Shown: positions 1-57,510 of the stretch, piece by piece
How positions within the stretch are numbered: the stretch's first letter is position 1
Layout: the number at the start of each line of letters is the position of its first letter
NCBI GenBank assembly: GCA_026393975.1
Contig: JAPKZD010000002.1
Coordinates: forward strand, 1 to 57,510
DNA length: 57,510 nt
Reading direction: 5' to 3'
From: Candidatus Aminicenantota bacterium
GTDB lineage: Bacteria; Acidobacteriota; Aminicenantia; Aminicenantales; Saccharicenantaceae
Program-made: the position numbers and the translations under genes
The notes under the pieces: model-generated
Seen by the model: the letters and a program-made list of their open reading frames with translations, nothing else
Told to the model about the DNA's origin: nothing
Database searches by the model: none

Positions 1-195
1 TTCATCGACGCCGTCGTCGTCTCCTCGCCGATCAAGAACCGGCGGGTCGGGCGGGCCATGCTCGACGAATTCTGCGGCCGGATGGCCAGCCAGAACGTGA
101 CCATCGTCTTGACCCATTTCTTCCTGCCCGAGTTCTTCCTCAAGGCCGGCTTTATCAGCGACAAGCGCTGGGGCGCCCTGGTTAAGTATCTCTAA
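1..195 (+). CDS. GNAT-family acetyltransferase, C-terminal fragment
   Basis: The window opens inside a reading frame whose last 64 codons run to a TAA stop. The visible part carries a basic stretch followed by a small-residue turn (KNRRVGRAML), which resembles the acetyl-CoA pyrophosphate-binding loop of GNAT acetyltransferases. After it come a hydrophobic strand and the ending FFLKAGFISDKRWGALVKYL, typical of the last strands of this fold (a Gly-Phe bend near the end). The N-terminal half and the substrate specificity lie outside the window. The gene converges on the Asp-box protein gene, with 63 bp between the two stops and no clear terminator. The family call rests on one motif and the fold pattern, so it is moderate. 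Confidence 0.55.
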   Translation, partial: FIDAVVVSSPIKNRRVGRAMLDEFCGRMASQNVTIVLTHFFLPEFFLKAGFISDKRWGALVKYL

Positions 196-258
196 ACAAT
201 ACCCAAGCGTAGCTTGCGGGCCACCTGACAGCTGTCCCTGCGATCTGACGAACGAGCG

Positions 259-3200
259 CTAGCGGTCGAGAACGATCTCCGGCAGGTTCGCCGCTTTGAG
301 CACGGTGTTGAGGGCGGCGAGCTCGCGCGTCCGGAACGATTCCCATTTATCGATAAGAGCGCGCAGGGCTTGGCGCCTTTCCGTGACCGCGGCGACGAGC
401 TGGCTCGTCGGGGCGGCATCGGCCTCCTGGAGCATGTTCATCAGCGAATTGAGAGAGCCGCCGACGCTCGTGAGCGTGTCCTGGGCCCCAGCGCTTCCGG
501 GACCTCCCGGGCCCATCTGACCGCCCATGCCGCCGGGTCCGCCGGCGCCGCCCTCGAGAGCGGCCGCTTTCTTGTCGAACGCGGCCAGGGGCTCCGTGAC
601 CTCTACCGGGCTCTGGGCTTTGGCGACTGCTTCCTGGGCCTTTTTGACCCGCCCGCGCAGGGCGCGCATCTTCTGGAGGGCGACCTGGGATTCGAGGACT
701 CCGTCGTACATCGTCCGGGACAGCTCGAACTGCTGGGCGAGCCCCGCCGAGGAGGTCTTGACGCGCGGATCCATCCGTAGGGCAAGCGGCTGTTTGAGCG
801 TTTGGCCGTCGACCGTGAGCTTGACGGTGTAGAGGCCGGGGGGCGCCCAGATCGAATTCGGGGCAGGGACGGTGTCATGGGGCGTGGCCGCGATGGGCAG
901 GCCGGCGCGCCGGCCGCCGCCTGCGAGGGGCTGGTAGCGCATGTCCCAGAGGAAGCGATGTAGGCCCGCCGCCGTCTTGAGCGTCAGGGGCTTGCGGTAC
1001 CAGTAAAGCGGGACGGGCGCGCTCTCCGGCGTCGGGTATTCGCCTTTGTCCTCGCTCGTGTAACGCCGGATGACGCGTCCGGTTCCGTCGGCGATCTCGA
1101 TCGTGACCGGCCCGGAGGCGTCGGATTTGAGAGCGTAGTCGATGACCGCGCCGTCGGGCGGGTTCTCGCCGCCGGGCTCGTCCGGCGGCAGGGGCGTGTC
1201 CGTGTTCATGTTCCAGCGGACGCGCGTCGCGATCTGCGGCCGGAAGAGCGTCGCTTCGGCCGCGGCCGTCTTTTCGTCGAGTTGGCGGAGCGGCGTGATG
1301 TTATCCAGGATCCAGAAGCCCCGTCCGTGGGTGGCCGCGACCAGGTCGTCGTCCTTGACGACGATGTCGCGAACCGAGCTCGGGGCCATGTTCAGGCGAA
1401 GCGTCTGCCAGTGGTCCCCGTCGTCGAAGGAGACGTAGACCTGGCGCTCGGTCGCCGCGAAAAGAAGGCCCCGCCGCACGGGGTCTTCGCGGACGGCGTT
1501 CGTCGGCGCGCCGTCGGGGAGGCCGTTCACGATCTCGATCCAAGTCTTGCCGCCGTCGTGGGTCCGGTAGATGTGCGGCCGCATGTCGTCGAGGCGGAGG
1601 GTGTTGACCGCGGCATAGGCGGTCAGGGCGTCGAAGCGTCCGGCGTCCATGACCGAAACCTTGGCCCAGGGGGTGAGCTGCGGCGGAGTGACGTCGATCC
1701 AAGTGAGGCCGCCGTTCGCTGTCACGTGGATGAGGCCGTCGTCCGTGCCGACCCAGATGCGGTTAACGTCGACGTAAGAGGGCGCGACGGTGTAGATGAC
1801 GCCGCGGCGCGGGGGCTGGGCCGACGGCTCGCCTTTATACTCGCCGACGCCCGCCGGCACGTCCCAGGTCTCGCGGGTGAGGTCGGGACTGATTTGCGTC
1901 CAGCTCTGGCCGCCGTTACGGGTCTTCCAGAGCGTGTTCGCCGCGAAATAGAGCGTTCGGGGGTCGACGGGGGAGAAAAGAACGGGCTGGGTGCGGACGG
2001 CCCGCCAATCGGGCGCGCGGGAGACCCTGGGACCGACCGTTTGGACCTGTCCGGTGCGCCGGTCCCAGCGCGTCACGTTGCGTCCGCCGTAGACGATGTC
2101 CGGGTCGAGCGGGTCGGGCGCGGCGTAGCCGTACTCGTCGACGCCGACGGTGCGCCACTCGCGGAAGGTGATCCGGCCGTCGTCGCCCCGGCTCAAGACG
2201 CCGGCCGAGCCGCTCTCCTGCTGGCCGCTGTAAACTCGGTAGGGGAAGGCGTTGTCGGCCGCGACGTGATAGAGCTGGGCCGTCGGCTGGTTGTACCAGG
2301 AGCTCCAGGTTTCGCCGCCGTTGACGGTGATCGCGGCACCCTGGTCGCTCGTGTAGAGGATGACGTCGGGGTTCGAGGGGTTGATCCAGAGGTTCTGGTA
2401 GTCGTCGCCGCCCGGGGCGCCCTTGAACGCGCGGAAAGTGCGGCCGCCGTCGGTCGATTTCCAGGAGACGGTCGAGACGACGAAAACCGTGTCGGGATCG
2501 GAGGGGTGGACGGCGACGCGCGGCAGGTCGCCGCCGCCGATGCGTCCGGCCGGGCGCGTGTCGGGGAGCCGGGCCCATGTCGCGCCGGCGTCGTCCGAGC
2601 GGAAGAGCGCCGTGCCGCGGGCGAAGGCGACCACGGCGTAGATGCGGCGCGGAGCGGACGGCGCGATGCCGAGGTTGATCTGGACGACTGTGTCCGCGGC
2701 GGCGGAGGACTCGGTGGGTGCGGCGGGCGTGCTGGAGCCGGCGCCGGCCGGCGCGTTGGTGTCGAGCTTGCGCCAATTCGTGCCGCCGTCGATCGACTTG
2801 AACAGCCCGCCGTGCGGGCCGCTCCAGGCGGCGTTCTCCCAGGGACCTTGGCGCGATTCCCAGAGCCCGGCGTAGACAATGGCCGGGCTCGAGGGGTCGA
2901 AAGCGAGTTCCGAGCCGCCCGTGTTCTCGTCGACGTAGAGGACGCGCTCGAAGGTCAGGCCGCCGTCGAGGGAGCGGTAGATGCCGCGCTCCTCGTTCGG
3001 GCCGTAGGGGTGGCCGAGGACGGCGGCGAAGACGCGGTCGGGGTTTCGCGGATCGACGATGATCTGCGGGATCTGCTGGCCGTCGCGAAGGCCGAGGTGG
3101 GTCTCGGTCGCGCCGGCGTCGGTCGATTTGTAGATGCCGTCGCCGACCGAGAGGTCGGGCCGCTGGAGGCCCTCGCCCGAGGCGACGTAGACGATGTCGG

Positions 3201-3543
3201 GGTTCGAGGGCGAGACGGCGATGGCCCCGATCGAGCCCGTCGGCTGGTCGTCGAAGATGGGGCGCCAGGTGCGTCCGTAGTCGGTCGTCTTCCAGACGCC
3301 GCCGTTGCAGACGCCCATGTAGAAGACGTTGGGCTGGGAGGGGACCCCGGCCACGGCCCGGGTGCGGCCGGCGCGGTAGGGGCCGATCGACCGCCAGCGC
3401 ATTTCGGAGAAGAGGTTCTGGTCGGAGGGCTGGGCCGAAAGGGGAGGGGCGAAGAGCGGGAAGAGGAGAAAGGCGAGCGCGGCTATCGCGGCGGGCCTTA
3501 GTGTGATTCTTGGGATCGAAGGAATTCTATGGTGTGCGGTCAC
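259..3543 (-). CDS. Secreted Asp-box (BNR/sortilin-like) beta-propeller protein, 1094 aa
   Basis: This is a large exported protein of the VPS10/sortilin or glycosyl-hydrolase-like BNR class, whose function in bacteria is poorly defined. At least ten Asp-box loops of the form SxDxGxTW are visible (TTDYGRTW, SLDGGLTF, SIDGGTNW, SDDAGATW, STDGGRTF, TRNGGQSW, THDGGKTW and others), which implies a multi-blade propeller. A C-terminal non-propeller region follows, with a Gly/Met/Pro-rich low-complexity stretch near residues 1020-1045. I place the start at GTG 3543: AGGAGG lies 7-8 bases upstream, and the protein then begins with a basic region, a hydrophobic core (residues about 13-33) and a PLSAQ cleavage site. 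Reading further upstream would run the coding region into the promoter. One Asp box reads STDAGATE, with Glu where the family has Trp. The gene stands alone, divergent from the XRE/ImmA gene. Confidence 0.85.
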   Translation of the reverse strand: MTAHHRIPSIPRITLRPAAIAALAFLLFPLFAPPLSAQPSDQNLFSEMRWRSIGPYRAGRTRAVAGVPSQPNVFYMGVCNGGVWKTTDYGRTWRPIFDDQPTGSIGAIAVSPSNPDIVYVASGEGLQRPDLSVGDGIYKSTDAGATETHLGLRDGQQIPQIIVDPRNPDRVFAAVLGHPYGPNEERGIYRSLDGGLTFERVLYVDENTGGSELAFDPSSPAIVYAGLWESRQGPWENAAWSGPHGGLFKSIDGGTNWRKLDTNAPAGAGSSTPAAPTESSAAADTVVQINLGIAPSAPRRIYAVVAFARGTALFRSDDAGATWARLPDTRPAGRIGGGDLPRVAVHPSDPDTVFVVSTVSWKSTDGGRTFRAFKGAPGGDDYQNLWINPSNPDVILYTSDQGAAITVNGGETWSSWYNQPTAQLYHVAADNAFPYRVYSGQQESGSAGVLSRGDDGRITFREWRTVGVDEYGYAAPDPLDPDIVYGGRNVTRWDRRTGQVQTVGPRVSRAPDWRAVRTQPVLFSPVDPRTLYFAANTLWKTRNGGQSWTQISPDLTRETWDVPAGVGEYKGEPSAQPPRRGVIYTVAPSYVDVNRIWVGTDDGLIHVTANGGLTWIDVTPPQLTPWAKVSVMDAGRFDALTAYAAVNTLRLDDMRPHIYRTHDGGKTWIEIVNGLPDGAPTNAVREDPVRRGLLFAATERQVYVSFDDGDHWQTLRLNMAPSSVRDIVVKDDDLVAATHGRGFWILDNITPLRQLDEKTAAAEATLFRPQIATRVRWNMNTDTPLPPDEPGGENPPDGAVIDYALKSDASGPVTIEIADGTGRVIRRYTSEDKGEYPTPESAPVPLYWYRKPLTLKTAAGLHRFLWDMRYQPLAGGGRRAGLPIAATPHDTVPAPNSIWAPPGLYTVKLTVDGQTLKQPLALRMDPRVKTSSAGLAQQFELSRTMYDGVLESQVALQKMRALRGRVKKAQEAVAKAQSPVEVTEPLAAFDKKAAALEGGAGGPGGMGGQMGPGGPGSAGAQDTLTSVGGSLNSLMNMLQEADAAPTSQLVAAVTERRQALRALIDKWESFRTRELAALNTVLKAANLPEIVLDR

Positions 3544-3633
3544 GGGGTGTCCTCCTATTCTCAGCGCTGGGATTTCAAGCTTCTTCCCGGCGAGCACTGG
3601 CATTGGCATTGTCGAGACCGAATCTCTGCGCCG

Positions 3634-3663
3634 AATATATGAAAAGCGGGGGAGTGATGTCAA
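3634..3663 (-). promoter_or_regulatory. Promoter of the Asp-box protein gene
   Basis: On the minus strand a perfect TTGACA (3663-3658) is followed after 18 bp by TATATT (3639-3634). The predicted transcript starts near 3627 and gives a leader of about 85 nt before the GTG at 3543. This supports the downstream start codon for the propeller protein. Confidence 0.6.
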
Positions 3664-3767
3664 ATGGTGTGTGCCCTCTTTGTGGTCCGATACCTAGTAA
3701 GAGACGACCGCCTCGACTTTCTCCAGGCCCGGTATCATTACTGATCCTCATCCCCGGAATAAAAAAA

Positions 3768-3810
3768 GTAGTTGACAAACGTCTTTAATGGTTGTATATT
3801 GTCAACCTAC
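3768..3810 (+). promoter_or_regulatory. Promoter with dyad operator for the XRE/ImmA gene
   Basis: TTGACA at 3772-3777 and TATATT at 3795-3800 are spaced exactly 17 bp apart. The same bases form an inverted repeat, GTTGACAA (3771-3778) against TTGTCAAC (3799-3806). It extends on both sides as GTA-GTTGACAA and TTGTCAAC-CTAC, with one extra base on the right. One arm covers the -35 and the other the -10 and start region, as expected for an autorepressor site. The next gene encodes an XRE-type DNA-binding protein, the obvious candidate ligand (inference). The leader would be only about 14 nt. Confidence 0.65.
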
Positions 3811-3820
3811 AGGGGAAAAG

Positions 3821-5107
3821 ATGACATCTGACTCGAGCCGCAAGCTTCCCGAGACCCCCTTCAGTGTCCGTCTGAAGGCCGCCCGCAAGATGGCCGGGCT
3901 GAGCATGGAGGACCTGGCCAAGCAACTCGGGGGAATAGTCACGAAGCAGGCCATCGGGAAATATGAGAAGGGCCGGATGATGCCGACGCCTGAAGTCATG
4001 GAGCGGTTGATAAAAGTCCTCCAAATCGCGACCTGGGGTGCCGCGCCCCTGATCACGCTGAAAAGCCGCGAGCACCCGCTTCTCAGGAGACGGGGGTTGC
4101 TGCGGCTTTTGAGTAAGAACCAAGAGACGGCCGATGACGATGACACTCGGAAGCGGGAGAGCTCCGAACCGGAGGACCTGGCAAGTGTCGCGAAGGCCGT
4201 GCCTCTCCTGCCCGAGGGCGGCTACCCATCGCTCGCCGTGAGGCGGGCCCGCCATGCGGCCGCGTGGGAATCCGATGCCGCCTTGGACCGGATCCGGTTT
4301 CGGGAGGGAGAGAGGCTGCCTGCCAAGACGAAGTCGGCCCTGGAGTACCAAGTCGCCGATTATCTCCAAAAATACCTGGAACTCGAATCGATCCTGGGCC
4401 TGGCGGCCGCCTTTGAGAACCCCGTCGCGAATCTGACGGTCCGGACGAGCGAAGAAGTCGAGACCGCGGCCTCTGAAGTCCGTCGCCGCTGGGAGCTTGG
4501 CTCCGGCCCCGTCGTGAACCTCCTGGGCCTGCTCGAGGCCAAGGGCATCGTGGTTTACGAAACGAGGGGCATCGACGGGTTCGACGGCCTTTCGGGGAGG
4601 TTCGGGATGGCTCCCTTCGTCGCGGTCAGCCTGGATTTTCCCGCCGACCGGGTCCGCTTCACGGCCGCCCACGAGCTGGGTCACGTGCTGTGCGACTTCT
4701 CGGCAAACGAGAGCCCCGAAAGCCAGTGCCACGCGTTCGGAGCCGCGTTCCTCCTGCCCAGGGCTGCGCTCGAGAAGGCGTTCGCGCCGTCGCGGCGCAA
4801 GATCGGCCTCGGCGAGCTCGGGGAGGTCAAGGAGGCCTTCGGCATCTCGCTCCAGGCGATCATGTACCGGGCCCACGCCTTGGGGCTCGTGAGCGACAGG
4901 CAGTTGCGGTCGTTTCGCGAGACGGTCAAGGCCAAGGGTTGGTCGACGACCGAGCCGGTGGAGTACGCGGGCAAGGAGCGCGCGGCGAGGTTCCGCCGGC
5001 TCCTCCATTACGCGGTCGCCGCGGACATCCTGGACGTGGAGCGGGCGGCGGAGATGGCCGGCGTTCCGGCCGAAGAGCTGAAGAAAGAGATCGGAGAGAT
5101 TTTCTGA
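3821..5107 (+). CDS. XRE-family HTH regulator fused to ImmA/IrrE-type metallopeptidase, 428 aa
   Basis: Residues about 14-70 form a lambda-repressor-like helix-turn-helix (SVRLKAARKMAGLSMEDLAK, then TKQAIGKYEKGRMMPTPEVM). A charged linker follows, then a DUF955/ImmA-IrrE zinc peptidase domain with the HELGH metal motif at residues 284-288. Proteins of this build are known to control mobile elements (ImmA) or stress regulons (IrrE) by cleaving a repressor in trans; here sensor and DNA reader are one chain. An upstream in-frame ATG at 3788 lies inside the promoter, so ATG 3821 is used, with AGGGG five bases before it. The ARPP-1 gene follows after 40 bp on the same strand and is probably co-transcribed. 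The dyad over the promoter suggests autoregulation. Confidence 0.85.
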   Translation: MTSDSSRKLPETPFSVRLKAARKMAGLSMEDLAKQLGGIVTKQAIGKYEKGRMMPTPEVMERLIKVLQIATWGAAPLITLKSREHPLLRRRGLLRLLSKNQETADDDDTRKRESSEPEDLASVAKAVPLLPEGGYPSLAVRRARHAAAWESDAALDRIRFREGERLPAKTKSALEYQVADYLQKYLELESILGLAAAFENPVANLTVRTSEEVETAASEVRRRWELGSGPVVNLLGLLEAKGIVVYETRGIDGFDGLSGRFGMAPFVAVSLDFPADRVRFTAAHELGHVLCDFSANESPESQCHAFGAAFLLPRAALEKAFAPSRRKIGLGELGEVKEAFGISLQAIMYRAHALGLVSDRQLRSFRETVKAKGWSTTEPVEYAGKERAARFRRLLHYAVAADILDVERAAEMAGVPAEELKKEIGEIF

Positions 5108-5147
5108 TAGGAATGACAAAGGAAAAGGGAGGTTAAGGAAAAAACAA

Positions 5148-6167
5148 ATGGGCAAGTCTGTCGATTCTTATCTCTTGGGCATGGAGCTCGGCGCGGCGCA
5201 GAGCTTCGAGAACATGACGGTTTTCGGGCTCCTGACATCGCTTAACGGCGGTCCGGAGTACGTCACCCTCAAGGAAGCGCTCGAGACGGGCGTTTTCACC
5301 GTCACCGAGGTGAGCGAGGGCGGCTCGGTCCCGGAACTCAAGGTCGAAAATAGGAGCGACATCGCCGTGCTCCTCCTCGACGGCGAGGAGCTGAGGGGCG
5401 CGAAACAGAACCGGGTGCTTAACACGACGATCCTCGTCGCGCCGAAGTCGGCGATGAAAGTCCCGGTGAGCTGCACCGAGCACGGCAGGTGGAGCTACGA
5501 ATCCAGACAGTTCGCCGAGTCGGGTAACGTCATGGCCGCGTCGATGCGGGGCGTCAACCTGCGTGAAGTGAACCGGAACCTGGAGGTGTCGAAGGAGTTC
5601 CGCTCGAACCAGGCGATGATCTGGGATAACGTCGCCGAGATGGCCTGGGACATGAAAGTCAGCTCGAGGACCGGGGCCATGCGCGACGTTTTCGAGGCCA
5701 AGGGCGCCGACCTCGACGGGTATCTTAAGAACTTCAAGGCGGCCGAAGGCCTGAAGGGGATCCTCGTGTTCATCGACGGCAAGCCGGCCGGGATGGACTT
5801 CGTCTCGCGGGACAAGGCGTTCGGGGCGCTCTTCCCCAAGCTCGTCAAGAGCTACGCCATGGAGGCGATGCTCCTCCGCGAGCGCCGAAAGGCAGGGAGA
5901 GGCAAGGACGGAGCGGACAAGGCCACAGTCAAGCCCGGAGCTGATGACGCCCGGGAATTTCTGAAGCGGGCCGCGGCGTGCGAGGAGAAAAAGTACGAGT
6001 CGGTTGGAATGGGCTGGTCCTATCGCTATTCCGGTGCGGGCATCGTCGGGTCGGCCCTGGCCGTCGACGAGAAGGTCGTCCACATGGCCTTCTTCAGCGT
6101 CGCCGAGGCCGAGGTTTCGGGGAATATGGCCGGGACCGGCATGAGGCGCAACTTCCGTATCGTCTGA
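5148..6167 (+). CDS. ARPP-1 (DUF6569) domain protein, 339 aa
   Basis: The N-terminal two thirds match the ARPP-1 domain signature by eye: a leading FENMTVFGLL, the core TEVSEGGSVPELKVENRSD, then LLLDGEELRGAKQNRVLN and a PVSCTEHGRW segment. The name stands for ADP-ribosylglycohydrolase and rhodanese-phosphatase associated protein. It was defined by comparative genomics and no biochemical activity is established. There is no signal peptide or membrane segment, so it is likely cytoplasmic. A Lys/Asp-rich linker lies near residues 245-265, and a C-terminal segment with GMGWSYRYSG follows. It lies 40 bp after the XRE/ImmA gene, with purine-rich ribosome-binding sequence upstream (GGGAGG, then AAGGA closer to the ATG). 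The pair looks like a two-gene unit. The stop lies 12 bp from the convergent pmbA stop. Confidence 0.75.
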   Translation: MGKSVDSYLLGMELGAAQSFENMTVFGLLTSLNGGPEYVTLKEALETGVFTVTEVSEGGSVPELKVENRSDIAVLLLDGEELRGAKQNRVLNTTILVAPKSAMKVPVSCTEHGRWSYESRQFAESGNVMAASMRGVNLREVNRNLEVSKEFRSNQAMIWDNVAEMAWDMKVSSRTGAMRDVFEAKGADLDGYLKNFKAAEGLKGILVFIDGKPAGMDFVSRDKAFGALFPKLVKSYAMEAMLLRERRKAGRGKDGADKATVKPGADDAREFLKRAAACEEKKYESVGMGWSYRYSGAGIVGSALAVDEKVVHMAFFSVAEAEVSGNMAGTGMRRNFRIV

Positions 6168-6179
6168 TCGAATTTAGAT

Positions 6180-7520
6180 TTATTCGCCGGCGACGGTCAT
6201 CTCGGCGACCTTGACGGTCGGGCCGGTGACCGGGCTATGGAACTCGAGGTCGCTGCCGATAGCTTCGATCCCCTCGAGGATTCGGCCCAGGTTCCCGGAG
6301 ATCGTGACCTCGGAGACGGGATAGGCGACCTCGCCGTCCTCGACCCACAGGCCGAACGCCCCGCGCGAGATGTCGCCGGTCACGGAATTCAGCCCGTGGC
6401 CGAGCGTCCGGATGAGGATGAGGCCCCTCTTCGTCCCGGCGATGATGTCTTTGTGCGATACGGTCCCGGCCTCGAGATAGAAGTTGTTCGGCCCGACGCC
6501 GTTGCCGTCGGCATTTCCAGTCGACTTTAGTCGGAGCTTTCGGGCCGCGTAATAGTTGCAGAGGTAGTTTTTGAGGACGCCGCGTTCGATGACGACGGTC
6601 CGTCGCGACGGCATGCCGTCCGAGTCGAAGGGATGCGTGCCGAGCTCTCCCGGCAGGAGTCCGTCGTCGACGACCGTGAGACGCTCGTTCCCGACGCGCC
6701 GGCCGAGCTTGCCCTCGAGGAACGTGGCTTTCTGATAGACGGCCGTCCCCGTGACACAGCCGAATAAAAACCCCATCAGCCATGCCGTCTGGGTCGGTTC
6801 GAAGATGACCGGCACGTTCTGGGTCTTGACCTTCCGCGGCTTGAGCTGGCGGACCGTCCGCTCGACGGCCTTGCGGGCGATCGCCTCGGGGCTCTCGAGG
6901 TCCTTGAAGTGGCGCTTCGACGAGGACCAGGAGTCCTCGACCCGGTTGTCGGTGTCGCCCGCCTGGAGTCCGACGCCGAGGCCGCAGTAGGTCTGCTCGT
7001 ACTCACCGACGAAGCCGTTCGACATGGCCAGGACCGAGCGGATCTCGTTCGAGGCGAAAGTCGCCCCGTACGAGTTGGTGATGCGCTTATCGCGGAGGGC
7101 GGCCCGCTCCGTGGCGAGGGCCAGGCCGATCTTCGTCTTGGAGTCGAGCCCGGCGACGGCCGGGTCGTAGAGCTTGAGCGCCACAGCGTCAACCCGTTCT
7201 TTCGATAGCGGGGCCAACCCGGCGAACTCGTCCGGATTCCCGAGCTCCGCCCGCCGCACGGCGTTCCTGACGAGCCGCTTGAGGGTCCCCATTTCCAGGT
7301 CAGACGAGCTGGCGAAGGCGGTCTTTTTGTCTTTGATGACGCGCAGGCCGCAGACGCGCGACCCGGCTTCGATGAGCTGTTCGATCCTACCCTTGCGGAC
7401 GTCGACGTTGAACTCGTAGCCGTCGGAGACGGAGACATCGGCCTCGTCCGCGCCGCTCGTGCGGGCGAAGGCGACGAGCGTCTCGGCCAGGTCGCGGAGC
7501 GTCGGCGCCTCTTTCTTCAC
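6180..7520 (-). CDS. pmbA: TldE/PmbA, partner of the TldD metalloprotease, 446 aa
   Basis: This is the non-catalytic partner of the TldD/TldE heterodimeric protease, which in E. coli matures microcin B17 and degrades CcdA and unfolded peptides. The length fits E. coli PmbA (450 aa). The usual PmbA features are present: a C-terminal half with ELGTHPFDSDGMPSRRTVV, a GNADGNGVGPNNFYLEAG segment, then GLWVEDGEVAYPVSEVTISG. No HExxxH motif is present, as expected. I chose GTG 7520 as the start: it overlaps the tldD TGA as GTGA and has GGAGG six bases upstream. A longer frame from 7604 would lie inside tldD. Translation is probably coupled to tldD. Confidence 0.93.
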   Translation of the reverse strand: MKKEAPTLRDLAETLVAFARTSGADEADVSVSDGYEFNVDVRKGRIEQLIEAGSRVCGLRVIKDKKTAFASSSDLEMGTLKRLVRNAVRRAELGNPDEFAGLAPLSKERVDAVALKLYDPAVAGLDSKTKIGLALATERAALRDKRITNSYGATFASNEIRSVLAMSNGFVGEYEQTYCGLGVGLQAGDTDNRVEDSWSSSKRHFKDLESPEAIARKAVERTVRQLKPRKVKTQNVPVIFEPTQTAWLMGFLFGCVTGTAVYQKATFLEGKLGRRVGNERLTVVDDGLLPGELGTHPFDSDGMPSRRTVVIERGVLKNYLCNYYAARKLRLKSTGNADGNGVGPNNFYLEAGTVSHKDIIAGTKRGLILIRTLGHGLNSVTGDISRGAFGLWVEDGEVAYPVSEVTISGNLGRILEGIEAIGSDLEFHSPVTGPTVKVAEMTVAGE

Positions 7521-8953
7521 GACGTGCCTCCGACCGTCATCTTTTCGATCCGGAGCGTCGGGCAGCCGTCCGTGACCGGGACGTCCTGGCCGTCCTTGCT
7601 GCACGTGCCGGTCTGGAGGCCGAACTCGAGGTCCGAGCCGACCCTGTCGATCTTCTTTAAAATGTCGATATTCGTGCCGATGAGGGTCGCCTGCTTGACG
7701 GGAGCCGTGAGCTTGCCGTCCTCGATGAGGTAGCCGAGGCTGACGGAGAAGGTGAACTTGCCCGAGTCCTCGACCTGGCCGCCGGAGAGGCTGGCGACAT
7801 AAAACCCCTTCTTGACCGAGCGGAGGATGTCCTCGGGCGCGTCGTCGCCCGCCGCGATGTAGGTGTTGGCCATCCGCGGGATGGGCGCGCAGCTATAGTC
7901 CTGTCGCCGGCCATGGCCGGTCAGCCGGCCGCGCATCAGCCGGCACGAGAGCTTGTCCTGGAGCAGGCCGCGGATGACGCCTTTTTCGATGAGCAGGGTC
8001 TTCCGCGGGGGAGTGCCCTCGTCGTCGATGTTGTAGGAACCGCGGAACGAGGGGATGGTCGGGTCGTCGTAGATCGTCACGAGCGGAGAGCCGACCTTTT
8101 TTCCCATCTTGTTCCAGAAGACCGAGGTCTTCTTGCGGGTGAAGTCCGCCTCGAGGAGATGACCGACGGCCTCGTGGATGAGGACGCCGCTGTGGCCCGG
8201 GGCGAGGACGATGGGCATTTCGCCGGCCGGGGCGTCGGCCGCCTCGAGCAGAAGCACAGCCTCGCGCGCGGCCTCTTCGCCGATGCGGCGCGGCGTCAGG
8301 GTGTCGCGGAAATACTCGAGGCCGACACGGCCGCCGCCGCCCCAGTAACCGGACTCGCGCTTGCCGTCCTTCTCGGAGATGGCAACGCAGACGAGCTTGA
8401 CCATGGGCCGGGTGTCGTGGACGAGGAGGCCCTCGGAGTTGGCGATGCACATGTGCTTGAGGCTGTCCGAGTAGTGGGCCTTGACCTTGGCGATGCGCTT
8501 ATCGAACGCCTGGGCCGCGGCGTAGGCTTCGCGGACGAGGCCCATTTTCGCGCTGAGAGAGGCCTTGTGGGCGGGGCGGCGGACGACGTAGCGGCTCGCC
8601 GCCCGGGTCCGGTCGCGGAGGGCCGGGGGTGGAACCGCGCCAGCCTTGCCGCGGGCGATGGCGGCTGCCGTTTGAGCCGTCTTGCGGACCTTGTCGAGGG
8701 AGAGGTCGTTCGTGTAGCCGAAGCCCGTTCTGTCGCCGCGGATGACGCGGATGCCCAGCCCGATGCTCACGGCTTCAGCCGTTTCCTTGATGATGTCCTC
8801 CTCCATGTTGATGAAGTCGTAGGTCCGGTACTCCATGAAGATCTCGGCGAAGTCGCCGCCGCTCGAAAGGGCCAGGCCGAGGACTGAACGCAGGTCGGCC
8901 GGCGAGAGCCCGAAGTGGTCGACATAGGGGGGAGGGGCGTTGGGCTTATTCAC
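7517..8953 (-). CDS. tldD: TldD metalloprotease, 478 aa
   Basis: This is the catalytic subunit of the TldD/TldE zinc protease. The TldD-type HExxxH motif is at residues 260-265 (HEAVGH), preceded by LAPGHSGVLI. The later motifs GSYNIDDEGTPPRKTLLIEKG and the Cys-containing C-terminal block (GLQTGTCSKDGQ) are also in place. It starts with GTG at 8953; the only upstream purine run is a weak GGGG. A -10-like CATTAT ends ten bases before the GTG, so the mRNA may have almost no leader. It is the first gene of a tldD-pmbA operon and is divergent from nadC, with a 64-bp palindrome between them. The actual substrate in this organism is unknown; no RiPP precursor gene is visible nearby. Confidence 0.93.
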   Translation of the reverse strand: MNKPNAPPPYVDHFGLSPADLRSVLGLALSSGGDFAEIFMEYRTYDFINMEEDIIKETAEAVSIGLGIRVIRGDRTGFGYTNDLSLDKVRKTAQTAAAIARGKAGAVPPPALRDRTRAASRYVVRRPAHKASLSAKMGLVREAYAAAQAFDKRIAKVKAHYSDSLKHMCIANSEGLLVHDTRPMVKLVCVAISEKDGKRESGYWGGGGRVGLEYFRDTLTPRRIGEEAAREAVLLLEAADAPAGEMPIVLAPGHSGVLIHEAVGHLLEADFTRKKTSVFWNKMGKKVGSPLVTIYDDPTIPSFRGSYNIDDEGTPPRKTLLIEKGVIRGLLQDKLSCRLMRGRLTGHGRRQDYSCAPIPRMANTYIAAGDDAPEDILRSVKKGFYVASLSGGQVEDSGKFTFSVSLGYLIEDGKLTAPVKQATLIGTNIDILKKIDRVGSDLEFGLQTGTCSKDGQDVPVTDGCPTLRIEKMTVGGTS

Positions 8954-8962
8954 GGCCCCGCA

Positions 8963-8991
8963 ATAATGGCATAATTTCTCGGCCGAGGCAA
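8963..8991 (-). promoter_or_regulatory. Possible tldD promoter
   Basis: On the minus strand TTGCCT (8991-8986) is followed after 17 bp by CATTAT (8968-8963), four of six matches in each hexamer. The predicted start point is only a few bases before the GTG at 8953. Confidence 0.35.
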
Positions 8992-9017
8992 ACTTCGAGC
9001 TTCGCGTTTGGCTGCAG

Positions 9018-9081
9018 GACGCCGCCCGTTTTGGCAGTGATGCGGGCCATGTATGGCCCGCATCACTCCCGGGGCGGCGTC
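9018..9081. repeat. 64-bp nested palindrome between tldD and nadC
   Basis: The inner arms AGTGATGCGGGCCAT (9036-9050) and ATGGCCCGCATCACT (9053-9067) are perfect 15-bp inverted repeats with two bases between them. They are enclosed by outer arms GACGCCGCCCG (9018-9028) and CGGGGCGGCGTC (9070-9081), which pair except for one extra G. No T-tract follows on either strand, so it is not an intrinsic terminator. It sits between two divergent promoters. Confidence 0.8.
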
Positions 9082-9118
9082 AAGGCTGACCTCAGTCTTC
9101 GGATAGCGCTACGCAGGT

Positions 9119-9147
9119 TTGACGGGCCAGGCGGAAAAACCTATAAT
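9119..9147 (+). promoter_or_regulatory. nadC promoter
   Basis: TTGACG (9119-9124), a 17-bp spacer and a perfect TATAAT (9142-9147). Transcription should begin near 9154, about five bases before the ATG at 9159. The nadC message would be nearly leaderless, and no Shine-Dalgarno sequence is visible. Confidence 0.7.
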
Positions 9148-9158
9148 TCGGCCCAATC

Positions 9159-9992
9159 ATGAAAACTCAGGAATTCGATGCGATTATCGACGTGGCGCTC
9201 CGGGAGGACATGCCCGAGGGAGACATCACCTCGGAGAGCGTCATCCCGGCAGACGCCCGTTCCGAAGCCATTTTCCTGGCTAAAGAAGACGGGATCCTGG
9301 CCGGCCTGGCCGTTGCCCGCCGCGTCTTCGAGAAAATCGACCTCGCTGTCGAGTTCACCGGGAAGATCCAGGACGGTGCCTCTTTCCACAAATCCGACAT
9401 CCTGGCCCGCCTGAAAGGGCCGACCAACGCCCTGCTCAAGGGCGAGCGGACCGCCCTCAACTTCCTCCAGCATCTCTCCGGGGTGGCCACGGCCGCGCGC
9501 CGCTTCGTCGACGCCCTGGCCGGGACCAAGGCCAAGATCCTCGACACGCGCAAAACGACGCCCGGCCTACGCCTCCTCGAGAAATACGCCGTAAAGACGG
9601 GCGGAGGAACGAACCACCGCCTGAGCCTCTCCGACATGGTCTTGATCAAGGACAATCATCTGCGCTATGTCGGGAGCGTCGCCGAGGCCGTCCGCCGCGC
9701 CCGGTCAAAAATCCGCCCCGGCGTCCGCATCGAAGTCGAGGCCGCCGACCTCTCCCAAGTTCGAGACGCACTGGCTGCCGGCGCCGACATGATCATGCTC
9801 GACAACATGACCCTCGAGGCGATGCGCGAAGCCGTGATCCTCGCTGCCGGCCGCGTCCCCCTCGAAGCCTCCGGGAACATGAGCCTCGACCGCGTCCGCG
9901 CCGTCGCCGAGACGGGGGTCGACTACATCTCCGTGGGCGCCCTGACCCACTCGGCCCGGGCCGTCGACATCAGCCTGGAGTTCATGAATTGA
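9159..9992 (+). CDS. nadC: Nicotinate-nucleotide pyrophosphorylase (carboxylating), 277 aa
   Basis: This cytoplasmic enzyme converts quinolinate and PRPP to nicotinate mononucleotide, the entry step of de novo NAD synthesis. The sequence carries the family hallmarks in order: LREDMPEGDITSE near the N-terminus, GERTALNFLQHLSG, the PRPP/quinolinate site DTRKTTPGLR and KTGGGTNHR, then LIKDNHL and the late EASGNMSLDRV. Length is normal. ATG 9159 is the first codon after a strong promoter, with essentially no leader. nadB begins seven bases after the stop, so the two form an operon. nadA, the usual third member, is not in the window. Confidence 0.95.
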   Translation: MKTQEFDAIIDVALREDMPEGDITSESVIPADARSEAIFLAKEDGILAGLAVARRVFEKIDLAVEFTGKIQDGASFHKSDILARLKGPTNALLKGERTALNFLQHLSGVATAARRFVDALAGTKAKILDTRKTTPGLRLLEKYAVKTGGGTNHRLSLSDMVLIKDNHLRYVGSVAEAVRRARSKIRPGVRIEVEAADLSQVRDALAAGADMIMLDNMTLEAMREAVILAAGRVPLEASGNMSLDRVRAVAETGVDYISVGALTHSARAVDISLEFMN

Positions 9993-9999
9993 GGCGACA

Positions 10000-11574
10000 A
10001 TGAGCGAACGCGACATCCGGGCTGACGTCCTGGTCATCGGCTGTGGTATCGCCGGCGCGGCCGCCGCGCTCGAAGCGGCCAAAGCCGGGCTCCGCACGGT
10101 CGTCATTACTAAGGAAGCGCACGCCGAAGAAACGAACACCTTCTACGCCCAGGGCGGCATCGTCTCCTTCGCCCCGGACGACCAGCCCAAGCTCCTCAAA
10201 AAGGACATCCTCGAGGCCGGTGACGACGTCGGCGACCCCGCAGCCGTCGACATCCTGGTCGAGGAAGGCCCGGAACTCGTCCGCACGACGCTCATCGAGG
10301 AGCTCAAGATCCCCTTCACGCGAAGCTCGCCCGACGCCCTCGACTACGCCCAGGAGGCCGGGCACTCCCGCCGCCGCATCCTCCACGTCGAGGACGCCAC
10401 CGGCCGGACGATCGAGAACCGCTTCCTCCGGGCCCTCAAGAGGCACCCGCACGTCACTCTCCTGGCCGGGCACACGGCCGTCGACCTCCTGACCGCGCCC
10501 CACCACTCGAAAAACCTCGTCGCTTACTACCACGAGCCACGGACGATCGGCGCCTACGTCCTCGACAACAAGTCGGGCGAGGTCAGCCGAGTCTTCGCGC
10601 CCTTCACCGTCCTGGCGACAGGCGGCTGCGGCGCCGTCTTCCTCCACACGTCGAACCCGGCCGGGGCCGACGGCTCCGGCTACGCCATGGCCCTGCGCGC
10701 CGGCGCCCGGATCGGCAACATGGAGTACATCCAGTTCCACCCGACGGTCTTCATGCGCGAGAACGGCGACGGCTTCCTCATCTCGGAAGCCGTCCGCGGC
10801 GAAGGAGCGCGCCTGAAAACCCGCGACGGCAAGACGTTCATGGAAAAATATTCGCCCAAGCGCGACCTGGCCCTTCGCGATGAGGTCGCCCGGGCCATCT
10901 ACGAGGAGATGATCGTCACCAACACGAATTATGTGCTCCTCGACCTGGCTTCCTATGCCAAGGGGACTGACATCCGCGGCAGGTTCCCGACGATCTACAA
11001 GACCTGTCTCGAGGACGGCGTCGACATCACGCGCATGCCCATCCCGGTCGTCCCGGCCGCCCATTACAGTTGCGGCGGAGTGCTCGCGGACGGCTGGGGC
11101 CGGACCTCGCTCGCCGGGCTCTATGCCGTCGGCGAAGTCTCCTGCACGGGCGTCCACGGCGCCAACCGCCTGGCTTCGACCTCGCTCCTCGAGGGACTCG
11201 TCTGGGGAACGCGGGCGGCCCGCGACATCGCCGCGCGCTTCGACGACTCGCGGTCCTGCAAGGCGTCCGAGATCCACCGCTGGTACCACCCGAAGAAGGA
11301 AGAAGCCGTCGACCCGGCCCTGGTCAACCAGGATTGGCTGACCATCCGCTCGACGATGTGGAACTACGCCGGCATCATCCGGACGCACAAACGCCTGGAC
11401 CGGGCCAAGTCCGACCTCGAGTACCTCAGCCACCGCATTGAGAAATTCTACCGTGAGGCGCGCCTCGACCCGGCCCTCATCGGCCTCCGGCACGGCATCC
11501 TGGTCGCCCTGATGATCACCCGGGCCGCCCTGAGCAACCCGACTTCCCGCGGTGCGCACTTTATAAAGAAGTAA
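10000..11574 (+). CDS. nadB: L-aspartate oxidase, 524 aa
   Basis: This flavoprotein oxidises L-aspartate to iminoaspartate, which NadA condenses to quinolinate. Residues about 8-37 form an FAD-binding Rossmann motif (DVLVIGCGIAGAAAALEAAK). The catalytic region shows QFHPTVF, SEAVRGEGARLKT and HYSCGGV, then GLYAVGEVSCTGVHGANRLA, shared with the succinate dehydrogenase/fumarate reductase flavoproteins. The nadC neighbour, the lack of sdhB-like genes and the normal NadB length favour aspartate oxidase. The ATG lies seven bases after nadC with a GAGG ribosome-binding site. Immediately after the TAA comes an 11-bp-stem hairpin of the GGGACTGTCCC repeat family, without a T-tract. Confidence 0.92.
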   Translation: MSERDIRADVLVIGCGIAGAAAALEAAKAGLRTVVITKEAHAEETNTFYAQGGIVSFAPDDQPKLLKKDILEAGDDVGDPAAVDILVEEGPELVRTTLIEELKIPFTRSSPDALDYAQEAGHSRRRILHVEDATGRTIENRFLRALKRHPHVTLLAGHTAVDLLTAPHHSKNLVAYYHEPRTIGAYVLDNKSGEVSRVFAPFTVLATGGCGAVFLHTSNPAGADGSGYAMALRAGARIGNMEYIQFHPTVFMRENGDGFLISEAVRGEGARLKTRDGKTFMEKYSPKRDLALRDEVARAIYEEMIVTNTNYVLLDLASYAKGTDIRGRFPTIYKTCLEDGVDITRMPIPVVPAAHYSCGGVLADGWGRTSLAGLYAVGEVSCTGVHGANRLASTSLLEGLVWGTRAARDIAARFDDSRSCKASEIHRWYHPKKEEAVDPALVNQDWLTIRSTMWNYAGIIRTHKRLDRAKSDLEYLSHRIEKFYREARLDPALIGLRHGILVALMITRAALSNPTSRGAHFIKK

Positions 11575-11597
11575 AGAAGAGGGACTGTCCCTCTTCT
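11575..11597. repeat. GGGACTGTCCC palindrome, copy 1
   Basis: A perfect inverted repeat with 11-bp arms (AGAAGAGGGAC and GTCCCTCTTCT) and one central base starts at the base after the nadB stop. Its 16-base core GGGACTGTCCCTCTTC recurs exactly at 25481-25496 inside the M14-like peptidase gene. Confidence 0.75.
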
Positions 11598-11599
11598 CT

Positions 11600-11645
11600 A
11601 TCACCGCAGCGAACGACGAGGATACCCCGAGGCCCATACTAGCGG
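11600..11645 (+). repeat. Dispersed intergenic repeat, copy 1 (partner at 36871-36912)
   Basis: ATCACCGCAGCGAACGA (11600-11616) is identical over 17 bases to the reverse complement of 36896-36912. The similarity continues for about 25 bases through GAT and CCCGAGGCC with small gaps. It lies between nadB and ileS, directly after the GGGACTGTCCC hairpin. Confidence 0.65.
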
Positions 11646-11662
11646 GACATCCCAACTTAGCC

Positions 11663-11668
11663 TATAAT
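11663..11668 (+). promoter_or_regulatory. -10 element upstream of ileS
   Basis: A perfect TATAAT lies 32 bp before the ileS ATG. No convincing -35 hexamer is found 16-18 bp upstream, so this is only a candidate for the start of the ileS-lspA-lgt-rluD transcript. Confidence 0.35.
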
Positions 11669-11700
11669 AGCGCATTAGATTCCGACGATTGGAGCCCCCG

Positions 11701-14436
11701 ATGGCCGACAAGTCCGACGTGAAGAGCACGCTGAGCCTGCCCCAGACCGCTTTTGCCATGAAGGCCTCCCTGGCCCAGAAGGAGCCGGAGACCATCAAGA
11801 AATGGGAGGCGGAGAAGCTCTACGAGCGCATCCTCGAGAAGCGCGCCGCCGACGGCCGACCGCCCTTCATCCTCCACGACGGCCCGCCCTACGCCAACGG
11901 CCACATCCACATGGGTACGGCGCTCAACAAGATCCTCAAGGACTTCATCGTCAAGTCGCGCCCCATCGAGATCCACGTCGACAAGCAGCTCGGCGATAAG
12001 AAAAAGGCCATGTCCGTGACGGCCGTCCGCGAGGAATGCCGGAAGTACGCCGAGAAGTTCATCGGCATCCAGCGGGACGAGTTCAAGCGCCTTGGCGTCC
12101 TGGGCGCCTGGGACACGCCCTACCTGACCATGCATCCGGCCTACGAGGCCAAGATCCTCGAGTACCTGGGCGTCTTCTTCGAAAACGGTGAGGTCTACAA
12201 GGGCAAGCGCCCTGTCCACTGGTGCATTCAATGCCGGACCGCCCTGGCCGAGGCCGAGATCGAATACCGCGACAAGACCTCGCCCTCGATCTACGTCCGC
12301 TTCCCGGTCGTCTCGGACCTGGGCGCCAAATTCCCGGCCCTGGCCGGCCGCCGTGCCTCCGTCCTCATCTGGACGACGACGCCATGGACCCTTCCAGCCA
12401 ACATGGCCCTCGCGTTTCACCCCGAGCACGAGTACGTCGCCGCCGACGTTAGCGGCGAGGTTTACATCCTGGCCAAGAAGCTTCTCCCGGCCGTCGCCGT
12501 GGAACTCGGCTGGCCGACGCCCAAGGTCCTGGCCGTGTTCCCGGGCCGCGATCTCGAAGGCTTCAAGGCCCGACATCCGTTCGTCGACCGCGAGTCGCTC
12601 TTCGTCCTGGCCAAGTATGTCACCCTCGAGGACGGTACTGGGGCCGTTCACACGGCCCCGGGACACGGCCACGACGACTATCTGACGGGCGTCGCCTACG
12701 GCATCGACATCTACACGCCCGTCGACGATGACGGCCGGTTCACGCCCGAAGTGCCGCGCTACGCCGGGCTCCGGGTCTTCGAGGCCAACCCGCGCATCAC
12801 GGCCGACATGAAGAACGATGGGACCCTGCTCAAGGAAAAGGAGATCTCCCATTCGTATCCGCACTGCTGGCGCTGCAAGAAGCCGGTCATCTTCCGGGCC
12901 ACCGAGCAGTGGTTCGTCTCCATGGACAAGAACGGTCTCCGCGCCAAGTCGCGCCAGGCCATCGGCCGCGTCCGCTGGATCCCCGAGTGGGGCAAGGAGC
13001 GGATCGACGGCATGGTCGCCGGCCGTCCCGACTGGTGCATCTCGCGTCAGCGGTCCTGGGGCGTGCCCATCCCGGCCTTCAAGTGCAAGGCCTGCGGCAC
13101 GCTGTACGCCGACGCCCGCGTTTGCCGGCACGTCGCCGGTATCTTCGCCGCTGAGGGCTCCAACGCCTGGTTCGTCCGCGACGCCGCCGCGCTCGTCCCG
13201 CCGGGCGCAGCCTGCACCGCCTGCGGCGGAAAAGAGTTCGACAAGGAATTCAACATCCTCGACGTCTGGTTCGAATCCGGCGCCTCGCAGAACGTCCTCG
13301 AGCGCGAGAGCGGCCACGCCTGGCCCGCCGACGTCTATATCGAGGGCCACGACCAGCACCGCGGCTGGTTCAACAGCTCCCTCCTCATCGGCGTCGGGGC
13401 CAAGGGCGGCAGTCCGTTCCGGACCTGCATCACCCACGGCTTCATCCTCGACGATCAGGGGAGGGCGATGTCGAAGTCCCTGGGCAACGTCATCGACCCC
13501 GGCGAGGTCATCAAGAGGAGCGGCGCCGAGATCGTCCGGCTCTGGGCGGCCATGCTCAACTACAAGGAGGACGCCCGCTTCGGAACGGAGATCGAGCAGA
13601 GGCTTGTCGAGGCCTACCGTAAGCTCCGAAACACCTGGCGTTTCCTCCTCGGCAACGTCTCCGACTTCGAGCCGGGGCGCGACACCGTCGCCGTCGCGAA
13701 CCTCCTCGACCTCGATCGCTTCATCCTCCATCGCTTCGAAGAGGTCCGCGCCCATGTCGTCAAGGCTTATGAGGACTACGAGTTCCACCCCATCCTGCAT
13801 GCCGTCCTCGACTTCTTCACGGTCGACCTGAGCGCCTTCTACCTCGACGTGGTCAAAGACCGGGTCTACTGCTCGGGCAAGGGCTCCCTCGAGCGGCGCT
13901 CGGCGCAAACGGCCATTTTCACGATCCTCCGCGAGAGTCTCCTGCTCATGGCCCCCATCCTGTCGTTCACGGCCGACGAGGCCTGGGCCCATGTCCCCGC
14001 CTTCGAGGGCAAGGACGCATCCGTCCATCTGGGTGAATTCCCCAAGGCCCAGGATTGGCTCGGGTCGAAACGGGCCGGCTTCGTCGAGGACATGGAACGG
14101 CTCCTGGCCGTCCGCGAGAAGGTGCTCAAGGAGCTGGAGAAGTCCCGCGAGGCCAAGCTTATCGGCAATTCGCTCGAGGCCTCGGTTACCCTCAAGGCGC
14201 CGGCCGCCGAGGCGGCCTTCCTCGAGGCCCGCCGGGATGACTTGACCGCTCTCTTCATTGTCTCCGCGGTCGCGGTCGAGAAGGGCGCCGGCGACGACCT
14301 CGGGATCGAGGTCGCGAAAGCCGCCGGCGGGAAGTGCGAGCGTTGCTGGAATTTTTCGACCCACGTCGGCACGAGTCCGGACTATCCGACCTTTTGCGCC
14401 CGTTGCGAGAAAGTCGTCAAAGCGGCCCGCGCATGA
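11701..14436 (+). CDS. ileS: Isoleucyl-tRNA synthetase, 911 aa
   Basis: This class I enzyme charges tRNA-Ile. The HIGH-type signature lies at residues 65-72 (ANGHIHMG), and the KMSKS-type loop is AMSKS at 589-593. The CP1 editing domain is present, with [14 protein letters not shown] and a [10 protein letters not shown] segment. The C-terminus carries a zinc-knuckle-like pair (CERCWNFS, then FCARCEKVV), typical of bacterial-type IleS. Length is normal. ATG 11701 is preceded by GGAG at a six-base distance; a TTG four codons earlier is less likely. The stop overlaps the lspA ATG (ATGA), so lspA translation is coupled. The ileS-lspA order is common in bacteria. Confidence 0.97.
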
Positions 14437-14924
14437 AAAAAAACGCCCCGTATTTCCTCTTCATGGTCGCGCTGGTCGCCCTGGACCAGGCGACAAAGTA
14501 CATCATCGCCCGGACCGTCGACCTCTACGAATCGATCACGGTCATCCCCGGGTTCTTCAACATCACCCGCATCCATAACAAGGGTGCGATCTTCGGGACC
14601 TTCTCCCAGGCGAACAACAAGCTCATCTTTGCTCTCCTGACGGCGGCCTCGCTCGCCGCGCTGGCCCTTGTCGTCTACTACTTCTTCAAGACGCCGGCCG
14701 CGGACAAGCTCATGAAGGTCGCGCTGACCCTGATCATGGCCGGGGCCCTCGGCAACCAGTTCGACCGCCTCATCCGCGGCCACGTCATCGACTTCCTCGA
14801 CTTCTACGTCGGCAAGGCCCACTGGCCCTTCTTCAACGCGGCGGACTCGTGCATCACCATCGGCGCCTGCCTGATGCTGGTCATCCTGTTCAGGAGGAAA
14901 CCCGAATGTTCCCCATCCTCGTGA
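14433..14924 (+). CDS. lspA: Lipoprotein signal peptidase (SPase II), 163 aa
   Basis: This inner-membrane aspartyl protease removes the signal peptide from prolipoproteins after Lgt has acted. Four membrane segments are visible (about residues 6-24, 60-80, 92-110 and 132-152). The two catalytic aspartates are in [10 protein letters not shown] and in FNAADSCI; the conserved NKGAIFG motif lies between the first two segments. The ATG at 14433 overlaps the ileS stop by four bases. The C-terminus overlaps the lgt start by 19 bases, so ileS, lspA and lgt form one translationally coupled unit. Confidence 0.95.
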
Positions 14925-15640
14925 AGATCGGCCCCCTGACCATCCACACCTACGCCGGCCTCGACGCCAACCGCATCATGGACGCGGCGTTCTACACCAT
15001 CATCGTCTCGCTCATCGGCGCCAAGCTCGTCCTGTTCATCAGCAACATCTCCTACTACGTGGCCTACCCCAAGGAGCTCTTCTCGCTGGCCCGGTCGGGC
15101 GGCGTCTTCCAGGGCGGGCTGGCCTTCGGCGTCATCTACGCCCTGTGGTATTTCCGGCGCAAGAAGATCCCAACCTGGGCGACGGCCGATCTCATCGCCC
15201 CGGCTTTGGCCCTGGGCCACGGCTTCGGCCGGCTCGGCTGTTTCAGCGCCGGCTGCTGCTACGGCAGCGAGTGCGCTCTGCCCTGGGCGGTGGTCTTCAA
15301 GAACGAGTACGCCGCCGACCTGACGGGCGTCCGCCTCCACACGCCTCTCCATCCCGTCCAGCTCTACGAGGCCATCCTCAATTTCCTCAATTTCGGCATT
15401 CTCTACATCATCCTGAAAAAGAAGAAGTTCGACGGCCAGGTCTTCGCCTTCTATATCATCAACTACTCGCTCATCCGGTTCTTCACGGAGTACTTCCGCG
15501 GCGACCATGCGGAGAATATCTATTTCATCCGCGGCGCCACGCCCCTTTCCAGCCTGTCCTTACCGCAGCTTTTCTGCCTCCTCGGCCTCATCGGCGGGGC
15601 CGTGCTGGCCGTCGTTCTGAAGCGGCGCAAAATTGCCTAA
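14906..15640 (+). CDS. lgt: Prolipoprotein diacylglyceryl transferase, 244 aa
   Basis: This membrane enzyme transfers diacylglycerol from phosphatidylglycerol to the lipobox cysteine of prolipoproteins. Recognisable parts are the short N-terminal PLTIHTYAG, then the Gly/Cys-rich GHGFGRLGCFSAGCCYGSEC, the HPVQLYEA motif and a YSLIRFFTEYFRGD segment. At 244 aa it is somewhat shorter than most Lgt proteins, with a reduced N-terminal region, but the core is intact. The start at 14906 has AGGAGG upstream inside the lspA 3' end. Placement after lspA joins both steps of lipoprotein maturation in one operon; candidate substrates nearby include the DUF5107 lipoprotein. Confidence 0.9.
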   Translation: MFPILVKIGPLTIHTYAGLDANRIMDAAFYTIIVSLIGAKLVLFISNISYYVAYPKELFSLARSGGVFQGGLAFGVIYALWYFRRKKIPTWATADLIAPALALGHGFGRLGCFSAGCCYGSECALPWAVVFKNEYAADLTGVRLHTPLHPVQLYEAILNFLNFGILYIILKKKKFDGQVFAFYIINYSLIRFFTEYFRGDHAENIYFIRGATPLSSLSLPQLFCLLGLIGGAVLAVVLKRRKIA

Positions 15641-16559
15641 AGCGGATTTCGTCGTCACAGCCGACGCGGGCGGTGGGGGGAGGCTCGACGTCTTCCTTGC
15701 CGACAAGCTCCCCGGCCTGAGCCGGGCCCAGGTCCAAAAAGTCATCGGCGGAGGAGGGGTGCGCGTCGGCTCTTACGCCAGGAAGGCGGGCTACAAGCTC
15801 AAGGCCGGCGACCGTGTCGCCGTCGAGTACGAGGTCCCGCCGCCCGAGGGCGTTCTCCTGCCCGAGGATATCCCGCTCAAGGTCATCTACCAGGACGCCG
15901 AGGTCATCGTCATCGACAAGCCCGCGGGCCTCGTCGTCCACCCGGGGGCGGGCCATGCGGCGGGGACGCTGGCCAACGCCCTGATCCACCATTTTCCGGA
16001 GGTCGCGCTCATCGGTTGCGAAGAGCGGCCGGGCATCGTCCACCGGCTGGACAAGGACACTTCAGGCGTCATGGTCGTAGCCAGGACCCCGAGGGCCTTC
16101 GAATCGCTCGTCGGGCAGTTCGAGAAGCGCGTCGTCTGGAAGACTTACATCGGCCTGGTCTGGGGACGGGTTTCGGCGCCCGAGGGCAAGTTCAGCTGGC
16201 CCCTCGGCCGGCATCCGAAAGAAGGTCAAAAGATCTCGATTCACGCCCGCAGCCCCAAGAAAGCCGAGACCTTTTTCCAGGTCCAGCGGACCTTTGCCGA
16301 CACGACGCTCCTCGAGATCCGGCCCGTGACCGGACGGACCCATCAGATCCGGGTCCACATGGCCGTGGCCGGCCATCCCATCGTCGGCGACCCCATCTAC
16401 GGGCGCAAGAAGGAGCCCCGGGAATTCCCGCGGCTCTTCCTCCACGCCCAGACGCTCTCGTTCATCCACCCGGGGACCGGCGAGCGCCTGACCTTCGCCT
16501 CGCCCCTGCCGCCCGATTTAGAGGCTGTCATCAACGCTGAGAGAGAACAATCCGATTGA
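15633..16559 (+). CDS. rluD: RluD-type 23S rRNA pseudouridine synthase, 308 aa
   Basis: This RluA/RluD-family enzyme isomerises uridines in rRNA. An N-terminal S4-like RNA-binding domain (residues about 10-75, RLDVFLADKLPGLSRAQVQK) precedes the catalytic domain. The latter carries DKPAGLVVHPGAGH, the catalytic-Asp motif HRLDKDTSGVMVVA and later RPVTGRTHQIRVHMA. Domain order and length match RluD, though exact target uridines cannot be read from sequence. The best start is a TTG at 15633, overlapping the lgt stop by eight bases. It is the last gene of the ileS operon and converges on the TPR regulator gene. Confidence 0.9.
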   Translation: MPKADFVVTADAGGGGRLDVFLADKLPGLSRAQVQKVIGGGGVRVGSYARKAGYKLKAGDRVAVEYEVPPPEGVLLPEDIPLKVIYQDAEVIVIDKPAGLVVHPGAGHAAGTLANALIHHFPEVALIGCEERPGIVHRLDKDTSGVMVVARTPRAFESLVGQFEKRVVWKTYIGLVWGRVSAPEGKFSWPLGRHPKEGQKISIHARSPKKAETFFQVQRTFADTTLLEIRPVTGRTHQIRVHMAVAGHPIVGDPIYGRKKEPREFPRLFLHAQTLSFIHPGTGERLTFASPLPPDLEAVINAEREQSD

Positions 16560-16562
16560 GGC

Positions 16563-16582
16563 AAAAGGCCGGAGAACCGGCC
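16563..16582 (-). terminator. Short terminator-like hairpin after the TPR regulator gene
   Basis: GGCCGG (16567-16572) and CCGGCC (16577-16582) form a perfect 6-bp stem with a four-base loop. On the minus strand it is followed by TTTT. It lies eight bases past the TPR-regulator stop. Weak but plausible as an intrinsic terminator in that direction. Confidence 0.4.
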
Positions 16583-16590
16583 GCCGGGGC

Positions 16591-18372
16591 CTATAACCCG
16601 CTGTACCGGGACGAGAGGGCCAGATATTCTTTCTCGAGCCGCTTGAGGATTCCCTGGAAACGGGGACCGTTCCGGATCTTATCGTAGAGGTAGTTCGCCG
16701 GGCTATTCAGGCATTCATAGGGATACACGAGGGGGTAGAACTCCTCGGGTCCCTTTTCCAACACCAGCTCCATCTGCCGGACGGCCTCTTCTTCCAGACC
16801 GAGGACGGCATAGACCCCCGAAAGAAAATACGTCGATCGAAGGGGATTCTCGATAGCAGGGCGGACGGCTTCGAGGGCCTTGTCTTTTTCCCCTCGCGCT
16901 GCCCACAAGAGGGCCCGAGTGAGTCGGACCTCCAGGTCTCCCGGGGTCAGCACTTCGGCGACATCGAGCTCCCTCTCGGCGCCCGCGAAATCCTTCACCA
17001 TCAAAAGACACCGGGCGTGACCGCATAGGAACTTGGTGTTCGTCGGGTTCAGCTCGAGCAGCTTGGCCATATCGTTCGCGGCCGCTCGGTATCGGCCGGC
17101 TTGCCCCTCGCAGAGTGCCCTCATCTGGTACGCCCGCGTCGACCGCTCGCCGTAATCGATCGCCTTCGACAGAAAGTCGATGGCCCTGTCCACGAGTCCG
17201 ATGTAGCCGAGAAAGGTCCCGATGTGATAGTTGACGGTCGGGTTGAAAGGAGAGAGATCGCGGGCTTCCTTGAACCAGGCGTAGGCCTCGTCCATCTCGC
17301 CGCCGAAGAAATGCGACCAGCCCAGCCCCAAGTGTGATTCGGGAAGATCCGGCGCCAGATGGAGGGCCTGCCGGTAGTTGTCGATCATCGAGCTGCGGCT
17401 GAGCTTCGTCCTGCCGTGAAAGAGGTATTGATTCTGATAACAATACCCCAGCCCGAAGAAGGCGAGTGCGCTATCCGGGTGCGAAGCGGCCGCCTGTCTA
17501 TAGAGCTCTATCGCTCTCAGCAAGTCCTTTTCGTCGCAATCGGAAATGTAGGCGCGTTCCGCTTTCTTCGCTTCGACAAAGAAGAGGTCCGTATAGCCAT
17601 CAGGTGCCTTGAGACTCAACGTTCGGACCTGTCCCGCCGAGGGGATTCCCAGGGCGGCAAGAAGCCGATCGGTCACCTGAGAAGACAGACGGTCCTGTTC
17701 GGTCTCGTTCTTGATGAAGCCCTGAACGGGAGGGCCCTTCACGGTGTAGAGCCCATAGTTAAGAGTCCACGCGTTTCCCGATTTCCAGAATTGGCCGAGG
17801 AAGAGGTGCGTGGCATCCGTTCGTTTCATGATGGCCCGGATCTCCGGTTCGGAATAACGGTCCTTGCCCGACAAGCCGAGGGACTCAAGGGCATCCGAAA
17901 TGGAGGACTCGCTGATGATGGCGAGATGCTCCGCCGCCGCCTGGATCTCGACCATCAGCTGGTTTTGGAGACGGCTGCTGAGATAGTCGAGGCTCTTGTC
18001 GCCGGTCTCGTTCCGGAGCTGAAGGATGACCAACGATGGCCGTGCCTTCCCTGCGCCGGAGGGCGTGGGTGTGAACAATCCGCCGAGATAGGCGGCTAGG
18101 GCCGCCAAGGAGAGAATGGTCGCTATGGCGCCTCCCACCTTCGCGAGCCTCCATCCCGGCGATGGGATATGGGTATGGTTCGTCTTCTCGAGCCAGCGGT
18201 CGATCTCAGGCGCGTAGGCATAGACCCGCGCTTTGGGGGATTCGTCGAGACGGTGGACCGGGAGGCCGGCCTCCCGCTCCAGACGCTGACAGGTGCGGAT
18301 GCTGCGCTTGAGATACAGAGCGATGGATTTCCACGAATCGAGAAGACCGGCAGAGTCCAAATTAACCCCCAC
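16591..18372 (-). CDS. CadC-like membrane regulator with periplasmic TPR repeats, 593 aa
   Basis: The N-terminal 65 residues match a helix-turn-helix style common in Acidobacteria-type regulators: SWKSIALYLKRSIRTCQRLE, then GLPVHRL, then VYAYAPEIDRWLE. This is MerR/AlpA-like in look. A single membrane segment follows at about 77-97 (GGAIATILSLAALAAYLGGL). Residues about 110-250 form a TolB/FlgO-like domain (LVILQLRNETGDKSLDYLSS), and from about 265 to 580 a run of TPR repeats is visible (ALAFFGLGYCYQNQ, ESHLGLGWSHFFGGEMDEAY). The expected topology is DNA binding inside and TPR sensor outside. Targets and signal are unknown. GTG 18372 is the start used; a TTG five codons later is an alternative. 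The downstream member of a minus-strand group with the transglutaminase and Fis-type genes. Confidence 0.75.
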   Translation of the reverse strand: MGVNLDSAGLLDSWKSIALYLKRSIRTCQRLEREAGLPVHRLDESPKARVYAYAPEIDRWLEKTNHTHIPSPGWRLAKVGGAIATILSLAALAAYLGGLFTPTPSGAGKARPSLVILQLRNETGDKSLDYLSSRLQNQLMVEIQAAAEHLAIISESSISDALESLGLSGKDRYSEPEIRAIMKRTDATHLFLGQFWKSGNAWTLNYGLYTVKGPPVQGFIKNETEQDRLSSQVTDRLLAALGIPSAGQVRTLSLKAPDGYTDLFFVEAKKAERAYISDCDEKDLLRAIELYRQAAASHPDSALAFFGLGYCYQNQYLFHGRTKLSRSSMIDNYRQALHLAPDLPESHLGLGWSHFFGGEMDEAYAWFKEARDLSPFNPTVNYHIGTFLGYIGLVDRAIDFLSKAIDYGERSTRAYQMRALCEGQAGRYRAAANDMAKLLELNPTNTKFLCGHARCLLMVKDFAGAERELDVAEVLTPGDLEVRLTRALLWAARGEKDKALEAVRPAIENPLRSTYFLSGVYAVLGLEEEAVRQMELVLEKGPEEFYPLVYPYECLNSPANYLYDKIRNGPRFQGILKRLEKEYLALSSRYSGL

Positions 18373-18450
18373 GCATAGCCCTAGTATGAAAAAAGGGCCT
18401 CGTTAAGAAGAATATTCTTTCCGCCGCGGCCGTTCGGGGTCCGGAGCCCC

Positions 18451-19539
18451 TCAGCTGACGATCTGATATTTCAAATTCTGACTCCGGAGGAAGTCCGCGG
18501 TATATTGGGTGACTTCTCCGGGCAGCAGCTTGAGCCCGCAGCTCAATTCGAGAAGGACGTAGCGGGTCGAATGGAGATCGATCGTCGCGCCCTCTACTAA
18601 GGGCACGGCGACTCCCACGAGCATGTGTTCCGGGACCCTGATCAGGATCGTCCGGTAATTGCAGAGGTTCAGCCAGAGGGAGGCGAACAGGACGGCCTTG
18701 GAGTCGCAATCGCCTACGTCGTCGGCGAGGACTCGGAGCGGGACGGCGACGCCCGCCGTGTATTTGCCGTCGGCGACCGGAGGCGTTTTTCGGTAGGGGA
18801 TGTTTTGAACGAACGACAGGACCGCCTCGAGGAGTTTTTTCTTCGAGGAGCCGTAGGCCCTCTTGAATTCCTCGGCGAGCGGCCTCAGCCGCGCCGCGTT
18901 CGCCCGGACAAGGCTCTTGTAGTCGACGGCGATTCCGCGCGGAGTGATATCCATGCCGTGCATCCCGGCGTACTCCTTCAGCCGCACTTCGAGACGGGCG
19001 CAGATCTTTTTTTGACTCGCTTCCCACTTCTGTCGATAGGTCCGCAGGATCTTTTCGATTTCGGCGTCGCTCCCGGGCCGGCCGGCGGAGTTGGTCCTCA
19101 TGATGATATTGAAATCGTCCGTCGGGTCCTTGCTGACCTGACACCAGTTGGGATCGGAGCTCCGCTCGACGACCTTCCTTGCGATATCCAGGGCTGTGAG
19201 TCCCTCCTCTTGCCGGATCTTGACCTCGCAGTCGATGAGGAATTCGCGGAGCTCCCCGATGGAGAAGCCCAGGGCTTGTTCGGACGCGTCGAGCTCCGAC
19301 CGCGAGATCAACATCTCGATCTTCTGCAGCGCTCCCCTTGGATCGGTCCATGTGTAGGCGATGTGGAAGCCGTCCTGGCGGGGGGTCTTCTGGACGGAAC
19401 GGCCGGCGGCCGTGGGATCGGAGCTGCGGGTCGATCTCGCCGGGGGCGGGGAAGACACCAAAAAGGATATCAATACGAGAGGCAGGAAGGCTCGATGTCC
19501 TCTGCACCGGACGGTGCGCCTTCCCTTCTTCGAGACCAT
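18451..19539 (-). CDS. Exported transglutaminase-like cysteine peptidase-fold protein, 362 aa
   Basis: A basic N-terminus and hydrophobic core (residues about 17-35, AFLPLVLISFLVSSPP) suggest export. The C-terminal half has the transglutaminase-like layout. A helix FVQNIPYRKTPP and DDVGDCDSKAVLFASLWLNL carry the candidate nucleophile Cys, and RVPEHMLVGVAVP carries the candidate His. A Thr-Ile-Asp-Leu stretch follows where the third residue is expected. The N-terminal half (about 50-210) is charged, helical and not assignable. The start has AAGGGGG 5-6 bases upstream. It lies 78 bp before the TPR regulator on the same strand; a GGGGTCCGGAGCCCC palindrome and AAGAATATTCTT (18408-18419) sit in that gap. 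Function unknown; protein crosslinking or cell-wall peptide cleavage are family-level guesses. Confidence 0.65.
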   Translation of the reverse strand: MVSKKGRRTVRCRGHRAFLPLVLISFLVSSPPPARSTRSSDPTAAGRSVQKTPRQDGFHIAYTWTDPRGALQKIEMLISRSELDASEQALGFSIGELREFLIDCEVKIRQEEGLTALDIARKVVERSSDPNWCQVSKDPTDDFNIIMRTNSAGRPGSDAEIEKILRTYRQKWEASQKKICARLEVRLKEYAGMHGMDITPRGIAVDYKSLVRANAARLRPLAEEFKRAYGSSKKKLLEAVLSFVQNIPYRKTPPVADGKYTAGVAVPLRVLADDVGDCDSKAVLFASLWLNLCNYRTILIRVPEHMLVGVAVPLVEGATIDLHSTRYVLLELSCGLKLLPGEVTQYTADFLRSQNLKYQIVS

Positions 19540-19778
19540 CTGGCCCCCTTTCTCTTCCGACGGCCGCGTCCCGCCGCTCCGTCATGGGCCTTAGATGATC
19601 GTAATATCGGCGCGGAAAATCATTAATCAAGGGGGTTGGGAAGGGTGACGGACTATGCCGTTCGAATGCCATATTATTTCTCATGTGACGCTTTTTCCGG
19701 ATCGCCGCGCGGATACATCCACGCTGCCGGGACCAAGATAAAATTGAACCATGGTGATTTTTGTGAACAGGAGGCGGC

Positions 19779-20099
19779 CTATTTCGGCTCCGACGCGCCG
19801 TCCGAGAGATATCTGTGGATGCGGACGATGCCCATCCTATGAAGCTTGTAGTGCAGGGTGTTCGGCTTGACGCCGAGAAGTTGTGCGGCATCCCGTTGGT
19901 TGCCGTTCGTCCTCTCAAGGATATGGAGGAGGATCTCCCGCTCGATCCTTTCCAGGAGATTTTTCAGGCAGACAGGATGATCCAGGCAGTACTGACGGAC
20001 GTACAGCTCGAGAAGTTCGTCGGCCACCCGGCTGTAGGGAGTTTCAAACCCCTTCGGCCCGGAGGAAGTCTGTGGTTTTTCGGGTTCATTCCTTATCAT
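19779..20099 (-). CDS. Small Fis/NtrC-type helix-turn-helix protein, 106 aa
   Basis: The C-terminal 50 residues are a Fis-family HTH as found at the end of NtrC-type activators: IEREILLHILERTNGNQRDA, then AQLLGVKPNTLHYKLHRMGI. The N-terminal 45 residues contain no receiver or AAA+ domain, so it is a free-standing DNA-binding protein. The ATG at 20099 is preceded by GAGAGGG. A possible 31-codon reading frame ends just upstream in the same frame, closed by tandem stops TAA TGA. A 239-bp gap separates it from the transglutaminase gene, in which I see only a weak promoter-like TTGATT / GATATT pair on the minus strand. It may regulate the two downstream genes (inference). Confidence 0.7.
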   Translation of the reverse strand: MIRNEPEKPQTSSGPKGFETPYSRVADELLELYVRQYCLDHPVCLKNLLERIEREILLHILERTNGNQRDAAQLLGVKPNTLHYKLHRMGIVRIHRYLSDGASEPK

Positions 20100-20114
20100 C
20101 GGTGGTCCCTCTCA

Positions 20115-20210
20115 TTACTCCCCAAGTAATTGAATTATATCTGGAATATCGTATCCGGCCCCGGCAAAAGCAAGCGACATGATGTGACATAGTGCGTTAT
20201 AGTCAGCCAT
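20115..20210 (-). CDS. Possible 31-aa small ORF upstream of the Fis-type gene
   Basis: An ATG at 20210, preceded by AAGGGCA, opens a 31-codon frame (MADYNALCHIMSLAFAGAGY, then an acidic hydrophobic tail ending QLLGE). It ends with TAA followed directly by TGA, 15 bases before the Fis-type ATG and in the same frame. It could be a leader peptide, a small protein or a decayed N-terminus of the next gene. No family is recognised and no codon statistics were run. Confidence 0.25.
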   Translation of the reverse strand: MADYNALCHIMSLAFAGAGYDIPDIIQLLGE

Positions 20211-20346
20211 TGCCCTTGCCTTACCAGGGGGTTTCGGGTCCTGGGGTCTTCGTTCGGGATGCGCAAGCTGAATCCCCCTGAAACCCACAGAAAACTCCCG
20301 GATCGACACCTTGGCAGGGATGGGCTACGGCGGGCGTGCCTCCTCG
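20211..20346. other. Non-coding part of the 20100-20436 gap
   Basis: The gap between the Fis-type gene and the EF-G paralogue is 337 bp. Its left part is AT-rich and holds the small ORF and a TATAAT-like box on the minus strand. This part contains an imperfect foldback, CAGGGGG (about 20226) against CCCCCTG (about 20272). I see no gene here. The EF-G promoter occupies the right end. Confidence 0.5.
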
Positions 20347-20368
20347 TCAGGAACCCGGCAATTTCCGC

Positions 20369-20397
20369 TTGAGGAAAAGCCGGAATTTGGGTAAAAT
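20369..20397 (+). promoter_or_regulatory. Promoter of the EF-G paralogue
   Basis: TTGAGG (20369-20374), 17 bp, then TAAAAT (20392-20397). The predicted leader is about 33 nt and ends with an AGGAGG-type ribosome-binding site before ATG 20437. Confidence 0.6.
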
Positions 20398-20436
20398 AGC
20401 CTTTCTGCTTTTCCGAGAATCCCAGGAGGCTCGAGG

Positions 20437-22533
20437 ATGAAAGACTACGCTGTCGATAAAATCCGGAATATCGCCCTCGTCGGGCACGGCTCGTCGGGGA
20501 AGACGACGATCGCGGCCGCGTTCTTGTTCGATACGGGGGCGACCGGCCGCCTGACCAAAGTCGACAAGGGAAATACCGTCACGGACTACGACCCCGACGA
20601 GATCGAACGGAAAATCTCCATCAACGCCTCGGTCTGCTTCTGTGAATGGAAGGACCACAAGGTCAATATCGTCGATACTCCCGGCTACAGCAACTTCCTC
20701 TGGGACACCAAGGCCTGCCTCCGTGCCGTGGACGCGGCGACGGTGGTCGTCTGCGGCGTGGCCGGCGTCGAAGTCGGCACGGAAAAAGTTTGGAGCATGC
20801 TCGAGGAACACAGCCTGCCCCGGACGATCGTCATCAACAAGCTCGACCGCGAGAATTCGAACTTCGGCCGGACTTTGGAGGCCGTCCAGCAGTTCTTCGG
20901 CCGCCAAGCGATCCCCGTCCAGCTGCCGATCGGCGAGGAGAAGAACTTCAGCGGTGTCGTCGATGTCATCGCCGGCAAGGCTTACCTCTTCGAGAAGGAC
21001 GAAAGCGGGAAGTTCAAGGAAACCGCGGTGCCCGCCGACATGCAGGCCGACGTCGAGAAGCGGCGGCGCGAGCTCATCGAGATGGTCGCCGAGAGCGACG
21101 AGAAGCTCATGGAGAAATACCTCGAGCAGGGCGAGCTCTCGCCCGACGAGTTCCACGAGGGCCTGAAGCGGGCCATCCTCGGCCGGCAGCTTTTTCCCGT
21201 CTTCGCGGCGTCGGGGCTCACCAATACCGGAGCCCAGCTCCTGCTCGACGGCATGATCGCCTATCTGCCGTCGCCGGTCGAACGGGAAGCCGTCAAGGCC
21301 CTTGTCAGGGGACAGGAAGAGGCGATCCAGCCGTCCCCGGACGCGCCGTTTTCAGCCCTCGTCTTCAAGACCATTTCCGATCTCTACACCGGCCGGATCT
21401 CCCTGATGAGGGTCTTTTCGGGCCGGATGAACCCCGACGGGATTATCACCAACGTGACGCGCGATACCGACGAGAAGTTCGTCGGGCTGTTCTTCCTCCA
21501 GGGTAAAGAGCAGATATCCGCGGGCCAGGCCAAGGCGGGGGATATCGTCGCCACGGCCAAGCTCAAAGTCACTTCGACCGGCGATTCGTTATGCGCCAAG
21601 GGCGCCGGGATTGCCTTCGCGCCGATCAAATTCCCCGAACCGTCCATCTCGTTCGCCATCGAGCCCAAAACCCGGGCCGACGAGGACCGGATCTCCCCGG
21701 CGACGCACCGGATCACCGAGGAAGACCCGACGGTCCGGTTCGATCGCGACCCGGACACGGCCCAGCTTCTCATCTCCGGGAACGGCGAGCTCCACGTCCG
21801 GATCATCGCCGAACGGCTCAAGAAGCGCTATAACGTCGACGTCGACCTCAAGCCGCCGAAGATTTCCTATAAGGAGACGATCAAAGGCAAGGCCGACGTC
21901 CAAGGCCGGCACAAAAAACAGACCGGCGGCCGCGGCCAGTTCGGCGACGTCTGGATCAAGATGGAGCCGCTCGCCCGAGGCAAGGACTTCGAGTTCGAGG
22001 ATAAAGTTTTCGGCGGCTCCATCCCGCGCAACTTCATCCCGTCCGTCGAGAAAGGCATCCTCGAGGCGCGGAAGAAGGGTGTCCTGGCCGGCTACCCGGC
22101 CGTGGACTTCAAGGTCATCCTCTACGACGGGTCCTACCACGACGTCGATTCCTCGGACATCGCTTTCAAGATCGCCGCCACCAAGGCCTACAAGAAGGCC
22201 ATGAAAGAGGCCAAGCCCACGATCCTCGAGCCCGTCATGAGCGTCGAGATCTACACGCCCGAAGTCTACATGGGCGACATCATGGGCAACCTCAACGGCC
22301 GCCGCGGCAAGGTTCAGGGGATGGAGCAGAAAGGAACGTCGCGCGTCCTCAAGGCCCAGGTGCCGATGTCGGAAATGCTCGACTTCGAGCCCACGTTGAC
22401 CTCGATCACCGGCGGCCGCGGCTCCTACCTGATGGAATTCTCCCACTACGAGGAAGCCCCCTCTCACATCCAGCAGAAGATCATCGCCGACGCCGTCAAG
22501 GAAGGCCGGGTCAAGCCCGAGGAAGAGGAATAG
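20437..22533 (+). CDS. fusA: EF-G-like translational GTPase, 698 aa
   Basis: All EF-G domains are present: G domain with P-loop GHGSSGKT (16-23), DTPGY and NKLD; then domain II, domain III, domain IV with QTGGRGQFGDV and domain V with PEVYMGDIMGNLNGRRGKV. Canonical EF-G has AHIDAGKT in the P-loop; the GHGSSGKT form marks the EF-G-2 / FusA2-like paralogue subfamily. It also stands alone, not in a str operon with rpsL, rpsG and tuf. It is probably an accessory ribosomal translocase or recycling factor rather than the housekeeping EF-G. The start has an AGGAGG-type site. The last 23 bases overlap the convergent MFS gene. Confidence 0.85.
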   Translation: MKDYAVDKIRNIALVGHGSSGKTTIAAAFLFDTGATGRLTKVDKGNTVTDYDPDEIERKISINASVCFCEWKDHKVNIVDTPGYSNFLWDTKACLRAVDAATVVVCGVAGVEVGTEKVWSMLEEHSLPRTIVINKLDRENSNFGRTLEAVQQFFGRQAIPVQLPIGEEKNFSGVVDVIAGKAYLFEKDESGKFKETAVPADMQADVEKRRRELIEMVAESDEKLMEKYLEQGELSPDEFHEGLKRAILGRQLFPVFAASGLTNTGAQLLLDGMIAYLPSPVEREAVKALVRGQEEAIQPSPDAPFSALVFKTISDLYTGRISLMRVFSGRMNPDGIITNVTRDTDEKFVGLFFLQGKEQISAGQAKAGDIVATAKLKVTSTGDSLCAKGAGIAFAPIKFPEPSISFAIEPKTRADEDRISPATHRITEEDPTVRFDRDPDTAQLLISGNGELHVRIIAERLKKRYNVDVDLKPPKISYKETIKGKADVQGRHKKQTGGRGQFGDVWIKMEPLARGKDFEFEDKVFGGSIPRNFIPSVEKGILEARKKGVLAGYPAVDFKVILYDGSYHDVDSSDIAFKIAATKAYKKAMKEAKPTILEPVMSVEIYTPEVYMGDIMGNLNGRRGKVQGMEQKGTSRVLKAQVPMSEMLDFEPTLTSITGGRGSYLMEFSHYEEAPSHIQQKIIADAVKEGRVKPEEEE

Positions 22534-23698
22534 ACCTCTTTTCCTTGACGAAGAGAAGCAGCACCGCTGCGATCGCGGTGAGCCCCGCCGACACATGGAA
22601 GGGCGTGGTTTTCCCGACCTTATCCCAAAGCCAGCCGGCGAGGAGAGAAGCCGGCAAGGCGCACAACCCAATGACCATCTGGAACCCGCCGAGGACGCTG
22701 GCCCGGTATGGCTGGGGAGCGAGTTCGGCGACGATGGTCTTCTGGACCGGTTCGAGGGCGGCCTTGTGGACGCCGTAGAGGACGAAAAGGAAGGCAATGG
22801 CGGCCAGACTGCGGGCGAAGATGACCCCGGCGCAGACGGCTGCCCAGGCGGCGTAGGCTATGAACAAAACGGGCTTCCGGCCGATCTTGTCGGAGAGCCT
22901 GCCGAACGGATAGGAGAGGAAAGCCGCGGCCGCTGAGAAGATGAGGTAGAGGACGGGGATGAGCCCCGCTTTGAAACCCGACGACTTGGCATAGAGGAGA
23001 AGGAACGAATAGGTGAAGGCGCCCAGGGCGAAGACCGCGTTGAGGACGATATACAGGGCCAGGTTCCCGTCGATGTCCTTGAGCGAAAGGCCCTTGAAGA
23101 CGCGACTGCCGGCCTCCTTCGGCTCCTTGATGGATTTAAGGATGAGCAGGGCGCCGAGGACCGAGGGGATGGCCGCCAGGGCGAAGAGGAGGCGGTAGCC
23201 GAGGACATTGAACAGGGCGATGGAAATGAGGATGCCGACCGTGGCCCCGGTATTGTCCATGGCTCGGAGCAGGCCGAAGTGGCGGCCCCTGTTCTCGTCG
23301 GTCGAGATGTCCGCGACCAGGGCGTCGCGCGGGGCGCTCCGGATCTTGCCCGCCCGGTCGAGGACGCGGAAGGGGATGAGGTGCTGCCAGACGGAGGAGG
23401 CGGCGTAGCCGAGTCTCGACGCTGAGCCGCAGAGGTAGCCCACCCAGATGAAGATCTTGCGTTTCCGGATCTTATCCGAAATGAACCCCGAAGCCGCCTG
23501 CGACAGCGAGACGAGGGCCTCGCCCAACCCGTCGAGGAAGCCCAGGGCGGACATGTTGGCCTTGAGGACCTGGGTGACGAAGAGCGGCCAGACGGGATAG
23601 ATGATGTCCGAGCCCATGTCGTTGAGGAACGAGGCGATGGCGAACGTCCGGATGGTTTTTTTGGATTCGGTTTTTTCTTCTGCGTTTTCTTCGGACAC
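22511..23698 (-). CDS. MFS transporter, 395 aa
   Basis: Twelve hydrophobic segments spread over 395 residues fit a 12-TM major facilitator. Loop 2-3 has SDKIRKRKIF and loop 8-9 has GRLSDKIGRKPVLF, the repeated MFS motif A. The N-terminus begins SFLNDMGSDIIYPVWPLFV, a pattern seen in a broad group of uncharacterised MFS proteins of bacteria and archaea. Substrate cannot be assigned. GTG 23698 is the start, with GGAG six bases upstream. Its 3' end overlaps the EF-G paralogue by 23 bp in convergent orientation, so no terminator can lie between them. Confidence 0.85.
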   Translation of the reverse strand: MSEENAEEKTESKKTIRTFAIASFLNDMGSDIIYPVWPLFVTQVLKANMSALGFLDGLGEALVSLSQAASGFISDKIRKRKIFIWVGYLCGSASRLGYAASSVWQHLIPFRVLDRAGKIRSAPRDALVADISTDENRGRHFGLLRAMDNTGATVGILISIALFNVLGYRLLFALAAIPSVLGALLILKSIKEPKEAGSRVFKGLSLKDIDGNLALYIVLNAVFALGAFTYSFLLLYAKSSGFKAGLIPVLYLIFSAAAAFLSYPFGRLSDKIGRKPVLFIAYAAWAAVCAGVIFARSLAAIAFLFVLYGVHKAALEPVQKTIVAELAPQPYRASVLGGFQMVIGLCALPASLLAGWLWDKVGKTTPFHVSAGLTAIAAVLLLFVKEKRSIPLPRA

Positions 23699-23725
23699 GC
23701 GCTTCTCCGCAACGGTCGGTTCCCA

Positions 23726-23754
23726 ATTGTATCGTTTTTTGGCCCGGGTGAAAA
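23726..23754 (-). promoter_or_regulatory. Promoter of the MFS gene
   Basis: On the minus strand TTTTCA (23754-23749), 17 bp, then TACAAT (23731-23726). A CCCCGG...CCGGGG hairpin (about 23762-23784) separates it from the divergent ChaN promoter. Confidence 0.45.
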
Positions 23755-23789
23755 GCCCCGGCCCCGGCCTTGCCAGGACCGGGGAGGCT

Positions 23790-23824
23790 GGGGTTTGACA
23801 ACCCCGAAATCCCGCGGTTATGAT
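23790..23824 (+). promoter_or_regulatory. Promoter of the ChaN-PDZ gene, with dyad over the -35
   Basis: TTGACA (23795-23800), 18 bp, then TATGAT (23819-23824). The -35 is embedded in the dyad GGGGTT-TGAC-AACCCC (23790-23805), a possible operator. Confidence 0.6.
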
Positions 23825-23853
23825 ACGGGGGAATTCCCCGAACGGAGAACGCC

Positions 23854-25203
23854 ATGATCCCGATCAAACGTAATATCCCATGTCTCACCATCGCCGTTTC
23901 TATTCTGGCCGCGGCTTTCGCCCAAGCTCTTCCCCAAACCCAGGCCCCAGCGGCCCAGTCTCAGGCCCAGGACCAGGCTAAAGACCCGGCCGACAAGCCC
24001 GACCCGACGCTGACGCTCAAGATCGGCAATCCCAAGCTCAAGGACAAGACCATGGAGGTGGGGGTCGGCGCCGTTCTCTCCGCAGAAACGGGCGCGGCCG
24101 TCGGCTTCGAGAGGATGATCGGGGAGATGCGGTCGGCGCGCATCGTCCACGTCGGGGAAACCCATAACTCCATGCCCATGCACGAGATCCAGTTCCAGGT
24201 CCTCCGGGCCCTCTACGCCCAGGACCGGCACCTGGCTGTCGGCCTGGAGATGCTCCCGGTGACCGTTCAGGAGACGCTCAACAAGTGGACGGCGGGCATC
24301 CTGACCAAAGACGAGTTTAGCCGCGAGGTCGGCTGGTACGTCAACTGGAACTTCAACTTCGGCTACTACGAGAAGATCTTCGATTTCGCCAGGGAGCACC
24401 GCCTGCCCATCTACGCCCTGAACATCCCGCGCGAGATCATCACTAAGATCAGGATGCGGGGCTGGGACGCGCTGACCGAAGAGGAGCGGGTCCTCATCCC
24501 GACGGCGCCCGACCTCACGAACCAGGACCACCGGGCGCTTATCCGGGCCGTCTTCGAGAGCTCCGACCTTCCTCCCCAGATGAAAGGAGTCGGTCTCGAC
24601 ATGGTCTTCGAGGGCCTTTACAGGTCCCAATCGGCCTGGGACGAGGTCATGGGGGCCAACGCCGTTCGGGGCGCGGAGAGCGAAGGCCGGCGACTCGTCG
24701 TCTGCGCCGGTTCAGGCCATCTCCTCTACAACCTCGGCCTCAACCGCCGGGCCTACGAGAAGTCGAAAATGCCCTTCAAAACGGTCATCGCCGTAGCCAT
24801 CCCGGCCGGGAAGAAAACGCTGACCGTTTCGAGGACGCTCGGCGACTACGTCTTCGGCCTGGCGGAGGAGGAAAAGCCGGCCTTCCCGACGATCGGCCTG
24901 AGCTTCAAGAAAGTCGATAACCTGGAGAACTTGGTCATCGACGCCAAGCCGACGGACGGGGCGGCCAGCCGGGCCGAGTTCGAGAAAGGCGACGTCGTCC
25001 TCTCCGTCGACGGCAAGGGCTATACGGACATCAACGAAATCCGGATGGAGCTGGCCAAGCTCAGATGCGGCGGCGAGGTCAAGTTCAAGGTCCTGCGGGC
25101 CGGCCAGATCAAGGATGTGTCGCTCAAGTGCGAGAAGAAACCGCCGGACGTGTCGGCCGAGAAAAAAGGTTCTTCTCCCGCTTTCGGGGAATCACGGCAG
25201 TGA
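23854..25203 (+). CDS. Secreted ChaN-family protein with C-terminal PDZ domain, 449 aa
   Basis: A signal peptide (residues 1-24, ending AAAFAQA) is followed by a Gln/Ala-rich linker and then the ChaN/EreA-like fold: RIVHVGETHNSMPMHEIQF at about 96-114 with GETH and a later His-Glu pair, then AVGLEML. Late in the domain VVCAGSGHLLYNLG gives the last conserved His. ChaN proteins bind haem or act in iron handling, and the wider Tiki/TraB-like superfamily contains metallopeptidases; the exact activity here is open. Residues about 345-430 form a PDZ domain (GLSFKKVDN, FEKGDVVLSVDGKGYTDINE). Fusion to PDZ suggests a peptide-handling periplasmic role. An independent promoter precedes it. Just after the stop lies a structured repeat. 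Confidence 0.8.
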   Translation: MIPIKRNIPCLTIAVSILAAAFAQALPQTQAPAAQSQAQDQAKDPADKPDPTLTLKIGNPKLKDKTMEVGVGAVLSAETGAAVGFERMIGEMRSARIVHVGETHNSMPMHEIQFQVLRALYAQDRHLAVGLEMLPVTVQETLNKWTAGILTKDEFSREVGWYVNWNFNFGYYEKIFDFAREHRLPIYALNIPREIITKIRMRGWDALTEEERVLIPTAPDLTNQDHRALIRAVFESSDLPPQMKGVGLDMVFEGLYRSQSAWDEVMGANAVRGAESEGRRLVVCAGSGHLLYNLGLNRRAYEKSKMPFKTVIAVAIPAGKKTLTVSRTLGDYVFGLAEEEKPAFPTIGLSFKKVDNLENLVIDAKPTDGAASRAEFEKGDVVLSVDGKGYTDINEIRMELAKLRCGGEVKFKVLRAGQIKDVSLKCEKKPPDVSAEKKGSSPAFGESRQ

Positions 25204-25216
25204 ATACCGCCCCTTT

Positions 25217-25317
25217 CCCCCCGGCCCCCCGGGAACCAGTCCCGGCGGTTCCCCCATCGGCAAAATGCCGATGGGCCCCCCTCCACTACGGGGGTCTTCA
25301 GGGCGGCATTCACCGCC
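25217..25317 (+). repeat. Structured intergenic element R1, copy 1
   Basis: About 101 bp that recur in inverted orientation at 30343-30436. The first 29 bases are identical in both copies and contain the stem CCGGGA-ACCAG-TCCCGG. Three further hairpins follow: CCCATCGGCA/TGCCGATGGG around AAA, CCCYC/GRGGG around the loop shared with copy 2, and GGCGG/CCGCC around CATTCA. The last stem is GGCGA/TCGCC in copy 2, a compensatory G-C to A-T change. The element begins 13 bases after the ChaN-PDZ stop and ends 110 bp before the next start codon. Confidence 0.75.
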
Positions 25318-25427
25318 ATGTGATATTCCCCGAAATCAGGAGAAAAACCAAAAAAAATAGCTCGATCGAGGTGGCACGGAATTCGTCCGGAGTGAGACAT
25401 AAAGAAACGAAGTCGGAAGGAGGAGCG

Positions 25428-27131
25428 ATGAAGACAAAGAACGCCAATATACTGATATTCATCATCTTAGGCTTAGGCTGGGGACTGTCCCTCTTCGGGG
25501 GACAGTCCCTCTTGCCGACCCCGGCCGAGGAAGCGAGCTACCGGCAGTACACCCAGAACGAGGCCATCGCCGCCTTCCTGAGCCGCCTGGACGCCCTTTC
25601 GCCCGGACTCTCGGTCCAGGTCGTCGGCCGGACGCTCCCGACGGATGAGTATGCCGCCCGGGACATCTTCTTGGCCATCCTCAGCCAGAATGCCGCCGCG
25701 AGCCCCGAAGCCCTCGACCGGGCCAAACCCACGGTCCTGTTCACGGCCGCCCAGCACGGCAACGAGCAATCGGCCAAAGAAGCGGTCCTTTGGATCCTTC
25801 GGGACCTGGCCCAGGGCGACCTCCGGCCGCTCCTTGAGAAAGTCAACGTTCTGGTCATGCCCCAGACCAACCCCTACGGCAACTTCATGAACATAAGGGC
25901 GAACGAGCTCGGCCTGGACATGAACCGCGACCACATCAAGCTCGAAGCCGAGGGCGTCCGGGCCATCCACCGCGTTTTCCGGGCCTGGATGCCCGAAGTG
26001 ACGATCGACGTCCATGAGAAGGGCGACGACTATTACCGGGTTTCGATCGGCTGCGTCTCGAACGTCAACGTCGGATGGGACCTCCAGGACTTCTCCCGGA
26101 AGGTCATCCTGGCCGAGGTCGAAAAGAGCCTGAAGAAAAAGAACTTCACTTTCCACGAGTATCTGGTCACCGAGGACCTGGGCGTCGACACGTCGTCGGG
26201 CGCCGCCTACGGACGGGGAGAGGCCGGGCCGCGCGAGGAGATGAAACGGTACTCGACGACCGACATCAACGACGGCCGGAACAGCTTGGGCATCTTCGAA
26301 ACGCTGTCATTCATCCAGGAGGGCGCCTCCCGCCACGACCTGGAAACTCTCCGGGACAGGACGCGCTGGCAGTACAATGGCCTGCGGGCCTTCCTCGAGT
26401 CGGTGGCCGGGCACGCCGCCGAAGTCCTGAAAATGGTCAAGGACGACCGAGCACGCCTGCTCGAACGGGCCGCGGCGCCGGCTGAAAACGACGTCGTCCA
26501 TCTCCGGATGAAGTTCGCCCGCGACCCCGCTCAGCCGGAGCTTCTCTTGAAGAGGTTCGAGATGGTCGCCTCGCCCATCCGGGGCGTCCTCAAAGTGGAT
26601 AAGAAAGCGGGGGAGACCCTCTCGGCGGGGGACATCGCGCCCTATCCCGAGCCGCCCACCGTCAAGGTCGTCGACGAGGTCGTCAAGCACTGGTTCCCCG
26701 GCGTCGAGCCGACGCTGTCCGTGGCGCGGCCGCGCGGCTATATCATCCGCGGCGACCGGCTGGACATCGTCGAAACCCTCCTTGCCCTGGGCGTCGAGGT
26801 CGGGACCTTCGACAAGAGCGGGCTCGTCGATGCTGAATTGTACGAGGTCAAGGACATCGTCCCGGCCAAGCTGGACTATCTTGCGCCCGAGAAAATCGAA
26901 GTCGCCAAGAAGGCCCTGCCAACGGCCGTCCAGAAGGGCGATTTCTACGTGGCCTGCGCCCAGCCGGCGGCGAACCTCGTGCCCTGCCTCCTCGAGCCCC
27001 AATCGGAGTTCGGCCTCATCCGCTATTGGATGTTCAAGCTCGTGCCCGAGGCCGGCGGGGTCTTCCCGATCTTCCGCGTCGCCGGGAGCCCGGCGCTCCC
27101 CATCACGCCCTACAAGCGCTGGAAGTCTTGA
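25428..27131 (+). CDS. Secreted M14-like zinc carboxypeptidase, 567 aa
   Basis: This is a zinc peptidase of the M14 class. Expected ligands are H110 and E113 (AAQHGNE) and H196 (IDVHEKG). The substrate-binding NPYGN is at 148-152 and MNRDH at 165-169, and FETLSF carries the likely catalytic Glu. A second domain of about 200 residues follows (from about 340) and is not assignable. The start at 25428 has AAGGAGG upstream; a longer open frame reaching into the ChaN gene is not used. The signal region reads MKTKNANILIFIILGLG and then WGLSLFGGQSLL. The second part is encoded by a GGGACTGTCCC inverted repeat, so an intergenic palindrome seems to have inserted in the signal peptide. The stop TGA abuts the stop of the convergent DUF5107 gene. 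Confidence 0.8.
   Translation: MKTKNANILIFIILGLGWGLSLFGGQSLLPTPAEEASYRQYTQNEAIAAFLSRLDALSPGLSVQVVGRTLPTDEYAARDIFLAILSQNAAASPEALDRAKPTVLFTAAQHGNEQSAKEAVLWILRDLAQGDLRPLLEKVNVLVMPQTNPYGNFMNIRANELGLDMNRDHIKLEAEGVRAIHRVFRAWMPEVTIDVHEKGDDYYRVSIGCVSNVNVGWDLQDFSRKVILAEVEKSLKKKNFTFHEYLVTEDLGVDTSSGAAYGRGEAGPREEMKRYSTTDINDGRNSLGIFETLSFIQEGASRHDLETLRDRTRWQYNGLRAFLESVAGHAAEVLKMVKDDRARLLERAAAPAENDVVHLRMKFARDPAQPELLLKRFEMVASPIRGVLKVDKKAGETLSAGDIAPYPEPPTVKVVDEVVKHWFPGVEPTLSVARPRGYIIRGDRLDIVETLLALGVEVGTFDKSGLVDAELYEVKDIVPAKLDYLAPEKIEVAKKALPTAVQKGDFYVACAQPAANLVPCLLEPQSEFGLIRYWMFKLVPEAGGVFPIFRVAGSPALPITPYKRWKS
25481..25509. repeat. GGGACTGTCCC palindrome, copy 2 (intragenic)
   Basis: GGGACTGTCCC (25481-25491) and GGGACAGTCCC (25499-25509) are perfect inverted arms with TCTTCGG between. 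Both are followed by TCTT. The first 16 bases are identical to 11581-11596. The palindrome is read in frame as part of the M14-like peptidase signal peptide. Confidence 0.75.
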
Positions 27132-30100
27132 TCACCTCAAGGCCTGCAGCACGGCCAGGATTTCGGCCGAGGGCCGGGCGGAGCGGCTAAGGAGCTCGCG
27201 CGCCTTGAGCCGGTCCTCGCGCTTTCCCAGTTGTTCGAGGACGAGCCCGCCGAAGTAGCCGTGGGGCTGGGCCTCGTCCCAGTAGGTCAGCGTGTAGTCA
27301 CGGATGGCCTGGCGCAGGGCCGCGGCCTTAACTTTCTCGCCTATTCGATCCAACGAGAGCGCGATGAGGTAGTCCTGCATCCGGCTGTCGGGGTGGAAGG
27401 GGGCGCCTGTGCCGAGCTTTTCCGGATAGAGCTTGGATTTCTCAAGGGCTTCGACGGCCGCCGGCCAAGCCGCTTTCTGCATGGCGGCGATGCCGATCGC
27501 GACATGGGCCCGGACATAAAGGCCGTAGATGTCGCTTGCGCCTTCGTAGGGCAAGGCGGCGACCGCGTCCAGGACGGCCGCGGCTTCTGCAGGCTGTCCA
27601 ACGGTTAACAGGGTCTCGGCGAGATCGATCTGGAGGGGGACTTCCGCCGGGAAATCGACCGCCGCCTGCCTGGCCGCGGCCAGGGCCTCCGTTTTCTGCC
27701 CCAGCCTCAACTGATACGCGACAAGGATGTGCCGGGCCCGCCAATTCCCGGCGTCGAGTTCGATGGCCTTTTTATAATCGGCGTTGGCTCGGGCAGGATC
27801 TTGTTTCTCGAAGAACGAACCCCGGGCGATGTAGAAGGGGGCGAAGTCGGCGTTCTCGCACATTTCGAAAAGATCCCGCGTCTCCTCCAGACGGCCCTTG
27901 CCCCAGAGTATGAGGGCGAGATAGTACTTGGGCTTCCAGTCGGCCGGCCGGGCCGCCATGGCCCAGGAGAAGACGGCGATCTCCTCCTCGCGGAACGGGA
28001 AGACGAGGTTGGGCGACATGGCGGAGGCCTTTTCGAGCCAGGCGGCGCTTTCGGAAGGGGAGCTGTCGCGGAGAAGGTAAGAGAGCGTATAGAGAACGGT
28101 CGGATGGACGGGGGCCGCTTTGAGCGCGGCCGCCGCATCGTCGCCGAGGCCGAGGCGGACGTAGAACGCGGCCATCTCGAGCCAGGTCTCGTGCGGCAGT
28201 TCGTTGCGGATGAGGCCCCGGCAGGCCTCGAGGTCCTTCGGGCTCCGGTTGAGGAGGTAGCGCTCGAACCGGGCCAGGTGGTCGAGGGGGTCGAGGTCGA
28301 GGAGACGCGTCAGGACCCGGCCCGCCTCGGTTTTGCGTCCGGCCAGACGGTGGACCGCGGCCAGGACCTCGAGGGCGTTGACGCTCCGGGCGTCGGTCTC
28401 GAGGGCCTTGAGGACATATTCCTCGGCCCGCCGATACTCTTTTTCGAGGACGGCGATCTCGGCCGATTGGACGAGGGCCACGGACTTGAATTGGGCCGAG
28501 CGGGCCGCCCAGCCCAGGGTTTCCTTGGCGTCGACGAGCCGGCCCAGCCGCCGGGCGGCGACGGCGTAGACGTAGTTCGCCTCGGGGTCATACATCGAAA
28601 CAGACAGCGCCCGGCCGGCATAATCCAGGGCCCGGGCCGGTTCGCCGCGTCGGGTGGCGAGCTCGGCGGCGCGGGCGAGGGCTCGGACGTGGAGCGGCTC
28701 CTTCTCGATCGCGGCGATGTACTTATCGAGGGCTTCGGCGAGACGTCTTTCGCGCTCGAGGCCGCGGGCCTGGAGGTAGAGCCCTTCGGCCGAAGTCTCG
28801 GACGCGGAGCGGAAGCGGAGCGGCCGCTCGAGGTCGTCGGCCTTCGGAGAGCTCTCGTAGACGAGCTTGTCGCCGAGCCGGACTTCGAGGTCGGCGCCGG
28901 CCGCGACGCCCGCGAGCGCGACGTCTTTTTTCCAGATCTGCTCGGGTTTGAGGACGAGGCGTTCGCGGAAGACCTCCTGGCCGGCGGCCTTGACGGTGAA
29001 TTCGTCGTTAACGGGGCGGAGCGGAAAGAGGCCTAGCGCGAGCCTATCGCCCGAGCGGGCCGCGCTCAGGACGGCGTGGGGTGAGGCCTTGGCCATCGGT
29101 CCGATGCCGCGGTAGGGAAACCAGAGTTCCTGCCAGCGGTCGGCCGCGCCCGGCGCGAAGTCGCCGTGGTCGGACTGGTTGAGGAGGCGTCCCGCCTGGG
29201 GCTCGGTATATTGCCCGTCCTTGTCGGTCAGGAGATCGACCCAGATCTCGCCCGAGCGGGAGAGGTCCCAGATCCAGACCTTGCGGCCGGGCATGTCCTC
29301 GTAGCGAGACCAGTGGCCGAAGCCGGCGTCGGCCTTCTCGTACCAGCCGCCGTAGAAATCCTCGTATTCGCCCACCGTGAAGTAGCTCTTGGAGCCGGGG
29401 AAGGCGTTGTTCCTGTAGTAAGAGAGGTCCCGTCCGGCGCGGTCGACGGGCCAGGGCTCGAGCGGTACGGAATAGTCGTGGCCGATGGACCACTGACCGG
29501 GGAATATGTATTTCAGGTCATCGGCGGTTTTCACCGCGGCGCAGGACCAGGCGTAGTAGGACTGGCTGAACGGCGTCGGGTTGACCCAGAGGGCGTTGGT
29601 CTCGAAGACGGCGCCGTCCTTGGGCAGGGTGATGGTGACGCTCCAGCGGGTCCGCGAGGGCAGGTCCATCGTCCCGACGACACAGCTCGCGCTCCCGTCG
29701 GGGTTCCGAAGGAGGACGTAGTCCACGGGCGTCGCCGTCGACGGGGCGTGGCCGACGATGCCGAAGTTGAACTCGATGCCGCCCGAGGTCCACGGGCCGC
29801 GCAGGGCGATCTGGCGGAACTTGAGGACGTGGTTCCAGTAAAGGAACTCCCGGCCGGTCGCCTTTTCGGAGGCCCCCCAGACCTTTCCTCCGGCCTGGGG
29901 CAGGACGGCCACTTCGATGTAGGGATTTTTCAGGCGGACGACCGTCCAGGATTTTTCGACGGGCTCGGCCGTGAAGCGGTCGAAGACGAAGTAAGGGTAG
30001 AGCCTTGCGCCCTGGCTTGCCATCGACGAGCGGGCGAAAATGGGGACCGGGTCCGGGTCGGAGAAAGGGTAGGTCCGGATGGCCTCGGTTTTCTCCTCGA

Positions 30101-30221
30101 CCCGTGCGCCTCCGGATGTGGAGGTGACACGACAGGCCATCCCGGCGATGAGGGCCGCGGCCAACCCCGCGGCGGCTATGAACGCGGGAAGCGGGGTTTT
30201 CTTCGATCCGGTTCCGGGCAT
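27132..30221 (-). CDS. DUF5107 and TPR lipoprotein, 1029 aa
   Basis: An N-terminal hydrophobic stretch ends LIAGMAC, a marginal lipobox, so a lipid anchor at Cys is likely. Residues about 60-370 match the DUF5107 domain, a galactose-mutarotase-like beta-sandwich: YPYFVFDRFTAEPV, LPQAGGKVWGASEKATG, GGIEFNFGIVGHAP and YYAWSCAAV. From about 480 to the end is a long TPR array (for example ARHILVAYQLRLGQKTEALA). Such proteins are frequent in carbohydrate-degrading bacteria, and a sugar-binding or glycan-handling role is plausible but unproven. ATG 30221 is the start, with AGGAGG seven bases upstream; an open frame upstream overlaps the promoter. The gene converges stop-to-stop with the M14-like gene (TGATCA at 27129-27134). 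Confidence 0.8.
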   Translation of the reverse strand: MPGTGSKKTPLPAFIAAAGLAAALIAGMACRVTSTSGGARVEEKTEAIRTYPFSDPDPVPIFARSSMASQGARLYPYFVFDRFTAEPVEKSWTVVRLKNPYIEVAVLPQAGGKVWGASEKATGREFLYWNHVLKFRQIALRGPWTSGGIEFNFGIVGHAPSTATPVDYVLLRNPDGSASCVVGTMDLPSRTRWSVTITLPKDGAVFETNALWVNPTPFSQSYYAWSCAAVKTADDLKYIFPGQWSIGHDYSVPLEPWPVDRAGRDLSYYRNNAFPGSKSYFTVGEYEDFYGGWYEKADAGFGHWSRYEDMPGRKVWIWDLSRSGEIWVDLLTDKDGQYTEPQAGRLLNQSDHGDFAPGAADRWQELWFPYRGIGPMAKASPHAVLSAARSGDRLALGLFPLRPVNDEFTVKAAGQEVFRERLVLKPEQIWKKDVALAGVAAGADLEVRLGDKLVYESSPKADDLERPLRFRSASETSAEGLYLQARGLERERRLAEALDKYIAAIEKEPLHVRALARAAELATRRGEPARALDYAGRALSVSMYDPEANYVYAVAARRLGRLVDAKETLGWAARSAQFKSVALVQSAEIAVLEKEYRRAEEYVLKALETDARSVNALEVLAAVHRLAGRKTEAGRVLTRLLDLDPLDHLARFERYLLNRSPKDLEACRGLIRNELPHETWLEMAAFYVRLGLGDDAAAALKAAPVHPTVLYTLSYLLRDSSPSESAAWLEKASAMSPNLVFPFREEEIAVFSWAMAARPADWKPKYYLALILWGKGRLEETRDLFEMCENADFAPFYIARGSFFEKQDPARANADYKKAIELDAGNWRARHILVAYQLRLGQKTEALAAARQAAVDFPAEVPLQIDLAETLLTVGQPAEAAAVLDAVAALPYEGASDIYGLYVRAHVAIGIAAMQKAAWPAAVEALEKSKLYPEKLGTGAPFHPDSRMQDYLIALSLDRIGEKVKAAALRQAIRDYTLTYWDEAQPHGYFGGLVLEQLGKREDRLKARELLSRSARPSAEILAVLQALR

Positions 30222-30261
30222 GCGGGGCCTCCTCGTCGGGTCTTGTATCGGGTGAGCCCCT

Positions 30262-30290
30262 TTATTAACCGGACGGCAGGGATTTGTCAA
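30262..30290 (-). promoter_or_regulatory. Promoter of the DUF5107 gene
   Basis: On the minus strand a perfect TTGACA (30290-30285), 17 bp, then TAATAA (30267-30262). The leader would be about 35 nt. Confidence 0.5.
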
Positions 30291-30342
30291 CGCGAATCAA
30301 TGAAGGATCATCTCCCGTTCAAAGGGAAGTCCGACATGAGGC

Positions 30343-30436
30343 GGCGATGGATGTCGCCCTGACGACCCTCGTAGCGGAGGGGGCTCGCCCTTCGGGCGTA
30401 GGAACAACCGGGACTGGTTCCCGGGGGGCCGGGGGG
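30343..30436 (-). repeat. Structured intergenic element R1, copy 2
   Basis: This is the minus-strand copy of the element at 25217-25317. It shares the first 29 bases exactly, then shows a different but still paired second hairpin (CGCCC-GAA-GGGCG), CCCTC/GAGGG, and GGCGA/TCGCC around CATCCA. Read on the minus strand it begins 61 bases after the APC permease stop. Both copies therefore sit in the same orientation behind the gene that precedes them. Confidence 0.75.
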
Positions 30437-30497
30437 CTAGAGGCGATATCCTTCGCAAAGCCGAATAGAGGATTTCCCCCGAGTCGGGAGATGAAAC

Positions 30498-32468
30498 CTA
30501 AATATTTATGCGGATCGGCAGGATGACGGTCGTGATCCCCTTCCAGCGGAGTTCCTGCTGGATGGCGAAGGCCGTTTCGTTGTGGAGGATCCGGTTGACG
30601 ATGCCGGGCCGGCGGAAGACCGTCTGCCCGGCGAAGACGGTGGATTTGGGGAAGTCGCGGGCGACGGACTGGCAGAGGGCCGAGGCCGTTTCGACGACAT
30701 CGATGCCCATGTCGTGGCGCGACTCGGCCGGGAAGCCGAGGCGGCGGGCCAGGTCGACGTACTTCTTGAGGGCGTCGCAGGTCGAACCATCCAGGCAGGA
30801 GACGGCCTCGGTCCCCTTGAAGGCCCCGGCGTCGACCTCGGAGACGGAGATGAAAACGAAGTTTTTATAAAGCCCGGGGAAGCCTCGGATGATCGATAAA
30901 AACGTGTGAACTCCGAAACCGTTGTAGCCGCTGACGAGCTGGATGGCCGTCATCTCCGTCGGGTCGGCCGGGTCCTTGTTGTAGGTGCCCTTGTGGGGGA
31001 TGGCCACGAGCATGTCGTCGAGTTCGCGGACGCCGGTGCGGACCTTATTGTAGTGGCTCTTGATGAGGTAGCAGAGAATGACCACGACCACGGTAATGAC
31101 CAGGGTCAGCCAGCCGCCGCGGGTGAACTTTTCGAGGGTGGTGACGATGAGGATGGTCAGGCACAGGACCAGGCCGGTGAGGTGCACGGGCAGGTGCTTT
31201 TTCCAGTGCGGTTCCTTGCGCCTGTTTTTGATGAAGAACCGGGACATGCCCAGCTCGGAGAGTGAGAAGGTCAGGAAGACGTTGATCGAGTACATGACGA
31301 CAAGCGTCGAGATCCTGCCCCGGGAATAAATAAGGAGGGCGATGGCCGAGCCGCCCATGAGCAGGACGCCGTTCTGCATGGTCAGGCGAGAGGATAGCGA
31401 GGCGAAGCGGTGGGGGAACCAGTAGTCAACAGCCATGTTGCCCATGACCCGCGGACCGTCGACGAATCCGGTTTGAGCCCCGACGAGGAGCAGGGCTCCT
31501 TCGGATAGGATCGTGATCAGGGCCAGGATGGATCCGATGCCCCAGCCGGCGAAAATCTTGCCCGCCAGGACCGCGTTGAGAGTTTTTCCGGCCACGGGGG
31601 AAACGCCTAGCAGCAAATAACAGACGAGTATCCCGCCGGCGGTGATGGCCAACGATGACGCCAGATAGACCATGGTCTTCTTGCCGTTGTGGACCCGGGG
31701 CTCACGGAGGATCTGAAGCCCGTTCGAAACGGCTTCGATCCCGGTGAAGGTGCCGCCGCCCATGGAAAAGGCCCTGAGAAAGAGAAGGAGCATTCCCCAA
31801 CCGCCCAGGGATACGAGCCCGGCCCTGTAGTCCCCCTGGATTTGTTGAGCGACCGCGCCGACTTGGCCGACATGGGAGAAGATACCGTAGCCGATCATCA
31901 GAACATGAGTGACGATGAAGGTCAGGAAGATCGGGGCCAGCATCGTCACGGATTCCTTGACGCCTCGGAGGTTGATGATGACCAGGAAAAGGATGGCCCC
32001 CACTTCGAAGGCCGTCTTGTACGGCTGCCAGGTCATGGGGAAAAAGCTAAAGATAGCGTCGCCGCAGGAGACGATCGAGACGGTGATGGTCAGCATATAG
32101 TCGACGAGAAGGGCGCTTCCGGAGAGGACGCCGGCTTTTTCCCCCAGCGTATGGGTGGCGACGATGTAGCCGCCGCCGCCCGACGGGAAGTACTCGATGA
32201 TGCGCGAATAGGCGTAGGAGATAATGAAGACCGTCAGGGCCGTGGCCAGGGCCAGGGCAAGGGCCAGGTAGGAGTGCTTGCCGAGGGCCTTGAACGCTTC
32301 TTCAGGCCCGTAAGAAGCGGACGACAGGCCGTCGGCACCGAGGCCGATCCAGGCCAGGATCGGGATCAAGGCCAGCTTGTGGAAGATGGACGGGTCCTTG
32401 AGGTTGCGCGGCTTGCCGATGAGCGTCCGCTTGATCCTGTCCCCGAAGCTGCCGTTCTCTTCGTTCAT
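30498..32468 (-). CDS. APC-superfamily permease, KimA/YdaO-like, 656 aa
   Basis: A polytopic membrane protein with about 12 hydrophobic segments in residues 30-480 and a soluble C-terminal domain of about 170 residues. The start of the transporter core (LAWIGLGADGLSSASYGPEE, then FPSGGGGYIVATHTLG) resembles the KimA/YdaO family of proton-coupled potassium importers, whose members are often controlled by c-di-AMP in other phyla. Potassium as substrate is inferred from this resemblance only. The C-terminal domain (MLVAIPHKGTYNKDP through ILPIRINI) looks like a regulatory domain. The ATG at 32468 lacks a clear Shine-Dalgarno site. No c-di-AMP riboswitch is seen in the upstream 117 bp. Promoter candidate at 32527-32552; element R1 follows the stop. 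Confidence 0.75.
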   Translation of the reverse strand: MNEENGSFGDRIKRTLIGKPRNLKDPSIFHKLALIPILAWIGLGADGLSSASYGPEEAFKALGKHSYLALALALATALTVFIISYAYSRIIEYFPSGGGGYIVATHTLGEKAGVLSGSALLVDYMLTITVSIVSCGDAIFSFFPMTWQPYKTAFEVGAILFLVIINLRGVKESVTMLAPIFLTFIVTHVLMIGYGIFSHVGQVGAVAQQIQGDYRAGLVSLGGWGMLLLFLRAFSMGGGTFTGIEAVSNGLQILREPRVHNGKKTMVYLASSLAITAGGILVCYLLLGVSPVAGKTLNAVLAGKIFAGWGIGSILALITILSEGALLLVGAQTGFVDGPRVMGNMAVDYWFPHRFASLSSRLTMQNGVLLMGGSAIALLIYSRGRISTLVVMYSINVFLTFSLSELGMSRFFIKNRRKEPHWKKHLPVHLTGLVLCLTILIVTTLEKFTRGGWLTLVITVVVVILCYLIKSHYNKVRTGVRELDDMLVAIPHKGTYNKDPADPTEMTAIQLVSGYNGFGVHTFLSIIRGFPGLYKNFVFISVSEVDAGAFKGTEAVSCLDGSTCDALKKYVDLARRLGFPAESRHDMGIDVVETASALCQSVARDFPKSTVFAGQTVFRRPGIVNRILHNETAFAIQQELRWKGITTVILPIRINI

Positions 32469-32526
32469 ATCATGACCGGGTTATGTTTTTTTCTGTTCTT
32501 TAGGAATTCCGTTGAGGATGTCTTTT

Positions 32527-32552
32527 GGCCGGGGGGTATTATAGGCCCGGCC
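32527..32552 (-). promoter_or_regulatory. -10 element inside a dyad upstream of the APC permease
   Basis: GGCCGGG (32527-32533) and CCCGGCC (32546-32552) are inverted arms around a perfect TATAAT on the minus strand (32543-32538). The -35 is poor, so an activator or repressor at the dyad is possible. Confidence 0.4.
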
Positions 32553-32585
32553 GGGGGAAAAATAAAGGGTCGGGCATTCGCGCCC

Positions 32586-33332
32586 TCAGGCTTTCCCCGA
32601 GAGGACGGCTGCCGCTATTTTCCCGATATCAGCCGGACTCTCGACTATGAACGCTCCGGCCTCCCTGAGAAGCTCGACTTTGCGGACGGCTGTCCCCCGG
32701 CCGCCGGACATGATGGCTCCGGCGTGGCCCATGCGCCGCCCCGGCGGGGCGGTCAGCCCGGCGACGTAGGCAATGACGGGTTTGGACAGGCCGCCGCCGA
32801 TGCCCACGGCCGTCGATTGGCCGAGGCCGAGAAGGGTAAGCTGGTGGACGGCTTCGTAGGTCAGCGTACCGGACCGGGAGATGACTCCGACGGGGCCGGG
32901 CTTGTGGATGGAGCCGGGCATGATGCCGAGCTTCGTCCGGCCCGGCGAGATGATGCCGGGTGTGTTCGGCCCGATGAGCCGGCTCGAAGTCTCCTTGAGG
33001 AAGGTTTTGACCCGGACCATGTCGAGCGCGGGGATGCCCTCAGTGATACAGACGATGAGTCGGACGCCGGCGTCGGCGGCTTCCATGACCGCATCGGCGG
33101 CGGCGAGAGGCGGGACAAAGATGACCGAGGCGTCGACTCCCTCGCTCTTGACGGCCTCGTCCACGGTGTCGAAAACGGGAACGTCGAGGTGCCGCGTTCC
33201 GCCCTTTCCCGGCGTCACCCCGGCGACGACGGCCGTGCCGTATTCGAGCATGTGCCGGGCATGGAACGTCCCCTCGGCGCCGGTGATTCCCTGGACGACG
33301 ACGCGGGTCGAGGCGTCGACGAGGATGCTCAT
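32586..33332 (-). CDS. sucD: Succinyl-CoA synthetase alpha subunit with internal deletion, 248 aa
   Basis: The alpha subunit of the TCA-cycle ligase that makes ATP or GTP from succinyl-CoA. The N-terminal CoA-binding part is clear ([52 protein letters not shown]), and the active-site His motif [14 protein letters not shown] is present. Compared with E. coli SucD (289 aa), the sequence passes from STAVGIGGG straight to [11 protein letters not shown]. It therefore lacks about 45 residues in frame, including the conserved GEIGGSAEEEA segment with Glu208 (E. coli numbering) that stabilises the phosphohistidine. Start ATG 33332 overlaps the sucC stop (ATGA), with GAGGAGG upstream. Either activity is altered or the deletion is an assembly artefact. 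Confidence 0.88.
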
Positions 33333-34504
33333 CCGGCCCCTCCTCGCCCGCGGGCCAGCCGGACGGCCTCGCGGGCGGCGGCCTCCATGTTCGGGGCCGT
33401 GGTGAAGGGGAGTCCCGAGTCGGCGAGGATCCTCCGGCCGGCGTCGACGTTCGTTCCTTCGAGCCGGGTCACGACGGGGATGCGGAAGCCGTGCTCCCGG
33501 GCCGCCCGGACGATGCCCTGGGCGACAAGGTCGCAACGGACGATGCCGCCGAAGATGTTGACGAGGGCGGAGCGGACGCCGGGGTCGGAGGCGAGGATGG
33601 CGAAGGCCTTGGCCACCGCCTCCTCCGTGACCCCGCCGCCGACGTCGAGGAAATTCGCCGCCCGCCCGCCGGAAAGCTCGATGAGGTCCATGGTGGCCAT
33701 GGCCAGGCCCGCGCCGTTGACCATGCAGCCGACGTTGCCGTCGAGCTTGACGTAGCTCAGGCCGGCGAGCGACGCCTCACGTTCCTGGGGCGACTCCTCG
33801 TCCGGGTCGCGGAGGGCTTTGACTTCGGGCCGGCGGGCGAGGCCGTTGTCGTCGAACTCCATCTTGGCGTCGGCGGCGACGAGCTCGCCTCCGGCGGCGA
33901 GGGCCAGCGGATTTATCTCGACGAGAGAAGCGTCGGTCGCTTCAAAGGCGCGGACGAGGTCGGCGACGAGCTTGACGGCCCGGCTGAAGGCCGGGCCCGC
34001 GAGGCCGAAGGCGAAGGCGGCACGCTTCGCCTGGAATAGGTGCAGACCCGTCGACGGGAAGATCCTCTGCCGGAGGATGAGGTCGGGTTCGTCGAAGGCG
34101 AGGGCCTCGATGTCGACGCCGCCCTTTGGCGAGACGAGAAGGACGAGCCGCTCTTCCTCGCGGCTGACGGTGAGTCCGAGATAGAGCTCCCGCTCGATCG
34201 CGAGCGTTTCTTCGACGAGGACGCGGCGGACGACACGTCCTTCAGGGCCCGTCTGGGCGGTGATCAGGGGTTGGCCGAGGATGCGCGCCGCGGCGGCTTC
34301 CGCTTCGGCCGGGGTCCCTGCCTTCAGGACCCCCCCCGCCTTGGCCCGGCCGCCGGCGTGGATCTGGGCTTTGAGAACGACAGGTCCGCCGAGCCTTTGG
34401 GCGGCGGCGCGCGCCTCGGCGGGTGTCCTCACGGCCTCGCCGCGAGGGACGGGAATCCCGAACCCCGCGAGGAGGCGTTTTGCCTGGAACTCGTGGATCT
34501 TCAT
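33329..34504 (-). CDS. sucC: Succinyl-CoA synthetase beta subunit, 391 aa
   Basis: The nucleotide-binding subunit of succinyl-CoA synthetase. The ATP-grasp N-terminal half is complete ([60 protein letters not shown]). The C-terminal ligase domain is also complete ([43 protein letters not shown]). Length is normal. I chose ATG 34504 because family members begin MxIHEFQAK; no good Shine-Dalgarno is visible. It is followed by sucD with a four-base overlap. The strong mdh terminator lies just upstream, so sucCD has its own start; only a weak TTTACG / TATCGT pair is seen. Confidence 0.95.
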
Positions 34505-34545
34505 GCAGGAATTACGATAGCTTTTTTTCAAGGATTCGTAAAGGC

Positions 34546-34581
34546 AAAAAAAAAGTCTGGGGCGGCGAAGCCGCCCCAGAC
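34546..34581 (-). terminator. Intrinsic terminator of the icd-mdh operon
   Basis: On the minus strand a 12-bp perfect stem GTCTGGGGCGGC / GCCGCCCCAGAC with a TTC loop (34581-34555) is followed by nine Ts (34554-34546). It lies 26 bases after the mdh stop. Confidence 0.92.
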
Positions 34582-34606
34582 CGGAAATCCTTTAATGAGC
34601 GAGAGC

Positions 34607-35539
34607 TTACAGCTTCGTCTCCTCGACGGTCTTCTGGACGACGCCGACCGTTTTCTGGAGCATGGCCTTCTCTTCGTCGTTGAGCTTGATCTCGAAGATC
34701 TTCTCCATGCCCTTGGCGCCGACGAGGCAGGGCACGCCGATGAACAGGCCATAAACGCCGTATTCCCCTTCGCAGAGGGCGGCGCAGGGGAGGACGCGGC
34801 GCTTGTCCTTGAGATAGGACTCGGCGATGATGATGGCGCTCCAAGCCGGGCTGAAGAACGCCGACCCCTTGCCGAAGAGCTTGACGATCTCGGTCCCGGC
34901 TTCGCGGGTCCGGGTGGCCAGCTTGTCGATCTGTTCCCTGGTGGCGATCTCCATGAGGGGCACGCCGCCGACCGTGGTCAGCCGGGGCAGAGGCACCATG
35001 TCGGGTCCGTGGCCGCCGAGGACCGTCCCGGCGACGTCGGACACGGACACGCCGAGCTCCATGGCTACGAAGGCGCGCCAGCGGGCCGTGTCGAGCGTCC
35101 CGGCCATGCCGATGACCTGGTGCTTGGGGAAGCCGGTGAGCTTCCAGAACGCGTAGACCATGGCGTCGAGGGGGTTGGTGACGATGATGCAGAGGGCCTT
35201 GGGGGCGTTCTGCTTGACGCCTTCGGCCACCAGCTTGATGATGCCCAGGTTGACGGCCAGCAAGTCCTCGCGGGTCATGCCGGCCTGGCGGGGTTTCCCC
35301 GCCGTGATGATGACGACGTCGGCGCCGGCGATGTCCTTGTAGTCCGATGTGCCGGTGATCGTGGCGTCGTAGTTGCCGTGGGGGGCCATCTCCATGAGGT
35401 CGAGGGCCTTGCCCTTGGCCGGATTCTCGAGTTCGGGGATGTCGAGGATGACGATGTCTCCGAGCTCTTTTTGGGCCGCGAGCATGGCCAGGATCTGGCC
35501 GATCTGCCCGCCGCCGATGAGGGCGATTTTCTTGCGCAT
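34607..35539 (-). CDS. mdh: Malate dehydrogenase, 310 aa
   Basis: An NAD-dependent LDH-like malate dehydrogenase of the TCA cycle. The dinucleotide-binding motif is IALIGGGQIGQILAMLA. Substrate specificity is indicated by the Arg of the mobile loop (AGKPRQAGMTREDLL), which distinguishes malate from lactate enzymes. The active-site Asp/His pair lies in GTLDTARWRAF and LGGHGPDMVP. Length matches the MDH type 3 group. It follows icd after 29 bp on the same strand and is closed by a strong terminator, so icd-mdh is one operon. Confidence 0.96.
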   Translation of the reverse strand: MRKKIALIGGGQIGQILAMLAAQKELGDIVILDIPELENPAKGKALDLMEMAPHGNYDATITGTSDYKDIAGADVVIITAGKPRQAGMTREDLLAVNLGIIKLVAEGVKQNAPKALCIIVTNPLDAMVYAFWKLTGFPKHQVIGMAGTLDTARWRAFVAMELGVSVSDVAGTVLGGHGPDMVPLPRLTTVGGVPLMEIATREQIDKLATRTREAGTEIVKLFGKGSAFFSPAWSAIIIAESYLKDKRRVLPCAALCEGEYGVYGLFIGVPCLVGAKGMEKIFEIKLNDEEKAMLQKTVGVVQKTVEETKL

Positions 35540-35568
35540 GTCAGACTCCTTGGTTATTTAAGCCCGGG

Positions 35569-36768
35569 TCAGGCCTTGACGTAGCCTTCCCAGGCTTGCT
35601 GGAGCTTGGGGTTCTTGACCCAGTCCATGACGTAGTCGGTGAACGCGGCGCCCGTGACGCCCGTCGCCCGGCCGGTGATGAGCATCTTCTTCTCGTACTG
35701 GCCGGTGATGTCGAGGGCCATCTCCAGGTTCTTGCCCTTGTCGGTGTAGCCGATGTGGTTGAGGAGCATGGCCGCGGCCCGGATCATGCTGCAGGGGTCG
35801 GCGTACGGAGCGCGGCCTTCGGTGACCATGCGCGGGGCCGAGCCGTGGATAGCTTCGAACATGGCGTACTGCTTGCCGATGTTGGCGCTGCCGGCCGTGC
35901 CGACGCCGCCCTGGAACTCGGCGGCCTCGTCGGTCAGGATGTCGCCGTAGAGGTTGGGCAGGACCAGGACCTGGAAGTCGCGGCGGCGCTTCTCGTCGAC
36001 GAGTTTTGCCGTCATGATGTCGATGTACCAATCGTCGGTCTCGATGCCGGGGTACTCCTTGGCGATGCGGTAGAAGTTCTCGAGGAAGCGGCCGTCGGTC
36101 GTCTTGATGACGTTGGCCTTGGTGACGCAGGTGACTCGCTTGCGGCCGTTCTTCTTGGCGTTCTCGAAGGCCAGGCGGCAGATGCGGTCGGAGCCGGGGC
36201 CAGTGATGAGCTTGAAGTCGATGGAGATGTCGGCGTCGACGTCGATGCCGCTGGAGCCGAGGGCGTAGAGGTCCTCGGTGTTCTCGCGGAAGAAGATCCA
36301 GTCGATGCCCTGCTTCGGGATGCGGACGGGCCGGACATTGGCGAAGAGGTCGAGCTCTTTCCGAATAGCCACGTTACAGCTCTCGATGTTCGGCCAGGGA
36401 TCGCCCTTGCGCGGCGTCGTCGTGGGGCCCTTGAGGGTGACGGGGTATTTCTTGATCTCGGCCAGGACATCGGCCGGGATGGCGCAGCCGTGGGCGGCGC
36501 GGTTCTCGATGGTCAGGCCTTCGATGTCGGTGATGGTGATCTTGCCGGCCTTGACTTCGTCCTGGAGCAGGAACTCGAGGACGCGCTTCGACTGGGCGGC
36601 GATGGTGACGCCGATGCCGTCGCCGGCCAGGATGCCGATCTTGAGCGGCGAAATCTTGGTGTAATCGATCCAGCCGGGAGAGGCCTTGACCTTCTCCATC
36701 CGTTTCATCTGCGCTTCGAGGAGCTTGCCGAAATGCTCCTTGGCTCTGTCGATGGCGGCATTGTCCAT
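35569..36768 (-). CDS. icd: Isocitrate dehydrogenase, 399 aa
   Basis: A member of the isocitrate/isopropylmalate dehydrogenase family. Recognised parts are ILAGDGIGVTIAAQSKRVLE, the phosphate-type loop KGPTTTPRKG, NVRPVRIPKQGIDWIFFREN, the catalytic Lys region VTKANVIKTTDG, the metal-binding DILTDEAAEFQGGVG, and the cofactor-binding EAIHGSAPRM. Neighbours acnB, mdh and sucCD make isocitrate the likely substrate rather than isopropylmalate. ATG 36768 is preceded by GGAGG ten bases upstream. Cofactor preference (NAD or NADP) cannot be settled by eye. Confidence 0.88.
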   Translation of the reverse strand: MDNAAIDRAKEHFGKLLEAQMKRMEKVKASPGWIDYTKISPLKIGILAGDGIGVTIAAQSKRVLEFLLQDEVKAGKITITDIEGLTIENRAAHGCAIPADVLAEIKKYPVTLKGPTTTPRKGDPWPNIESCNVAIRKELDLFANVRPVRIPKQGIDWIFFRENTEDLYALGSSGIDVDADISIDFKLITGPGSDRICRLAFENAKKNGRKRVTCVTKANVIKTTDGRFLENFYRIAKEYPGIETDDWYIDIMTAKLVDEKRRRDFQVLVLPNLYGDILTDEAAEFQGGVGTAGSANIGKQYAMFEAIHGSAPRMVTEGRAPYADPCSMIRAAAMLLNHIGYTDKGKNLEMALDITGQYEKKMLITGRATGVTGAAFTDYVMDWVKNPKLQQAWEGYVKA

Positions 36769-36822
36769 GCTGTGAATCCCTCCGTTATGAGTTGAAAATT
36801 AAGACAAAAAAACAGGAAAGAA

Positions 36823-36851
36823 ATTCTAGCCTTTTTCGCCGCAAAAAGCAA
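36823..36851 (-). promoter_or_regulatory. icd-mdh promoter
   Basis: On the minus strand TTGCTT (36851-36846), 17 bp, TAGAAT (36828-36823). The leader is about 47 nt and includes seven consecutive Ts. Confidence 0.55.
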
Positions 36852-36870
36852 CTGGAATCTCGCCGCAATG

Positions 36871-36962
36871 CCCCCAGTGGCCTCGGGCATCGTCTTCGTT
36901 CGCTGCGGTGATTTTTTACGTCGTCATGGGCCTTCTCTTGCCCATGACGGCTAAATCACCGC
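36871..36962. repeat. Nested palindrome containing dispersed repeat copy 2
   Basis: Bases 36871-36912 are the reverse-complement partner of 11600-11645. They run into a nested foldback: outer arms GCGGTGATTT (36905-36914) and AAATCACCGC (36953-36962), inner arms CGTCATGGGC (36922-36931) and GCCCATGACG (36940-36949). Further out, ATCGTC on the left faces GACGACGCC on the right, so the whole unit looks like two inverted half-copies of the repeat. Confidence 0.7.
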
Positions 36963-37021
36963 TTTATGCTTCCTCCGACGACGCCCTCGGCCGACTTTGG
37001 GCATCGCTCCCACCGCCTATT

Positions 37022-37050
37022 TTGACAATACCGGCGCAAAACCGATAAAG
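37022..37050 (+). promoter_or_regulatory. acnB promoter
   Basis: A perfect TTGACA (37022-37027) with GATAAA / ATAAAG 16-17 bp downstream. The leader of about 30 nt contains GAGGAGAG before ATG 37086. Confidence 0.5.
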
Positions 37051-37085
37051 TAGGGTGCGCCAAATCGCATGCGAGGAGAGATGCC

Positions 37086-39629
37086 ATGTTGGATTCCTAT
37101 TTCGAGCAGGAAAAAGAACGCGCAAAAATCGGCCTGCCGCCTCTGCCCTTGACGCCGGCGGAAGTCGAAGAAGTCTGCCGGAACCTCGAGAAGCCCGACC
37201 CGGGTCAGGCCGCCCTTCTCCACGGCCTCCTCGAGAACCGGGTCTCGCCGGGGGTCGATCCCTCGGCCAAGGTCAAGGCCGCCTGGCTGGCCTCGGTGGC
37301 CAAGGGAAAGGTCAAGTCGCCGGCCGTTTCGCGCGACGACGCCGTCCGGATGCTGGGGACGATGCTCGGCGGCTACAACGTCGAGCCCCTGGTCGAGGCG
37401 CTCTCCGACAATGTCATCGCCCCGGCCGCCGCTGAAGCCCTGAAGAGAATCGTCCTCGTCTACGGCCGCCTCGAGACGATCATCGAGCTCGCCGGGACGA
37501 ACCCCTGGGCCAAGGCCGTTCTGGAATCCTGGGCGAAAGGGGAGTGGTTCCTGTCCCGGCCGGAATTCCCGGATAAGCTCATCCTCAAGGTCTTCAAGGT
37601 CGACAGCGAGATCAACACGGACGACTTCTCCCCGGCCGGCCACGCGCCGACCCGGCCCGATATCCCCCTTCACGCCCAGTCGATGGGCCAGACCCGCTTC
37701 CCCGGCGGGAACGACGTCATCAAGAAGTTCCGCGGCGAGGGCCACCGGGTGGCCTTCGTTGGCGACGTCGTCGGCACGGGGTCGAGCCGCAAGTCGGCCT
37801 GCAACTCGCTCATGTGGCACATCGGCGAGGACATCCCCTTCATCCCCAACAAGAGGCGCGCCGGCGTCGTCATCGGGGGCCTGATCGCCCCCATCTTCTT
37901 CAACACGACCGAGGACTCCGGCGGTCTGCCGCTCATGGCCGACGTGACCAGGATGAAGACGGGGGACTTCATAACCCTCGACTTCAAGGCCGGCGTCATC
38001 CTCGGCGTGGGCGGCGAAGAGATCTCGAAGCTCGAGACGAAACCCCCCACCCTCAAGGACGAGTTCCGGGCCGGCGGCCGCCTGACGCTCATCATCGGCC
38101 GCCAGCTCACGGCCAAGGCCCGCAAGGCGCTCGGCCTGGGCGAAGCGGAGTTCTTCCCCTCCGTCGAGAATCCCAAGCCCAAGCCGAAGCAAGGCTACAC
38201 GCTGGCCCAGAAGATCGTTGGCCGGGCCTGCGGCGTCGAGGGCGTGCTTCCCGGCACGGCCTGCGAGCCGCACATGACCACGGTCGGCTCGCAGGACACG
38301 ACCGGGCCCATGACCGCCGACGAGCTCAAGGAGCTGGCCTGCCTCGAATTCCAGGCCGACCTCTTCATGCAGTCGTTCTGCCACACGGCCGCCTATCCGA
38401 AGCCGACCGACGCCAAGATGCATAAGACGCTCCCTCCGTTCATGATCGCCCGCAAGGGCGTCTCCCTCAAGCCCGGCGACGGGGTCATCCATTCCTGGCT
38501 GAACCGGCTCGTCCTGCCCGACACCGTGGGCACGGGCGGCGACTCCCACACGCGTTTCCCCATCGGCATCAGCTTCCCGGCCGGCTCGGGCCTCGTCGCC
38601 TTCGCCGGTGCGCTCGGCTTCATGCCTCTCGACATGCCGGAATCCGTCCTTGTCAGGTTTACGGGGAAACTGAACCCGGGGATCACCCTGCGCGACGCCG
38701 TCAACGCCATCCCGTACTTCGCCGCCAAGAAAGGACTGCTGACCGTCGAAAAGAAGAACAAGAAGAACGTCTTCAACGGCTGCGTCCTGGAAATGGAGGG
38801 ACTCGAGGACCTGACCGTGGACCAAGCCTACGAGCTGACCGACGCCTCGGCGGAGCGGTCGGCCGCGGCCGCCGTGATCTCCCTCAAGGAGGCGCGCGTC
38901 GCCGAATACGTCAAGAGCGACATCGCCCTCATGGAGAAGATGATCGAGGAGGGCTACGAGAGCGCCGACACGCTCCGCAAGAGGATCGCCGCCTGCCGCG
39001 AATGGCTGAAAAATCCCGTCCTCCTCAAGAGGGATGCGCACGCCGAATATAAGGCCGTTCTCGAGATCGACCTGGCGGCTATCACGGAGCCCCTGGTTGC
39101 CTGCCCCAACGACCCCGACGACGTCAGGCCGCTTTCGGCCATCGCCGGCGACCCGGTCCAGGAGGTCTTCATCGGATCGTGCATGACCAACATCGGGCAG
39201 TTCCGCGCCGCTGGCCGTATCCTCGACAAAGCGGGCGTTCCCCCGGCCAGGGTCTGGATCACGCCGCCGACCAAGATGGACGCCGCCCAGCTCATGAGGG
39301 AAGGGTATTACGCCATCTTCGCCGCTCTCGGCGGCCGGATCGAGATGCCCGGCTGTTCGCTGTGCATGGGCAACCAGGCCCGGGTCGGCGCCGGGACGAC
39401 CGTCTTCGCCACCTCGACCCGGAATTTCGACCATAGGCTGGGTGATAATACCCGCGTTTATCTGGGATCGGCGGAGCTTGCGGCCCTGACCGCCCTTAAG
39501 GGTAAGATCCCCACGGTCGATGAGTACATGGCCGTCATGAGAGAAAAAGTCCTGCCCAAGGCCGAAGAGATCTACCGCACCCTTGAATTCCACAAGATGG
39601 GCGACTTCAGCCTGGGGTATGTCCGATGA
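37086..39629 (+). CDS. acnB: Aconitate hydratase B, 847 aa
   Basis: An iron-sulfur enzyme that converts citrate to isocitrate. The AcnB-type order is visible: an N-terminal HEAT-like domain (about 1-160), then the swivel domain (VDSEINTDDFSPAGHAPTRP, GDVVGTGSSRKSACNS), then domains 1-3. The three cluster cysteines are expected in GTACEPHMTT / SCMTNIGQF and MPGCSLCMGNQARV. Substrate residues include SQDTTGPMT and GGDSHTRFP. Length is close to E. coli AcnB (865 aa). The ribosome-binding site is GAGGAGAG. The stop overlaps the next ATG by four bases, coupling it to an SDR enzyme. Confidence 0.96.
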   Translation: MLDSYFEQEKERAKIGLPPLPLTPAEVEEVCRNLEKPDPGQAALLHGLLENRVSPGVDPSAKVKAAWLASVAKGKVKSPAVSRDDAVRMLGTMLGGYNVEPLVEALSDNVIAPAAAEALKRIVLVYGRLETIIELAGTNPWAKAVLESWAKGEWFLSRPEFPDKLILKVFKVDSEINTDDFSPAGHAPTRPDIPLHAQSMGQTRFPGGNDVIKKFRGEGHRVAFVGDVVGTGSSRKSACNSLMWHIGEDIPFIPNKRRAGVVIGGLIAPIFFNTTEDSGGLPLMADVTRMKTGDFITLDFKAGVILGVGGEEISKLETKPPTLKDEFRAGGRLTLIIGRQLTAKARKALGLGEAEFFPSVENPKPKPKQGYTLAQKIVGRACGVEGVLPGTACEPHMTTVGSQDTTGPMTADELKELACLEFQADLFMQSFCHTAAYPKPTDAKMHKTLPPFMIARKGVSLKPGDGVIHSWLNRLVLPDTVGTGGDSHTRFPIGISFPAGSGLVAFAGALGFMPLDMPESVLVRFTGKLNPGITLRDAVNAIPYFAAKKGLLTVEKKNKKNVFNGCVLEMEGLEDLTVDQAYELTDASAERSAAAAVISLKEARVAEYVKSDIALMEKMIEEGYESADTLRKRIAACREWLKNPVLLKRDAHAEYKAVLEIDLAAITEPLVACPNDPDDVRPLSAIAGDPVQEVFIGSCMTNIGQFRAAGRILDKAGVPPARVWITPPTKMDAAQLMREGYYAIFAALGGRIEMPGCSLCMGNQARVGAGTTVFATSTRNFDHRLGDNTRVYLGSAELAALTALKGKIPTVDEYMAVMREKVLPKAEEIYRTLEFHKMGDFSLGYVR

Positions 39630-40387
39630 TCCGGCTCGACGGCCGCAAGGTTCTGGTGACAGGCGGATCGCGGGGGATCGGACGGGCGACGGCGCTTCTC
39701 TTCGCCGAAGCGGGCGCCGACGTCGCTTTGAACTATGTCAGCAACCAAAAGGCGGCCGAGGAAGTATTAAAAAGCGTGGAAAAGCTCGGCCGCCGATGTC
39801 TCGTCTATAAGGCGGACATGTCCGCCCGTTCCGACGTCGAGCGGATGGTCGGGGACGTCCTGGCCAAGTGGGGGGAGCTCGACACCCTGGTCAACAACGC
39901 CGGGGTCTGGACCTACCTCGAGATGGGCCGGATGGACGATGCCGTCTATCGGGAAACGATCGGCATCAACGTGGACGGGGTCTTCTACGCCACGAACGCC
40001 GTCGTCCCGGCCATGAAGGAGCACGGGCGGGGCTGGATCATCAACGTCACCTCCACGGCCGGCGTCAGGGGAGAGGCGTTCCATTCCCACTACGCGGCGA
40101 GCAAGGGGGCCCTCCATGCCTTGACTAAGTCCTTGGCCGTGGAACTCGCCCCATTCGGCATCCGGGTCAACGCCGTGGCCCCGGGCTGGGTGGACACGGA
40201 CATGAGCGCGCCCTCCTTCAGCGAGCCCGGCTTCAAGGAAAAGGTCCGTCAGACCATCCCCTTGAGGCGGATCCCCCCGGCGGAAGACATCGCCGGCCCG
40301 ATCCTGTTCCTGGCCTCGGACCTGGCCCGGCACGTCACCGGGGAGATCCTCGACGTCAACGGCGGGTCGGTCCTCTGCGGCGGGTAA
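39626..40387 (+). CDS. SDR-family oxidoreductase, FabG-like, 253 aa
   Basis: A classical short-chain dehydrogenase/reductase. The cofactor motif is TGGSRGIGRATAL (about 12-24), followed by the stabilising NNAG (in LVNNAGVW), the catalytic Ser of INVTSTAG and the catalytic YxxxK (YAASK). The ending GEILDVNGGSVLCGG is typical of FabG and its relatives. Substrate is uncertain: 3-oxoacyl-ACP reduction is one possibility, but there are no fatty-acid genes nearby and the gene is translationally coupled to acnB (ATGA). Confidence 0.9.
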   Translation: MIRLDGRKVLVTGGSRGIGRATALLFAEAGADVALNYVSNQKAAEEVLKSVEKLGRRCLVYKADMSARSDVERMVGDVLAKWGELDTLVNNAGVWTYLEMGRMDDAVYRETIGINVDGVFYATNAVVPAMKEHGRGWIINVTSTAGVRGEAFHSHYAASKGALHALTKSLAVELAPFGIRVNAVAPGWVDTDMSAPSFSEPGFKEKVRQTIPLRRIPPAEDIAGPILFLASDLARHVTGEILDVNGGSVLCGG

Positions 40388-40439
40388 CCGCTTGCCCTGA
40401 GGGGGGATATCCTTCCTGACGGCATTTGGGTAAAAAGGC

Positions 40440-40469
40440 TTGACACTTTTTGAGCTTATGTGGTAAAAA
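40440..40469 (+). promoter_or_regulatory. Promoter of the M23 peptidase gene
   Basis: A perfect TTGACA (40440-40445) is followed after 18 bp by TAAAAA (40464-40469), a weak -10. The leader before ATG 40481 would be very short. Confidence 0.4.
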
Positions 40470-40480
40470 AGACTTAGACA

Positions 40481-41395
40481 ATGGCCAAAAAGCACCTGTC
40501 TGTCATTATCGTTCCGCACACGAAGACCAGCACAAAAACGCTGTGTTTTTCCCAGCGGGCCCTGAAAATGCTGGCCGTTGGCGGAGTGGTCCTTGGCTTG
40601 GCCCTCGCGGCCGTGCTCGTCGATTACGTCCGCATGAACATCATCCGCGGGAAATACAAAGCCCTCAAGGCGGAGACGGCTGAACAGAAGACGACGATCG
40701 CCAACTACGAGAAATCCATCGGTGAGCTCCAGGCGACCATTTCGCACTTCGAAAGCTACACCAAGAAGCTCAACGTCATGGCCGGGCTGAAGTCGCCCGA
40801 CATCCTGGCTGCCCCGGCCGGGATCGGCGGCGGCGACCCGGGGAAGGACGAGGAACCCGAGGCCGAACAGGCGCCCGCCCCGAGCGGCCCCCAGGCGCTT
40901 TCCGCAGGGGCGATCCAGAACCTGAGCCAGAAGGCCCTGAGCATCGAGAGCAACCTCAACAGCCTGCTCAATTTCTTCGAGAGCGATAGCCTCCGCCTGG
41001 CTTCGACACCGTCCATCGTGCCGGCCGTGGGCTGGCTGAGCTCCGTTTTCGGCCATAGGAACGACCCCTTCACCGGGGCGTGGACGATGCACTACGGGGT
41101 CGACATCTCGACCAACGTCGGCAACCCCATCGTGGCCACGGCCGACGGCATCGTCATCCAGGTCCAGACGGACAAGTATCTGGGGAAGAGCGTCACCATC
41201 AGCCACGGCAACGGCTTCACGACCGTCTACGGCCACATGAGTAATTTCGCCGTCCGGGCGGGTCAGAAAGTGAAGAGGCGCGATATCATCGGCTACATCG
41301 GCCAGACGGGCAAAGCCGCCGGTCCCCACGTCCACTACGAAGTCTGGCGGGACGGCAAGCGCGTCGATCCCAGGTCCTATCTCCTCGAAGAATAG
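40481..41395 (+). CDS. Membrane-anchored M23 (LytM-type) peptidase, 304 aa
   Basis: An N-terminal cytoplasmic tail of about 28 residues, one membrane segment (about 30-50, MLAVGGVVLGLALAAVLVDY), a coiled-coil (about 55-95, LKAETAEQKTTIANYEKSIG), a Pro/Ala-rich linker and a C-terminal M23 domain. Zinc ligands are in HYGVDIS (HxxxD) and HVHYEV (HxH); the active-site His is in TVYGHMSNFA. All ligands are present, so it may be an active endopeptidase or an EnvC-like activator. It stands alone, convergent with fmt. Confidence 0.88.
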   Translation: MAKKHLSVIIVPHTKTSTKTLCFSQRALKMLAVGGVVLGLALAAVLVDYVRMNIIRGKYKALKAETAEQKTTIANYEKSIGELQATISHFESYTKKLNVMAGLKSPDILAAPAGIGGGDPGKDEEPEAEQAPAPSGPQALSAGAIQNLSQKALSIESNLNSLLNFFESDSLRLASTPSIVPAVGWLSSVFGHRNDPFTGAWTMHYGVDISTNVGNPIVATADGIVIQVQTDKYLGKSVTISHGNGFTTVYGHMSNFAVRAGQKVKRRDIIGYIGQTGKAAGPHVHYEVWRDGKRVDPRSYLLEE

Positions 41396-41416
41396 GCAGG
41401 CCGCCGGCCCCCCCGT

Positions 41417-42349
41417 TTACTCCATCAAATCTCCGGGATCGATCTTCGTCCCGAGAGAAAACACGTGGGCCGTCATCGGACTCTTGCCTTCCGGCTGGAG
41501 CTCTTCTACAAGGAAAGCCGTGCCGCCGCTGCAGGCGATGCGCAGCCCCTCTTTCCCCACCGAGAGGACCGTGCCCGGCGCAAGCCCAGCGTTCGCCGTT
41601 TCGAGTTTCCTGCCGCGCAAAATGCCGATTCTCCGTCCTTTGAAAAAAGTGTACGCGCCGGGCCGGTCGGCCAGGGCGCGGACCTTCCTGTCCACGGTCA
41701 CGGCGTTCAATTCCCACCTGATCCGTCCGTCCTCTTTCTTGATCTTGGGGGCCAGAGAGGCCAAGCTGTGGTCCTGAGCGATGCGGCTGACGCCGTCGAT
41801 GTGTTCGATCGTCTCGAGGAGGAGTGACGCGCCCAGTCCGGCCAGCCGTTCTTCGAGTTCCCGGGCCGTTTCGCGCGGACCGACGGGAACACGCTTCACG
41901 GCCAGGATGTCGCCCTCGTCCATTCTGTCGTCGAGCTCGATGATGGTCACCCCGGATTCCGCGTCGCCGTTGAGGACGGCCCATTGGACGGGGGCCGCGC
42001 CGCGGTATTTCGGGAGAAGGGAGAAGTGGACGTTAAGTGAGCGGTGCCGGGGGAGGGCATGGATGGCATTGGGGATGATCTGCCCATAGGCGACGACGAC
42101 GTTGATGTCGGGGGCGGCCGCCCGAATACTATCGAGGGCCGGTTCGTCCGTCCGGATCTTCGCCGGCTCGATCACGGAGATTCCCCGTTCGAGAGCGAAG
42201 GCCTTGACGGCCGAAGGCTGGAGCTTCCGGCCGCGGCCCGCGGGCTTGTCGGGCTGGGTGACGACGAGCGCAACGACATGCCCCGCTTCGAGGAGGGCGC
42301 GGAGGGAAGGGAGGGCCGCCGCCGGGCTCCCGAAGAAGACTGTCTTCAT
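41417..42349 (-). CDS. fmt: Methionyl-tRNA formyltransferase, 310 aa
   Basis: Formylates Met on the initiator tRNA using 10-formyl-THF. The catalytic domain shows FFGSPAAALPSLRALLEAGH, VTQPDKPAGRGRKL, AYGQIIPNAIHALPRHRSLN, and the formyl-donor site HFSLLPKYRGAAPVQWA with Asn and His in place. The C-terminal OB-like domain (VRALADRPGAYTFFKGRRI) is complete. ATG 42349 overlaps the def stop by four bases. The def-fmt pairing is common in bacteria. Confidence 0.96.
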   Translation of the reverse strand: MKTVFFGSPAAALPSLRALLEAGHVVALVVTQPDKPAGRGRKLQPSAVKAFALERGISVIEPAKIRTDEPALDSIRAAAPDINVVVAYGQIIPNAIHALPRHRSLNVHFSLLPKYRGAAPVQWAVLNGDAESGVTIIELDDRMDEGDILAVKRVPVGPRETARELEERLAGLGASLLLETIEHIDGVSRIAQDHSLASLAPKIKKEDGRIRWELNAVTVDRKVRALADRPGAYTFFKGRRIGILRGRKLETANAGLAPGTVLSVGKEGLRIACSGGTAFLVEELQPEGKSPMTAHVFSLGTKIDPGDLME

Positions 42350-42861
42350 GCTTTCTTGCCGGCCGCCGCTGTTTTTTTTAGTTTTTTCCGGATGAGCTTC
42401 CGTTTCAGGGGAGAGAGCTTTTCGACGAAGAGGATCCCGTCGAGATGGTCGATTTCGTGGCACAGGACACGGGTCAGCAGGTCTTCGGCGTCGACCTCGA
42501 CCGTCTGTCCCTCGAGGTCGAGGCCGCTGACGGTCACCCGGTAGGGCCGGGCGACTTTTTCGCGGATGTCCGGGACCGACAGGCAGCCTTCCTCGCAGAT
42601 GACCTCGCCCTCTTTCCCGAGGACCGTCGGGTTGACCAGGACGATGAGGTCGTCCTTGTTCTCGCCGACCGAGAGGTCGACGACGATGAGCCGCTTGCTG
42701 ACGCCGACCTGAGGCGCGGCCAGCCCGATGCCCGGCGCGGCGTGGAGGGTTTCGACCATGTCCCCGGCGAGGCGGACGATGTCCGCGTCGACACGCTCGA
42801 CGGGCTCCGCCTTCTTGACGAGCATCGGATGCCCGATAATAAGAATTTCGCGCAGAGCCAT
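42346..42861 (-). CDS. def: Peptide deformylase, 171 aa
   Basis: Removes the N-formyl group from nascent proteins. All three motifs are present: GIGLAAPQVG (about 44-53), EEGCLSVP with the metal-ligand Cys (about 90-97) and HEIDHLDG with the two His ligands and catalytic Glu (about 135-142). A Lys/Ala-rich tail closes the protein. ATG 42861 has AAGGAAACC upstream. First gene of the def-fmt operon. Confidence 0.97.
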   Translation of the reverse strand: MALREILIIGHPMLVKKAEPVERVDADIVRLAGDMVETLHAAPGIGLAAPQVGVSKRLIVVDLSVGENKDDLIVLVNPTVLGKEGEVICEEGCLSVPDIREKVARPYRVTVSGLDLEGQTVEVDAEDLLTRVLCHEIDHLDGILFVEKLSPLKRKLIRKKLKKTAAAGKKA

Positions 42862-42879
42862 GGTTTCCTTTCCGCCTTC

Positions 42880-42909
42880 ATTTTACCTGAAAATGGTCCG
42901 TGCTGGCAA
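42880..42909 (-). promoter_or_regulatory. def-fmt promoter
   Basis: On the minus strand TTGCCA (42909-42904), 18 bp, TAAAAT (42885-42880). The leader is about 12 nt and consists mostly of the ribosome-binding site. Confidence 0.55.
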
Positions 42910-43050
42910 AATCCATGTCGCGCAGGGGTGTTCTGTAGGGAGGTCGAGCGAAATCAACCGCAGCGGAAACGGGTGGCATTATGTAGCCACAAGTGGCAAC
43001 CCGAACGACAATGAGTGGACCCCTGCCTGCTTTCCCCTCGGCCTCCTTGC

Positions 43051-45096
43051 TTAGATGACAGCCGAGGGCGGCGCCGGTTCGTCGGCGGCGCCGGCGTTCT
43101 TGAGCGGCACGTTGATCAGGTAGAGTCCGATGAGGACGAGGACGGCGAGGCCGCCGATGTAGAGATCGACCACGCCGAAGTACTTGCCGCTCTTGAAGAG
43201 CGCCGGGATGTCGAAATGGATGATGTTCTGGAGGAAGAAGAACTTCCAGGCGGCCCGGATCAGGCCGGTCAATGCCTCTCCGGCGATAAGCCCGGCCGCG
43301 AGCAGGATGCCGACGTTGGTCGCCCGGGCGGTCTGAGCGGCGTTGAATTTCCTCTTGGCCATGGACTTGTCGAAGATGCCCTTCATCATGCCGCCGACGA
43401 AGATGGCGAAGGTCGTCTCGAGCGGCAGGTACATGCCGACGGCGACGAGCATCGGCGATTTGACCTGGACGAGGATCAAGGCGAAGCCCATGAGCATGCC
43501 GACGATGACGAGCGGCCAGGCCATTTCCCCCCCGATGATGCCCTGAGACAGGGCGGCCATGAGGCCGGCCTGGGGCGCGGGCAGTTCCTTGCTGCCGAAG
43601 GTGAAGGCGCCGTGGAGGAGCATCAGCGGGAAGTACATGACCAGGGAAGCGACAAGGATTCCGAGGATGTTGCCGGCCTCCATCTTCCAGGGCGTGCCGC
43701 CGAGGATGTGGCCGACCTTGAGGTCCTGGAGCATCTCGCCGGCCACGGCCGAGGAGACGCAGACGACGGCGGCGACGCCGAGGACGGCCGCGACGCCGCT
43801 CGTCCCGGTGGCCCCGACGACGACCATGAGCAGAGCCGCGATGATCAGCGTCGACAGGGTCAGGCCGGAGATGGGGTTGTTGGACGAGCCGATCGTCCCG
43901 ACGAGGTTGCCCGAGACCGCGGCGAAAAAGAAGCCGGCGATGGCCATGACGACGGCGGCCACGAAGGCCGAGCCGAGGGACTTGGAGAACGTGTTGTAGA
44001 CGAAGACCATCAGGACAAAGGTCAGGCCCATGAGGATGAGGACGAGCTTCATGTTCAGGTCCTTTTCGAGCCTCGAGACGACTTCGCCCTGTCCGGCCGC
44101 CTTCTTCACGTCGCCGATCGACCTCTTGAAGCCGGCGGCCAGGTTCTTCCGCATCCGGTAGAGGGTGTAGCCGGCGCCGACGAGCATGCCGCCGACGGCG
44201 ATCGGCCGGATGATGAACTTCCAGACGCTGGTGACCATGTCGGCCCAGTTGACGTCGGCCGCGGCGACGCCCGGTCCGTAGAACGTGCCGATGAGCTGCG
44301 GTCCGAGGAAGAACATCAGCAGGGGCGCGAACAGCCCCCAAGCCAGGACGCCGCCGGCGAAGTTGAGGGCGGCCAGGCGCGGCCCGATGATGTAGCCGAC
44401 GCCGATGTAGGCCGGGAAGATGCCCGGGCCGGAGACGGCCACGGTGCCGCCCGCGCCGATCTTGGCCGCGTCTTTCGCCGCGCCCAGTCGGACGAAGCTC
44501 GTCCCGAGCTTGCCGACGCGGATGATGAAGTCCTTGCTGGCGGCGAAGACTTGGATGACGCCGAGGGAGTAGAGGAGCGCGCCCAGTCCCATGGCCTGGA
44601 AGAGGAACTTCGAGCCCTGGCTGCCCTTCTGCCCGGCCTTGTGGATCTCGGCCGCGGCGACCGACTCGGGGAAGACGAGGTCGGGGTCGGTGACCATGAC
44701 CCGGCGGAGGAAGGTGACGAACATGATGCCCAGGAGGCCGCCGACGAACATCAGGGCCACCGATTTGATGTAGGCATCGAACGTGTTAAAATTCGTCCAG
44801 GCTCCGGAGATGATGAAGGCCGGGATGGTGAAGATGGCCCCGGCGGCGATCGACTCTCCGATCGAGCCGACCGTGCGGGCGATGTTCTCCTCAAGGATCG
44901 AACCTTTCATGATCCGCAGGACGGCCATGCCGATGACGGCGGCCGGATAGGTGGCCGCGATCGTCATGCCGGCCCTCAGGCCGAGGTAGGCGTTGGCCGC
45001 GCCGAGGATGACCGTCATGATCAGGCCGATGAGGATGGCCCGGAGGGTGAACTCCCTCTGGTCCGTCTTTTCGGGGACGTAGGGTTGGTGACTCAT
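43051..45096 (-). CDS. OPT-family oligopeptide transporter, 681 aa
   Basis: A highly hydrophobic protein with about 15-16 predicted membrane segments, typical of the oligopeptide transporter family. Family-like parts are REFTLRAILIGLIMTVILGA and ANAYLGLRAGMTIAATYPAA near the start, FVGGLLGIMFVTFLRR, GVGYIIGPRLAAL, and later VGMYLPLETTFAIFVGGMMK. Bacterial OPT members import small peptides or metal-siderophore complexes; the substrate here is unknown. The start has AAGGAG seven bases upstream. The 189-bp gap before def holds a GGGTGGC...GCAACCC foldback but no gene. Confidence 0.9.
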   Translation of the reverse strand: MSHQPYVPEKTDQREFTLRAILIGLIMTVILGAANAYLGLRAGMTIAATYPAAVIGMAVLRIMKGSILEENIARTVGSIGESIAAGAIFTIPAFIISGAWTNFNTFDAYIKSVALMFVGGLLGIMFVTFLRRVMVTDPDLVFPESVAAAEIHKAGQKGSQGSKFLFQAMGLGALLYSLGVIQVFAASKDFIIRVGKLGTSFVRLGAAKDAAKIGAGGTVAVSGPGIFPAYIGVGYIIGPRLAALNFAGGVLAWGLFAPLLMFFLGPQLIGTFYGPGVAAADVNWADMVTSVWKFIIRPIAVGGMLVGAGYTLYRMRKNLAAGFKRSIGDVKKAAGQGEVVSRLEKDLNMKLVLILMGLTFVLMVFVYNTFSKSLGSAFVAAVVMAIAGFFFAAVSGNLVGTIGSSNNPISGLTLSTLIIAALLMVVVGATGTSGVAAVLGVAAVVCVSSAVAGEMLQDLKVGHILGGTPWKMEAGNILGILVASLVMYFPLMLLHGAFTFGSKELPAPQAGLMAALSQGIIGGEMAWPLVIVGMLMGFALILVQVKSPMLVAVGMYLPLETTFAIFVGGMMKGIFDKSMAKRKFNAAQTARATNVGILLAAGLIAGEALTGLIRAAWKFFFLQNIIHFDIPALFKSGKYFGVVDLYIGGLAVLVLIGLYLINVPLKNAGAADEPAPPSAVI

Positions 45097-45123
45097 CGCG
45101 AGCTCCTTTCCGAAGTTTCCTTA

Positions 45124-45153
45124 TGTATATTTGAAGTCAGGAATCAAAGTCAA
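45124..45153 (-). promoter_or_regulatory. Promoter of the OPT transporter gene
   Basis: On the minus strand TTGACT (45153-45148), 18 bp, TATACA (45129-45124). Divergent from mreB, for which no equally clear promoter is seen (only TTGCTT / TTAAAA about 16 bp apart near 45200). Confidence 0.5.
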
Positions 45154-45250
45154 GCCTGGCCTGAGGCCCGTCCGCGACGGCCGGAGGTCCCTCGATTTGC
45201 TTCGGGCGGCGAAATATGTTAAAAAGGACATGGTTGAGGAGAGAGGCAAG

Positions 45251-46282
<1,032 letters not shown>

Positions 46283-46312
46283 GTACAGGGCCGCGGCGGC
46301 TCGAGAGGTTCC

Positions 46313-47152
46313 ATGCCCCTCTGGGAAAAGCGACGAAGCGTCCTCATCCTGGCTGGACTCGCGGCCTTCAACATCCTCCTCATTTCCATCCAGATCCCGC
46401 GGGGGGCCGAGAAATCGCTTTTCGAGAGGTCGATCTTTTTCCTTTTCTCCCCGGTCCAGAGGGCCGTCACCGGGGCCGTCCGCGGCCTCGGGTCCCTGTG
46501 GACGAACTACTTCGACCTGCGCGGCGTCCGGGGCGAGAACCAGCAACTCAAGAAGGAGATCTTCTTCCGCAACCAGGATCTTCGTTTCCTCGAGGACCGT
46601 CTCCGGTTCTTCCGGTCCGAGGCCCAGGTCCGGGAGATCCTGGGCGCCTTCCAGGGGACGATCGTTCCGGCCCGGGTCATCGGGGCCGATAGCGCCAACC
46701 CCTACCAAACGATCGTCCTCGACAAGGGGAGCCTTGACGGGGTCGGCAAGGACATGGCCGTGTGCGACCGGTTCGGCAACCTCGTCGGGCGGACGATCGA
46801 GCCGGTGAGCTTGAAGGAGGCGATGGTCCAGCTCATAACCGACAAGGACAGCAGCGTCAGTGTCGTCTCCGTTGTCGACCGGCTGACGGGCTCCGTGACC
46901 GGCCGGTCGGCGTCGGTCTGCGAGCTACGCTACGTCCTGGCCAGCGTGAGCGGGGGGCAGCCGGGCGAGGAGCTCCTGACGACCGGCTACGACAAGATCT
47001 ACCCGGCCGGCCTGCGTGTGGGCAGCATCAGGAGCCTCGAGAAGGACGAATCCTCGCCGATCTTCCGCAGGATCACCGTCGAGCCGTATTTCCGGTTCAA
47101 CACGATCGACATCGTCGCCGTCATCACTAAAGCGCCCGGGGGCGGCGGATGA
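46313..47152 (+). CDS. mreC: Rod shape-determining protein MreC, 279 aa
   Basis: A single-pass membrane protein linking MreB to the wall-synthesis enzymes. A membrane segment (about 9-27) is followed by a coiled-coil (about 70-105, GENQQLKKEIFFRNQDLRFL) and the beta-domain pair with ARVIGADSANPYQTIVLDKG and GLRVGSIRSLEKDESS, typical for MreC. Length is normal. Starts 30 bp after mreB. Confidence 0.95.
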   Translation: MPLWEKRRSVLILAGLAAFNILLISIQIPRGAEKSLFERSIFFLFSPVQRAVTGAVRGLGSLWTNYFDLRGVRGENQQLKKEIFFRNQDLRFLEDRLRFFRSEAQVREILGAFQGTIVPARVIGADSANPYQTIVLDKGSLDGVGKDMAVCDRFGNLVGRTIEPVSLKEAMVQLITDKDSSVSVVSVVDRLTGSVTGRSASVCELRYVLASVSGGQPGEELLTTGYDKIYPAGLRVGSIRSLEKDESSPIFRRITVEPYFRFNTIDIVAVITKAPGGGG

Positions 47153-47652
47153 GGGAATCCGTCATGAAGGATGTCCTCCGCGCCTTCCTGGCGACGCTCC
47201 TCGCCGTCTTCGTCTATTCGCTGGCCGGCGGCGCCGGGCCGACGCTCCTCGTCGTCCTCAACGCCTTTTCCGTCGTCGTCCTTTACTTTTCGGTCCGCAG
47301 GGGGGAGATCTTCGGGGCCTTCCTAGGGACGGCGTGCGGCTTGGTCCAGGACTCCTTCTCCCTAGGCGTCTTCGGCGTTGGGGGCCTGACCAAGACCCTG
47401 CTCGGCTTCTGGGCGGGCTTCGTCTCCCGGAGGATCGACGTCGCGCCGCTTTTCCGCAACGGCCTGTTCATGTTGGTCATGTCGGTCTTGGAGATGATCC
47501 TCTGGGTCCTCGTCACGGCGGTTGTCCGCCGTGAATCCCTGAACTTCCACGGCGGGCTGATCCTACTCCAGCCCCTGGTCACGGCTGTCCTGGGGAGCTC
47601 CCTTTTCGCTATCGAGCGGCGCGCCCGGGCCCGCGGCTCCCGAGGCGCATGA
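47149..47652 (+). CDS. mreD: Rod shape-determining protein MreD, 167 aa
   Basis: A small integral membrane protein with about five hydrophobic segments and the usual GLVQDSFSLGVFGVGGLTKT loop. The sequence itself is weakly conserved; position between mreC and mrdA makes the call firm. ATG overlaps the mreC stop by four bases, and its own stop overlaps the mrdA start. Confidence 0.92.
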   Translation: MRESVMKDVLRAFLATLLAVFVYSLAGGAGPTLLVVLNAFSVVVLYFSVRRGEIFGAFLGTACGLVQDSFSLGVFGVGGLTKTLLGFWAGFVSRRIDVAPLFRNGLFMLVMSVLEMILWVLVTAVVRRESLNFHGGLILLQPLVTAVLGSSLFAIERRARARGSRGA

Positions 47653-49475
47653 TGCCGCCGGAAAAAATCTACGAAGACCTGTCGCTCGTGCGCCGCCGGG
47701 CGAACACGGTCTTTTGGGTCATCGCCGGCTTGATCTTCCTGGCCTTGTCCTATTACTGGAAGATCCAGGTCGTGGATCACAAGAAGTTCTCCGATTTGGC
47801 CGAGGCCAACCGGACCCGGCAGCGGGCGTTAGCCGCGCCGCGGGGGCTCATCCGTGACAGGAACGGCGAGATCCTGGCCGACAACCGGGCCTCCTTCAAG
47901 GTTTCCCTCATCCGCGAGAACGTCAAGGACTTGGAAGCGTCCCTTGTCGCGGTCGGCCGACTCCTCGAGATCGACGTGGAAACCCTCCGCCGCCGCGTCG
48001 AGCAGTACAAGGACCTTCAGCAATTCGAGCCGATCGTCATCAAGGACGGACTGAGCTCCGTCGACGTCGCCCCTATCGAGAGCCGCCGGCTCGAGTTCCC
48101 GGAACTCGTGGTGGACGCGGAACCCCAGAGGTTCTACCCCAAAGGGGCCCTGGCCGCGCACGTCCTCGGTTATCTCCAGGAACGGACCCCCGAGGAGATC
48201 CGGGCCGAGCCGGACCGGGCCGTGCGGGCGGGGGAGATGGTCGGCAAGACCGGGGTCGAGAGGCAGTACGACGACATCCTGAGGGGCGAGGATGGGAAGA
48301 TCATCGAAGTCGTCGACAGCCTGGGCCGGGTCCGTGCCGAAAAGGCGCGTCAGAACCCTGTCCAGGGCGGCGACGTCGTCCTGACGCTCGACCGCCGGCT
48401 CCAGGCCATGGCCGAGGAGGCCCTCGAGGGCCGCGAGGGCGTGGTCGTCGCCCTCGACCCCCAGTCGGGCGATATTCTGGCCCTGGCCAGCTTCCCCACC
48501 TTCGACCCGAACAGGTTCATCACCCGGTTCACTCCGACCGAATGGCTCCAGCTCACGAACGACCCGCTGTCGCCCCTGGAGAACAGGGCCATCCGCGGCC
48601 TGTACGCACCGGGCTCGATCTTCAAGCTGGTCATGAGCCTCGGCGGGCTCGGCTTCGGCTACGTGACGCCCGAAACGAGTGTCTACTGCCGCGGGTCGAT
48701 CGAGATCTACGGCGCCGTCCGCCACTGCTGGTTCGCGCCGGGGCACGGTTCGATGAATCTGGCCGATGCCATCAAGAATTCGTGCAACATCTATTTCTAC
48801 ACGCTCGGCCGGCGGATGGGCATCGACATGATCGCCATGGCCGCCGGGCGGCTGGGCCTCGGGAAAAAAACCGGCGTGGACCTGGCCGGCGAGAAAGAGG
48901 GGCTCGTACCGAGCTCGGAATGGAAGACGAGGACCCTGAAGATGCCCTGGTATCCCGGGGAGACGATCTCGGTCGCCATCGGTCAGGGCCAGCTCCAGGT
49001 GACCCCGCTCCAGATCGCGGCCCTCACCGCCCTTGTCGCGAAACGGGGCGAGCGGAAACGACCCCATCTCTTCCTGAGCGCCCCGGCCGGAGCGAAGTCC
49101 GGTCCCGCGGACGACGACGGCGCGGGCGCCGCTGCCGCGGAGCCGCCTTTCAAACCAGCGGCCTTCGAAAACGTCATCGCGGGTATGTGGAGATCCGTCA
49201 ACGACGGCGGCACGGGCAAGGGCGCTTTCGTCGAGGGCATGGACATCTGCGGTAAGACGGGCTCGACCCAGCTCGTCAGCCGCGAGAGTGCCGAGCGGCT
49301 GTCCCGGGCCGGCCGGGAGATCAAGACGCATTCCTGGTTCTCGGGGTTCGCCCCGCGAGACAACCCCCGGATCGTGGTGACCGTCCTGGTCGAATACGGC
49401 GGGGGAGGGGGGGCGACGGCGGCCCCGGTGGCCCGCCGGATCTTCGAATTGTTCAGGGAGATCCAAGGGAAATGA
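47649..49475 (+). CDS. mrdA: Penicillin-binding protein 2 (peptidoglycan transpeptidase), 608 aa
   Basis: A class B PBP that crosslinks lateral-wall peptidoglycan in the elongasome. A membrane anchor (about 20-38) is followed by the PBP dimerisation domain (AAPRGLIRDRNGEILADNRA) and the transpeptidase domain. The active-site Ser is S323 in GSIFK (SxxK 323-326), SxN is in KNSCNIYFY, and KTG is in CGKTGSTQ. All three motifs are complete. A Pro/Ala-rich stretch lies near residue 480. Confidence 0.97.
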   Translation: MMPPEKIYEDLSLVRRRANTVFWVIAGLIFLALSYYWKIQVVDHKKFSDLAEANRTRQRALAAPRGLIRDRNGEILADNRASFKVSLIRENVKDLEASLVAVGRLLEIDVETLRRRVEQYKDLQQFEPIVIKDGLSSVDVAPIESRRLEFPELVVDAEPQRFYPKGALAAHVLGYLQERTPEEIRAEPDRAVRAGEMVGKTGVERQYDDILRGEDGKIIEVVDSLGRVRAEKARQNPVQGGDVVLTLDRRLQAMAEEALEGREGVVVALDPQSGDILALASFPTFDPNRFITRFTPTEWLQLTNDPLSPLENRAIRGLYAPGSIFKLVMSLGGLGFGYVTPETSVYCRGSIEIYGAVRHCWFAPGHGSMNLADAIKNSCNIYFYTLGRRMGIDMIAMAAGRLGLGKKTGVDLAGEKEGLVPSSEWKTRTLKMPWYPGETISVAIGQGQLQVTPLQIAALTALVAKRGERKRPHLFLSAPAGAKSGPADDDGAGAAAAEPPFKPAAFENVIAGMWRSVNDGGTGKGAFVEGMDICGKTGSTQLVSRESAERLSRAGREIKTHSWFSGFAPRDNPRIVVTVLVEYGGGGGATAAPVARRIFELFREIQGK

Positions 49476-50566
49476 TGATCGACAGGCGGCTCATCCGGGA
49501 GGTGGACTGGATCCTGCTGGGGCTCGTCCTCCTGCATTCCCTTATCGGGGTTTTCTTCATTTACAGCTCCTCCCATTTCCTCGCCGGGGAATACTACGTC
49601 AGACAACTCGTCTGGATCGGCATCTCGCTCATCGCCCTCGTCCTCGTCCTGGTCATCGATTACAAGTTCTTCGTCTCGCTCTCGGTCTACTTCTACGGCC
49701 TGACGGTGGCCCTTCTCGCCGCGACCCTCGTCTTCGCCAGGTTTGTCGCCGGGACGAAGAGCTGGGTCACCCTCGGACTGATGCAGTTCCAGCCTTCGGA
49801 GATGGCCAAGATCGTCATGATCCTCGTTTTCGCCCGGCTCTTCGCCGAATATAGGAGCGCCTACCTGACGACCCAGCACACGCTCTTCGCTTTGCTGCTT
49901 TCCGGGGTGCCCCTCATCCTCATCATCCTCCAGCCGGACCTCGGGACGGCCATGACCTTCCTGGCCATCATCGGCGGAGCGTTCATCCTGGCCGGGCTGA
50001 AGAAAAAAGCCATCCTCCTCTTCCTCCTTGCGGCCCTCGTCCTCGGCATCGGCGGGTGGAGCGTCGGACTCAAGGACTACCAGAAAAAACGCCTGACGAC
50101 CCTCGTCAACCCCCTCCACGACCCGAGGGGGTCGGGCTACCAGGTCATCCAGTCCAAGATCGCCATCGGCGCGGGCGGCCTCTCCGGGAGGGGTTTCATG
50201 AAGGGCTCTCAGAGCCAGCTCCGTTTCCTCCCCGCCCGGCATACGGATTTCATATTCTCCGTCATCGGCGAGGAGGCCGGCTTTCTGGGCGTCCTCGCGG
50301 TCATCGTCCTCTATTTCTTCATGCTCGCCCGGATGTTCCTGTCCGTCTCCAAGGCGCGCGACAGGGCCGGCGTCTACATTATCTTCACGGCCTCCCTGCT
50401 CATCGCCTTCCAGTTCCTCGTCAACATCCTGATGATCATCGGCCTCTTCCCGGTCGTGGGCATCACCCTGCCGTTCATCAGCTACGGCGGGTCGTCTCTC
50501 CTCACGAGCTTCATCGCCTGCGGCCTCGTCCTGAACGTGAAGATGAGGCGCTTCGCCAATGTCTGA
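49472..50566 (+). CDS. rodA: Lipid II-dependent glycosyltransferase RodA, 364 aa
   Basis: A SEDS-family polymerase partnering PBP2. Ten membrane segments, with family motifs FQPSEMAKIVMILVFARLFA, ILQPDLGTAMTFLAIIGGAF, a long periplasmic loop with DPRGSGYQVIQSKIAIGAGG and LPARHTDFIFSVIGEEAGFL, and the ending LPFISYGGSSLLTSFIACG. The catalytic Asp region (HTDF loop) is intact. Start overlaps mrdA by four bases. Confidence 0.97.
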   Translation: MMIDRRLIREVDWILLGLVLLHSLIGVFFIYSSSHFLAGEYYVRQLVWIGISLIALVLVLVIDYKFFVSLSVYFYGLTVALLAATLVFARFVAGTKSWVTLGLMQFQPSEMAKIVMILVFARLFAEYRSAYLTTQHTLFALLLSGVPLILIILQPDLGTAMTFLAIIGGAFILAGLKKKAILLFLLAALVLGIGGWSVGLKDYQKKRLTTLVNPLHDPRGSGYQVIQSKIAIGAGGLSGRGFMKGSQSQLRFLPARHTDFIFSVIGEEAGFLGVLAVIVLYFFMLARMFLSVSKARDRAGVYIIFTASLLIAFQFLVNILMIIGLFPVVGITLPFISYGGSSLLTSFIACGLVLNVKMRRFANV

Positions 50567-53096
50567 AAGAAACGCGCTCGCCCTCATCCTGCCCCGCGTC
50601 GAAAAGCCGGGCCGGTACGTCGGCGGCGAATGGAACGAGATCCGAAAGAATCCCGCCCGCGTCCGGACCAAGGTGGCCCTGGCCTTCCCCGACGTCTACG
50701 AGATCGGCATGTCCTATCTCGGGCAGAAGATCCTCTACGCCCTGCTCAACAAGGACAGGGACCTTCTGGCCGAGCGGGTGTTCGCCCCCTGGCCGGACTT
50801 TGAGCGGGAGTTGCGGTCGGCCGGCATCCCTCTGACTTCTCTCGAAAACGGCATCCCGCTCCGCGAGTTCGACATCATCGGGTTTTCCCTTCTCTACGAG
50901 CTCAACTATTCCAACGCCCTGACCATCCTCGACCTCGGCGGGATCCCCCTGCTGTCGGCGGACAGGGCCGAGGCGGACCCCCTGGTCATCGCCGGCGGGC
51001 CTGCGGCCTTCAACCCCGAACCGGTGGCGGACATCTTCGACCTTGTCTTCCTCGGGGACGGCGAGGAGGGCTTTCCGGAGATCGTTCGGGCTGCGGCGGA
51101 CATGCGGCGGCGGAGGGTGCCGCGCCGGACGATACTCCGCGAACTGGCCCGCATCGACGGCGTCTATGTTCCCTCCCTTTACCACCCTGAGGCCGTGGAG
51201 GGTTCGCCCCTCGTCGTCCCCCGGCCGGACGGCGATGCTCCCGCCGTCGTCAGGAAGCGACTGCTCCGGGATTTCGCCAGGTCTTTTTTCCCGGAGAAGA
51301 TCGTCGTCCCCAGCCTGCGGGTGGTCTTTGACCGCGTGGCCATCGAGGCCGCCCGCGGTTGTCCCCAGAACTGCCGGTTTTGTCAGGCCTCGAGCCTCTA
51401 CTTTCCGCACCGGCCCAAGGACCCGGCTTTCATCCATAAGACGGTCCTGCGCAGCCTCCGCCAGACCGGCTATGAGGACGCCTCTCTCTCGGCTCTTTCG
51501 ATCGGCGATCATCCCCACCTCGAAGAGACGGTCCGCTGTCTCATGAACGAGTTATCGCGGGAGAAGATCTCCTTGTCCCTCTCCTCGCTCCGGCCGGGGA
51601 AACTGTCCCGCGATCTCGTGGAGAACATCCTCAAGGTCCGCAAGACCGGTTTTACCCTGGTCCCGGAAGCGGGGACCGAGCGTCTGCGCGCCGTGATCAA
51701 CAAGAAGCTCGACGGCCGGGAGATCCGGGACGCCCTGACGTTCGCCTTCGAGGGCGGCTGGAAGCTGGTCAAGCTCTATTTCATGGTCGGGCTGCCCACA
51801 GAGACGGAGGAAGATCTCGCCGGGATCGTCGACCTCGTCCGGGGGAGCCTCGAGCTCGGGCGGACGATCCTCGGGTCATACCCCCGGATCCACGTCAGCC
51901 TGTCCTCCTTCATCCCCAAGCCGCACACGCCTTTCCAATGGGTGGGCATGGACGATGAGGCGCTCCTCGTCGATAAACAGGCTTATGTCCGCTCGGAGCT
52001 CCGCCGGCACAAAAGCGTCGAGTTCAAGGCCCATGCGGTACCGACGTCCGTCCTCGAGGCCGTTTTTTCGCGGGGCGACAGGAGGCTCGGCCGTGTCCTC
52101 CTCGAAGCCTGGAAGAGGGGAGCCCGGTTCGACGGTTGGGACGACAAGCTCGATACGGCGGCCTGGAAGGACGCTTTTGCGGTCGAAGGCGTCGATTTCC
52201 GGGATTACCTCAACCCTCTTCCCCGCGAGGCGGCGCTCCCCTGGGACCACCTCGACTCCGGCCTCCGGAAAAGCCACCTGGCCCGGGAGCTCGACCTGGC
52301 CCTTAGCGGGGAGCCGTCGCCGTCGTGCCTCGAAAGGGCCTGCGGGGAGTGCGGGGGGTGCGACACCCGAGCCTGGAAGAAGCCGCCCCGTCCCGTGAAG
52401 ATCGGCCCTCTTCCCGGGCCGGCCGCCCCGGCGGGAGAACCCGGGGACGAAACCCTGCGCTACAGGGCCGTCTACTCCAAGCGGGGAAAAGCCCGATACC
52501 TTTCCCACATCGACCTCATCCACGTCGTCCAAAGGAGTTTCCGCCGGGCGGGGATCGAGGTCCGGAAAACCGAAGGGTTCCACCCGAAAATGGACCTATC
52601 CTACGGTCCGGCGCTTCCCCTGGGCATGGAGGCCCTGCGGGAGGTCCTTGAGTTCCGCTCGGCCCGCCGGCTCGAAGAGGCGGAGTTCCTCGCCCGGGTC
52701 AACAAGAGCCTTCCTCCGGGGATCAGGTTCTCGAGCTTCGAACGGGTCGATGCCGGATCGCCGTCGCTCTATAACGCGATGGAAAGGCTCGTCTACTCGC
52801 TCGACTGGAAGAGCGAGGCCGTCGGTCCCGCTTGGAACGCCAAGGCCCTCAAGCTTGCTCTCGACCGCTTCAAGGACTCGACGGCCGGGGCGGCGGCGGT
52901 GGAGTTCCGGGTTTCCGGCCGCCGGCTTTTTCTCGAGCTTCCTCCGACGACGTCCCGGGGGCTTCGCGCTCAGGACGTTGTCCAGGCCGTATTCGGTATC
53001 GAGGACCCCATGTTCCTCATCCGGAGGGACGACATCGTCTTCAAATCCGCCGGACCTGAAATTGACAGGACTTCCTGCAATCGCGGCGCGGCTTAA
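50559..53096 (+). CDS. Radical-SAM protein with B12-binding-like domain and DUF2344, 845 aa
   Basis: Matches by eye the TIGR03960-type radical-SAM family fused to DUF2344. The N-terminal 200 residues resemble a cobalamin-binding-like Rossmann domain (VALAFPDVYEIGMSYLGQKI, VIAGGPAAFNPEP, LGDGEEGFPEI). The [4Fe-4S] motif CxxxCxxC is C268, C272 and C275 (RGCPQNCRFCQ). A C-terminal DUF2344 domain runs from about 630 (VYSKRGKARYLSHIDLIHVV). In many bacteria this gene precedes rng and rplU-rpmA; here it ends the mre-rod operon, overlapping rodA by eight bases. Reaction unknown. The last residues (after about 829) are encoded by a foldback repeat. Confidence 0.85.
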   Translation: MSERNALALILPRVEKPGRYVGGEWNEIRKNPARVRTKVALAFPDVYEIGMSYLGQKILYALLNKDRDLLAERVFAPWPDFERELRSAGIPLTSLENGIPLREFDIIGFSLLYELNYSNALTILDLGGIPLLSADRAEADPLVIAGGPAAFNPEPVADIFDLVFLGDGEEGFPEIVRAAADMRRRRVPRRTILRELARIDGVYVPSLYHPEAVEGSPLVVPRPDGDAPAVVRKRLLRDFARSFFPEKIVVPSLRVVFDRVAIEAARGCPQNCRFCQASSLYFPHRPKDPAFIHKTVLRSLRQTGYEDASLSALSIGDHPHLEETVRCLMNELSREKISLSLSSLRPGKLSRDLVENILKVRKTGFTLVPEAGTERLRAVINKKLDGREIRDALTFAFEGGWKLVKLYFMVGLPTETEEDLAGIVDLVRGSLELGRTILGSYPRIHVSLSSFIPKPHTPFQWVGMDDEALLVDKQAYVRSELRRHKSVEFKAHAVPTSVLEAVFSRGDRRLGRVLLEAWKRGARFDGWDDKLDTAAWKDAFAVEGVDFRDYLNPLPREAALPWDHLDSGLRKSHLARELDLALSGEPSPSCLERACGECGGCDTRAWKKPPRPVKIGPLPGPAAPAGEPGDETLRYRAVYSKRGKARYLSHIDLIHVVQRSFRRAGIEVRKTEGFHPKMDLSYGPALPLGMEALREVLEFRSARRLEEAEFLARVNKSLPPGIRFSSFERVDAGSPSLYNAMERLVYSLDWKSEAVGPAWNAKALKLALDRFKDSTAGAAAVEFRVSGRRLFLELPPTTSRGLRAQDVVQAVFGIEDPMFLIRRDDIVFKSAGPEIDRTSCNRGAA

Positions 53097-53180
53097 CATG
53101 CTCATTTGAATTCTCTGTCCCGAAATTCTAACCCGTTCTTGCCGCGATTACTGCCGGCCCTCTAAATTGACAGGGCCGGC
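53049..53180. repeat. Foldback/direct-repeat unit spanning the gene end and next promoter
   Basis: A 21-base block (GCCGGACCTG then AAATTGACAGG, 53049-53069) inside the radical-SAM gene is repeated as GCCGGCCCTCT then AAATTGACAGG at 53153-53174. Between them AATCGCGGC (53079-53087) pairs with GCCGCGATT (53141-53149). The right copy is itself a hairpin, closed by AGGGCCGGC. Confidence 0.65.
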
Positions 53181-53195
53181 GGAATCCGGTACACT
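53153..53195 (+). promoter_or_regulatory. Promoter and dyad operator of the acyl-CoA dehydrogenase gene
   Basis: TTGACA (53167-53172), 17 bp, TACACT (53190-53195). The -35 lies in the spacer of a perfect dyad GCCGGCCCT (53153-53161) and AGGGCCGGC (53172-53180), so a protein bound there would block polymerase. Confidence 0.6.
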
Positions 53196-53252
53196 TCCCC
53201 GTGCTTTTTCCAACAGAATCTATAAATTCGCTAAAGATTGAGAGGATGAGCC

Positions 53253-54407
53253 GTGATTGAATTCGAACTGACCGAAGACCAGGTCGCTCTTCAAGAGATG
53301 GCCCGCGAGTTCGCCGCGAAAGAAATGCGTCCCAAGGCGGCCGCTTACGACCAGGGTCACGCTTTCCCGGAGGACGTGATGCGCAAGGCCTTCGAGGTCG
53401 GCTTCCTGACCTGCGCGGTCCCGGCGGAATACGGCGGCGGCGGGCTCAAGGACCTCGAGACGGCCATCGTCAGCGAGGAGCTCGCCTGGGGCTGCGCCGG
53501 GATGTACACGACCATGATGGCCAACTCCCTGGCCTTCACGCCCATCCTTCTCTTCGGTACGGAAGAGCAGAAAAAGCGGTTCTTCGCGCCCTTCGTCAAG
53601 CAGATGAATTTTGCCTCGTACTGCCTGACCGAGCGGGAGGCGGGGTCGGACACGTCGGCCATCAAGACGACGGCCCGTAAGGACGGCGCGCACTACGTCA
53701 TCAACGGCTCCAAGTGCTTCATCACCAACGGCGGCGTATCCAGCCTCTATATCGTTTTCGCCAATTCGGCCCCGGAAAAGGGGCCGCGCGGCCTGAGTGT
53801 CTTCGCCGTCCCACGGGAGACTCCCGGCGTCTCCGTCGGCAAGGTCGAGGACAAGTTCGGGCACAGGGCTTCGAACACGACCGAGCTTTTTTTCGAGGAC
53901 GTCCGCGTCCCGGTCGGCAACCTGATCGGGCGTGAGGGCCACGGGTTCATCGTGGCCATGAGGACGTTCGACAAGACCCGCGCGGCCGTCGGGGCGGCGG
54001 GTGTCGGGATCGCCCGGGCGGCCCTCGAATACGCCATCGAGTATTCGAAGACCCGGATCCAGTTCGGCAAGCCCATCGCCGCCTTCCAGGCGACGGCCTT
54101 CAAGATCGCCCAAATGGCCATGGAGGTCGAAGCGGCGCGCCTCGTCGTCTGGCGGGCCGCCTGGCTCATGGACAGGGGCAAGCCCAACGGCAAGGAGTCG
54201 GCCATGGCCAAGTGCCTGGGCTCGGACGTGGCCATGAAGAACGCCATGGAAGCCCTGCAAATCTACGGCGGTTACGGCTACATGAAGGACTATCCCGTTG
54301 AGAAACTCGTCCGGGACGCGAAATTGCTCCAAATCTACGAGGGGACGAACGAAATCCAGAGGCTGGTGATTTCGCGGGAAGTGATCGGCCCGATCAGGGG
54401 CCGCTAA
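53253..54407 (+). CDS. Acyl-CoA dehydrogenase, 384 aa
   Basis: An FAD enzyme that introduces the alpha-beta double bond in acyl-CoA. FAD- and substrate-binding signatures CLTEREAGSDTSAIKTTA and ELFFEDVRVPVGNLIG are present, and the catalytic base is Glu363 in LLQIYEGTNEIQRL. Position of the Glu and overall length fit short-chain/butyryl-CoA type enzymes; chain-length preference is not certain. GTG 53253 is the start, with AGAGG eight bases upstream. It is a single-gene unit with a strong promoter and a likely operator. No etfAB or thiolase genes are nearby. Confidence 0.93.
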   Translation: MIEFELTEDQVALQEMAREFAAKEMRPKAAAYDQGHAFPEDVMRKAFEVGFLTCAVPAEYGGGGLKDLETAIVSEELAWGCAGMYTTMMANSLAFTPILLFGTEEQKKRFFAPFVKQMNFASYCLTEREAGSDTSAIKTTARKDGAHYVINGSKCFITNGGVSSLYIVFANSAPEKGPRGLSVFAVPRETPGVSVGKVEDKFGHRASNTTELFFEDVRVPVGNLIGREGHGFIVAMRTFDKTRAAVGAAGVGIARAALEYAIEYSKTRIQFGKPIAAFQATAFKIAQMAMEVEAARLVVWRAAWLMDRGKPNGKESAMAKCLGSDVAMKNAMEALQIYGGYGYMKDYPVEKLVRDAKLLQIYEGTNEIQRLVISREVIGPIRGR

Positions 54408-54422
54408 AAAATCAACCCAGTA

Positions 54423-54812
54423 TCAGTTTTCGATGTATTCGGGGATCAGCGCTAGAGTCTCGACCCCGGCGCCGCGCGCGATGTCGATGACTTCCATGAC
54501 TTTGGAGAAGGGGAGCTTGGCCAGGGCGCGGATGAAGATCGTCTTGTCCTGGCGCGCGCTGTAGAGGCGCCGGAGCTCTTCAAGAAGGCCCCGCAGTTCG
54601 TAACTGATGCCGTTGATCTCCGCGGTGTCATTCGTTTTCAACGTCAGAACGATGAGACCCGTGGGCTGTCCGGCATTGGCAGAGTCGGACTGCGTTTCGG
54701 GGAGCTTGACATCTATGCCTTTTTGGACGAGCGGCGTGATGACCATGAAAATGATGAGAAGAACCAGCAGGACGTCGCACAAAGGGACGACGTTAGGCTC
54801 GGCTTTTGACAT
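54423..54812 (-). CDS. ExbD/TolR-family protein without a partner, 129 aa
   Basis: A single N-terminal membrane segment (about 14-29) begins right after the conserved Asp13 (VVPLCDVLLVLLIIFMVITP), followed by a periplasmic domain ending LIPEYIEN. In Ton/Tol systems this Asp carries protons and needs an ExbB/TolQ channel, which is absent from the neighbourhood. The cytoplasmic N-terminus is short. AAGGAGG precedes the ATG. It has its own promoter although an ACT-domain gene lies upstream on the same strand. It may join an ExbB encoded elsewhere. Confidence 0.88.
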   Translation of the reverse strand: MSKAEPNVVPLCDVLLVLLIIFMVITPLVQKGIDVKLPETQSDSANAGQPTGLIVLTLKTNDTAEINGISYELRGLLEELRRLYSARQDKTIFIRALAKLPFSKVMEVIDIARGAGVETLALIPEYIEN

Positions 54813-54844
54813 GATAGCCTCCTTGATACAACTCTAAGAGAGAC

Positions 54845-54873
54845 ATTTTAGGACATCTCCCCCGGCTTGTCAA
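54845..54873 (-). promoter_or_regulatory. Promoter of the exbD-like gene
   Basis: On the minus strand a perfect TTGACA (54873-54868), 17 bp, TAAAAT (54850-54845). The leader is about 25-30 nt with AAGGAGG. Confidence 0.65.
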
Positions 54874-54891
54874 CGAAATTTAAGGGGCGGC

Positions 54892-55287
54892 CTATTTCAG
54901 CGTGTCGATGGCTTTGCGGTTGTTGCTCGTGTGGAAGACGACGAGCGTCTTGCCTTCTCCCGCGGATGAACCGTAGGAGTATTGGATGTCGATGACCGCG
55001 TTTCCCAAGAGCGCCCCGATCTCAGCGCCGGCGCCGATCCGGTCGGTGAAGAGGACCGTAACGACCTTCTTCGACTTGACCTTGTAGCCCAGGGTCCGCA
55101 GGGCTGTTTCGGCCTTCTTGGCGTCCGAGGTGATGAGGTGGAAGTGGCCCTGGTCGGTCTCCGAGTAGACGTAGAGAGCCTTGACGTTGACGCCGGCGTT
55201 AGCCAGGGTCCCCAGGACGCGCCCGAAGATGCCGGGCTCGTCGGGAGCGGTGACGGTGAGTTCGGTATCTTCTTTTACGGATGTCAC
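54892..55287 (-). CDS. Tandem ACT-domain protein, 131 aa
   Basis: Two ACT-like ligand-binding units: the first, ELTVTAPDEPGIFGRVLGTL then NVKALYVYSETDQG, has the DxPG turn; the second (about 72-128, KVVTVLFTDRIGAGAEIGAL) is more diverged. No catalytic domain is attached, so it may be a stand-alone amino-acid sensor or regulatory subunit. GTG 55287 has AAGGAG upstream, and a TATAAT on the minus strand (55317-55312) lies about 18 nt before it. It is followed by the exbD-like gene after 79 bp. Confidence 0.8.
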   Translation of the reverse strand: MTSVKEDTELTVTAPDEPGIFGRVLGTLANAGVNVKALYVYSETDQGHFHLITSDAKKAETALRTLGYKVKSKKVVTVLFTDRIGAGAEIGALLGNAVIDIQYSYGSSAGEGKTLVVFHTSNNRKAIDTLK

Positions 55288-55347
55288 GGTCGTTCTCCTT
55301 TATAAAAAGGAATTATAACAGATTTCGACGGGGCGGGAAAGTCCGCT

Positions 55348-55735
55348 TTGTATTTTGCGCCGGGTCCTTTATAATAAAGCGCGGGAGTAAACCCCTGGAC
55401 TCCCCGGCATGAATGCCGGGGCTTGTTCGGGGTTAACCCTGAGCCTCTCTTTCACGCCGATTTGCTGAAACCTGCAAATCGGTGTTAGCATCGGCGAACG
55501 GGTGAAACATGTCGGACGATAAATGGGCGGCGAGAGTCAAGGGACGAGCCTTCGGCTCGCCACTCGCCCATGCCTTAGATCCACGGGCGAGTATGGCGGA
55601 AGTGGACCCCCGGGTAAAGCCCGGGGCCCCGGCCGCCTTCGGGGGGGGAAACCGTTGATACGTTCGCGGCGCCAACTCCGATTTGCAAATCTTTGCAAAT
55701 CGGTGTAAAAGCGCCGCTCAGTATTAACCCTGAGC
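55348..55735 (+). ncRNA. Structured non-coding region with its own promoter; possible small mobile element
   Basis: The 567-bp gap 55288-55854 has no convincing gene. A promoter TTGTAT (55348-55353), 16 bp, TATAAT (55370-55375) points into a region full of hairpins. These are CCCCGGCAT/ATGCCGGGG (55402-55421), CCGATTTGC/GCAAATCGG (55457-55482), a GGGCG...CGAGCC-TTC-GGCTCG foldback (about 55525-55569), CCCCGGG/CCCGGGG (about 55608-55625) and CCGATTTGCAA/TTGCAAATCGG (55678-55703, with outer CGGCGC/GCGCCG). The 12-mer TTAACCCTGAGC occurs at 55433-55444 and 55724-55735, bounding 303 bp. It may be a structured RNA, a non-autonomous transposable element, or both. Confidence 0.5.
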
Positions 55736-55779
55736 ATACCGCTGGTTTCAAACCGGGGACTCTAATTGGTTGATTTTGC

Positions 55780-55808
55780 TTGACAAATAGGCCTAAGTTT
55801 ATTATAAA
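55780..55808 (+). promoter_or_regulatory. Promoter of the PKD/beta-barrel protein gene
   Basis: A perfect TTGACA (55780-55785), 17 bp, TATAAA (55803-55808). The leader is about 40 nt and ends in CAGGAGG eight bases before the ATG. Confidence 0.75.
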
Positions 55809-55854
55809 TCCCTGTAGAACTTGTTTTTTCATACCTAACCACAGGAGGATTTTA

Positions 55855-57327
55855 ATGAAATTGCGCAAATCTATCGTACTTTTCGTCGTGATGGCACTCG
55901 TCGTGCTCACGGCGATGTCTTTTGCCCAGACGACAAAGCTCAAAAGAATCGGACTTTACACCTTTGTCGAGATCAAGGGCCAGGTCCCGACCTCGGAGGT
56001 CATGAAGGGCCTCTTCGATCGCTATGCCGACGACATCAAGACGGGTTTCGACATGGCGGGGAACGGCGAGCTCTATGCGCCGTTCATGGACCAGATCAAG
56101 ACGGCCGAATGGGTCGATACGACCATCCCCGTCGGCGAAACGGTCCAGTGGATGCTCTTCAGGTCCCATAATGCGGTCAAGGTCGCCCGGAACGTCGAGT
56201 GGGCGGGCAAGGACGCCCTCCCGATCTTCCTCATCAAGGTCATGAAGGACTGGAAGATCTACGACTTCATCGTCCCCAAGAACTGCGGCAATATCGCCCT
56301 CGGCAAGAACATCGTGGACGCCATTCCGCCGGCCGTCTGCAGCCTGGTCGTCCTCCCGGCACGGGCCAACGTCAACGACCCGGTCACCGTCGACATGAGC
56401 GGGACGCAGTACGCCAAGACGATGAGCGTCGAGATCTTCGACGCCCAGGGCCTGAAGCTGGCCACCCAGGAGCTGACGCCCCAATCGCCCAAGTGGCAGA
56501 CGAAGTTCGACAAGCCGGGCGAATACTCCTTCAAGGGCACGGCCGTCAACATGGAAGGGATCCCGGCCACCAACCCCTGTGCCGGGAAGGTATCCATAAA
56601 CTTCCCGCCGGTCTGCAAGCTCTGGACGTCCTGTATGCCGTGCGAGGACTACGTCGGCCGGCCCATCACCTTCGACGCTTCCGGGTCGAGCGACCCTGAC
56701 GGCCAGATCGTCAAGGTCGTCTTCGAGCTCCTCGACGCCCAGGGCAACGTCATCGACACCTGCGTCACGACGCGCAAGCCCTGGATCTGGGAAAAGGTCT
56801 TCACCAAGGCCGGGACCTACACGATCAACGTCACGGTCTTCGACAACGACGGCGCCCAGTCGCCGGCCTCCGACCCATGCCGCCTGACCTTCGAGGTGAC
56901 CCAGAAGAAGCTCTTCTGGACAGTCGCCGCCGGCCCCGGCATCTACGGCGGGAGCACGGGCAGCTACGTCTTCCTGCGCGCCGGCCTGTTCGGCTGGCTC
57001 ACCCCGGACAAATGGAGCTTCACGCTGAGCGGCGGCGGAGCCATCCCGATCAGTGGCTCGCCGTGGCGCTTGGCCGTCACCGCCGACGCCCTGGTCAACG
57101 GCCACTTCCAAAAGTTCTTCCTGGGCACCGGCGTCGGCTTCAGCACGGCCACCCGGCCGATAGATGCGAACCACAAGGCCGGTCTCGACCTCGTCGGTCA
57201 GGCCGGATTCGAGGTCTACGACAATTGGACGAACAAGGGCCAGATATTCGTTGAGTTCCGCGCGCCCCTCTTCCGGTCATTCGATAGCAACTACAAGGCG
57301 GGATTAGGCTTCCGGTTACTGTTCTAA
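55855..57327 (+). CDS. Secreted PKD-domain protein with C-terminal outer-membrane barrel, 490 aa
   Basis: A signal peptide (1-24, KSIVLFVVMALVVLTAMSFA) is followed by a domain of about 130 residues with TVQWMLFRSHNAVKVARNVE. Next is an Ig/PKD-like domain (about 165-250, SLVVLPARANVNDPVTVDMS), a Cys-rich linker (PPVCKLWTSCMPCEDYVGRP) and a second PKD domain (FDASGSSDPDGQIVKVVFEL). The last 135 residues alternate like a small beta-barrel (SFTLSGGGAIPISGSPWRLA) and end in Phe (GLGFRLLF), the usual outer-membrane assembly signal. A surface structural role is likely; no enzyme motif is seen. The strong promoter, ribosome-binding site and terminator suggest high expression. Confidence 0.75.
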   Translation: MKLRKSIVLFVVMALVVLTAMSFAQTTKLKRIGLYTFVEIKGQVPTSEVMKGLFDRYADDIKTGFDMAGNGELYAPFMDQIKTAEWVDTTIPVGETVQWMLFRSHNAVKVARNVEWAGKDALPIFLIKVMKDWKIYDFIVPKNCGNIALGKNIVDAIPPAVCSLVVLPARANVNDPVTVDMSGTQYAKTMSVEIFDAQGLKLATQELTPQSPKWQTKFDKPGEYSFKGTAVNMEGIPATNPCAGKVSINFPPVCKLWTSCMPCEDYVGRPITFDASGSSDPDGQIVKVVFELLDAQGNVIDTCVTTRKPWIWEKVFTKAGTYTINVTVFDNDGAQSPASDPCRLTFEVTQKKLFWTVAAGPGIYGGSTGSYVFLRAGLFGWLTPDKWSFTLSGGGAIPISGSPWRLAVTADALVNGHFQKFFLGTGVGFSTATRPIDANHKAGLDLVGQAGFEVYDNWTNKGQIFVEFRAPLFRSFDSNYKAGLGFRLLF

Positions 57328-57354
57328 GCCGAACCGTCAGCGAACGCCCGAAAA

Positions 57355-57388
57355 GGGCCAGAGAGCGAACTCTCTGGCCCTTTTTTTT
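57355..57388 (+). terminator. Strong intrinsic terminator
   Basis: An 11-bp perfect stem GGGCCAGAGAG (57355-57365) / CTCTCTGGCCC (57370-57380) with loop CGAA is followed by eight Ts. It closes the PKD/beta-barrel gene. Confidence 0.95.
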
Positions 57389-57510
57389 GGCTGATTTTGG
57401 AGGTATTTTTTTTGCTAGATAATCTTCTGAGCAATAAGTTTTAAGGCCCGTTTCAGATATTTACCAGAAGTGTGGCTTCGAGTCGCTCCGCCGCACTTCT
57501 GCCGGTCGCT
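57389..57510. other. AT-rich window end without a gene
   Basis: I see no start codon with a ribosome-binding site here. An inverted repeat AGAAGTGTGGC (57466-57476) / GCCGCACTTCT (57490-57500), with one G-T pair, lies at the edge and may belong to the next feature. Confidence 0.5.

Follow-up and report, generated by a model that had tools for sequence, protein, structure and literature searches.

R1, a probable MITE-like palindromic DNA element with co-changing arms in Aminicenantes and Elusimicrobia

The two window copies and their gene context

The window, which is the whole 57,510-nucleotide stretch that was analysed, carries two copies of a palindromic repeat, R1, located at the ends of a ChaN-PDZ gene (identified from Pfam) and of an amino-acid permease gene (Table 1). 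The initial annotation had described R1 as an element of two copies sharing 29 identical leading bases, and this identity was confirmed, as bases 25217-25245 and the reverse complement of 30408-30436 agree at 29/29 positions. The two sequences given for its hairpin 2 (CCCATCGGCA/TGCCGATGGG for copy 1, CGCCC/GGGCG for copy 2) could likewise be read in the window. Similarity between the two copies was well above chance (blastn E 5.8e-17, query 25205-25330); however, the same query revealed 27 matches in this genome, and the count of two was therefore incorrect. The motif CCCCCGGGAACCAGTCCCGG occurred 25 times in the genome with up to 3 mismatches, compared to one occurrence of the reversed control. 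Both copies were also longer than had been described (Table 1), and similarity among members of the copy-1 subtype (3 copies, 2 genomes) stopped exactly at the ends of copy 1. The supposed last stem, GGCGG/CCGCC, did not form a separate hairpin; both strings lie within one arm of the outer stem P1, and their partner is the other arm.

Table 1. Coordinates of R1 and its parts in the window
Feature	Position	Strand	Details
R1 copy 1	25168..25349	+	182 bp, GGTTCTTC...AAAAACC; C-rich strand +, G-rich strand -
Putative left target-site duplication AGAAAAAA	25160..25167	.	right partner AAAAAAAA, 7/8 match
Putative right target-site duplication AAAAAAAA	25350..25357	.	flank comparison
P1 left arm (terminal inverted repeat), copy 1	25168..25213	+	
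P1 right arm, copy 1	25297..25349	+	
Branched core, copy 1	25217..25294	-	P2, joining strand GTAGTGGAGGGGG (G-rich strand), P4, P3 (alignments A1, A2)
P4 hairpin, copy 1	25253-25262 with 25266-25275		
P3 hairpin, copy 1	25231-25237 with 25247-25253		
R1 copy 2	30305..30498	-	194 bp; G-rich strand = +
Branched core, copy 2	30366..30436	+	P3 30401-30405 with 30417-30421; P4 30386-30390 with 30394-30398
ChaN-PDZ ORF end within R1	25168..25203	+	GSSPAFGESRQ-stop; RPE-stop in relative G162

Copy 1 encodes the last 11 residues and the stop of the ChaN-PDZ product, in place of which the relative G162 has the ending given in Table 1, while the permease stop codon (30498-30500) takes its final base from the last position of copy 2 (30498). 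Thus, the position behind the stop, as first reported, was partly created by R1 itself. A common orientation of the two copies behind the stops had also been pointed out. Analysis of 51 copies revealed no orientation preference relative to genes, and the agreement of the two window copies can therefore be regarded as chance. No predicted gene overlapped the R1 core in 51 copies when a simple gene finder was used.

Fold and distribution of R1

Folding of 24 copies from this genome and 32 copies from other genomes revealed one common plan. A long outer stem, P1, surrounds a short helix, P2, a variable hairpin, P4, which corresponds to hairpin 2 of the initial annotation, and a hairpin, P3, with the stem GGGAACC/GGTTCCC. 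These helices are connected by unpaired conserved strands, the main one of which is GTAGCGGAGGGGG on the G-rich strand. The structure-preserving covariation that had been noted from two copies was strongly confirmed in alignment A1 (46 copies), where 91.8% of the cells were paired compared to 78.6% after shuffling, and two-sided cells numbered 256 against 67 in the shuffles. In the outer stem, 17 of 18 P1 pairs showed two-sided changes in A1, and slid controls were much lower. Distant copies had P3 changed on both sides (GGAAACC/GGTTTCC), together with a changed P3 loop. Two other pairings were tried and rejected. Hairpin H3 (CCCCC/GGGGG around TCCGCTA) was mismatched in Elusimicrobia and in several other copies, P2 pairing with covariation instead, and the alternative CCGGGA/TCCCGG for P3 was set aside as GGGAACC/GGTTCCC alone was kept by distant copies.

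The covariance-model search of this genome and its relatives that had been proposed with the initial annotation found many further copies. The genome itself, which its relatives place in the Aminicenantes, gave 34 matches with E values of 1 or less; some of these are opposite-strand matches to a copy already counted, and the number of copies is therefore approximately 25. With the same approach, 12 of the 396 genomes searched from the phylum of this genome contained the family, as did 36 of the 295 from the Elusimicrobia phylum. The Elusimicrobia genome G397 was the source of 92 matches, or approximately 90 copies, and at least 16 matches each were obtained from G396 and G162. Plasmids, phages, and viral contigs (IMG/VR) were also searched and contained no R1, and the Rfam covariance models revealed no relative at either gathering or permissive thresholds.

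Other repeats could be seen alongside R1. The contig end (window 57468-57510) carries a second hairpin repeat, GGCAGGGAGCGGATTC...GAGCGGC.CGAAGCCGC, which also occurs inside or beside several R1 copies (L007, L019, L022, L024, L026, L056, and L077), often at the R1 joining strand. In G397, several copies (L248-L253) carry a different nested hairpin insert of ~48 nt in the joining strand, and these copies, which form a 171-nt class, appear to have spread together with the insert. Three genomes of a sister genus contain tandem arrays of partial R1 units at two sites ~26 kb apart (L146 10620-11250, L147 3760-4230, L149 3250-3700, and L150 13800-14400), in which mostly the end unit alone closes a complete outer stem.

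Duplications, empty sites, and the mobility of R1

The flanks of the G397 copies were scanned across all registers for duplications. One register gave the best match, with 8/8 positions identical in 26 of 41 copies and 7/8 in 6 of 41, which corresponds to target-site duplications of 8 bp. The ends of R1 in this genome read G[TA]AAGGGTTTAGC...GCTAAACCCTTAC, and the outer stem P1 represents the terminal inverted repeats. For the window-type Aminicenantes copies with ends GGTTCTTC...GAAGAACC, the 8-bp flanks matched at 71 of 112 letters compared to 40.7 after shuffling, and none of 20,000 shuffles (0/20,000) reached the observed value. The duplication flanking copy 1 is A-rich and weak when taken alone, its significance coming over 14 copies. 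No duplication was found in the flanks examined of type A copies, which have GACGCC ends; a weak signal for inverted extensions was seen there (p ~0.02, orthologs included). The terminal five bases of the G397 repeats vary freely (GTAAG, GAAGG, GAAAG, GTAAA), unlike the remaining arm, and apparently do so independently at the two ends.

Comparison with relatives revealed empty sites. In the 95%-identical G162, window site 1 reads GAGAAGAAGCGTCCGGAGTGA and the element is absent, and the same site was empty in five other members of the genus. G400 holds at site 1 a copy that is 97% identical to copy 1, within flanks that are 82-84% identical, while the closer relative G162 is empty; the history of this site is therefore not simple. 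Site 2 contained no element in G162 and diverged copies in G403 and G400, one of them with a different core between similar arms. Moreover, for 9 of 33 young copies in G397, a reading frame stays uninterrupted across the joined site. The mobility of R1 is well supported.

R1 showed terminal inverted repeats, target-site duplications of fixed length, and many dispersed copies without a transposase gene, the features of a MITE. It resembles MITEAba12 and bacterial MITEs (PMC6382973) in being short and non-coding, in having terminal inverted repeats, target-site duplications, and many copies, and in its A/T-leaning targets and ability to fuse to adjoining ORFs. It differs from them in being very G+C-rich, in having a strong branched core common to two phyla, in arms that drift in concert, and in that no parent IS was found among the families searched (IS66 and Y1_Tnp). 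A search of open-access papers found no report on MITEs in Aminicenantes or Elusimicrobia, and R1 adds a MITE-like family common to both.

Members of the IS66 family have GTAA ends and produce 8-bp duplications, and the GTAA-like ends and 8-bp duplications of R1 therefore suggested IS66 as the mobiliser. This candidate was rejected, as the IS66 transposase (PF03050) was absent from six R1-bearing draft genomes. The likeness lies in one Elusimicrobia subtype, which has G[TA]AAGGG ends and makes 8-bp duplications, whereas the ends of other subtypes are GGTTCTTC or GACGCC. The searches for mobiliser families covered IS66 and Y1_Tnp. A search for R1 ends in G397 returned pairs at element spacing or contig ends, among the matches listed.

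Concerted arm change and the competing explanations

Changes in the arms were counted in young copies, with 51 G397 copies and 26 arm pairs in each giving a total of 1326 pairs. Among these, 22 single changes and 30 double changes were observed, and all of the doubles (30/30) were Watson-Crick changes that restored pairing. Independent mutation at the rate of the 22 singles would be expected to produce ~0.1 doubles compared to the 30 seen. The doubles were spread over 11 copies, at least 7 of which had private changes, and two of them could not have passed through a G.U intermediate, namely those in L226 (adjacent dinucleotide) and L237 (a transversion, A to C with T to G). At orthologous sites in DNA of 92-96% identity, the P4 loop was inverted (GAGA versus TCTC), and in another ortholog pair P4 was wholly replaced.

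Template switching homogenises the arms of inverted repeats and inverts their spacers, and multi-base compensatory changes and loop inversions are its footprints (PMC8794818, PMC8604942). R1 has both in common with the template-switch hairpins reported in these studies and differs from them in that its palindrome is mobile and is present in dozens of young copies, in which singles and doubles can be counted directly. Based on these footprints, arm-to-arm template switching is likely to keep the R1 arms matched, an effect that may be reinforced if matched ends are selected whenever the element transposes.

Taken together, R1 is very probably a non-autonomous palindromic MITE-like DNA element that is mobilised in trans. 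P1 would act as the terminal inverted repeat pair, and a transposase supplied in trans would insert the element by a staggered cut, producing the 8-bp duplications. Because R1 is a long hairpin, template switching during replication may copy arm onto arm; the stems would then stay matched while their sequence drifts, and hairpin loops would be flipped or replaced. The branched core on one strand is the probable recognition target of a protein or of the transposition machinery. The core was more constrained than the arms, and the same core was present inside unrelated terminal repeats in two phyla. Against this explanation, no transposase or autonomous partner was found by the searches for IS66, Y1_Tnp, and the G397 ends. 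Furthermore, the P1 sequences are very different between subtypes, and a single sequence-specific transposase is therefore hard to imagine. The lack of a duplication in the type A flanks and the complex history of site 1 also speak against it. A less likely form of recognition, put forward tentatively, is by shape, where an enzyme acting in trans would bind the three-way junction that the G-rich strand forms at the core, whether in RNA or in single-stranded DNA. If this is true, the terminal repeats would be free to drift as long as the arms match, which would explain one conserved core within wholly different terminal repeats in two phyla. Why the branched core is constant while the terminal repeats change completely is the question posed by R1.

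Among kinds of sequence evidence for a functional RNA, stem covariation is regarded as the strongest. The arms of young R1 copies change in concert, far beyond independent mutation, so that their covariation cannot serve as evidence for RNA, nor is RNA selection needed for the stems. R1 represents a natural counter-case: when intergenic repeats are screened for covariation, the structure reported can be one that is kept by a mutational mechanism. It also provides a countable system for bacterial template switching. The initial annotation had offered selection on RNA or on hairpin DNA; the mobile hairpin-DNA element was the better suggestion, while the stems do not require selection on RNA.

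It is nevertheless conceivable, although rather unlikely, that R1 is primarily a structured non-coding RNA of the G-rich strand with a selected fold, spreading as a mobile RNA gene. The joining strand GUAGCGGAGGGGG and the P3 stem are conserved across two phyla, the P3 of distant copies changed in a compensatory manner (GGGAACC/GGUUCCC to GGAAACC/GGUUUCC), and an A-U/G-C change in P3 could be seen between orthologs. Single mismatches read on the G-rich strand were G.T in 113 cases against A.C in 40 in the first set, counts that are uncorrected for shared ancestry, and 11 against 6 in young copies. This excess hints that the G-rich strand folds and is not predicted by pure arm copying. Pairing of the joining strand with the P3 loop, as a possible pseudoknot, gave Watson-Crick runs of 107 compared to 94.8 when permuted (p 0.002), but p was 0.2 with wobble pairs included, and the pairing fits some classes (GUUG:CAAC, UUGCG:CGCAA) and fails in the commonest class. 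The lack of an orientation preference and of an Rfam relative also speaks against the RNA, and arm copying explains the stem covariation in young copies. In the preferred explanation of a mobile DNA element, recognition of the branched core may still take place on RNA or on single-stranded DNA.

The initial annotation had also suggested a REP-type palindrome moved by RAYT, a Y1 transposase, which is now very improbable. R1 resembles REP/BIME in being palindromic and intergenic, and its conserved core strand starts with GTAG or GTGG, similar to the GT(A/G)G head of REPs (PMC2817692). Y1_Tnp matches were present in 9 of 10 R1-bearing genomes searched. However, the GTAG of R1 is located inside the junction and not at the element end, where the REP head would stand beside a single imperfect hairpin, and R1 is far longer than a REP. 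None of the 28 Y1_Tnp matches had R1 inside ~1.5 kb, so that no RAYT gene flanked by R1 was found at these matches, and no Y1_Tnp match was obtained in G162, a genome with at least 16 copies of R1. Moreover, the R1 duplications are exactly 8 bp, and a Y1 transposase is not known to leave such exact 8-bp duplications. With the Y1_Tnp matches unlinked, or absent in G162, and the 8-bp duplications present, the RAYT version was unsupported. The RAYT-like Y1 gene of this genome (L085, C15:194765-198088; 919-1863 and flanks) has on both sides a near-perfect 60-nt palindrome, AAGAAGGTACCAGGTCTACGCAATGCCAATTTTGGCATTGCGTAGACCTGGTACCTTCTT, which is unrelated to R1.

A fixed, non-moving host element, such as a terminator or a protein-binding or chromosome-organising palindrome, would fit the 51 copies without predicted gene overlap (simple gene finder) and the sites occupied in several species, but is scarcely credible and, for the young copies, is contradicted by the empty site in a close relative, the 8-bp duplications, the burst to ~90 near-identical copies, and the insertions into open frames.

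Two minor observations concern neighbouring genes. A half copy of R1 (L027 1501-1570, C21 of this genome) appears to be fused in frame to the beginning of an ORF that carries a signal-peptide-like sequence. In the window, a small inverted repeat, GGGGACTGTCCC...GGGGGACAGTCCC, is located at 25478-25512 near the 5' end of an M14 peptidase gene and is present in G162 as well.
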